Positions 1 through 34,903 of a stretch of DNA of 34,903 nt are shown one piece after another. A program made the translations under genes and the position numbers. The notes beneath the pieces are model-generated. The model made no database searches and was not told the origin of the DNA. It saw only the letters and a list, made by a program, of their open reading frames with translations. The stretch comes from Burkholderiales bacterium. Lineage in GTDB: Bacteria > Pseudomonadota > Gammaproteobacteria > Burkholderiales > Burkholderiaceae_C. The stretch's first letter is position 1. Each line of letters begins with the position of its first letter. The DNA lies in the NCBI GenBank assembly GCA_017302495.1, contig JAFLDG010000008.1, positions 1 through 34,903 of the forward strand, in the 5' to 3' direction.

Positions 1-159
1 ATTACTTTATTTGGTGATAAGAACACCAAAAATGGCGCGGTGGCCGAGGCGCGGTTCAGCCTCGAGGCGATGCTGGCGGCCTACCAGCGGGTGTACGAGC
101 GCGGGCTCGCGGCCGCGGGGCTGCAGCCGGCACCGGCCGCGCCGCAGCCCTTGCCCTGA
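1..159 (+). CDS. C-terminal end of a glycosyltransferase (partial)
   Basis: This reading frame is open from base 1 and ends with TGA at 157-159, giving about 52 residues of a protein whose start lies outside the window. The stretch around ARFSLEAMLAAYQRVYERG resembles the final helix of GT4 glycosyltransferases, where a conserved FS-E-M-Y pattern closes the protein. In exosortase A polysaccharide loci a sugar transferase of this kind commonly sits just before the amidotransferase found here at 341, which supports the call. The tail after that helix is rich in Ala and Pro. The first 33 bases are only about 24% GC and encode residues that do not look like the family, so the reliable part begins near base 34. 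The identification rests on a short segment and on context. Confidence 0.6.
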   Translation: MTLFGDKNTKNGAVAEARFSLEAMLAAYQRVYERGLAAAGLQPAPAAPQPLP

Positions 160-183
160 GGACCCCGGGCTCACGCAGCCCGA

Positions 184-203
184 CCCCCCTTGTTCGAGGG
201 GGG
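184..203. other. Perfect 7-bp GC hairpin after the glycosyltransferase
   Basis: CCCCCCT at 184-190 pairs perfectly with AGGGGGG at 197-203 around a six-base loop. It lies 24 bases after the stop of the preceding gene and about 140 bases before the next start. No run of T follows, so it is not a standard intrinsic terminator; it may be a pause site or mRNA-end stabiliser. The rest of the 160-340 gap shows no other feature I can name. Confidence 0.35.
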
Positions 204-340
204 CGAACGGCGGCTGCCCGCGTGGCAGAAGTCATGTGGGCCCCTGCCGCAGCCTTGCCGTCAGCGCCGAGGCCGCACGTCTCCCCTACCATCCGCGCTC
301 CGGTTCGGTCCGGTCCGCTTCCGGCGGGAGAGAACAACCC

Positions 341-2281
341 ATGTGCGGCATCACCGGCATCTTCGACACCCGCGGCCAGCGGCCGGTCTCGGCCGCCGTG
401 TTGCAGCGCATGAACGACTCGCAGCTGCACCGCGGCCCCGACGAAGGCAGCGTGCACGTCGAGCCGGGGCTCGGGTTCGGCCACCGGCGCCTTTCGATCA
501 TCGACATCGCCACCGGCCAGCAGCCGCTGTTCAACGAAGACGGCTCGGTGGTCATCGTCTTCAACGGCGAGATCTACAACTACCGGGAGCTGATCCCCGA
601 ACTGCAGGCCCTGGGCCACGTGTTCCATACGCGCAGCGACACCGAGGTCATCGTGCATGCCTGGGAAGCCTGGGGCGAAGCCTGCGTCGAGCGCCTGCGA
701 GGCATGTTCGCCTTCGCGCTGTGGGACCGCAACCGCCAGACCCTGTTCATGGCGCGCGACCGCCTGGGCGTCAAGCCGCTGTACTGGGCCCTGCTCGACG
801 ACGGTACGCTGCTGTTCGGCAGCGAACTGAAGTCACTCCTGGCCCACGGCGGGCTGCCGCGCGACATCGACCCGCTGGCCGTGGAAGAGTACTTCGCGCT
901 CGGCTACGTGGCGGAACCGCGGAGCATCTTCACGCGCGCGTTCAAGCTGCCGCCCGGCCACACGCTCGCGGTGCGGCGCGGCGAGCCAGTGCCCGCGCCG
1001 AAGCCGTACTGGGACCTGCGCTTCACGCTGGACAACCCGATCGGCGCCGAAGAAGCCTGCGCGGAGCTGCGTGCGCGGCTCACCGAATCGGTGCGGCTGC
1101 GCATGATCTCCGAAGTGCCGCTCGGCGCGTTCCTCTCCGGCGGCGTGGACAGCAGCGCAGTGGTGGCCACCATGGCGGGGCTGTCCGAAGCGCCGGTGCA
1201 CACCTGTTCGATCGCCTTCGACGACCCCGCCTTCGACGAAGCCGCCTTTGCCCGCATCGTGGCCGAGCGCTACCGGACCGACCACTTCGTCGAGACCGTC
1301 AAGAGCGACGACTTCGACCTGATCGACACGCTCGCCCGGCTTTACGACGAGCCCTACGCCGACAGCTCGGCCATCCCCACCTACCGGGTCTGCCAGCTGG
1401 CGCGCAAGAAGGTGACCGTGGCCCTCTCGGGAGACGGCGGCGACGAGAGCTTCGGCGGCTATCGCCGCTACCGGCTGCACCTGATGGAAGAGCGCATGCG
1501 ATCGGCGCTGCCGCATGCGGTGCGGCAGCCGCTGTTCGGGCTGCTCGGGCGCGTCTATCCCAAGGCCGACTGGGCGCCGCGGCCCCTGCGCGCCAAGACC
1601 ACCTTCGAAGGCATGGCACGCACCTCGGTGGAGGCGTATTTCCACTCGGTTTCGATCTTGCGAGATCCGATGCGGGCGCTGTTGTTTAGCGCCGATCTAA
1701 AGCGTCGGCTGGGGGGCTACACCGCCCGCGACGTTTTCGAGCGCCACGCCGCGCGCGCCGGCACAGACGACCCGCTGGCGCTGGTTCAGTACATCGATAT
1801 CAATACCTACCTGGTGGGAGACATCAACACCAAGGTCGACCGCGCCTCGATGGCCCATTCGCTCGAGGTGCGCGAGCCGCTGATGGACCACCCGCTCGTC
1901 GAGTGGCTAGCCACGCTGCCAGCGTCGCTCAAGGTGCGCGGCAATGAAGGCAAGGTGCTGCTCAAGAAGGCCATGGAGCCGGCCTTGCCCAACGACGTGC
2001 TCTACCGCCCCAAGATGGGCTTCTCGGTGCCTCTGGCGCGCTGGTTCCGCGGCCCGCTCAAGCAGCGCGTGCGCGACGCCGTGCTCGGCGCGCGCATCGC
2101 CGACACCGGTTGGTTCAATCGTGAGTACCTGCAACACCTGGTGGACAACCACCAGTCGGGCGTCAACGACTACAGCGCCCCGCTGTGGACGCTGTTGATG
2201 TTCGATGCGTTCCTGCGCAACATCGACGGCGCTGCGCAGGACGCAGGCGAGCGCGCTGTCCCGTCGCCAGCCTTGGCATGA
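341..2281 (+). CDS. Exosortase A-system-associated glutamine amidotransferase (asparagine synthase-like)
   Basis: This 646-residue protein has the asparagine synthase architecture. Cys2 directly after the initiator Met is the class II glutaminase nucleophile, followed by RGPDEG (31-36) and FNGEIYN (74-80) of the Ntn-hydrolase domain. The C-terminal ATP-pyrophosphatase domain carries the PP-loop SGGVDSS (266-272). The family uses glutamine ammonia to amidate a substrate carboxylate through an adenylate. In polysaccharide loci the substrate is thought to be a sugar acid rather than aspartate. Length and motifs fit the exosortase A-associated subfamily. The start at 341 is fixed by the need for Cys at position 2, and GGGAG at 326-330 lies ten bases upstream. 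The longer open frame back to base 11 is an artefact. The stop overlaps the next start (ATGA), so the genes are translationally coupled. Confidence 0.92.
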   Translation: MCGITGIFDTRGQRPVSAAVLQRMNDSQLHRGPDEGSVHVEPGLGFGHRRLSIIDIATGQQPLFNEDGSVVIVFNGEIYNYRELIPELQALGHVFHTRSDTEVIVHAWEAWGEACVERLRGMFAFALWDRNRQTLFMARDRLGVKPLYWALLDDGTLLFGSELKSLLAHGGLPRDIDPLAVEEYFALGYVAEPRSIFTRAFKLPPGHTLAVRRGEPVPAPKPYWDLRFTLDNPIGAEEACAELRARLTESVRLRMISEVPLGAFLSGGVDSSAVVATMAGLSEAPVHTCSIAFDDPAFDEAAFARIVAERYRTDHFVETVKSDDFDLIDTLARLYDEPYADSSAIPTYRVCQLARKKVTVALSGDGGDESFGGYRRYRLHLMEERMRSALPHAVRQPLFGLLGRVYPKADWAPRPLRAKTTFEGMARTSVEAYFHSVSILRDPMRALLFSADLKRRLGGYTARDVFERHAARAGTDDPLALVQYIDINTYLVGDINTKVDRASMAHSLEVREPLMDHPLVEWLATLPASLKVRGNEGKVLLKKAMEPALPNDVLYRPKMGFSVPLARWFRGPLKQRVRDAVLGARIADTGWFNREYLQHLVDNHQSGVNDYSAPLWTLLMFDAFLRNIDGAAQDAGERAVPSPALA

Positions 2282-3507
2282 AGCCCGTGCGCGTCCTGCA
2301 CGTCCTCGACCACTCAATCCCGCTGCACAGCGGCTACACATTTCGCACGCTGGCGCTGCTGCGCGAACAGCGTGCGCTGGGCTGGCAGACCTTCCACCTG
2401 ACGAGCCCGAAACACACTGCCGGCTCGGCGCTAGACGAGTCGGTCGAAGGCTGGCACTTCTATCGCACGCCCAACACCGCCGGCGGCGCCCGCGTCCCCG
2501 GGCTGGTGGAGATGACGCTGATGAAGCATCTCACCACCCGGCTGGAAGTGGTGGCGCGCGAGGTGCGACCGGACCTGATCCACGCCCACTCCCCTGTGCT
2601 GAACGCGATCCCGGCTCTGCGCGTCGGACAGCGGCTCGGGTTGCCGGTCGTGTACGAGGTACGCGCCTTCTGGGAGGACGCTGCCGTCGACCACGGGACC
2701 ACCAGCGAAGGTAGCCTGCGTTACCGGCTCACGCGCCAGCTCGAGACGAGGGCCCTGCGTCAGGTGGACCACGTCTTCACCATCTGCGAGGGCCTGCGTC
2801 AGGACATCGTCGAGCGCGGCATCGCACCGGGCAAGGTCACCGTGATCCCGAATGCGGTCGACGTCGATACCTTCTCCCTCGGGGGCGAACCGGATGCCGC
2901 GCTCAAGTCGCGTCTGGGACTGGATGGCGCCGACGTGGTCGGATTCATCGGCTCCTTTTACGCCTACGAGGGTCTCGACCTCCTGCTCGAGGCGCTGCCG
3001 CTGCTGCTGCAGCGGCGTCCGACGGCGCGCCTGCTGCTGGTCGGCGGCGGCCCGCAGGAACAAGCCCTGAAGGAACAGGCACAAGCGCTGGGTCTGCGGG
3101 ACAAGGTGGTGTTCACCGGCCGGGTGCCGCACGGGGAGGTTCAACGCTACTACGACCTCGTGGACGTGCTCGCCTACCCGCGCCATCGGATGCGCCTGAC
3201 CGAGCTGGTCACGCCGCTCAAGCCGCTGGAGGCGATGGCCCAGGGCCGTCTGCTGGTGGCGTCCGACGTGGGCGGACACAAGGAGCTCATCCGCCACCGC
3301 CAGACCGGCTGGCTGTTTCAGGCCGGCAGCGCAGCCGCGCTGGCCGATGCGCTGTCCGGTGTGCTGGCACAGCCGGCGGCGGCGCAGGCCATGCGCGCCG
3401 AAGGGCGACGCTACGTCGAGCAGGAGCGCCACTGGCGTGCGTCGGCGGCCCGCTACGTGCCGGTGTACGAACGGCTCGCCAAGCGGCTCGAGACGATGGC
3501 CGCATGA
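2278..3507 (+). CDS. Exosortase A-associated GT4 glycosyltransferase
   Basis: This 409-residue cytoplasmic glycosyltransferase has the GT-B fold. It opens with the signature RVLHVLDHSIPLHSGYTFRT, which I recognise as the hallmark of the PEP-CTERM/exosortase A-associated GT4 family. The first Rossmann domain (about 1-185) includes HAHSP. The second (about 190-380) includes VIPNAVD, GFIGSFYAYEGLD, and LLVGGGPQ, followed by a sugar-nucleotide binding stretch near TPLKPLEAMAQG with the family's Glu residues. It should add one sugar from a nucleotide donor to a lipid-linked intermediate at the inner membrane; donor and acceptor cannot be read from sequence. ATG at 2278 overlaps the previous stop as ATGA, which decides the start over an in-frame extension to 2185 that would lie within the amidotransferase. 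It overlaps the next gene in the same way. Confidence 0.9.
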   Translation: MKPVRVLHVLDHSIPLHSGYTFRTLALLREQRALGWQTFHLTSPKHTAGSALDESVEGWHFYRTPNTAGGARVPGLVEMTLMKHLTTRLEVVAREVRPDLIHAHSPVLNAIPALRVGQRLGLPVVYEVRAFWEDAAVDHGTTSEGSLRYRLTRQLETRALRQVDHVFTICEGLRQDIVERGIAPGKVTVIPNAVDVDTFSLGGEPDAALKSRLGLDGADVVGFIGSFYAYEGLDLLLEALPLLLQRRPTARLLLVGGGPQEQALKEQAQALGLRDKVVFTGRVPHGEVQRYYDLVDVLAYPRHRMRLTELVTPLKPLEAMAQGRLLVASDVGGHKELIRHRQTGWLFQAGSAAALADALSGVLAQPAAAQAMRAEGRRYVEQERHWRASAARYVPVYERLAKRLETMAA

Positions 3508-4745
3508 ACGACAACGGCCCGGCCGGTCCGCACGTGGTGGTCCTGAGCAGCCTGTTTCCCAGCTCCGTGCAGCCTGGCGCGGGGCTGTTCGTCCGCGAGC
3601 GCACGTTCCGCTTGGGGGCCCGCCTGCCACTAGCGGTGCTGGCGCCGTCGCCTTGGTTCCCGCTCCAGGGCCTAGTGCGGCGCCTGCGGCCAGGCAGCCG
3701 TCCCGGCGCCCCGGTCCACGAGCAACAAGCCGGCTTCGACGTCTGGTTTCCGCGCTTCTTCTCGCTGCCGCTGGTGCTGCGGCGCCTGGACGGGCTGGCG
3801 ATGGCGCTAGGGGCTCTGCCTCGCGCCTGGGCCTTGCGCCGCGCCGGGCGGCTCGATGTGCTGGACGCCCACTTCGGTTACCCCGACGGCTACGCTGCGG
3901 CGTGCCTGGGCCATTGGCTTGGGGTGCCCGTCACGATCACCCTGCGCGGTACCGAGGAGCGCCACGCGCGCGACCCCGTGTTGCGCCCCCGCCTCGTGGC
4001 TGCACTGCGGCGCGCGCAGCGCGTGTTCACCGTGTCGGATTCGCTGCGGCGACTGGCCCTGACGTTGGGCGTCGAGCCACAGCGAGCGCGCGTGGTGGGC
4101 AACGGGGTCGACCTCGCGCGCTTTTTCCCGATGGACCGCGCCGCCGAGCGTGCCCGCCTCGGGTTGCCTGCCGACGCCCGGGTCCTGGTCACGGTGGGCG
4201 GGCTGGTCGAGCGCAAGGGCTTCCACCGGGTGATCGAACTGCTGCCCGCGCTGCGGAAGAAGGTTCCGAACCTGCACTACCTCGTCGTTGGCGGCCCTAG
4301 CCCCGAGGGGAACTGGACGCAACGGCTGCGCGCGCAGGTGGCCCAACTCGGCCTCCAGGACTGCGTGCACTTCACCGGCCCCGTCGAGCCCGATGCGCTG
4401 CGCGGCCCCCTGTCGGCCTCCGACGCCTTCGTGCTGGCGACGCGCAATGAGGGCTGGGCCAACGTGCTGCTCGAGGCCATGGCCTGCGGGCTGCCGGTCG
4501 TCACCACGCGAGTGGGTGGCAACGCCGAGGTCGTCTGTCGGCCGGACCTCGGCACTATCGTCCCGTTCGGTGAGCCCGCGGCACTGCTGGCGGCCATCGA
4601 CGATGCCCTGGCCCGCGATTGGGACCGAGGCGCGCTGCGTCGGCATGCCGAGGCAAACACTTGGGACCTGCGTGTCGACGATCTCGAGCAGGAGTTTCGC
4701 GCCCTCGCGCCGGCAGCGAACGCGTCGATGGCGGTGGCAAGATGA
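3504..4745 (+). CDS. GT4-family glycosyltransferase
   Basis: This 413-residue GT-B glycosyltransferase has an N-terminal acceptor domain starting VVVLSSLFPSSVQPGAGLFV, a linker VVGNGVDLARF, and a C-terminal donor domain. The donor domain has TVGGLVERKGFHRVIE, a VVGG segment and EGWANVLLEAMACGLPVV. The last is the E-x7-E type motif that binds the nucleotide sugar in GT4 enzymes. Its likely role is extension of the lipid-linked repeat unit of the exopolysaccharide on the cytoplasmic side. It is the second GT4 in a row, with four-base ATGA overlaps on both sides, so it is part of one translationally coupled operon with the amidotransferase and the ligase-like enzyme downstream. Sugar specificity is not visible. 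Confidence 0.88.
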   Translation: MNDNGPAGPHVVVLSSLFPSSVQPGAGLFVRERTFRLGARLPLAVLAPSPWFPLQGLVRRLRPGSRPGAPVHEQQAGFDVWFPRFFSLPLVLRRLDGLAMALGALPRAWALRRAGRLDVLDAHFGYPDGYAAACLGHWLGVPVTITLRGTEERHARDPVLRPRLVAALRRAQRVFTVSDSLRRLALTLGVEPQRARVVGNGVDLARFFPMDRAAERARLGLPADARVLVTVGGLVERKGFHRVIELLPALRKKVPNLHYLVVGGPSPEGNWTQRLRAQVAQLGLQDCVHFTGPVEPDALRGPLSASDAFVLATRNEGWANVLLEAMACGLPVVTTRVGGNAEVVCRPDLGTIVPFGEPAALLAAIDDALARDWDRGALRRHAEANTWDLRVDDLEQEFRALAPAANASMAVAR

Positions 4746-6163
4746 CGGCGACAGCCCTGCACGCCCGGCAGGACACGGGCCTCTACACCCGGTTCGTCTC
4801 GGGTGTCGTGTTTCCGCTGCAGGAGCGGCTGAAACATCACGACACCGTGCGTGTGCGACGCGACCTGGAAGCCAGCCAGTGGTGGAGCGCCGAGCGCCTG
4901 CGCGACCTGCAGACGACGCGATTGCGTGCACTGCTGCAGGCCTGCCGCGACGGAGTGCCTTACTACCAACAGCTGTTCACCCGGGTCGGCTTCGACCCCG
5001 ATGCGGTGCGATCGCCGGACGACCTGCGTGCGTTGCCGTTCCTGACCAAGGCCGAGATCCGTGCGCACACCGACGAGCTCAAGCACCGGCACGCGAGCGG
5101 CCTGGCCAGGTTCAACACCGGGGGCAGTTCGGGCGAGCCGTTGATCTTCTTCATCGGCCGTGAACGCGTCGGCCACGACGTGGCGGCCAAGTGGCGCGCC
5201 ACGCGATGGTGGGGCGTGGACGTCGGCGACCCGGAGATCGTGGTGTGGGGCTCGCCGATCGAGCTCGGCGCGCAGGACCGCCTGCGCCGGTGGCGCGACA
5301 GGATCATGCGCACCGAGCTCTTGCCCGCCTTCGAGATGAGCGAGCCTCGGCTCGATCACTTTCTGCAGCGGATCCGGGCGCGCCGGCCACGCATGCTGTT
5401 CGGCTACCCGTCGGCACTGAGCCATATCGCCGCCCACGCCGAAAAGCGCGGTGTGGCAATGACCGACCTGGGCATTCGTGTCGCGTTCTGTACCAGTGAA
5501 CGCCTGTACGACCACCAGCGCCAGGTCATCGCGCGCGTGTTCGGTTGCCGCGTGGCCAACGGCTACGGTGGGCGCGATGCCGGCTTCATCGCCCACGAGT
5601 GTCAGCACGGCGGCATGCATCTCACCGCCGAGGACATCGTGGTTGAACTGGTCGACCGTGAGGGCCATCCAGTACCAGCGGGCACGCCCGGCGAGATTGT
5701 TGTCACCCACTTAGCCACGCGCGACTTTCCGTTCGTCCGTTACCGCACCGGCGACGTTGCAGCACTCGACGAGCGCCGGTGCCCGTGCGGCCGTGGCCTG
5801 CCGATGCTGCGCGAGGTCCAGGGCCGCACCACCGACTTCGTCGTCGCCGAAGACGGCACGGTGATGCACGGTCTGGCGCTGATCTACATTCTCCGCGACC
5901 TGCCCGGCGTGCAGGCCTTCAAGGTCACGCAGCACACACTGCAGCGCTGCGGCGTCGACTTGGTGGTCGAGCCCTGCGTCGACCGCGAGCGCCACGCCAG
6001 CGCAATCGTCGACGGATTCCGCCGGCGGCTGGGGCAGAGTGTGCAGGTCGAGGTGCGTTACGTCGGCGAGATCGCCCCCGAAAAGTCGGGCAAGTTTCGC
6101 TACATCGTGAGCCACGTGCGGGCGGGGCTCGGGCAAGGCGCGGCGGCGGTGGAGCATGCGTGA
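4742..6163 (+). CDS. PaaK/CapK-like adenylate-forming enzyme (phenylacetate-CoA ligase family)
   Basis: This 473-residue member of the ANL superfamily resembles phenylacetate-CoA ligase and the capsule protein CapK. Visible motifs are the phosphate-binding loop TGGSSGEP (126-133), the FGYPS segment, NGYGGRDAG near the adenylate pocket, and FPFVRYRTGD followed by a CPCG pair, which can hold zinc in some PaaK relatives. The C-terminal lid ends with EKSGKFRYIV, whose Lys is typical of this family. The family activates a carboxylic acid with ATP and usually passes it to CoA or another thiol. In polysaccharide loci the acid is unknown; a sugar substituent or an acyl group for one of the two acyl carrier proteins in this window are possible. 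The start is set by an ATGA overlap with the previous gene. Confidence is high for family, low for substrate. Confidence 0.85.
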   Translation: MTATALHARQDTGLYTRFVSGVVFPLQERLKHHDTVRVRRDLEASQWWSAERLRDLQTTRLRALLQACRDGVPYYQQLFTRVGFDPDAVRSPDDLRALPFLTKAEIRAHTDELKHRHASGLARFNTGGSSGEPLIFFIGRERVGHDVAAKWRATRWWGVDVGDPEIVVWGSPIELGAQDRLRRWRDRIMRTELLPAFEMSEPRLDHFLQRIRARRPRMLFGYPSALSHIAAHAEKRGVAMTDLGIRVAFCTSERLYDHQRQVIARVFGCRVANGYGGRDAGFIAHECQHGGMHLTAEDIVVELVDREGHPVPAGTPGEIVVTHLATRDFPFVRYRTGDVAALDERRCPCGRGLPMLREVQGRTTDFVVAEDGTVMHGLALIYILRDLPGVQAFKVTQHTLQRCGVDLVVEPCVDRERHASAIVDGFRRRLGQSVQVEVRYVGEIAPEKSGKFRYIVSHVRAGLGQGAAAVEHA

Positions 6164-7481
6164 CATCCTGGTGATGTCGATCGTTCTGGTCGGGGCCGTT
6201 GCCGCGCTGCGCCGGCCATGGATCGGCGTGATGCTGTGGACCTGGGTCAGCCTGATGAATCCGCATCGGGCGACCTGGGGTTTCGCATACGACATGCCGG
6301 TGGCAGCGATCGCGGCCGGCTCGACGCTGATCGGCCTGCTGATCACGAGGGATCGGGAATCGCCGTTCAAGGGCCCGCCGGTGACCTGGCTGGTCGTGTT
6401 CATCGTGTGGATCACCTTGTCATGGCTGGCGGGGCTGGACCCGGCCGGCGACTACGGGCAGTGGAACAAGGTGATGAAGATCTACCTGATGACGCTGGTC
6501 GCGCTGGCGCTCCTGCGTTCCAAGACCCATATCTTTGCGTTCGTGTGGGTGATCGTGATTTCGCTCGGGTTCCTCGGCGCCAAGGGCGGCGCGTTCACCC
6601 TGGTGACCGCCGGAAGTTACCGGGTATGGGGCCCGGCGGAAACCTTCATCGCGGAAAACAACGCGTTTGCCGTCGCCATCGTCATGACGATTCCGTTGGT
6701 GCGCTTCCTGCAGTTGCAGCTGGAGTCACGCTGGGGCCGGCGCGCGATGACTGCCCTGATGATCCTGCTGGCTGCATCCGCGCTGGGTAGCCAATCGCGC
6801 GGCGCACTGCTGGCGGTCGTCGCGATGTCGATGCTGCTCTGGTGGCGACTCGGGCGCCGCCGGCTGCTTGGGCTCATGGTGATGGCAGTCGTGGGCGCTG
6901 CGTTGATCGCCTTCATGCCGGAGACCTGGGAAGCACGCATGTCCACGATCAACACCTACGAGGAGGATCAGTCGGCAATGATGCGCATTGCCGCCTGGTG
7001 GGTGGCATGGGGGATTGGTTTCGACTACCCGTTGGGCGTGGGGTTCTTGGCCGCGAGACCGGAACTGTTTATGAAGTACTCGCCCTACGTCCACATCGCT
7101 GGGGATCGCACACCGGTAGCGCACAGCATCTACTTTCAGACTCTGGGGCATCACGGCTTCGTCGGACTTGGCATCTTCCTCGCGATGTGGATCTCGAGTT
7201 GGAGGGTCGCGAGTGCGATCCGGCGGCAGGCCCGCAACCATTCGCAGGCTGGGTGGTGCCACGACCTTGCCAGCATGTCCCAGGTGTCGTTCGTCGGCTA
7301 CTTCGTCGGTGGGGCCTTTCTGGATCTCGCCTACTTCGACCTGCCGTACAACCTGCTCGTCATCCTCGTGCTGACCCGCGCGTGGCTGCAGCGCCAAGGC
7401 TGGAAGACTGAACCTGCCGCTGCCCCAGGACGGTGGCGAGTTCCCGGCGTGAACCGGGCGCAGGATCAGGTCGCTGCATGA
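6156..7481 (+). CDS. Putative O-glycosylation ligase, exosortase A-associated (Wzy/WaaL-like)
   Basis: This 441-residue polytopic inner-membrane protein has roughly ten to twelve hydrophobic segments spread over the length. It matches the exosortase A-associated O-antigen ligase/polymerase-like family. The N-terminal region with MLWTWVSLMNPHRATWGFAY is characteristic of that family. A large periplasmic loop sits around 270-320, with conserved-looking Arg and His residues near MMRIAAWWVAW and the segment PVAHSIYFQTLGHHGF that carries the catalytic-type His. Proteins of this superfamily transfer or polymerise undecaprenyl-linked glycans in the periplasm. In exosortase A loci the acceptor has been proposed to be a sorted protein, which is unproven. 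ATG at 6156 overlaps the end of the previous gene by eight bases. Its stop overlaps the next start (ATGA). Confidence 0.87.
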   Translation: MRDILVMSIVLVGAVAALRRPWIGVMLWTWVSLMNPHRATWGFAYDMPVAAIAAGSTLIGLLITRDRESPFKGPPVTWLVVFIVWITLSWLAGLDPAGDYGQWNKVMKIYLMTLVALALLRSKTHIFAFVWVIVISLGFLGAKGGAFTLVTAGSYRVWGPAETFIAENNAFAVAIVMTIPLVRFLQLQLESRWGRRAMTALMILLAASALGSQSRGALLAVVAMSMLLWWRLGRRRLLGLMVMAVVGAALIAFMPETWEARMSTINTYEEDQSAMMRIAAWWVAWGIGFDYPLGVGFLAARPELFMKYSPYVHIAGDRTPVAHSIYFQTLGHHGFVGLGIFLAMWISSWRVASAIRRQARNHSQAGWCHDLASMSQVSFVGYFVGGAFLDLAYFDLPYNLLVILVLTRAWLQRQGWKTEPAAAPGRWRVPGVNRAQDQVAA

Positions 7482-8452
7482 TGCGCCTGCTGCTCTCCGG
7501 CCTGTCGCCCGCCGGCCCGCTCGGGCGGCTCACGACGTTGATCTTCCATCGTGTTCTGACCGAGCCCGACCCGATCTTCCCGGACGAAATCGACGCGCTC
7601 CGCTTCGACGAGATCTGCGGGTGGCTTGCGTCGTGGTTCAACGTGCTGCCGCTGGACCAGGCGATCGTGCGCCTGCGCGAAGGGCGGCTGCCGTCGCGGG
7701 CGCTGGCGATCACCTTCGACGATGGCTACGCCGACAACCATGACGTCGCGCTGCCTATCCTACGGCGTCACCGCTTGTGCGCGACCTGCTTCGTCGCGAC
7801 GGGCTTCCTCGACGGTGGCCGGATGTGGAACGACACGGTGATCGAGTCGATCCGCACGGCCCGTGGCACGACGCTGGACCTGCGCGGCATCCCGGGCGCC
7901 TCGCTCGACGTCTATCCGCTGGCGGCAGCGCAGCAGCGCCGCCAGGCCATCGAGTCGGTCATCGCGCGCGTCAAGTACATGCCGATGGAACTGCGTCTGG
8001 CGACGGTGACGGACATCGAGCGGCGCAGCGGCGGAAATCTGCCGGATGACTTGATGATGAAGTCGGTGCAGGTGCGGGCAATGTCCGATGCGGGCATGCA
8101 GATCGGTGCACATACCGAGAACCACCCGATCCTCGCGTCCTTGGACGAGTTGGCGATTCGCGGCGAGATGCTGCGCAGCAAGCGGCGGCTCGAGGAAATC
8201 GTCGGGCGGCACGTCACGCTGTTCGCCTACCCGAACGGCAAGCCGCATCGGGACTACGGTGCGGCGGCCGTGCGAATAGCGCGCGAACTCGGCTTCATTG
8301 GTGCGGTCAGTACCGCGCGCGGTGTAGCCACGCAGTCCACCGACCCGTACCAGATCCCTCGATTCACTCCCTGGGACCGGCGGCGCCTGCGTTTCGGGAT
8401 GCGGCTGGTGCAGGGCATGCGGACCACGTGCCCCGAGCAGGTGCTCGCCTGA
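7478..8452 (+). CDS. NodB-type polysaccharide deacetylase
   Basis: This 324-residue carbohydrate esterase family 4-like protein removes N- or O-acetyl groups from sugars. The first motif is ITFDDGY (78-84), where D81 is the usual catalytic base and D82 a metal ligand. The second is AHTENH (211-216), with H212 and H216 completing the zinc-type site. A third segment, FAYPNG (249-254), lines the pocket. There is no clear signal peptide; the N-terminus is only mildly hydrophobic, so a cytoplasmic or membrane-peripheral place is possible. Two ATG codons follow each other (7478 and 7481); the first overlaps the previous stop and is chosen. It is the last gene of the plus-strand operon and meets the flippase gene tail to tail, with only seven bases between stops. 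Confidence 0.88.
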   Translation: MMRLLLSGLSPAGPLGRLTTLIFHRVLTEPDPIFPDEIDALRFDEICGWLASWFNVLPLDQAIVRLREGRLPSRALAITFDDGYADNHDVALPILRRHRLCATCFVATGFLDGGRMWNDTVIESIRTARGTTLDLRGIPGASLDVYPLAAAQQRRQAIESVIARVKYMPMELRLATVTDIERRSGGNLPDDLMMKSVQVRAMSDAGMQIGAHTENHPILASLDELAIRGEMLRSKRRLEEIVGRHVTLFAYPNGKPHRDYGAAAVRIARELGFIGAVSTARGVATQSTDPYQIPRFTPWDRRRLRFGMRLVQGMRTTCPEQVLA

Positions 8453-8459
8453 CGCTGCA

Positions 8460-9920
8460 TCAACCCCTTCGCCGATTGAACACGAGTCCGACCAGCTCCA
8501 TCGTCGCCTTCCGGTTCAGGACGAGGCTCAAGACCGGGTAGACCAGCGCACCCACGACGCCGAGGGCAACGAGTCTCACGGCCGGCTGCTGCGCCCCCAG
8601 CCACGGCGCGACCAGCAGCATCGCCGCGGCCATGAGCGTGCTGCACAGCATCGGCCGCGCCAGGGGCTGCAGATAGTCCCGCCAGCGGCCGCGGATCGCG
8701 TGGATGGCCGCGCCTAGAGTCAGCAACTGGAGTGCCGTGCTCGCGATCACCAGGGCCACCACGGCCTGCATCACGCTGCCGTCGCAGTTCAGCCACAGGG
8801 CGGTCGCCATCACCGGCAGCCCCACGACGTTGGTCGCGAGAAAGAGCCCGCCGCGGCCGGCCGCAAGCAGCGACGTGCCGGCGAGCGTCGCTACGCACTG
8901 CACGATCGAGAAGCCACACAGCACGACGACCAGCGGCGCAGCATCCCTCCACTTGGGCCCGAAAACCACCGGCATCAGGTCGCCCGCCAGCACCGCGATT
9001 CCGATCAACATCGGGAACGCGAGCATGCCGATCGCACCGGCCGATCTGTAAACGGCCTGCCGAAACCGTTCGAGATCGTCCTGCATTTGAGAGAACACCG
9101 GGAAGGTGGCTCGCACCACGGCCTGGCTGAACTGCGCGATCGGCAGCCAGGTCACGGTTTGCGCCATCGTGATCAGGCCTAGCGCCGGCGCGCCCATCGC
9201 CGGTCCGAGGATCAGGCTGGTCAGGTTGCGGGTCACATGTCCGATCACGTTGCTGCCTAGCAACTGGCCCGAAAAAACGAGCAGTCCACGGACCCCCTCT
9301 AAGTCGAATTCGAAGCTGGGCAGCCAGCGTGCCCGTGCATAGAGGAGCAACATCGTCGCCGCATTCCCGGCCACCGGCTGCAGGGCGAGCGACCAGACGC
9401 CGAAGCCGGCGCTGGCCATCGCGACGGCAGTGATCGCGCCGCACACGCTGCCCAGCAGAGTCCCGAGTGCGACATCGCGAAAGGCGAGCCGGCGCGACAG
9501 CAGAGCCTGCGGAAGTACCGTCACCGCCGCGATCAGGAGATTCACGCCCGAGGCGAGCAAAAGCCAGCGGATCAGCGGCTGTTCGAAATACGCCGCAATC
9601 CAGGGCCCGAGCACCAGCAGCGTGAGCGCCGCTACGGCGCCCACTCCCAGATTGATCCAGAAGCAGGACGACAGCAGCCGCTGGTGTATGTCCTTGCGCT
9701 GGATCAGCGCCGAACCCATGCCGAAGTCGACGAGCAGCTGGGCCAGCTCGTTGACGAACACCATCATCGCGAAGATGCCGAACTCGGTCGGCCCCAGGAA
9801 TCGGGCCAGCAGGATCGTCGCCAGAATGGCGACGGCCTGTCGGATCGCCTGAGCGCTGCCCAGCCAGGCGACGTTGAGGATCGTGCGGTGGGCGCGCGAC
9901 TGCTGCGGCTCGCCAGTCAC
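8460..9920 (-). CDS. Wzx-type lipopolysaccharide/exopolysaccharide flippase
   Basis: This 486-residue integral membrane protein of the MATE/MVF-like polysaccharide transport family begins with NVAWLGSAQAIRQ and LLARFLGPTEFGIFAM, the typical first helices of bacterial Wzx and oligosaccharide flippases. About twelve to fourteen hydrophobic helices follow to the end, with the usual loop SALIQRKD after helix two. It should move undecaprenyl-linked repeat units across the inner membrane, giving the ligase at 6156 its substrate. The start is a GTG at 9920 whose bases overlap the stop of the upstream methyltransferase gene as GTGA. No ATG lies nearby, and longer in-frame versions would lie inside that gene. 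It is the last gene of a minus-strand unit that begins near 11920. Confidence 0.87.
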   Translation of the reverse strand: MTGEPQQSRAHRTILNVAWLGSAQAIRQAVAILATILLARFLGPTEFGIFAMMVFVNELAQLLVDFGMGSALIQRKDIHQRLLSSCFWINLGVGAVAALTLLVLGPWIAAYFEQPLIRWLLLASGVNLLIAAVTVLPQALLSRRLAFRDVALGTLLGSVCGAITAVAMASAGFGVWSLALQPVAGNAATMLLLYARARWLPSFEFDLEGVRGLLVFSGQLLGSNVIGHVTRNLTSLILGPAMGAPALGLITMAQTVTWLPIAQFSQAVVRATFPVFSQMQDDLERFRQAVYRSAGAIGMLAFPMLIGIAVLAGDLMPVVFGPKWRDAAPLVVVLCGFSIVQCVATLAGTSLLAAGRGGLFLATNVVGLPVMATALWLNCDGSVMQAVVALVIASTALQLLTLGAAIHAIRGRWRDYLQPLARPMLCSTLMAAAMLLVAPWLGAQQPAVRLVALGVVGALVYPVLSLVLNRKATMELVGLVFNRRRG

Positions 9921-10702
9921 GGGCGACTTGACGCGTGCCACCGCAGGCGGTTGGACAGATAGGTCTTGAAGAGGCTCAGGCACATCCGCAGCGTCGGATC
10001 TATCATGTTGTTGCGGTAGGTGGCTACGCGCTTCTCGAACATTTCCGGGTGGATGATGTCCAGGATCGGCTGTGCTGCTGCACGGCCGAATCGCTGCAGT
10101 AAGTCTGTCCGCTGCCGGCTCACGTAAACCAGCGTGTTCTGGCGGTACCAAGGGGCTACTGAGGCCGTATTCCAGACAGCTGGTCGCAGCACGTCCTTGC
10201 ACTCGTAACCCTGCTGGTCGAACAAAGCAGCCCAGTAGGATTGCCGCTGCTCGTTGATGTGATTTTCACCACCTTGGCCAATGACCGCGGCGCCGAACAT
10301 CACTACGTCGGACGCCTGACACAGAGCCTTCACGATGCTCGACGCCCGCCGTGCGGAGAGGTGTTCCGCAACTTCCACCGACATGGCAAGGTCGTAACGC
10401 CGCGTGATCGGGATGTCCCCCTCCATGTTGACTGCGGTGAAATCGATGACCTTCGAGAGGAGGGCGTCCTTGCGAATCCATGGTCCGTCCAAGCCTGTCA
10501 ATGCGGTCACGCCGAGTCGTTCGGCGACCGCGAGCCAAGTACCCTGGCCGCACCCGATGTCAAGTAAGGACGTGGGTTTATGCAGGTCGAACAGGACTTG
10601 AAGAACAGCCTGAGCTGACTTCATCGAATCCGGAATCTGGTCGGCATAGAAGGCTGCGTCGTAATGCTGCTCGAGCGCGTCCCTCGCCGTGGCGTACCCC
10701 AT
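9917..10702 (-). CDS. Class I SAM-dependent methyltransferase
   Basis: This 261-residue protein has a Rossmann methyltransferase fold. Motif I is SLLDIGCGQGTWL (45-57), binding S-adenosylmethionine, and the acidic second strand follows at LTGLDGPW. DLAMSVEVAEHL matches motif II/III of the UbiE/Methyltransf_11-12 type. The segment with HINEQRQSYWAALFDQQGYE recalls methyltransferases of glycan loci. A sugar hydroxyl is the likely acceptor in this context, but that is inference. I chose ATG at 10702 because GGGAGA at 10708-10713 lies five bases upstream on the coding strand; an in-frame extension to 10774 has no such site. The gene is coupled to the flippase by a GTGA overlap and follows a small ORF after 34 bases. 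Confidence 0.82.
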   Translation of the reverse strand: MGYATARDALEQHYDAAFYADQIPDSMKSAQAVLQVLFDLHKPTSLLDIGCGQGTWLAVAERLGVTALTGLDGPWIRKDALLSKVIDFTAVNMEGDIPITRRYDLAMSVEVAEHLSARRASSIVKALCQASDVVMFGAAVIGQGGENHINEQRQSYWAALFDQQGYECKDVLRPAVWNTASVAPWYRQNTLVYVSRQRTDLLQRFGRAAAQPILDIIHPEMFEKRVATYRNNMIDPTLRMCLSLFKTYLSNRLRWHASSRP

Positions 10703-10736
10703 GGGAATCTCCCGAGAATGTCTAATGGATTGCCCC

Positions 10737-11096
10737 TCAGTGCGAGGTCGGTCTCGAATCTTCGATTGCTTCAATCTGCCGCTCCAGCGTTGTCAGAAGA
10801 CCAAGCCTTTCGGCGCACTTGGCGGCGCGTACTGGAGGGCCCTGTCCCGGCATGCAATTCATTGCAAGTTCCTGCCGCATTGCATCGGCAGTGCCTGCTG
10901 ATGCGCCGGCAGCTCGCTTGCATCCGGATGCGAGCGAGTCGGCCTCGAACGGAACCTCCACGTCGAGGTGCAGCAGCGGGTTGCGCATCTGCACACGGTC
11001 GCACAGTGGCGCAGGCCATTGCCGGATTCTGAACGCGACGACCCGGTCGTGATGATCCTGGCCGGCATCCTCGCCGGGTTGCATCGGAGCGGTCAA
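10737..11096 (-). CDS. Small hypothetical protein (119 residues)
   Basis: I do not recognise this protein. The frame is open for 119 codons, from a TTG at 11096 that overlaps the upstream stop as TTGA, or for 115 from the ATG at 11084. Its first half has third codon positions rich in G and C, as in the neighbouring real genes; the second half less so. The C-terminus reads AKCAERLGLLTTLERQIEAI, which would form an amphipathic helix. No signal peptide or membrane segment is seen. It sits between a glycosyltransferase-like gene and a methyltransferase gene on the same strand, so it could be a real member of that operon. It could also be non-coding or a remnant; competing frames on the plus strand look worse. 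Confidence 0.35.
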   Translation of the reverse strand: MTAPMQPGEDAGQDHHDRVVAFRIRQWPAPLCDRVQMRNPLLHLDVEVPFEADSLASGCKRAAGASAGTADAMRQELAMNCMPGQGPPVRAAKCAERLGLLTTLERQIEAIEDSRPTSH

Positions 11097-11920
11097 GTTG
11101 CTATCGCGGGCTGATCGAGCAGACTGAAGCGCTGCGCGAGCATCGGCATGCTGGGCTTATCCTTGTGGCAATGCAGTGCGAGGAATTCGCGACGTACCAC
11201 CGTATTCAGTCGCGACAGCGGGCCGTATTCATCGGGGAACAACATCAGCCGCGTGAAAAGAAACGGTCGTCCGCGGTCGGCGAGCAACTGCGAGATGGCC
11301 ATGTCCTCGCCAACCGAGTCGATGGCCTTCGCCACGGCTTCCACATCAGCGAGGCCGGCCTTGGAAAGGACGTCCTCCACGATGTGCCTGCGGATCATGT
11401 ACAACCCGCCCTGCGCAAACCGGTGCTGCAGGTAGTGGCCGTCGCCAATCGCGGGGGCGTTGCTGCGGAGCAGCGTGCGCCATTTGGCGTTCCGGATGAA
11501 CAGCACGTCGGAGTCAACCTTGACGAGCAGGTCCCACGGATCCGGCAACTTCTCGCAGACCTGGCGAAAGATCTGCAGCTCGGCATGCGTCGACCGCGGC
11601 GAGCCCCATTCGAAGTCGCGCACCGGCACCACCTGCAGCGACGGCGCGTGCGCACGCAGCGCCGCAACCTGCCCCGGCGTGAATGGTGCCTTCTGATCCT
11701 CTGCCAGCGTCACCCCACCGATGAGTTCGTCGGGGACGGCATGGGCCAGCGTTCTTAGCGACAGCGCGACACAGTCGAAATCGGGGGCATACGAGAAGTA
11801 GAGGAAGTTCAGGCGCGCACGCACAGCCCGTCCGTCCGACGCAAGCATGCGCAGCCTTGCCCAGCCGCGAACGAGGTCGGGAAGTTCGCGCAACGAGATC
11901 GGGACTCCGGCAATGATCAA
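11093..11920 (-). CDS. GT-A-like glycosyltransferase, family unclear
   Basis: This protein of up to 275 residues has features of a GT-A glycosyltransferase. A first beta strand at LNFLYFSYAPDFD (38-50) is followed by VKVDSDVLF (133-141), which contains the DxD metal and nucleotide-sugar motif (D136, D138). A later SVGEDMAISQLL resembles the GED acceptor/base region. I cannot assign a CAZy family. Start choice is open. TTG at 11920 has a purine-rich stretch just upstream and gives a plausible N-terminus; ATG at 11848 would give 251 residues and still keep the first strand. It appears to head the minus-strand unit continuing into the small ORF, methyltransferase and flippase. A second protein with a similar DxD pattern is encoded at 15114-16025. 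Confidence 0.65.
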   Translation of the reverse strand: MIIAGVPISLRELPDLVRGWARLRMLASDGRAVRARLNFLYFSYAPDFDCVALSLRTLAHAVPDELIGGVTLAEDQKAPFTPGQVAALRAHAPSLQVVPVRDFEWGSPRSTHAELQIFRQVCEKLPDPWDLLVKVDSDVLFIRNAKWRTLLRSNAPAIGDGHYLQHRFAQGGLYMIRRHIVEDVLSKAGLADVEAVAKAIDSVGEDMAISQLLADRGRPFLFTRLMLFPDEYGPLSRLNTVVRREFLALHCHKDKPSMPMLAQRFSLLDQPAIAT

Positions 11921-12269
11921 AGCTTTCTCTTTCGTCTACGCAGATGCCTCTTTGGTCCGGAACAACCAGCGGCATTTCGGCACAGGGGCCGCGCGCAGGG
12001 CAACTCCCCGCGCGTCGGCGCGGCCGGCCTGGTAGTTAGTTCGTCCCCTGTTCTCGGGGGCACGCAACCCATCCCGCGGCCCACGCGAGAGCCTACACTC
12101 AACGGGCGCTGGACGACGCGACTCGGCAGGCCGTAGGCGCCCCAAAGAAGAGGCCTGCGCCACAGTCTGTGGGCCCGCCTCGTGGTGGTGGGCCGAACGA
12201 GAATCAAGTCGCTCGGTCGAATAGACGCCGGACCAAGCAAACGGGCTTTGTGCCGCAAGGATAGTGACC
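11921..12269. promoter_or_regulatory. Divergent intergenic region
   Basis: These 349 bases separate two divergently transcribed genes, so promoters for both should lie here, but I find no convincing -35/-10 pair. A 13-base palindrome, CCACAGTCTGTGG at 12160-12172, is a possible protein-binding site. AAGGA at 12257-12261 is a good ribosome binding site eight bases before the ATG at 12270. Short open frames across it have no support. Confidence 0.4.
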
Positions 12270-12578
12270 ATGGCAAACACCGATTCGTTGATTTTGGTCG
12301 AATTCAATGAACTCTGTCCGGACCTGATCGGCCGCTACATCGATGAAGGTGCTCTGCCGAACTTCAGGCGCTTGCGTGATCGCTCGGTGCAGTTCATCAC
12401 CGAGTCCGACGAGAAGGCGGACCCCAATCTCGAGCCCTGGATCCAGTGGTACAGCCTGCACTGCGGCATTCCATTTTCCGAGCACGGAGTGTTCCGCCTC
12501 GGCGAGGGCGCACAACGCAATCACCGGTCACTGTGGGACCGCCTGGCCGATGTTGGGCGTTGTCCCGCTCGCTGTTGA
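12270..12578 (+). pseudogene. 5' part of an IS-interrupted phosphodiesterase-like gene
   Basis: This is the first part of an alkaline-phosphatase-superfamily protein. It begins SLILVEFNELCPDLI, continues with GALPNFRRL, and has PWIQWYSLHCGIPFSEHGV. The same spacing of strand, PN-x-x-x-L and T/S-G-x-x-P-x-x-HG occurs in type I phosphodiesterases and nucleotide pyrophosphatases. The usual metal Asp in the first strand appears as Asn-Glu here. The genuine coding part ends at 12555, where the IS256-family element begins; translation then runs into the element and stops at 12576-12578, giving about 102 residues. The frame resumes exactly after the element at 14003. Uninterrupted, the protein would have 466 residues. 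ATG at 12270 is preceded by AAGGA at 12257-12261. Confidence 0.8.
12547..12555. repeat. Target site duplication, left copy
   Basis: CCGATGTTG here is repeated exactly at 13994-14002, directly outside both ends of the IS256-family element. Nine bases fits the 8-9 bp duplications made by this family. Confidence 0.88.
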
Positions 12579-13993
12579 ACCGTGACCGGTGGCGGCTCCT
12601 TGGAAAACATACTACGCGGCCTTCAAGACGGCGCCGTTGTCTGTTTCTGGACGGCGTGCATCGAGGGCCTTGAGGAGGGTGCGCATCTGCCCGCACCCCC
12701 GCAACTTGCGCATGCGCGTAGCCGCGTCGCTGAGCGCGCTGGCGACCCAGCGCAGCACCATCTGGCCGTCGCCCCAGCGCTTGACGTTGCGTGCGTAGTG
12801 CGCCACCGAGCCATTCAGGTTCTCGATGGGGTTGGTGGTGCGCAGCGTGCGGTACAGCGCACCGGTGATGTCCAGCGCCTGCGCCGTCAGCGTCTCCTCC
12901 AGGCCCTCGCGCAGGCTGGCGGCTGCGCCCGGGTGCCGGGCCTGCAGCGACGATGCCAGACGGCCGAGCTGCTTGCGCGCCAGTTCGGCGTCCGACGCCG
13001 ACCAGGCATCCTTCAGGGCCCGCTTGACGCTGGCGTGCATGTCCTCGGGCAGGTGCTCGAGCACGTTGCGCCGCTTGTGCTCCTGGCAGCGCTGCACGAG
13101 CGCGCACGCGCCGAAGGTCTGGACGATGGCCTTGCGCAGTGCCTTGCCGCCGTCGATCACCCACAGCCGCATGCGCTGGGCATCCAGCCCGCGCTCGACC
13201 AGATCCGACAGCAGCGAGACGACCACGCGGGTGGCCTCGGTGGAGCCCTCGCGCAGCCCCAGGACGTGCTTGTTGCCCTGGGCGTCGATGCCCAGTGCCA
13301 GCAGGATCACGCGGTCGCGGAAGTGGATGCCGTCGATCATCACCACCGGCAGGTCAAGCTCGCCGATGGGCCGTGCAAGCCACTGCGCCAGTTGCTCCTG
13401 GCTGAGCTGCACGAAGCGGCGCGAGACAGCGCTCTTGGACGCCGCCCGAGGCTGGTGCGCCGCGGGCACCGGCTTCTGGGTGCTGGCATAGCGCCGGGTC
13501 GACACGCCCGCGGCGATGGCCGCCATAGTGGCGGCGTCCAACGGGTCGCCGCCGGCGGCCCAATCGAAGCTGCGCAGCGCCAGTTCGCCCTCGGTCGTCG
13601 AGCGTGCCCTTGGGCGTCGAACAGCGATGCGCTGGCCGCCGAGCACGACCTGGCTGGCGGTAGTGCCGCCGCGCACCGCACGTCGGGCCGCGTTCGGCAC
13701 GCCCTTGGGGCCGCACAGCGAAATGCGGTCGGCCTCCATCATCGCAGCCAGCACCTTCTGGCCGGCGTCAATGCACAGGCCCAGGAAGGCGTGACGAACA
13801 TCGCGCAGAACGCCCTGCACGGGCAGCGAGATCTGGACCTGCGCAGCAGGCGTGGCCCGCAATGCGGGCTTCGTGTGAGACTTCATCTTGGTGGCTCCTT
13901 CGGTTGCTTGCGAGGCAACCCGCATGCTCGCGCATGTGGGTCGAAGGAGCCGCCACCTCAGCTCACGCGTTCAACAGACACCGGGACATCGCC
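12556..13993 (-). mobile_element. Complete IS256-family insertion sequence (1438 bp)
   Basis: The element is bounded by imperfect inverted repeats. The left end (12556-12601) starts GGCGTTGTCCCG; the right end, read on the minus strand from 13993 to 13944, starts GGCGATGTCCCG. Both go on to CTGTTGAAC and finish with a shared GGTGGCGGCTCCTT. The right repeat is four bases longer between these blocks. A 9-bp direct repeat flanks the element. It carries one transposase gene on the minus strand, opposite to the gene it interrupts. Ends, duplication and transposase are all intact, so it is probably mobile, and the insertion looks recent. Confidence 0.88.
12612..13886 (-). CDS. IS256-family (mutator-type) transposase
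   Basis: This 424-residue DDE transposase catalyses cut and paste or copy-out transposition of the element around it. The catalytic triad can be read as D185 in VVMIDGIHF, D245 in LWVIDGGKALRKAI and E355 in TNPIENLNGS, with a Cys-x2-His (RCQEHK, near 267-271) between the second and third, as usual in this family. The N-terminal 150 residues would bind the inverted repeats. ATG at 13886 is preceded by AAGGAG (13895-13900) eight bases away, which decides against the longer frame to 13925. Length is close to the usual 400 or so residues. Nothing suggests inactivation. Confidence 0.93.
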   Translation of the reverse strand: MKSHTKPALRATPAAQVQISLPVQGVLRDVRHAFLGLCIDAGQKVLAAMMEADRISLCGPKGVPNAARRAVRGGTTASQVVLGGQRIAVRRPRARSTTEGELALRSFDWAAGGDPLDAATMAAIAAGVSTRRYASTQKPVPAAHQPRAASKSAVSRRFVQLSQEQLAQWLARPIGELDLPVVMIDGIHFRDRVILLALGIDAQGNKHVLGLREGSTEATRVVVSLLSDLVERGLDAQRMRLWVIDGGKALRKAIVQTFGACALVQRCQEHKRRNVLEHLPEDMHASVKRALKDAWSASDAELARKQLGRLASSLQARHPGAAASLREGLEETLTAQALDITGALYRTLRTTNPIENLNGSVAHYARNVKRWGDGQMVLRWVASALSDAATRMRKLRGCGQMRTLLKALDARRPETDNGAVLKAA

Positions 13994-14002
13994 CCGATGT
14001 TG
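13994..14002. repeat. Target site duplication, right copy
   Basis: This is the second copy of CCGATGTTG, directly after the right end of the IS256-family element. Deleting the element and one copy joins the two halves of the host gene in frame. Confidence 0.88.
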
Positions 14003-15117
14003 GCCTGCGCGTGATGAACTTTTCCAGCATGAACTGTCGCCCTACCACCGGGACGGGCCATGTGTTCGTGCCGGACCCCTGGAACAAGGACGCGCAGGCC
14101 TATCCTGCGGCGCTGTCGCCCGTGCAGCAGTTTCTGGCCAAGACCGTGCAGGAGCAGGGTCATGCGCGGTGGACGATCGGCGAATTGGTGGGTATCGCAC
14201 GCGCGCTGTTCGGCAACGGGTTGCGCCTGGCCACGCTGGGCGCTGCGGCACGACAACTCTTGCGTGAGCGCGATCGTAGCGTCGACAACGCGTGGCGGCG
14301 CGTCGAGATCCTCGACCGCATCCAGTTCGACGTGTTCCGGCACTGGTACCTGAAGACGCGTCCACAATTTGCGACGTTCTTCAGCAACAGCACCGCGCAC
14401 TTGCAGCACGGCTGCTGGCGCTATCACGAGCCCGAGAAGTTCAGCGGCGCCATCAGTGAGCGCGATCTCAAGTCGTACGGTGGTGCGGTCAAATTCGGCT
14501 ATGTCTGCCACGACCGGGTGCTCGGCGAAATCATGGCGCTGGCGGCCGGCGCCGGCGCACGCGTGGCGCTGGCCACCGCGCTGAGTCAGCAGCCCTACAC
14601 GGCGTACGAAGGCAGGGGAGGGCGCCACTACTATCGGCCAGTCCAGGTGGACGCTCTCTTGCGCGAGCTTCGTGTACCGTACGAGCAGGCGCACCCGATC
14701 ATGGCGCACCAGTTCATACTGAACTTCCGGTCGGAGGCTGACCGAAAGCGGGCTGCGTCTCTGCTGCGGGGGCCGATGCTCGGGGAGCGCGCGGTGTTCG
14801 ACGCCGCCAGCACGCCGGGTGAATTGAAGCTGGCCTTTGGTTGCCAGATCTATGGTCACGTGGCGGAAGACGCCTCGATGGTGCTGCCGAACGGCGACCG
14901 CCTTCTGTTCTTCCGGCATTTTTATCGCCTCGACTTCAACAAGAGTGGCGCACACCACCCGGACGGCGTGTTCTGGCTGGAAACGCCGAGCGAGGTCGGC
15001 TGCGCGGCGGGCCGGATTTCGCTGCTGGATGTCGCACCAACCGTGCTGGCGACCTTCCGTGTGGCGGCCACTGATCTGCCCGGGCGGGCGGTCGGCGCGC
15101 GCGCTGAGTGCGCTTAG
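14003..15117 (+). pseudogene. 3' part of the IS-interrupted phosphodiesterase-like gene
   Basis: This open frame continues the protein begun at 12270. Joining 12555 to 14003 restores a Gly codon and reads DVGLRVMNFSSMNCRP with no shift. The C-terminus contains GAHHPDGVFWLETPSE and LLDVAPTVLATF, the closing motifs typical of type I phosphodiesterases and phosphoglycerate-mutase-like alkaline phosphatases; the His of this block is normally a metal ligand. The fragment has no intrinsic ribosome binding site at a suitable start; the first internal ATG is at 14014. It is probably not translated as a useful protein. Its role before disruption may have been cleavage or transfer of a phosphate-linked substituent on the glycan, which is inference. 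It meets the minus-strand gene at 15114 with overlapping stops. Confidence 0.8.
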
Positions 15118-16025
15118 GACGATCCGAGCTGGTCGATCACGCGAAGCGATTGCCGCAGGTACATTCCGCCCAGGAAGCGGTAGGTGCCAAAGAAATGGAT
15201 CAGTGCCAGTCGGTCGATCGCCAAGCCGGGCTTCCAGAACGGATAGGTCTCGACCGGCAACACCAGCGCATCGGGCGCGTTGGCGGCCATCAGGTTGCTG
15301 GTCACCTGCTCGCTGCCCCACTGGGCAAAGCGGTCGGCGCCGATCATGTGGGCCAGCTCGCGCGCAAACGATTCGATGCCGGACAGTGGAAGCTCCCCTC
15401 GTGCGAAGCCGGTGAAGCCCGCGCAGCCGCGGACGTACTTCAGGCGTGGCGCGTCCTGCATGCGGTGCAACACGCGTTCGCAGTGGCTCTGCACGTGGTC
15501 GTAGATGTGCTGTTCAGCGTACGCAGAGGCCTCGTTCGCGCTGACGAGATGCCGCCCGGTGGGCGTACCGAGCGTGAACGTGCGATCGCGCGCGATGCAC
15601 TCCATGACTTCGTGCGGTGGCGAGATCGTCAGCGTGTCTGAGTCGAGTTGGATCACGTAGTTTTCGCAGTTCTCGGCGCTCAGCGACAGCAGCCGCTCCC
15701 AGCAGCCACCGCGCGGTGTGGCCGGCGTCGGCACGTCGCGCGTCCGGACAAATCGCACGTGACCCAGGTGAACCTCGAGTGCGTTGCGATCCTGCCTGGT
15801 CAGGCCATCGTCGACGATCAAGAACTCGTGTGGGCGCACGTAGCGCGCTAGTGACTTGGCTGCCAGCAGGTACATCGTCATGTCCGGGCTGTAGATCTGG
15901 CTGACGATGATGACCTTGCTCTCCGGGTCGCACATCACCGGCGGGGTGTCGAAGACGCGGCGGCAGCGCCAGTTGAACCATCGGCGATCAATGCGCCGGC
16001 GCAGTGCCTCGAGGGCATATGGCAT
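15114..16025 (-). CDS. GT-A-like glycosyltransferase with DxD motif
   Basis: This 303-residue protein has an N-terminal strand KVIIVSQIYSPDMT, then EFLIVDDGL, and VIQLDSDTL (124-132) with the DxD residues D128 and D130. This is the layout of GT-A glycosyltransferases. Later HFFGTYRFLGG may supply a metal-binding His. It is similar in design, though not obviously in sequence, to the protein at 11093-11920. It should be cytoplasmic; there is no signal peptide. The start is ATG at 16025, five bases after the previous stop; a GTG at 16034 that overlaps that stop as GTGA is an alternative adding three residues. The longer frame to 16145 lies inside the upstream gene. Sugar and acceptor are unknown. 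Confidence 0.65.
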   Translation of the reverse strand: MPYALEALRRRIDRRWFNWRCRRVFDTPPVMCDPESKVIIVSQIYSPDMTMYLLAAKSLARYVRPHEFLIVDDGLTRQDRNALEVHLGHVRFVRTRDVPTPATPRGGCWERLLSLSAENCENYVIQLDSDTLTISPPHEVMECIARDRTFTLGTPTGRHLVSANEASAYAEQHIYDHVQSHCERVLHRMQDAPRLKYVRGCAGFTGFARGELPLSGIESFARELAHMIGADRFAQWGSEQVTSNLMAANAPDALVLPVETYPFWKPGLAIDRLALIHFFGTYRFLGGMYLRQSLRVIDQLGSS

Positions 16026-16030
16026 CGTGC

Positions 16031-16798
16031 TCACCGGCTGGCACGGTCGGCCGGGCCGGCGGGGGGAGGTGCGGATGCCGGGCCTGGCAACGGCGCGGAT
16101 GCCGAGCTGGCCGCGACGGAGGCGCTGAGCGGTGGTCCTTGCCACTTGCCGCGGCGCTGAAGTTCCTGCACCAGCGTGTCGCGCGGGTATCCGAGTTCGG
16201 CTGCGCGCCGGGCCTGCGCGGCTGCCTCCTCGTAGGCGCCGATCTCGACATAGACGAGGCCAGCGTTGAAGTGCGTCAGCGGGTTGTCGCCGGCCTGATC
16301 AACGACCATCTTCAACTGGGCGAGTGCCTCGGGCTGTCGCCGGCCGCCGCCCAGGTAGCTGGCGTAGAGCATCCGCGCCACGACGTCGTCCGGCGCGATC
16401 ATGAAGGCGCGTTCGAAATAGCAGTCGACCGTGAACGAGGCGCCGGCAGGCTGATCGGTCTTCTCACGTGCGGCGAGCCGGATCAGAGCCGCCAGGGCCC
16501 GATGATGGTTGGGGTAGCCCCAAAGCGTGAAGTCCAGATCCGAGCCAAGCGCCATGCCGCGCTGCATTGGTCGCACCAGGGCCTCGACATTGGGGCCAAA
16601 GTGAAAGTTCTCGACGACCTTCAGCCGCGGACTGGGTTTTCGATAATCTTCGGGGGGCAGTCGATCGCTTCGACTGAAACTGCCGCAAATCCATCCCGGC
16701 GGCGTCGCCGGCTGCGCGCAGGCGACCACGCCGATCAGGCCCAGACCGGTTGCAACCGCGGCACGGCGTGCGCAGGTGCGCCAGCGCGCGACTCTCAT
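16031..16798 (-). CDS. Secreted TPR-containing protein, possible lipoprotein
   Basis: This protein of 255 residues begins with a basic segment and a hydrophobic core, AAVATGLGLIGVVAC, ending in VVAC followed by AQP. It can be read as a lipobox with Cys as residue +1 or as an AxA signal peptidase I site. The middle has TPR-like helices, for example ARMLYASYLGGGRRQPEALAQL and FNAGLVYVEIGAYEEAAAQA, with the Leu/Gly/Ala/Tyr spacing of TPR units. The C-terminal 40 residues are Ala/Pro/Ser rich and probably disordered. TPR proteins in polysaccharide export loci often scaffold assembly at the periplasmic side. I chose ATG at 16798 because it places the signal at the N-terminus; ATG at 16816 is also possible. 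No strong ribosome binding site was seen. Confidence 0.6.
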   Translation of the reverse strand: MRVARWRTCARRAAVATGLGLIGVVACAQPATPPGWICGSFSRSDRLPPEDYRKPSPRLKVVENFHFGPNVEALVRPMQRGMALGSDLDFTLWGYPNHHRALAALIRLAAREKTDQPAGASFTVDCYFERAFMIAPDDVVARMLYASYLGGGRRQPEALAQLKMVVDQAGDNPLTHFNAGLVYVEIGAYEEAAAQARRAAELGYPRDTLVQELQRRGKWQGPPLSASVAASSASAPLPGPASAPPPAGPADRASR

Positions 16799-16892
16799 GA
16801 CGCATCGAACAAGCATGGCAGGGGATTGTGGGACATCGTCCGCGCCCGGCGCGCCGGAAGCCCCGGCAGGAATGCGCACCTCCAGGTAACGC

Positions 16893-17768
16893 TCAGGGTC
16901 TCTTCCCCGAACCCAGCGTCTGGATGACTTCTTCCAGGCGCGCCTGGATATCCGGCCCGTAGTTCCGCTTCAGGTAGCGGAAGACAAGGGCGCACGGCAA
17001 GCGCAGGCGCGAGTAGGCGTCCGGATCGAGGCCCAGCGCCTCCTGCAGCGCCGTGGGGTCAAAAGCGTGCGAAAGATCGCCAGCCCGCCCGTGTGCACGT
17101 GCCCAGTCCGCCGCCTGCCCGAACGAGTACTCCAGGGTAAAGAGGTCGAGGCCTGGCAATGCCACGGCACCGAAGTCTTCCCAGTCGAAGACCACGAGCT
17201 GCCGGTCGTCGCAAATCCCCAGGTTGTTCATCACCAGGTCGCCGTGCTGGGGGATGCTGGGCAGCCTGCACAGCAAGGGGCCCAGTTCGTCCAGTGCCGG
17301 CTCGGCTAGGTCGCGCAGGGGGTGCTCCCGGTAGAAATCGTGCACGGAACGCCACCACGGTCTAGGCTGGGGCTCCTGCTTCGGCGAGCCAAGGGACCGT
17401 GCCCGCTGGAAGAACCGGATCAGACCTTCGCGGACGGCCGGCGCATCTTGGGCGCTGCCGAGGACGTCCACCGTGACCGCCGCGAAGTCCACGGCGCGTG
17501 TCACGAGCAGGTTCAAGACGCCTGAGCGCGCGTACCCGACGAAGTGCGGGGCGTGATCGGGGTAGGCCCGCGCGGCGGCGGCGCAGCGTTCGGCCTCGAT
17601 CTCGAGGTCGACGAGGTCGCTGAACTTCACGAAGGTGTCGGGTCGGCCGTGGCGCGTCAGCACCATCGACAAGGATGCGCCCTGCGAGAGGTAAATGTTC
17701 TTCGCGTAGACCCGGCTCGTGTCGAACCACCCTCGTGCGTGGATGGTCGCCAGGACCTCGCTCAACAT
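16893..17768 (-). CDS. Aminoglycoside phosphotransferase-like kinase
   Basis: This 291-residue protein has the APH/choline kinase fold. K48 in FVKFSD fits the ATP-binding Lys. QHGDLVMNN (174-182) provides the catalytic D177 of the HGDxxxxN motif, and VFDWEDFG (193-200) provides the metal-binding D195. The family phosphorylates small hydroxylated molecules; in a polysaccharide locus a sugar, polyol or lipid head group is more likely than an antibiotic, but the substrate is not visible. ATG at 17768 lies seven bases inside the end of the upstream gene, showing translational coupling. It is separated by 94 bases from the TPR protein gene downstream. Confidence 0.78.
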   Translation of the reverse strand: MLSEVLATIHARGWFDTSRVYAKNIYLSQGASLSMVLTRHGRPDTFVKFSDLVDLEIEAERCAAAARAYPDHAPHFVGYARSGVLNLLVTRAVDFAAVTVDVLGSAQDAPAVREGLIRFFQRARSLGSPKQEPQPRPWWRSVHDFYREHPLRDLAEPALDELGPLLCRLPSIPQHGDLVMNNLGICDDRQLVVFDWEDFGAVALPGLDLFTLEYSFGQAADWARAHGRAGDLSHAFDPTALQEALGLDPDAYSRLRLPCALVFRYLKRNYGPDIQARLEEVIQTLGSGKRP

Positions 17769-18442
17769 GCCTTGCGCGCACAGAAGAAGAGATGCGGCTG
17801 CAGCAATCCGCCCAGCCCCACTCGTGCAAGTGCGATGCGCATGCGGTACCCCGCGGGCGAGTACAGGGGGCGGTTGCGCCGCACGACGCGCACGAAATGC
17901 GAGCGTGCGGCCTGGTCAGCGGAAGAAACGAGCGCGAGGGGGTCGGTGATGCGGGGCTCCACGAAGAAGCACTCTGCGGATTGGAAGCCGGCGCCCTCGA
18001 GGCTGTCGATGCACCGGCCCGCGGTCTCGAACCCACGCCAGGCCTGCATTCGCTGCCAAGCGTGGCCGCCCGACAGGAGCTGCTGGATGCCCCGGACCGA
18101 TGTCACGTGGTCGAGGTGGCCCACCACGACGCCGCCCGGCGCGAGCAATGCATGTGCCACGTCCACGAAGCGCCGTGCCGACCCGGCCCCGCGGGGGCCA
18201 AACGTGGACGTGAGGGTGCCGGGCAAGGCGACGACGTCGAAGCGGGCAGGCGCGCGGTCCGCGCCGGCAATTTCCAGCGGCCAGCGCCTGAAGTGTACGC
18301 GGGCATCTTGCGCTTCGAACGCCATTGCTGCGGAACCTTCGGGTCCGAGAACCAGAATCGCCGCTTCGTCCCCTGCCAGAGGCAACCGGTAGAGCAGCCG
18401 CAGCCGATCCTCTCCTCGTGCGAAGGGCAGTTGCGGATCCAC
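17762..18442 (-). CDS. Methyltransferase-like protein with weak SAM motif
   Basis: This 226-residue protein resembles class I methyltransferases in overall pattern. It has a first strand and glycine turn AILVLGPEGS, a FDVVALPG segment where motif II/III should be, a helix ALLAPGGVVVGHLDHVTSVRG as in the post-III region, and a C-terminal block with VRRNRPLYSPAGYRM. The glycine loop lacks the usual GxGxG form, so cofactor binding is uncertain and it may be degenerate or a divergent subfamily. It starts at GTG 18442, 21 bases after the true methyltransferase gene, and overlaps the kinase start by seven bases. The three genes are probably co-transcribed. Confidence 0.55.
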   Translation of the reverse strand: MDPQLPFARGEDRLRLLYRLPLAGDEAAILVLGPEGSAAMAFEAQDARVHFRRWPLEIAGADRAPARFDVVALPGTLTSTFGPRGAGSARRFVDVAHALLAPGGVVVGHLDHVTSVRGIQQLLSGGHAWQRMQAWRGFETAGRCIDSLEGAGFQSAECFFVEPRITDPLALVSSADQAARSHFVRVVRRNRPLYSPAGYRMRIALARVGLGGLLQPHLFFCARKAC

Positions 18443-18463
18443 GGCGGCGCAGTGCTCCGCGCG

Positions 18464-19195
18464 TCAGCTCCGCTGGGCGACGACGATGAGATCAGGGGAG
18501 ATGGCGGCGAGCCAGGGCCGCGAGAAGCGCTGTTCGTTGGCGATGGCGCGCGGGTCGTCCGACCGGTACGCATTCAGCAATTTGGAGCGGTACATCCAGG
18601 CTCCGATGGGCCGCAGCTTGCGGATCCGCAGACCGTGGCGCTCGAGCATGGCGCGCAGCTTGCCCAGGTGCAGGTCCATGTTGCCCGCGTTGCCGCCCGT
18701 GAGGCGGTCGAACAACGACGCGAGCGACCTGGGGTTGCGGTGGCTGTTGATGATCAGGTAGCCAGCGGGTGCCATTCGCTTGACGATCGCCCGCAGGGCT
18801 CCTTCGCGCAACTCGTCCTGCGCGTTGCCAAAGAACCGGAACGAGGTCACGAGATCGAACTCGCCGAGATCGGGGTCTTCGGTCGTCAGGTCGGCCTGCC
18901 GGAAGGTCACACGGGGCACCTTCTGCCGGGCAACGCTGAGCATCGACGACGAGATGTCGATCCCCAGCGCGCTCTGGCAAAGTGGCGCAACGGCTGCTGC
19001 GACTCGCCCGGTGCCGCACGCGAAGTCGAGATAGCGTACGGGCCCGCCCGATGGGAAGAGTTGACCGACGATCGCCACCAGGTGTCGCCGTTCCCAGTCC
19101 GCCATGTAGGTGTCGAAGGGGACGGAGGCGAGGTAGCTGTCATAGCTTGCACCCCTCTCGAGGTGGCTGGCGCGATAGTCTTTGGTGGGCTGCAT
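18464..19195 (-). CDS. Class I SAM-dependent methyltransferase
   Basis: This 243-residue methyltransferase has motif I at RYLDFACGTGRVA (54-66), followed by ALGIDIS for the ribose-binding acidic strand, VTFRQADLT, and FDLVTSFRFFGNA, the expected order for the Methyltransf_11/25 type. A C-terminal insertion follows (NMDLHLGKLRAMLERHGLR, then AWMYRSKLLNAY). The substrate is unknown; the neighbours suggest glycan modification together with the kinase. ATG at 19195 is chosen because the fold begins soon after it; the open frame extends to 19258 but adds a low-complexity basic tail. No clear ribosome binding site supports either start. This gene heads the minus-strand unit 19195-15114. Confidence 0.78.
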   Translation of the reverse strand: MQPTKDYRASHLERGASYDSYLASVPFDTYMADWERRHLVAIVGQLFPSGGPVRYLDFACGTGRVAAAVAPLCQSALGIDISSSMLSVARQKVPRVTFRQADLTTEDPDLGEFDLVTSFRFFGNAQDELREGALRAIVKRMAPAGYLIINSHRNPRSLASLFDRLTGGNAGNMDLHLGKLRAMLERHGLRIRKLRPIGAWMYRSKLLNAYRSDDPRAIANEQRFSRPWLAAISPDLIVVAQRS

Positions 19196-19716
19196 AGCGA
19201 CGAGGTTTGGGCGTCGAGATTCTGCATGCGAAGGCCGCTGCCGGGCGGGACCTTTCACCGGCGACTGCTCGAGGCGCGGCAGAGTTGCACGTTTGCCGGT
19301 GCGGCTCCACCCGATTCAGATGCACCGAGGCTGCCGTGACTCCAGCAGCCGGCAACGCTTCCGAGGGTGAATGCACATGAAGTTGTTACAAGTCGCTCGA
19401 TCGCAGTCGCCGCCGTGTCATTCGGCAGGTCATTTCCGGCGGCCATGGCGGGACGGCCTTGAGCCAATGACCCTACCCGATATCAGAACAGTTTCACAAT
19501 TCAGCCTGGCTCGCCGCCGTGACTGAAGGTCACCGACGCAACCGGCGTGTTCATTAGGGGCTCTGCCCGAGGAGGCTTGGTCGTCGCCCGCGAGGCGTAG
19601 CGTTTCGGAATGTATCGCTAGTGCTAATGAAGCGCTGTCATGGTGCCGAAAACAATCGGACCCGGATCGCCCCCCGCAGGTTCGACTCGGATCCCGATTC
19701 ACCTGGATCTCATTTG
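19196..19716. promoter_or_regulatory. Divergent intergenic region of about 520 bases
   Basis: It separates the methyltransferase gene (minus strand) from the first Tat lipoprotein gene (plus strand). It is less GC-rich than the coding regions in places, notably around 19470-19505 and 19605-19660, which would suit promoters. I could not fix a -35/-10 pair or an operator. Several short open frames cross it, but none has a ribosome binding site or recognisable protein. Confidence 0.35.
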
Positions 19717-21996
19717 ATGCAACAGCCGCCGCCTCTCGAACGCCACTTGCTCTCTCGCCGGGCCTTCATTGGCGTGGTGTTGGCCAACACTGCTTGCGGT
19801 GGTGGTGGCGGGGCCGGCGCATCGGAGGGGCCCGCCCCGAACCCGCGGTCCGTTGTCCCGACGCCTGATTTGCCCTCGGTGCCGGTCGAAGGCGGCAGCC
19901 AGGGCCCGTTTGCCCCGAGCCCCGCCACCGAGTTGACGACCCTTCGGTTGCTCACGGCTGCTGTCGGCACATATCCCTGGTGCGCAGGGCACGCGTTTCG
20001 CGCTGGTGACCTGCCGGGGGGCGCGCAACTCGACGGCGTGCAGCTCAGCGTAAAGTCTCGGTGGCCGGACGGGTCGGCCAAGATTGCCATCCTTGCCGGT
20101 GTGACGGCGTGCGCGGGTACATCCGAGGCCGTGCGCCTCGGCTTGGGAGTGCAGCCCACGGGTACGCTCTTGAGCGCCGCCAGCCTGCGCGCGGCGGGGG
20201 TGACCGCGAGTATCGAGACGGACAAGTACGGGACGGCAAGCTGGTCTGGCGCCGACTGGGAGTCCCCCTTCGTGCACTGGGTGTCCGGCCCGGTCATGTC
20301 GAGCTGGATCTACAGGAAGCCGGTCGGAAGCGATGAGCATCTCACCGCCTGGCTCGAGGTCCGCCTGTGGGCGACCGGTGACCTCGAGGTCTTGCCCTGG
20401 ATCGAGAACGGCTATCTGTTGAAAGCGGCACCGGGGGGGCGCCCAGGTGTGTACCGCTTCGTGCTTGACGGGCGCGAGCGTTTCAACATGACCGTGCCCG
20501 TGCACCACCACACGCGGCAGCCGCTGATCTCGGGTCAGGCGCTCTCACATTGGCTCGGCGCCGACAGGACCGTCACGCCAAAGCACAACGCGACCTATCT
20601 GGCCACGACCGGCCTCGTGACGCCGATGCTCGCCGCCGTGCAGCGCAACCTGCCGGCGTTCCCGTCCTGGGGCGGGGTGTCGGCCAGCTTCACACCGTAC
20701 GAGCCGTTCACGCCCACGACCACGATCCACAGCACGAACATGGGATCGGCCGGCGGTTCGGACAGCATCGGCATCCAGCCTGGTTGGGAGAGCATCGCCC
20801 TCGTCGACAACTCGAAGCTTGGCTACGAGCAGATGCTGCGCGAGTCGTTCCGGTTCGGTGCTCATCAGATTCACTACCGGGACGAGAGTACCCAGCGACC
20901 GATCCGCTTTTCGACGCGCAACGGCGTCCAGCTTCGCTACGGCGACCCGCTGCTCAACGTTGCGAATGCCGAGGACTACGGCCTGACCAGCACGCCCGTT
21001 TTGGCCGGCGGCAAGGGTGACGACACCAACAAGTGGGCGCGCTCCCACCAGCCGGGCAGCCCGGTGCTTGCGTACGTCATGTCCGGCCGCTTCTGGTTCA
21101 TGGAGGAGTGTCAGCACATCGCCGCGGTCAACTTCCTGTCGACGCCGTGGACGCGCAAGGGCACGCCATATCACAGATGTGAGCCGGTGCGTACGCCGGC
21201 GCGCATGCAAATGCGGGAGGCTGCATGGTGCTTCCGCAATCTGGTCAATGCGTCCACCGTCACCCCCGACGACGACCCTCTGAAGCAGGAATTCGATGCC
21301 TCGGTCGACCACAACATTGATTATTACCACGGCCGCTACATTGCCCCGTTCGGGTCGAACGGCTTGAATCCCCTCGGACTGATCGAGCACGTTGGCAATG
21401 GGACGACCGGCGGCGATCAGGCCTGGCAATACGACTTTTGGACGATGTCGTGGGCGCGGGCGATTGCTCATCGGGTCGGCAGCACGACGGCGAAGCGCAA
21501 GAATGCGAGTGCCTTTTTCGAGTGGGTGTCGCGCTCCATCGTCGGGCGCTGCGGGACAACCGCGGCGTCCGACTACCTTTACCGCAGTCTGTCGACCTCG
21601 CACGCTGTGGGCAACGCCGAGTATTCAAGCCTCTTCCCCGGCTCCAATCCGAACGCATATCCGGACTGGAATGGGGGCAGTGGGCCCTGGTGGGAGTCCT
21701 GGGGGGCGTATTACGAGTACAACGCCAGAGCTCAGGGGTACACCGGCGCCAAGGTCGACGGTCCTATCTATGGCGGCTACTCCAGTGACGCGAACGCCTG
21801 GACCATGCACGCCATCAACGCCCTCAGGGCCTCGGCGTCGTTGCAGGCGCCGGGCGCAGCCGCGGCGATGGCGCGCCTGGAGGCATCGCAAGACTGGTGG
21901 TGGTGGGTGTCGCGCAGCAACCCGAGCGGCATCTGGGGCGGCGATACGCGGCCAACGAATGCGCACGCGACGCTGACGCTGCCTCTGGAACTCTAG
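19717..21996 (+). CDS. Predicted Tat-exported lipoprotein, possible polysaccharide lyase-like
   Basis: This 759-residue protein starts with LSRRAFIGVV (12-21), matching the twin-arginine consensus S-R-R-x-F, then a short hydrophobic stretch and a Cys at 27 followed by glycines. It looks like a Tat substrate cleaved as a lipoprotein, although the residues before Cys (NTA) are not an ideal lipobox. The Gly/Pro-rich linker runs to about residue 80. The next domain includes VQLSVKSRWPDGSAKIAILA, which recalls the beta-sandwich N-terminal domains of YetA-like and exo-rhamnogalacturonan lyase-like proteins; the C-terminal half is rich in Trp and Tyr and looks like a helical-barrel glycan-binding domain. 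It may degrade or trim the locus polysaccharide. ATG at 19717 puts the signal at the N-terminus; the upstream frame to 19621 lacks support. Function is inferred with low certainty. Confidence 0.62.
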   Translation: MQQPPPLERHLLSRRAFIGVVLANTACGGGGGAGASEGPAPNPRSVVPTPDLPSVPVEGGSQGPFAPSPATELTTLRLLTAAVGTYPWCAGHAFRAGDLPGGAQLDGVQLSVKSRWPDGSAKIAILAGVTACAGTSEAVRLGLGVQPTGTLLSAASLRAAGVTASIETDKYGTASWSGADWESPFVHWVSGPVMSSWIYRKPVGSDEHLTAWLEVRLWATGDLEVLPWIENGYLLKAAPGGRPGVYRFVLDGRERFNMTVPVHHHTRQPLISGQALSHWLGADRTVTPKHNATYLATTGLVTPMLAAVQRNLPAFPSWGGVSASFTPYEPFTPTTTIHSTNMGSAGGSDSIGIQPGWESIALVDNSKLGYEQMLRESFRFGAHQIHYRDESTQRPIRFSTRNGVQLRYGDPLLNVANAEDYGLTSTPVLAGGKGDDTNKWARSHQPGSPVLAYVMSGRFWFMEECQHIAAVNFLSTPWTRKGTPYHRCEPVRTPARMQMREAAWCFRNLVNASTVTPDDDPLKQEFDASVDHNIDYYHGRYIAPFGSNGLNPLGLIEHVGNGTTGGDQAWQYDFWTMSWARAIAHRVGSTTAKRKNASAFFEWVSRSIVGRCGTTAASDYLYRSLSTSHAVGNAEYSSLFPGSNPNAYPDWNGGSGPWWESWGAYYEYNARAQGYTGAKVDGPIYGGYSSDANAWTMHAINALRASASLQAPGAAAAMARLEASQDWWWWVSRSNPSGIWGGDTRPTNAHATLTLPLEL

Positions 21997-21998
21997 TT

Positions 21999-22019
21999 GG
22001 TCCGCGACAGAAGCGGACC
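21999..22019. other. Perfect 7-bp hairpin between the two lipoprotein genes
   Basis: GGTCCGC at 21999-22005 pairs with GCGGACC at 22013-22019, beginning two bases after the stop codon. No T run follows, so full termination is unlikely; it may set the relative level of the two coupled genes. Confidence 0.4.
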
Positions 22020-22047
22020 GGTATCGAACCGACCTCAACCAAACTCG

Positions 22048-23610
22048 ATGAAGCTTCCTGCGCAACTTGAACGTTACTTCCTTTCGCGCCGCGCGTTCCT
22101 CGGCGTGGTGCTGGTCAACTCCGCCTGTGGCGGTGGCGAAGGGGCGGACGCGTCTGAAGGGCCGACCCAGACCGCGCAGTCCGCCCCCAGCTTGCCGATT
22201 GCCCCGAGCACCGCGACCGGTCCTGCCCCGACAAGCATTTACTCGCCGCCGGTGGGCCAGCGCGCGAACGTCAATCTCAACAGCGCGAGCGACATCGACT
22301 ACGACCTGGTGACCAACTTGCCCCAGGCCCAGCGTTGGTGGAACGGCTACAGCCGGGCGAACAGCTTTGCGGGCATGATCGGCTATTCCGGGTCGATCTG
22401 GGCCCCAGAGTACAGCGCACATGGCGCCATCATCGTCAAGGGCGGCGGCCACGGGTACAACATCGGCCAGCACTGCTATCCGTTCAACTTCTCCACTTTC
22501 AAGTGGGAGCAGGTGGGTGCTCCGCGCAACTTCCCGGCCAATCTCGAGTGGGCCGGGTGGACGGACTACGCCGCCGCCGGCAACTGGAGCGCGTCGGTCG
22601 ACCGCCGAACGGTGTCGCCGCCGTGGTACGACTACAACCACAACGGCAGCTACATCAAGCTCGACGAGCACAGCTACCTGCAGACCGCGTACCTCTCCCC
22701 ACGCGAAGGCGGTGGCACCAGAGGCTCTTTGCTGTTGCCGCAGACCACGTTCCATCAGGGGCCGGAGACTGCCGACCCGCGGACCGGCGTCTCGCTGTAC
22801 TGGGCGCCTCACACCTTCGACCTTAGCAACGGCACCATGGCACGCTCTGCCGCTGCTCCGTATGGCGCCTGGGTCGGGTATTCGGGCACCGTCGCGGTCA
22901 AGGACAGCTCGCGCTCGCGCCTGTGGTACCTGATCAACGGCGGTTCGGTGGCCTATTACCACGATCTGTCCGCCGGGCCGCCGTTCACCCGCGTGACCCA
23001 CCGGATCCAGAAGAGAAGCGGCGGAAACATGACCTGGTGCGTAGTGAAGAACGCCTCGTGGCTCTACGTGCCCGAGGCGGACTGCTTCGTCGGCTTCTAC
23101 CCGCAGAATTCCAACGAGGCGCCGCCGGCCATCGTCAATGGCAACCTTGGCGTCCAGATCCTGAAGATGAGCGCGTCGGGCTTCCCGGTCGATCAGGAGC
23201 GCGATGCGGCGGTCGGCGCGCGCCCCATGCCAAAAGGCGGTCTCATGATCGGCGCGGCGTGGGTGCCTGGCTCGGTGGTCGGCGGCGTCGGCAAGTTCTA
23301 CCTCTACGAAGGCTACGGCGAGCCCTACTGCCACACGCTGACGCCCTCGTCGCTCGAATTCGCGACGTGCTCGTGGACCTGGGGGCGCGAGCAGTTCGGC
23401 AACGCACATGCCGGGGCTGATCCCGTTTATCGCCAGGCATTCTCGGCTGGGGAGGCGCAGGTCAATGCGCCGATGGGCAAGTTCGTTTACGTGCCGGCGC
23501 TGCAGAGTCTCGCGTGGCACGATGGGCCGGCGACTAGGGCGCGCTGCTATGACGGTGTTACGCGTGGTGGCATCGTGCAGCTCTGGCGGCCGCCTGGCGC
23601 GCCAATCTAG
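22048..23610 (+). CDS. Predicted Tat-exported lipoprotein, beta-propeller-like
   Basis: This 520-residue protein begins with LSRRAFLGVV (12-21), a good twin-arginine motif, and has Cys27 followed by GGG, at the same positions as in the gene before it. The first 39 residues match that protein without gaps at 28 positions, but the bodies are unrelated. The mature part contains repeated blade-like segments with aromatic and glycine residues, such as SGSIWAPEYSAHGAIIVKGG followed by a GYN-H stretch, CVVKNASWLYVPEADCFVGF and FVYVPALQSLAWHDG, suggesting a Kelch or galactose-oxidase-like propeller. I see no catalytic motif that fixes an activity. ATG at 22048 lies 51 bases after the previous stop, so the two genes form one transcript. 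A glycan-binding or glycan-modifying envelope role is inferred from context. Confidence 0.65.
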   Translation: MKLPAQLERYFLSRRAFLGVVLVNSACGGGEGADASEGPTQTAQSAPSLPIAPSTATGPAPTSIYSPPVGQRANVNLNSASDIDYDLVTNLPQAQRWWNGYSRANSFAGMIGYSGSIWAPEYSAHGAIIVKGGGHGYNIGQHCYPFNFSTFKWEQVGAPRNFPANLEWAGWTDYAAAGNWSASVDRRTVSPPWYDYNHNGSYIKLDEHSYLQTAYLSPREGGGTRGSLLLPQTTFHQGPETADPRTGVSLYWAPHTFDLSNGTMARSAAAPYGAWVGYSGTVAVKDSSRSRLWYLINGGSVAYYHDLSAGPPFTRVTHRIQKRSGGNMTWCVVKNASWLYVPEADCFVGFYPQNSNEAPPAIVNGNLGVQILKMSASGFPVDQERDAAVGARPMPKGGLMIGAAWVPGSVVGGVGKFYLYEGYGEPYCHTLTPSSLEFATCSWTWGREQFGNAHAGADPVYRQAFSAGEAQVNAPMGKFVYVPALQSLAWHDGPATRARCYDGVTRGGIVQLWRPPGAPI

Positions 23611-23638
23611 CCATTGCGCCTGGTCTAGCTGCGAACCA

Positions 23639-24544
23639 TCAAGCAGGTTCGTACAGAGTCACTCCGCGCCGTGCCGCCTCCACGGTCTGGCGCGTCACTT
23701 CGGCCGCCCGTGTCGCGAACATCGGCACGTGGTGGAACTGCCATTCATGCAGTGAGGCCGACGTCATGATCCGTCGGATCCTCCAAATATTGAATCTGCC
23801 GTCCACGCGCCGGCCGACCAGCTGGAACGGGATTTCTTCGCGGCCGTCGACCAGCGTCATCAACAGCGGATCGTCATCGCCGGAGGGTAGCGGAAACTCG
23901 TCGCGCATCCATTCTTCGGTGTGATGAGCTTGCGTCAGTACTTGCACCGGCTTGCCGATGCCGAGAATCAGTGTGTCCCGCGCCACCATCGTCTCGAACG
24001 GGCTTCCGCGGCCTGCCGGACTGCTGGCGAACTCGTGGCCGCGCGTCAGCTCGTCCGCAAGCGGGCCGCGCGCGGCAATGCGGTACACGGGATGGCGGCT
24101 CTGCTTTACACCGGGCATGCGGCGGAACAGCTCGGTGGCGAGTCCCATCTGCGACGGCGTGCGCCGCAGGTCGAAGCGTGGCTGTTTCTCGAAGGTGGGC
24201 CGCGCTCCGCCGCTACCTGGTTCGCCGAAATAGAACGCCGGCATCGCCAGCGTGCGTTCCGGGCCGCAGAACTCGATCAGCATGCGGACGAAGTCCAGTG
24301 CGCCGTCGTCGTACATCGGCTTCATGTGGTTCACAGAGCTGTGAACCATCAGGATCTCGAAGTTCCTCCCGACGCGCTCCTCCAGGTGCTGGCGCAGTGC
24401 CGCGGAATCGAAGTGGCCGTAGGCGATCCGCAGCAGTGGCGCCACGCGGCCGCGCAGCCGAAAATAGCGCTCGCGCAGAACCTCGACTCGACGTGCGTCC
24501 AGGCGCCGAAGCGCCCAGCCCGAAAGCAATTCGACCGGCCCCAC
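23639..24544 (-). CDS. AAC(3)-family N-acetyltransferase-like acyltransferase
   Basis: This 301-residue protein belongs to the antibiotic acetyltransferase AAC(3)/YokD fold. It has EILMVHSSVNHM in place of the conserved L-V-H-S-S/G strand, TLAMPAFYF matching the L-V-M-P-T-x-T type segment, FDLRRTPSQMGLATELFRRM (the P-S-x-M-G block), KQSRHPVYRIAARG (the R-S-x-H-P block with its conserved His) and SPFETM. The family acylates amino groups of sugars using an acyl-thioester. Here, next to an FkbH-like gene and an acyl carrier protein gene, it more likely decorates an aminosugar in the polysaccharide than detoxifies a drug. It starts with GTG at 24544, seven bases after the FkbH-like stop. It is the last gene of the operon and ends 28 bases from the plus-strand lipoprotein gene. 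Confidence 0.82.
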   Translation of the reverse strand: MGPVELLSGWALRRLDARRVEVLRERYFRLRGRVAPLLRIAYGHFDSAALRQHLEERVGRNFEILMVHSSVNHMKPMYDDGALDFVRMLIEFCGPERTLAMPAFYFGEPGSGGARPTFEKQPRFDLRRTPSQMGLATELFRRMPGVKQSRHPVYRIAARGPLADELTRGHEFASSPAGRGSPFETMVARDTLILGIGKPVQVLTQAHHTEEWMRDEFPLPSGDDDPLLMTLVDGREEIPFQLVGRRVDGRFNIWRIRRIMTSASLHEWQFHHVPMFATRAAEVTRQTVEAARRGVTLYEPA

Positions 24545-24551
24545 TGGGGTC

Positions 24552-26507
24552 TTAGGCAGCGATCGGGGCGGTCGTGCCGATTTCGACGTCGATCGGGAAG
24601 TCGTAGGCCGGCCGAGCTGGCTGCTCGGTCAGGCGCCGATGGAACCGGCCGTCGGCACCGCTGATGAAGCCCTCGCGCGGCAGCAGGTCCTTGACCAATG
24701 GGTTCTTCGCGGTGGGCACATAGTCGGCCACGACCTCCTCGATGCCTCGCTCGGCCAGCTGTCGCAAGAGGCTGTGCAGGAAGGCCGATTCGGCCTGCCG
24801 CCCGATCACTCGGCACGACATCAAGAAGTTGTCCAGCTCGGCCGTCGACGTAGAGGTCAGGCGAAACATGGCCAAGCCGACGATGCCGGCGTCGCCAAAG
24901 CTGTCGGCCAGCGAGAAATCGGCCACCAGCCAGTTGTTGCTGTCGTCGATGAACGCGCGCATCTGTTGCTCGTCGTAGCGCCTTGTGGTCAGGTTGAACT
25001 GATTGGTCTTCTGTGTCAGTTGCGCGAGCCGCGGCACGTGGGTGGCCGGGGCGAGCGTGATGCGCATCTTCATGCCCAGCCGCGCGAGATAGTTGTTCGC
25101 GTCGCTGCTGGCCGCCGCGTGCTCGAGGATGTCGCGGCGCTGGCGCTCCTGCGCGTACATCCGAGTCTTGTCGAGGTCCTCGCGCGTCAGCGACAGCACC
25201 TCCAGCCGCGCCACGTGGTCCAGGCAGGTCGCCACGTCGACCGGACGCTGGGGCACCTGCACGACCTGCACCTGGGGCAGCCGGTCGCGCACGGCGGCGC
25301 ACTCGTGGTCGCTATCGTCGACGAATACGAACGACTCCAGCCCGAGGTTGAGCTCCTCGGCCAGCGCGACGAGGTTGTCAGGCTTGGGCAGCCAGTTGAC
25401 GCGCCGCGCGGCGAAGTGGTGCTCGCGCAGGATCATGTGCGGGTGCTTCTGCAGGACTTCGTCGACGTCGGCGACGTTGTTCTTGCTGCACATCGCGAGG
25501 ATGAAGCCGCGCTGCTGGAAGTCGAGGATGCGGCGCTGGAACTCCCGGTAGGCGCTTCCAGGGTAGTCTGGCCCCAGGGCGATGCCGTCCATGCCGTCTT
25601 CACCGATCACGCCGCCCCACAAGGTGTTGTCGGCGTCGAGCACGATGACCTTCGCCTTCGGCGCCTTGAGCACGGTACCCACCGCCAGCACGCGGCGCGC
25701 GAACTCGTGCGCTGCGGCCGCGGTGAAGGGAAACTGTGCCGAGTGCCAGTAGCGGCGGTCGAAGAAGTTCGCGCGCCCAACCTGGGCTTGTACGTCGGCC
25801 AGGTCGAGCAGCAATGTCGCCGGGCAGGCAGCACGAATCCAGGCTGCGACGTCCTGCTGCAACCCGGTCCACCAAGCCGCCTCCGATCGTTCGGACTGGG
25901 TGTCGAACAGGCCGAGCGACGCCGGCGTGGTAGAGGGGAGCAGCGTCAGCACGATCTGGCCGACCGGCTGGGCGCGGAAACGTCCCACGATGTCGGCGAT
26001 CCGCTCCTGGCAGGCACGGCGCAGGTCCTCGCGGCGCTCCTCGGGCAGGCCCGCGATGGGCTGTGCGATTTCGGGATGCAGATCCTCGCGCCGTAGCATC
26101 ATCAGCGTGATGTCAGGGCGGTGCTGCACAAGATTCGAGCCCGGCTCTGCTTCCTGCAGCGCCAGGCCGTAGGGAGCGTGCCAGGCGGCCAGATCGAAGC
26201 CCGACAGCGAGGCCCACATGGCGAGCCAGGGCTCCAGCAGGTCGGACGTGTACGTGTGCACCACGGCCAGTCGCAGCGGCTGGCGGGCGGGCGACAGCCC
26301 TCTGGCGTGATCGGCGAGCTGGCGCGCCTGCGGCAGGGTCAGCGCAACAGGCCAGCGAGCTACTTCCGCGAGCAGCGTGTCGCGTTTGTCGATCGCGAGC
26401 AGGTCGTCGAACGCGAGTCGGGTCTTGGCCATGAGTCGGGTGAGGGGAGACGCCCCCTGGCATTCTCGGCGTTGTTGCAGGCTGTTCGACAGCGCCGGCC
26501 GCGACAT
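24552..26507 (-). CDS. FkbH-like HAD-superfamily protein with C-terminal acyltransferase domain
   Basis: This 651-residue protein has three parts. An N-terminal domain (about 75-280) resembles the SGNH-like region of FkbH proteins. The HAD domain has VIVLDADNTLWGGVIGEDG (288-306) with the nucleophile D291 and acid D293, then AMCSKNN and SFVFVDDSDHEC. The C-terminal domain contains FNLTTRRYDEQQMRAF and DNFLMSCRVIGRQAE, typical of the GNAT-like tail of FkbH proteins. The characterised relative FkbH dephosphorylates 1,3-bisphosphoglycerate and loads a glyceryl group on an acyl carrier protein. The operon contains an ACP gene two genes upstream. ATG at 26507 follows the hydrolase stop by two bases; ATG at 26432 would shorten it by 25 residues. 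The much longer open frame to 28016 is antisense-free but overlaps the hydrolase gene and is rejected. Confidence 0.85.
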   Translation of the reverse strand: MSRPALSNSLQQRRECQGASPLTRLMAKTRLAFDDLLAIDKRDTLLAEVARWPVALTLPQARQLADHARGLSPARQPLRLAVVHTYTSDLLEPWLAMWASLSGFDLAAWHAPYGLALQEAEPGSNLVQHRPDITLMMLRREDLHPEIAQPIAGLPEERREDLRRACQERIADIVGRFRAQPVGQIVLTLLPSTTPASLGLFDTQSERSEAAWWTGLQQDVAAWIRAACPATLLLDLADVQAQVGRANFFDRRYWHSAQFPFTAAAAHEFARRVLAVGTVLKAPKAKVIVLDADNTLWGGVIGEDGMDGIALGPDYPGSAYREFQRRILDFQQRGFILAMCSKNNVADVDEVLQKHPHMILREHHFAARRVNWLPKPDNLVALAEELNLGLESFVFVDDSDHECAAVRDRLPQVQVVQVPQRPVDVATCLDHVARLEVLSLTREDLDKTRMYAQERQRRDILEHAAASSDANNYLARLGMKMRITLAPATHVPRLAQLTQKTNQFNLTTRRYDEQQMRAFIDDSNNWLVADFSLADSFGDAGIVGLAMFRLTSTSTAELDNFLMSCRVIGRQAESAFLHSLLRQLAERGIEEVVADYVPTAKNPLVKDLLPREGFISGADGRFHRRLTEQPARPAYDFPIDVEIGTTAPIAA

Positions 26508-26509
26508 TC

Positions 26510-28273
26510 TCACGCGGCCGCCGTCGGGCCCCCGGCGTCTACCTCGAGCCAGCGAGCCACCGTGTCCGCAGCTGCGTTCTTCCAAACCTCGCGCGAGAAG
26601 GTGTGGTCGGCGCCTTCGATGTCCACGCGGCGGATGCGCTCGCCCGCGAGCAGTCCGGCCCAGGCGCGGGACGCGCTGGTCACCTCGTCGAACTCGCGGG
26701 CGATGAGGTCGAAGCCGCTCATCAACAGCAGGCTGCGACCCTGGAAGCGGCGCAGTCCTTCGGCCACGCGCACCGGCAGCGGCAGGTGGGAGAAGTCGTC
26801 GAGCCCCGGCTCTGCCGATTGACGCGCCATCTCTATGCGCCCGCGCACGTAGGCCCGCACCACGCCGAACAGCGAGCGCAACGACTCGGCGGCCCGGAAC
26901 TGGCCGCTGAAGACCTGCTTCCAGAAGTCGGCCGAGCCCAGGCGGTGCAGGTAGTAGTGCCGCACGATGACCTGCGCCCGGCCTTCCTCGGTGCGCACCC
27001 AGGGGTTGATCAACACGGTGCGCTTCACTCGCGGGTCCCGCCAGGCGTAGAAAAGGATGCCGCTGGCTGATTCGCACTCGCCTAGTAGCGCAACTCCGCG
27101 CAGTTGCGGCTGCGCCGACAGGAGCGAGTCGATGGCCGCGCGGATGTCGGATTCCGATTGGCCATAACCTCGATGCTCGCCGCTGCTGTCTCCCATGCCG
27201 CGCAGGTCGAAGCGCAGCACCGGAAAGCCGCTGGCGGCGAGCCTGCGTGCCAAGGTGACGAACTGCCGGTGCGCGCCGGCGCGGTACTGCGGGCCGCCAG
27301 CGACCACGATGACCACGCCGCAGCTGGCATCGGGCGCAGCGTGGTGCAGTACCCCCGACAGGTGGTCCGCCCCGCAGTCGAAGAACACCGGCAACTCGGC
27401 GTGTGGGGCATGCGCAGGAGGGGCCATGTCGCCGCGTGATGCGCCTGGACCGCCCCAGGCCCGCACACGGGCCGCCGTGGCCGCGATGAGGCCCGGCGCC
27501 AGTTCCCGCTCGTGAACGTGCCAGAACGCGGGGCCGATGACGATACCGGCTTCGACCGATGCGCCTGCGAGGCGCCAGCGGTCGATGGCCTGCCGCGCCG
27601 CGGGCGACATCGTCGCGTCCGCCGCCTGCAGCACCTCGAACCAGTCGATGCGCATCGGCGATGCCAGTACCGAGGCGTCGAACTGCGCCTCGTCGAGTTG
27701 TTTCGCGAGCGGCGGGCCGATGCGGTAGCCCGACACCTCGATCGCCTCGCCGTCGGCCGCGCGCTTGCGCAGTTCGCCGGTGGTCTTGACGCGGTCCGGA
27801 AGATTCATCTCGGCCGCGATCCGGATGCGCAGGAACTGGGTGAAGAACTGCTTGCCGTCGAGCACTGGCTGCCACAGCAGCAGGCGATCGATGGCACCGT
27901 CGGCCCGGGCCAGGTGGCTGGCAAGTACGGCCCCGAGGCGCAGGCCCCACAGCGTGCGGCAGCCCTGACCGTGCTCGCGCAGCCAGGCCAGGCCGGCGCG
28001 CAGGTCGGCAAGCCACAGGGTCCAGGTGGCGTCGACGAAGTCACCGGCACTGTCTCCGGTGCCGTAGGGGTCGAGCACCAAGGTACCGACGCCGCATCGG
28101 GAAAGCTCTCGCGCCTGCAAGGCCACCATCGCGCGGCAGCGGTTCATCTCCTCGGCAAAGGGCGGCACGACAAGGATGTCGCCCTGCGGATGCGGCGCTC
28201 CCTGCGGCGGGAAGTAGGTGGCGTGCAGCGGCGCGCGGGCGCCTTCGATCAGGAACGCTAAGGGGCGCACCAT
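26510..28273 (-). CDS. Fusion of exosortase A-associated hydrolases 2 and 1
   Basis: This 587-residue protein has two alpha/beta-hydrolase domains. Residues 1-265 match the exosortase A-associated hydrolase 2 family: ILVVPPFAEEMN (33-44), VLDPYGTGDSAGDF (67-79), WGLRLGA (109-115) and LLLWQPVLDGKQFFTQFLR. At the nucleophile elbow there is Arg112 instead of Ser. Residues 295-580 match hydrolase 1: VVIVVAGGPQYRAGAHRQFV (320-339), VLRFDLRGMGDSSGEHRG and LLGECESASG (397-406), with Cys400 at the elbow, then LINPWVRTEEG and GADHTFSREVW with the likely catalytic His. An Ala/Pro/Gly linker (about 272-293) joins them. In other loci these are normally separate adjacent genes. ATG at 28273 is six bases after the ACP stop. 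The substrate is unknown; an acyl or glycan thioester or ester is plausible. Confidence 0.85.
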   Translation of the reverse strand: MVRPLAFLIEGARAPLHATYFPPQGAPHPQGDILVVPPFAEEMNRCRAMVALQARELSRCGVGTLVLDPYGTGDSAGDFVDATWTLWLADLRAGLAWLREHGQGCRTLWGLRLGAVLASHLARADGAIDRLLLWQPVLDGKQFFTQFLRIRIAAEMNLPDRVKTTGELRKRAADGEAIEVSGYRIGPPLAKQLDEAQFDASVLASPMRIDWFEVLQAADATMSPAARQAIDRWRLAGASVEAGIVIGPAFWHVHERELAPGLIAATAARVRAWGGPGASRGDMAPPAHAPHAELPVFFDCGADHLSGVLHHAAPDASCGVVIVVAGGPQYRAGAHRQFVTLARRLAASGFPVLRFDLRGMGDSSGEHRGYGQSESDIRAAIDSLLSAQPQLRGVALLGECESASGILFYAWRDPRVKRTVLINPWVRTEEGRAQVIVRHYYLHRLGSADFWKQVFSGQFRAAESLRSLFGVVRAYVRGRIEMARQSAEPGLDDFSHLPLPVRVAEGLRRFQGRSLLLMSGFDLIAREFDEVTSASRAWAGLLAGERIRRVDIEGADHTFSREVWKNAAADTVARWLEVDAGGPTAAA

Positions 28274-28279
28274 CGGGCG

Positions 28280-28516
28280 TCAGGACACGCCTTGCCGGGC
28301 AAGGAAGTCGAGTATCGCGGGCACGGAGTTCAGGCTCGCGAACTCCTCGACGTCGACCTCGAGATCGAAGCTCTGTTCGAGCGCCATGATGAGATTGACC
28401 TGCCCGAGGCTGTCCCAGGACGAAAGGTCTTCGTCGCGCGTGTCCGGTGTGATCGCGGACGTGGGCACCTTGAGCGTGGTGGCGATGATGATCTGCAACT
28501 GGGCGAACAGGCTCAT
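28280..28516 (-). CDS. Acyl carrier protein
   Basis: This 78-residue protein has the acyl carrier protein fold. S36 in SSWDSLGQVNL is the attachment site for 4'-phosphopantetheine, in the DSL motif at the start of helix II. Acidic helices follow (ALEQSFDLEVDVEEF). It would hold an acyl intermediate as a thioester in the cytoplasm. It leads an operon with the fused hydrolases, the FkbH-like protein and the AAC(3)-like acyltransferase, so it is the natural partner for glyceryl or other acyl loading and transfer. ATG at 28516 gives the usual length; the longer frame upstream is antisense to the divergent gene. No strong ribosome binding site is visible. A 22-base palindrome lies 26 bases upstream. 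Confidence 0.88.
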   Translation of the reverse strand: MSLFAQLQIIIATTLKVPTSAITPDTRDEDLSSWDSLGQVNLIMALEQSFDLEVDVEEFASLNSVPAILDFLARQGVS

Positions 28517-28541
28517 GGCGAGGGTGTCGTTCTTCACGGGG

Positions 28542-28563
28542 GTGTACGGCGACAGCCGTACAC
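28542..28563. promoter_or_regulatory. 22-base perfect inverted repeat in a divergent promoter region
   Basis: GTGTACGGC at 28542-28550 is mirrored exactly by GCCGTACAC at 28555-28563, with a four-base spacer GACA. It lies in the 168-base gap between two divergent genes, 26 bases upstream of the acyl carrier protein start and about 120 bases from the other start. It could be a regulator binding site or, on the ACP transcript, a leader hairpin. I cannot place a promoter relative to it. Confidence 0.5.
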
Positions 28564-28684
28564 AATCGTGCATTGTCGATGACGCGGGCCACAGTGGGCA
28601 CCCGGCGGACTCGAGTTGGTGAACATCGTCACGGCGACCGCGCTGGTGCCGAACGAACCGAAGCACCGGTGCTACCCTGGCGCC

Positions 28685-30118
28685 ATGCCAGCAGAGCCGC
28701 AGCCGCAAACGACGCGCAGCTTCACGGTCGAGGATCAGTACGCGTTCGCCGCGGCCTCGGGCGACGTCAATCCGATGCACGTAGACGCCGTGGCTGCGCG
28801 CCGGCTGATCTCGGGGCGCCAGGTCGTGCACGGTATCCACACCCTGATGTGCGCCATCGACCTCTGGTGCCAGGCAGGCCACGTTCTCCCGGGCGAGGTG
28901 GATTGCAACTTCGACCAGCCCATCAGCGTCGGCGACAGGGTCGATTTCACGGTTTCCACGGACACATCGGGCGACGGGGTGGTCACGGCATCGGTCGGGG
29001 GGGCGACCTGCACGTCGGTACGCCTGGCCGGTGCAGGCGCGATCACGGCACCGGAGTGGCATGAACCTGCCGTTCGGCGCGAATTGGGCGGGCCGGAGGC
29101 GCCGCTGGACGAGGCCCCGGGGTCGCAAAAGGGTCAGGAGTTCCACATTCCTGGACGCGGAGACGATTGGGCACAGCGCTTTCCACATGCGGCACGCGCC
29201 CTGGGAAGCGGGGGGCTGCAGGCGCTGGCCGGGCTGTCGTACTTCGTCGGCATGGTGTGCCCTGGGCTGCATTCGGTCTTCTCGTCCTTGCGTTTCGTGT
29301 GCAGCGAGACGCAGACTTCGGGCGACGTCCTCTTGCGCGTGAGGCGCTACGACCCCCGGTTCCGGCTCTACATCGTCGAGTTCCATGGTGCCGTCGCGGG
29401 CGAACTGCGAGCGTTCATTCGTCCCCCGCCGCAGGTGCAGCCGTCGACGGCATCGCTGCTCGGCCACGTTGCTGCCGGCGAGTTTGCCGGAACGCGTGCG
29501 CTGGTGGTCGGTGGCTCGCGCGGACTGGGCGAACTCACCGCGAAGCTGGTGGCAGCGGGTGGTGGCGACGTGATCGTCACGTACGCTCGGGGGCGCAGTG
29601 ACGCGGAGCGCGTGGCGGCTGACATTGCGTTCGCCGGTCGCGGCAGCTGCGAAGTGGTGGCCATCGATCTGGGCGAATCCGAGTTCGCGGCACTGCCGCT
29701 TGCGGGCCCAATCACCAGCGTCTTCTACTTCGCCACGCCGCGCATCTTTCGCAAGAAGCCAGGCATCTTTGACGCGGCGCAGTTTGCCGACTTCTGCCGC
29801 TTCTACCTGGAGCGCTTCGCACAGATGTGCGTGTGGCTGGAGACGCGGCCCGAGGGCGGCCGCGTGACCGTGTACTTGCCGTCGACCGTCTTCATCGACG
29901 AGAGGCCCAAGGGCATGACCGAGTACGCAATGGCCAAGGCGGCGGCCGAGGTGCTGGCCGATGACCTGAATCGCACGCTGCGGCGAGTGAGGGTCGTGCA
30001 CACCCGTCTGCCGCGCCTGGCGACCGACCAGACCTCGTCCATCCTCGGACTCACGCCGGAATCGAACGTCGAGACCCTGCTGCCCGTCGTGCGCACCGCC
30101 TGTACGCCGGCTGCCTGA
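28685..30118 (+). CDS. MaoC-like double hot-dog and short-chain dehydrogenase fusion
   Basis: This 477-residue protein joins two activities. Residues 1-120 are a MaoC-type hydratase domain with SGDVNPMHVD (25-34), holding the catalytic D27 and H32 of the hydratase 2 motif, and GRQVVHGIH. Residues 150-245 look like a second hot-dog unit without that motif. The C-terminal domain (from about 270) is a short-chain dehydrogenase: nucleotide-binding GGSRGLG (276-282), Ser400, and YAMAK with Tyr414 and Lys418. Both sites look intact, so the protein could hydrate an enoyl thioester and reduce or oxidise the 3-hydroxyacyl or keto product. Two acyl carrier proteins nearby could carry the substrate. ATG at 28685 is chosen to start at the domain; the ribosome binding site is weak. 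Its stop is three bases from that of the opposing gene. Confidence 0.83.
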   Translation: MPAEPQPQTTRSFTVEDQYAFAAASGDVNPMHVDAVAARRLISGRQVVHGIHTLMCAIDLWCQAGHVLPGEVDCNFDQPISVGDRVDFTVSTDTSGDGVVTASVGGATCTSVRLAGAGAITAPEWHEPAVRRELGGPEAPLDEAPGSQKGQEFHIPGRGDDWAQRFPHAARALGSGGLQALAGLSYFVGMVCPGLHSVFSSLRFVCSETQTSGDVLLRVRRYDPRFRLYIVEFHGAVAGELRAFIRPPPQVQPSTASLLGHVAAGEFAGTRALVVGGSRGLGELTAKLVAAGGGDVIVTYARGRSDAERVAADIAFAGRGSCEVVAIDLGESEFAALPLAGPITSVFYFATPRIFRKKPGIFDAAQFADFCRFYLERFAQMCVWLETRPEGGRVTVYLPSTVFIDERPKGMTEYAMAKAAAEVLADDLNRTLRRVRVVHTRLPRLATDQTSSILGLTPESNVETLLPVVRTACTPAA

Positions 30119-30121
30119 AAG

Positions 30122-30979
30122 TCAGAGATCGAGCGCCATCAGCTCGCTGTACAGATCGGTGACCTGGGCGTCACTCAGCGTTTTCGACAGCACGAGCTTG
30201 GGCATGCCGCGGTGCGATCGTATCGCGAGCGCCGGGGTTCGGCACAGGAAGCGCGCCTCGACGCGCGAGAACGCGAATCCTTGGCTCAACAGGTGGTTGT
30301 GCAGCAAGGCCCGGTGCCGATCGAACGCGCCCGCGTCGCTGATGTGGCCGACCGTCGCGCAAGGCAGCTTCTTCCATCGCGAGGGCTTGTAGACCACCAG
30401 GCACATGTCGCCGGGCCGGCCGAAGGCGGCGAACCTCAGCCAGGGCAGGTGTGCGTGGCGCGCGAAGTCGCGCCGCGCGGGGCCATCGAGCAGGCCACCG
30501 ATGCGGGCGGAGTCCGTCTCGACGACGCCGCCGAATGCAGGCCGTGGCAGGTTGGGTACGAACAGCAGTCTGTCGTCGAGGACCCGGAAGCGCAGTCCCA
30601 GGAAGACCTGGGCCACCTTCGGGTTGGGTGTGAACATCGTGAAGTGATAGTCACTTTGGCGCAGCAACTGCGAGAGAAGGCCGATGCTGTGATGTCGATG
30701 CTCTTCCAGGACCACCCAGCTATGCGGGTTGCAGAACCGCTCGGGTCGCCCGTCGATGATTTGGTCGGAGTAGATGGCGCAGAGCACGCCCACAACTCTG
30801 CCGTCGTGACGTAGGTGCGTACCGAAGTTCGGGCGTTCGGTGGCCCAGTTCTGAAGTAGCGAATCGCGCCATGCTTGCGCCGAGAAGCGGCGGCCGAGGT
30901 TCTCGTGCAGGAACTGGCAGACCTCGGGGAGGTCCGCTTGCCGGGTGATTGCCGCCCGGGTGGCGCTGGGGCTGGCCAT
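30122..30979 (-). CDS. GNAT-like acyltransferase
   Basis: This 285-residue protein has an N-terminal region typical of GNAT acyltransferases. AAITRQADLPEVCQFLHENL forms the first strand and helix, VVGVLCAIYSDQIIDG the central strand, and a SWVVLEEHRHHSIGLLSQLL segment takes the place of the acyl-CoA pyrophosphate loop. The fold seems to continue with a second GNAT-like half, and the loop lacks the clear Q/RxxGxG/A signature. Activity is therefore uncertain. Its position as last gene in an operon with an acyl carrier protein, a deacetylase-like protein and an acyltransferase 3 suggests acyl transfer to a sugar. ATG at 30979 is 16 bases after the previous stop. Confidence 0.65.
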   Translation of the reverse strand: MASPSATRAAITRQADLPEVCQFLHENLGRRFSAQAWRDSLLQNWATERPNFGTHLRHDGRVVGVLCAIYSDQIIDGRPERFCNPHSWVVLEEHRHHSIGLLSQLLRQSDYHFTMFTPNPKVAQVFLGLRFRVLDDRLLFVPNLPRPAFGGVVETDSARIGGLLDGPARRDFARHAHLPWLRFAAFGRPGDMCLVVYKPSRWKKLPCATVGHISDAGAFDRHRALLHNHLLSQGFAFSRVEARFLCRTPALAIRSHRGMPKLVLSKTLSDAQVTDLYSELMALDL

Positions 30980-30995
30980 AGTCTACGAACCAGCT

Positions 30996-32096
30996 TCAGA
31001 CCGCGCTACGGCGCGTCTTCGTCCGCCAGGTAGCGGCCGTCAGGAGATGGTGAATCCAGACCTTCAATCCCTGGCGTCGGTTCTCGGTGAGAGTTCCAAT
31101 GGTGATTACGGACAGGCCGGTGGCCACTGTGAGCGTTGTCCAGTATGCGAGGCCATCAGGATCGCCGCGGATCACGGCACCCCAGAAGAGAAACAATGGC
31201 TGGTGCATCAAGTAAAGCGTGAAGGTATACGCTGCCATCGCGCGCACTGGGCGTTCGATGGCAAGCAGCACCGGCGCCAAGTGATCGGCAATGCGGCGCA
31301 TGCCGGCAAAGTTCATCATCACGAGCAGACACAGAAGGTAGTCGCCCACGGCGAAACGCGAAAATGTCAGTTCGCGAAACCAGTGCTCGCCCAGCACGGC
31401 GGCGGTCCATGCGGTGATGCCCGAGAAGATGCCGATCCAATGGAACAACGGGATCGCGACGAACGAAATGATCGCCAGTGCCGCTCCGAAGGCCGGCGAT
31501 ATCTGCTGCAACCGGCGCCAACGGTAAAGCGCGACGCCAGCGGCCCAGACCGGCAGCAGAAGCAGAATCTTCGGCCCTAGCATCAGCAGGATCGCTGCCG
31601 CTGCGAGCAGCCCTGAGCGGCGCGGAAGGAAGTACACGAGTCCGAACAATGCGTAGTACCAAGTTTCGTAGTTAATCGACCAGTACGGTACGTTAGAAAG
31701 GTACGTGATCGAGACGAACCAGACTTCGTTGAGCATCAGCGCGCTTGCTGCCATCCGCAGGGCCAAGTGGTCGAACGGGTAGTCGTACAGTTCCGCGTAG
31801 AGCCTGCGCCCGCAAAAGTCGAGGATCAATGTCAGCACGATCGCCGGTACCACAACAGAGTAGATCCGTGCGAGCCGGCTCGATGCAAAGTCGATCCAGT
31901 GCCGTTCCTTCGTGTCCGCAACGTAGGCGATGACAAAGCCTGACAGGACGAAGAAAACGATCACCGACGGATGGCCGTACTGGCTGGCCGGCAGGGGCTC
32001 GGTGACCAGCAACCGCATGTTCGAGTGATACAGGTAGACCAGACAGGCCGCGACGAATCGGACCAAGTCGAGGTAGATCGAAAGGGGTCGGTTCAT
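30996..32096 (-). CDS. Acyltransferase 3 family membrane protein (OafA-like)
   Basis: This 366-residue inner-membrane protein has about ten hydrophobic helices. The N-terminus LDLVRFVAACLVYLYHSNMR carries the R-x(n)-H pattern of acyltransferase 3 proteins, in which the His is needed for catalysis. VIVFFVLSGFVIAYV is the second conserved helix, and FASSRLARIYSVVVPAIVL has the R-x-x-R-I-Y/L-P motif. PYWSINYETWYYALFG gives the typical S-x-x-x-E-W/Y segment. These enzymes use acyl-CoA from the cytoplasm to O-acylate glycans at the periplasmic face. It starts three bases after the deacetylase-like stop, so it is translationally linked. It is likely to add acetyl or a related group to the exopolysaccharide. 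Confidence 0.88.
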   Translation of the reverse strand: MNRPLSIYLDLVRFVAACLVYLYHSNMRLLVTEPLPASQYGHPSVIVFFVLSGFVIAYVADTKERHWIDFASSRLARIYSVVVPAIVLTLILDFCGRRLYAELYDYPFDHLALRMAASALMLNEVWFVSITYLSNVPYWSINYETWYYALFGLVYFLPRRSGLLAAAAILLMLGPKILLLLPVWAAGVALYRWRRLQQISPAFGAALAIISFVAIPLFHWIGIFSGITAWTAAVLGEHWFRELTFSRFAVGDYLLCLLVMMNFAGMRRIADHLAPVLLAIERPVRAMAAYTFTLYLMHQPLFLFWGAVIRGDPDGLAYWTTLTVATGLSVITIGTLTENRRQGLKVWIHHLLTAATWRTKTRRSAV

Positions 32097-32099
32097 GTG

Positions 32100-33056
32100 C
32101 TATCGGAGCACGCGGCGTGCGAGCTGTTCGCCATGCCGCACGGCTGTTGCCCATGCTGAGGCAGCCGGCGGGCGGGGGGGGCGCCGTTCAGACCCGCCGG
32201 GAGGCGGAAACCTGCCGACCCGGAACCGGTCCGAATGCGCAGCGAGAAACGCGCACAGGCGGTCGAAACGGCCCTCGACGATGTGATCCGGCAGCGACGA
32301 CCCAGGCTTCAGCATCTCGAAGTTGTGGGAGACGATGACGAAGTCGCAGCAGCCCATCGCCTCTGCGTCGAGCAGCGCGCCGCTCAGTTCCTGGAAACTG
32401 CAGGCCCCGACCTGAGCATGACGCGCGCGGCCGAAGCCGTCGCGGAGCACGGTGACGGGGTAGCAGTCGATGCCGTCCACGACGCACCTGCCGTTCCAGG
32501 GTCTGACCGACTCCAGGGTGCCGCTGGAGTAGTCGTTACAGGCGTTCAGGCTGCTGTCGATGGCGATGTCATTGGCGAGCAGCGATCGGTACAGGTCGCG
32601 ATTGGCGGCGAAGCTGCCCGCGCGGAAGGCGCCAATGGGCCGCTGCATCGCGGATTCGAGCAGCCACCTGCCGAAGGCGATGAGCGTCACCTGCTCCTCG
32701 GGCGTGTAGTAGGTCAGGTGCTGCCGCTTGCGGTCGGCGTCGGCGATGATCCTTGGGCGGATCTCGTCGGTCCATTCCGGATGCAGATGCATTTGTACGT
32801 CCTGACCCGCATCGAGGATGAGGCGCGTGATCTGCTCGAGGTGACACGCCCCGAAGCGGGCGGAGAACAGCGGCTCGACGAAGAACACGCCCACGAGGCC
32901 GTGGGCGTTCAGGATCTCCAGCGTGCGCGGCAGCGCGTACTGCCCCTCCGGTGAACGGCCATAGACGTAGCGTTCGAAGCTCGAAGGAAAGTTCTCGTCG
33001 AGCCGGGACCATCCGTTGCACCAGACCTCGACATCAAACGTGAGGTACACGTTCAT
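32100..33056 (-). CDS. Polysaccharide deacetylase-like protein
   Basis: This 318-residue protein resembles a subset of NodB-fold deacetylases. The first strand YLTFDVEVW (4-12) holds Asp and Glu in place of the TFDD motif, QMHLHPEW (87-94) gives the metal-binding His pair, and GAFRAGSFAAN (142-152) matches the R-x-G motif 3. VIVSHNFEML near the C-terminus carries the late catalytic His. It probably removes an acetyl or similar group from a sugar. The C-terminal 35 residues are Pro/Arg-rich. ATG at 33056 follows the acyl carrier protein stop by 22 bases. It is quite different in sequence from the NodB protein at 7478, so the locus holds two unrelated deacetylase types. Confidence 0.78.
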   Translation of the reverse strand: MNVYLTFDVEVWCNGWSRLDENFPSSFERYVYGRSPEGQYALPRTLEILNAHGLVGVFFVEPLFSARFGACHLEQITRLILDAGQDVQMHLHPEWTDEIRPRIIADADRKRQHLTYYTPEEQVTLIAFGRWLLESAMQRPIGAFRAGSFAANRDLYRSLLANDIAIDSSLNACNDYSSGTLESVRPWNGRCVVDGIDCYPVTVLRDGFGRARHAQVGACSFQELSGALLDAEAMGCCDFVIVSHNFEMLKPGSSLPDHIVEGRFDRLCAFLAAHSDRFRVGRFPPPGGSERRPPRPPAASAWATAVRHGEQLARRVLR

Positions 33057-33078
33057 CGCGGTGCCGGTACGGAGCGCC

Positions 33079-33330
33079 TCAACGACCGAGCTTGGAAGCG
33101 ACGAAGTCGCGCAGGCTACCGACGGTAGCGAAGGTGTCGCCGCTGATCTCGTCGTCGTCGACGGTGATGCCCAGACGTTCCTCGAACGCGGTGATCAGCG
33201 CGACCACGCCCATCGAATCGAGTTCGGGCAACGCGCCGAGCAGCGGCGTCGATGCGCTGAAGCCAGAACTGCGGCCGCCCAGGTTCAGGGCCGTTTCGAG
33301 GATGCTGAGAACTTGCGCCTGGGTGTCCAA
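33079..33330 (-). CDS. Second acyl carrier protein
   Basis: This 83-residue acyl carrier protein has S39 in ELDSMGVVALI as the phosphopantetheine site, an acidic helix II/III region (AFEERLGITVDDDEI) and the closing helix GSLRDFVASKLG. It is only distantly similar to the ACP at 28280, so the two are not a recent duplication. It is the first gene of an operon with a deacetylase-like protein, an acyltransferase 3 and a GNAT-like protein. The only start that gives a whole domain is TTG at 33330, with GGGG about nine bases before it on the coding strand. I found no ATG or GTG alternative in the frame upstream. Confidence 0.82.
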   Translation of the reverse strand: MDTQAQVLSILETALNLGGRSSGFSASTPLLGALPELDSMGVVALITAFEERLGITVDDDEISGDTFATVGSLRDFVASKLGR

Positions 33331-33483
33331 GGAGTGCCCCGATGTCTTGAAGTGTGCGATTCTAGGCAGCGCGTCAGACGCTCAACTGACTAGCGAGGCA
33401 GGCAGGTGCCCGGCATCCGAATGCCGAGGAGCCTTCGCGTGTCGTTGTGCGCGCCGAAGACTCGTTGTCGCCCAACGAATAGC

Positions 33484-33542
33484 GTTTATCTGACGCGCTG
33501 CGACGGCATCGAAGCGTCCGGCGCGACCCGCGTCAGATAAAC
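33484..33542. repeat. 14-bp perfect inverted repeat with 31-base spacer
   Basis: GTTTATCTGACGCG at 33484-33497 is repeated inverted as CGCGTCAGATAAAC at 33529-33542. The arms are much more AT-rich than the surroundings. It lies on the 3' side of the IS91-type transposase gene, where these elements have a replication origin or end, but it does not match an end I can name. It could also be a recombination site or a terminator-like structure. Confidence 0.6.
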
Positions 33543-33555
33543 CCCGTTGAACTGA

Positions 33556-33572
33556 ACCGCCGCACCGGCGGT
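33556..33572. other. GC hairpin near the IS91-type element end
   Basis: ACCGCCG at 33556-33562 pairs with CGGCGGT at 33566-33572 around three bases. IS91-family origins include a short hairpin near the element tip, so this may mark that end. The call rests on position only. Confidence 0.35.
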
Positions 33573-33812
33573 GGGATGGGCAGTGTAAGTTTCAGGCGCC
33601 GCTGCGGGCAATGACGCAAGGGCCGCAGGCGGCTTGCGCCGACGCGAACGGCGGCATCGGTGCCGGTGGCCGTGGAGGATCGGCCGGACATGCGACGCTG
33701 CAGGCCCGATGTGTTCGGCGACGAGGAGGGCGTGGTGGCCGCAGGCACGGCATCGGCCGCATCGCGCGGTGCTGCGCGATGAACCGTTGCGCTGCCAGAC
33801 ACACGCTGCGCC

Positions 33813-34903
33813 TCACGGCGGACCCCGGCAGGCGGCGGCGATCGCGGCCAGCGCCGCGCGGTCGGCCGGCAGCAACTGCACGCAACGCCAGCGGCCCGTG
33901 TGGCAGCGCGTGCAGCGATCGATGTCGATGGCGGCTACGCGGCGCATGAAGGCGGCGGCGTCCTCGGCGGCGCGCGGGTTCGGTGCCGGCATCGCCAGCA
34001 GTGCTCGGGCCAAGGTCAGGCGCTCCGTCTTGGCTGCCGGCGCCAGCCACCCGTAATGGCGGATGCGCTTGAAGCCGCCGGGCAGCACATGCTGCAGGAA
34101 GCGAGCGACGAACTGCACGCCGTCGACGGCGACGACCCGCTTGCCGCCGTGCTCGTCGGCGCGCACGCGCAGCAGCACCTCGTCGCCGCGGATGGCGACG
34201 AGTCGCTCCGTGCCGATGGCGGTGCGCTGCGTGTAGCGGCTCAGGTAGTCCAGCACCGCCGCGGGACCGGCCAGCGGCGTCTTGGCGTACACCACCCAGT
34301 CGTGAGTGGCCAGCGCGCGACGCCGCCGATCGCGCTGCGCGGGGTCGGCGGCCGGATCGCGCGGCAACTTGCCGCCGTCCTCGGCGCGCCGCAGCACCTC
34401 GAGGAACTTGGCCCGGAACACCCGCGACAGCGCGTGCACCGGGAACAGGAAGCGCCGAGATCGCTTGGGCGCGACCCAGCAACTCGCACCGTCGGCGTCG
34501 CGGCCCAGCGCCCCGCAGGCCATCAACGCGTGCACATGGATGTGGCGCCGCAGGTCCTGGCTCCAGGTGTGCAGCACCAGCGTGAAGCCGCCGATGCCGC
34601 CGAGCCACCGGGGATCGGCGGCGAACTGCGTCAAGGTGTCGGCCACGCCGCGCAACAGCGCCTCGCACACCCAGCGCGGCTGCACGGCGGCCAGTGCGTT
34701 GAGTTCGTGCGGCAGCGTGAAGACCAGGTGGGCGTACGGCACGTCGAGCAACTCGGCCATGCGCGCCGCCCGCCAAGCCTCGCGCTGGCGGGCGCCGCAG
34801 CGCGGGCAGTGCCGGTTGCGGCAGGAATGCCAGCGCCAGCCTTCAGCGCCGCAACCGTCGCAGCACAGCCGCTGCCCGCCGAGCGCCGGCGTGCGGCAGC
34901 GGG
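33813..34903 (-). CDS. IS91-family transposase (5' end outside the window)
   Basis: The frame is open from the right edge to the stop at 33813, giving 362 residues of a HUH-type rolling-circle transposase. Near the edge it has a zinc-binding domain with LCCDGCGAEGWRWHSC and RNRHCPRCG. The catalytic domain starts at YAHLVFTLPHELNAL. HIHVHALM is the HUH metal motif, and YLSRYTQRTAI contains the Tyr residues expected to attack DNA. Conserved late segments are FLQHVLPGGFKRIRHYGWL and CTRCHTGRW, a second Cys pair that may also bind zinc. Starting at the internal ATG 34760 would drop the zinc domain, so that start is rejected. The left end of the element lies in 33480-33600; the other end is outside the window. 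Confidence 0.9.
   Translation of the reverse strand, partial: RCRTPALGGQRLCCDGCGAEGWRWHSCRNRHCPRCGARQREAWRAARMAELLDVPYAHLVFTLPHELNALAAVQPRWVCEALLRGVADTLTQFAADPRWLGGIGGFTLVLHTWSQDLRRHIHVHALMACGALGRDADGASCWVAPKRSRRFLFPVHALSRVFRAKFLEVLRRAEDGGKLPRDPAADPAQRDRRRRALATHDWVVYAKTPLAGPAAVLDYLSRYTQRTAIGTERLVAIRGDEVLLRVRADEHGGKRVVAVDGVQFVARFLQHVLPGGFKRIRHYGWLAPAAKTERLTLARALLAMPAPNPRAAEDAAAFMRRVAAIDIDRCTRCHTGRWRCVQLLPADRAALAAIAAACRGPP
33813..34903 (-). mobile_element. IS91-family element, partial
   Basis: The transposase and the flanking repeats show an IS91-type element at the right edge. Only the part from the transposase stop rightward is certain; the element probably extends left to about 33484 and continues beyond base 34903. 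IS91 elements make no target duplication, so the edge cannot be fixed that way. Confidence 0.7.

Follow-up and report, generated by a model that had tools for sequence, protein, structure and literature searches.

Why should an IS91-type element have a perfect 14-bp inverted repeat at its edge, when elements of this type are not expected to carry long terminal inverted repeats? This question is raised near the right-hand end of the window, which is the whole stretch of 34,903 nucleotides of DNA that was analysed. A sequence-only reading had marked the repeat at 33484-33542, and had likened it to the core site of a recombinase or to the terminus of an element, more than to a terminator. The repeat is there as described, with two perfect arms (GTTTATCTGACGCG) that are separated by 31 nt. 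No other perfect 14-bp inverted repeat in the window has its arms within 60 nt of one another, and at least one such repeat, comparable with ours, was present in 5 of 200 dinucleotide shuffles of the window. The shuffle count alone makes a chance origin unlikely, and no more than that. Searches for further copies of the arm found none in the window with up to three mismatches, and, when one mismatch was allowed, none elsewhere in the assembly (4.5 Mb, 89% complete). A partial third copy, which had been placed at 33370, does not hold up: this is a 13-nt match at 33366-33378, in host DNA outside of the element, and matches of this type are at chance level (10 in the window, compared with a mean of 6.4 over 30 shuffles). 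When folded as single-stranded DNA the region has a z-score of -2.9, with an equally good fold in 1 of 200 shuffles. No terminator-like site was found in 33300-33900, and a search of Rfam for known RNA families gave no match.

The relatives of the element provide an answer. We compared the best 80 of 137 loci that encode the transposase in the searched genome contigs. The copies remain similar over about 2.5 kb and have sharp ends. It had been envisaged that aligned copies might all end far from the repeat, and that no other copies of it might exist; the opposite was observed, with the copies ending 8 bp past the repeat. The right end of this mobile element of about 2.5 kb is at 33476 and is formed by an attC-like site, whose inner stem is the inverted repeat. 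The order of the element is G|TTGAACTAAACCGC, a tyrosine recombinase gene, an IS91-type Y2 transposase gene, and then GTTCAAC, the hairpin and GCTATTCG|TT. Across copies the left end reads GTTGAACTAAACCGCT... and the right end ...GCGGTTCAGTYCAAC-NNN-GTTTATC...GATAAAC-GCTATTCG; the ends differ in two distant relatives from the Acidobacteriota (L088 and L089). In 31 of the 38 loci first examined, the hairpin is found 180-385 bp downstream of the transposase match, and six of the seven loci that were scored as misses (L042-L047) have a hairpin of different letters.

The element in the window is cut by the end of the contig (Table 1). The window's transposase matches the Pfam families Y2_Tnp (163 bits) and Zn_Tnp_IS91 (76 bits). 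A second contig of the same genome, C346, overlaps the end of the window by 24 bases, and the transposase frame continues across the join for a total of 424 codons. The C346 half has the same left end as other copies and a recombinase frame of 333 codons. This is the tyrosine recombinase gene that had been suspected to the right; it is located within the element, between the left end and the transposase gene, past the right edge of the window. The last five bases of the window (34899-34903) disagree with the overlapping C346, which is probably an assembly error at the contig end. By eye, a motif of the GAAACTTACA..GCCC type is seen again in other copies, about equally far from the right end.

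Table 1. Positions of the element and of its parts, in the window unless a contig is named.
Feature	Position	Strand or contig	Basis
Right (transposase) part of the element, continuing on C346	33476..34903	-	Ends of aligned copies
Left end of the element	L006:374 = C346 about 16778	contig C346	Aligned copies
Arm 1, putative inner stem of the attC-like site	33484..33497	.	Compensatory changes in relatives
Arm 2, putative inner stem of the attC-like site	33529..33542	.	Compensatory changes in relatives
7-nt side of the asymmetric spacer between outer and inner stem	33477..33483	-	7 nt in 63/63 sites
3-nt side of the asymmetric spacer	33543..33545	-	3 nt in 62/63 sites; 2 nt in L092
R''-type core GTTCAAC (33546-33552) and extension complementary to the element's left end	33546..33560	-	
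R'-type core at the host junction, G|TTGGGC	33470..33476	-	Crossover between 33476 and 33475
IS91-type Y2 transposase gene, cut by the contig end	33813..34901	-	Pfam
Right-end motif of the GAAACTTACA..GCCC type	33578..33597	-	By eye, uncounted

The attC sites of integrons have a characteristic layout of R-box, spacer and L-box. When the window's own ends are joined as a circle, the junction is predicted to fold as a single hairpin, in which a stem of GTTCAAC and GTTGAAC leads through an uneven internal loop to the inner stem, the 14-bp repeat. This predicted fold is attC-like in its layout. The folded asymmetric site is 83-86 nt long, and was located in 68 of 83 loci, the search pattern having missed the other 15. 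The arms pair at a mean of 11.8 of 14 positions in 47 distinct arm pairs, compared with 10.4 (maximum 10.8) when partners were re-dealt 200 times, and several Watson-Crick pair types occur at arm positions 6, 7, 8, 11 and 12. The spacer is asymmetric, 3:7 nt, in 62 of 63 sites, and 2:7 in the remaining one. Between the left end and the R'' side, 11-14 of the 15 positions can pair in 53 of 54 elements, as a raw count that has no shuffled control. We accept the repeat as real because it is conserved at the ends of relatives. The occasional shuffled window with a similar repeat speaks for the alternative of a chance repeat or a transcription terminator; however, the compensatory changes at the ends of relatives refute it, no terminator-like site was found, and we give this alternative almost no credence. 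The earlier comparison with a recombination site or an element terminus is supported, since the site is laid out like an integron recombination site.

At the level of sequence, the ends of the element follow the rules of integron cassettes, RYYYAAC ... G|TTRRRY. For example, the window copy has GTTCAAC as its R'' core and GTTGGGC as its R' core. From 97 distinct right-hand strings we dropped 15 with a base other than C in second place (14 in which the hairpin had been read on the reverse strand, and one unrelated string in L018); the 82 that were retained still include one reverse reading (L110) and one palindromic string (L119/L121/L132). GTT is found at the terminus in 76 of these 82 strings (GTTA in 57, GTTG in 11, GTTC in 5 and GTTT in 3), and the full GTTRRRY in 33. 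On the left, GTT precedes GAAC in 62 of 64 distinct flanks, with L017 (GAT) and L088 (CAA) as exceptions. Counted by copy, the right flank is GTT in all 12 copies near integrons and in 53 of the 56 others, while the full GTTRRRY is found in only 6 of the 12 near integrons. Among copies for which no IntI was found, 22 of 53 GTT flanks are GTTRRRY, compared with 138 of 2407 background GTTs (p = 4e-14, with copies treated as independent). The exceptional junctions are G|GT in L015, G|AT in L017 and L079, and G|CT in L117/L130. In the related copies L017 and L079, AT replaces TT after the G at both the left end and the right junction. This is a hint of a dinucleotide that is common to the circle and the target.

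Some copies sit in integrons. The E. coli plasmid pM216_AC2 has one copy (L091) between two cassettes of a class 1 integron, where the annotation gives, in this order, intI1, aac(6')-IIa, site-specific integrase, IS91 family transposase, aadA4, qacEdelta1 and sul1. On its left the copy adjoins the attC of aac(6')-IIa, with ...CAGGTG|TTGAAC at the junction, and on its right it meets G|TTAGGC ahead of aadA4. The left flank of a Thauera copy (L044) reads ...CCCTAAAACAAAG|TTGAAC, which places the copy at attI1, and adjoins an IntI1 of 99.7% identity. These two relatives lie in an integron at the G|TT crossover, and the window's own copy does not. The pM216_AC2 element has no other full copy in the plasmid collection, where one Polaromonas record matches over 16% of the query at 72%; none was found among complete E. 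coli genomes at megablast sensitivity; and its right end matched only itself.

We surveyed the neighbourhood of 69 left ends for IntI, 60 of which have at least 300 bp of upstream sequence. A minus-strand IntI match was found upstream of 20 of these 60, and in 17 a divergent IntI or a remnant starts within about 320 bp. Nine of the 17 nearby matches are at least 270 residues long and the others are remnants or cut; the match of 49 residues at L057 may be an attI likeness only. The IntI matches of L012, L047 and L091 are farther from the left end. A divergent recombinase upstream of a Legionella plasmid copy (L093) was also considered as an IntI, and a profile search ruled this out. Separately, on a contig labelled as Chloroflexota (L086, about 1349-1396), a stretch of about 46 bp that resembles attI1 lies between the right and left ends of consecutive copies.

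What kind of recombinase does the element encode? By its sequence it is IntI-like, without the I2 region of about 40 residues. The integron integrase model TIGR02249 is the first NCBIfam match for the recombinases of L015, L046, L052 and L091, is level with NF040815 for the window's own recombinase (L006), and is the second match for L028, L092 and L093. None of the element recombinases searched reaches its cut-off (at most 178 bits, against 265), and the match is broken in two at the place of the extra region of IntI. The span from the GKG to the HxLRH motif is 66-75 residues in 51 of 65 element frames (the other 14 lack the first-motif pattern and were left out), compared with 107 in 9 of 9 IntI proteins, and all 51 lack I2; in Xer-type rows of the alignment, which covers 16 rows, the span is 72-76. 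Likewise, a search of the PDB matched IntI4 in two stretches around the I2 gap, with an archaeal Xer scoring higher. A tree of 74 rows places 58 element recombinases in one group (support 94/99) and nine IntI proteins in another (100/100), with both set apart from five Xer-type rows (100/98); long branches in this tree drew a warning from the program, the outgroup is thin and the root is for drawing only. R135, K162, H228, R231, H254 and Y263, which we take to be the catalytic positions, are invariant in 15 aligned recombinases. The predicted structure of one relative's recombinase (mean pLDDT 83, pTM 0.64) has the integron integrase IntI4 (2A3V) and XerA (5HXY) as joint best Foldseek matches, at modest TM-scores of 0.53-0.56.

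Many copies, the window's included, sit outside integrons, also at G|TT sites. The C346 flank of the window copy has an asparagine-synthase-like gene, which scores below the cut-offs of that family, and the window has acyltransferase and phosphopantetheine-binding genes at 28-32 kb. No empty site for this insertion was found in 100 genomes, its own included: no match spans the junction, the window's own genome gave only the two halves, and other matches are mostly in the coding region beside the element. Of 200 genomes of the family, 12 have the right-end pattern, for which a reversed control pattern gave no matches, and 9 have the left-end pattern. In one genome of a single contig (G121) there are five right ends, three of which retain a left end, and three left ends in all.

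These copies bear on the possibility that the element is a passive gene cassette, which integron integrases alone move between attI, attC and secondary sites, with both genes as cargo. The cassette-type ends and the positions within integrons would be as expected, and the window's genome does have an intact IntI, on contig C156 (454.7 bits). However, of six tested genomes of the family with the site, one (G027) has an IntI over the cut-off; the other five, the single-contig G121 among them, have none. Both genes are also conserved together with the ends in many lineages. A later loss of IntI could explain part of this, as two of the G121 copies adjoin IntI remnants (L123 does not) and a fragment is found in G130. 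We consider a passive cassette quite unlikely. The many copies outside integrons, some of them in genomes without an intact IntI, suggest instead that the element is probably autonomous.

Partial copies are also found. The loci L101-L134 are 34 loci at 21 distinct sites, as several sites appear twice. For 18 of the 34 (10 distinct sites) there is no transposase match in the available stretch. Homology between these right ends and intact elements extends 100-760 bp upstream. One of the G121 copies, L127, has a split transposase. Other arrangements were noted in passing. The lone right end of L133 (4183, reverse strand), with 149 bp of homology and no transposase match, is just 3' of what looks by eye like a parC gene. 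The lone right end of L128 (4115, reverse strand) is 3' of two small genes that by eye are toxin-antitoxin-like. At L116/L186 (G027:C262, about 16293-16935) a left and a right end are only about 640 bp apart, which looks like a shortened, non-autonomous form of the element. At L132/L119/L121 (G027:C301, about 46332-46395) the hairpin is fully palindromic, and a mirror image of the right side replaces the R'' side.

We think it likely on balance that the repeat serves as inner stem in the attC-like site of an IS91-type element that encodes an IntI-like recombinase and moves via a single strand joined at G|TT. The element ends, the R'' and R' cores with their G|TT crossover, the conserved asymmetric fold and the copies inside and outside integrons all point to this at the sequence level. 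By analogy with IS91, the Y2 transposase would act at the hairpin end and make a single-stranded, probably circular copy of the element. In the circle the ends would be joined as ...TATTCG|TTGAAC. The left end (GTTGAACTAAACCGC) would meet and pair with the R'' side, and the junction would fold into a long asymmetric hairpin. The element's own I2-less recombinase, a resident IntI or both may then cut at G|TT, and the cut hairpin would be joined to attI, attC or a secondary G|TT site with the same core. Replication would complete the insertion. Several points count against this explanation. A one-point exchange at G|TT leaves the AT at both ends of L017 and L079 unexplained. The 100 genomes searched gave no empty site for the window's insertion, the inner stem has other letters than a canonical attC, and a full GTTRRRY is seen on the right in only half of the 12 copies near integrons. 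Furthermore, according to passages of PMC7790495, I2 is held to enable IntI to use folded strands, and the element's recombinase lacks it.

In the strongest rival, the hairpin would be the oriIS, with the Y2 transposase alone nicking and inserting at GTTR targets. The recombinase would then have some side function, such as that of a resolvase, and the resemblance to attC would be a convergence around GTT. IS91 prefers GTTC or CTTG next to its oriIS; of the right flanks here, 76 of 82 have GTT and only 5 have GTTC. The hairpin is on the transposase side, where we would expect an oriIS, and truncated copies that retain the right end do exist. That said, the exact attI1 and attC crossover points are used despite other GTT triplets nearby, and RRRY is enriched after GTT. 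Nor would a transposase acting alone account for a left end that is complementary to the R'' side, or for an IntI-like recombinase gene between the two ends. We regard the oriIS explanation as somewhat unlikely, and prefer the joining of a folded attC-like end by a recombinase.

How did integron integrases begin to use folded single strands, and how do cassettes first acquire an attC? Because it can occupy an integron in just the way that a gene cassette does, the element may be related to those that gave rise to integrons. Here an I2-less enzyme akin to IntI still exists, in company with attC-layout ends and a single-strand transposase, and both questions thereby become testable. An unlikely possibility is that of an autonomous 'transposing cassette', whose single strand comes from the HUH transposase and whose folded attC-type end is joined by an I2-less sister of IntI. 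Integrons may then have arisen when such an element gained I2 and lost its transposase, with stranded right ends being one route for ordinary genes to become cassettes. If true, the right ends left beside genes, such as the parC-like and toxin-antitoxin-like genes above (both identified by eye), would be a route to an attC. Moreover, an IS91-type element can occupy the array of a resistance integron as a cassette. The annotation of pM216_AC2 names it only as 'IS91 family transposase' and 'site-specific integrase'.

The element has parts in common with several known systems. With the IS91 family it shares the Y2 HUH transposase, with both Pfam domains in the window protein and a match over the cut-off to the IS91 transposase model NF033538 in the relative L015. 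It differs in having a tyrosine recombinase as second gene, an attC-like right end and G|TT at either junction. ISfinder and TnPedia list members of the IS91 family in which the second gene is integrase-like. Like an integron cassette, the element begins with TTGAAC (TTRRRY), ends with RYYYAAC...G in a folded asymmetric site, and is found in integron arrays. Unlike a cassette it encodes its own recombinase and transposase, and many copies are outside integrons; the letters of its inner stem also differ from those of a canonical attC such as the one to the left of the pM216_AC2 copy. Its recombinase resembles IntI in its TIGR02249 matches, first or joint first for several copies, and in its Foldseek match to 2A3V, but scores below the cut-off, with a split match and I2 missing.

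We have not found a description of the full combination, an IS91-type transposase with a recombinase and an attC-like end, in the literature searched, which was largely without subscription papers. The IS91-like element ISShvi3 adjoins an attC in Shewanella sp. Choline-02u (PMC9229058, section 3.4). This is a single case, and section 3.4 is silent on a recombinase gene, on the ends and on dispersed copies. A further parallel is with the CTX phage and other elements that integrate as single-stranded hairpins via Xer recombinases, as described in passages of PMC7790495. A hairpin of single-stranded DNA is joined by a tyrosine recombinase in these elements, as we propose for the IS91-type element; they use an enzyme of the host, whereas the IS91-type element has its own recombinase and HUH transposase.
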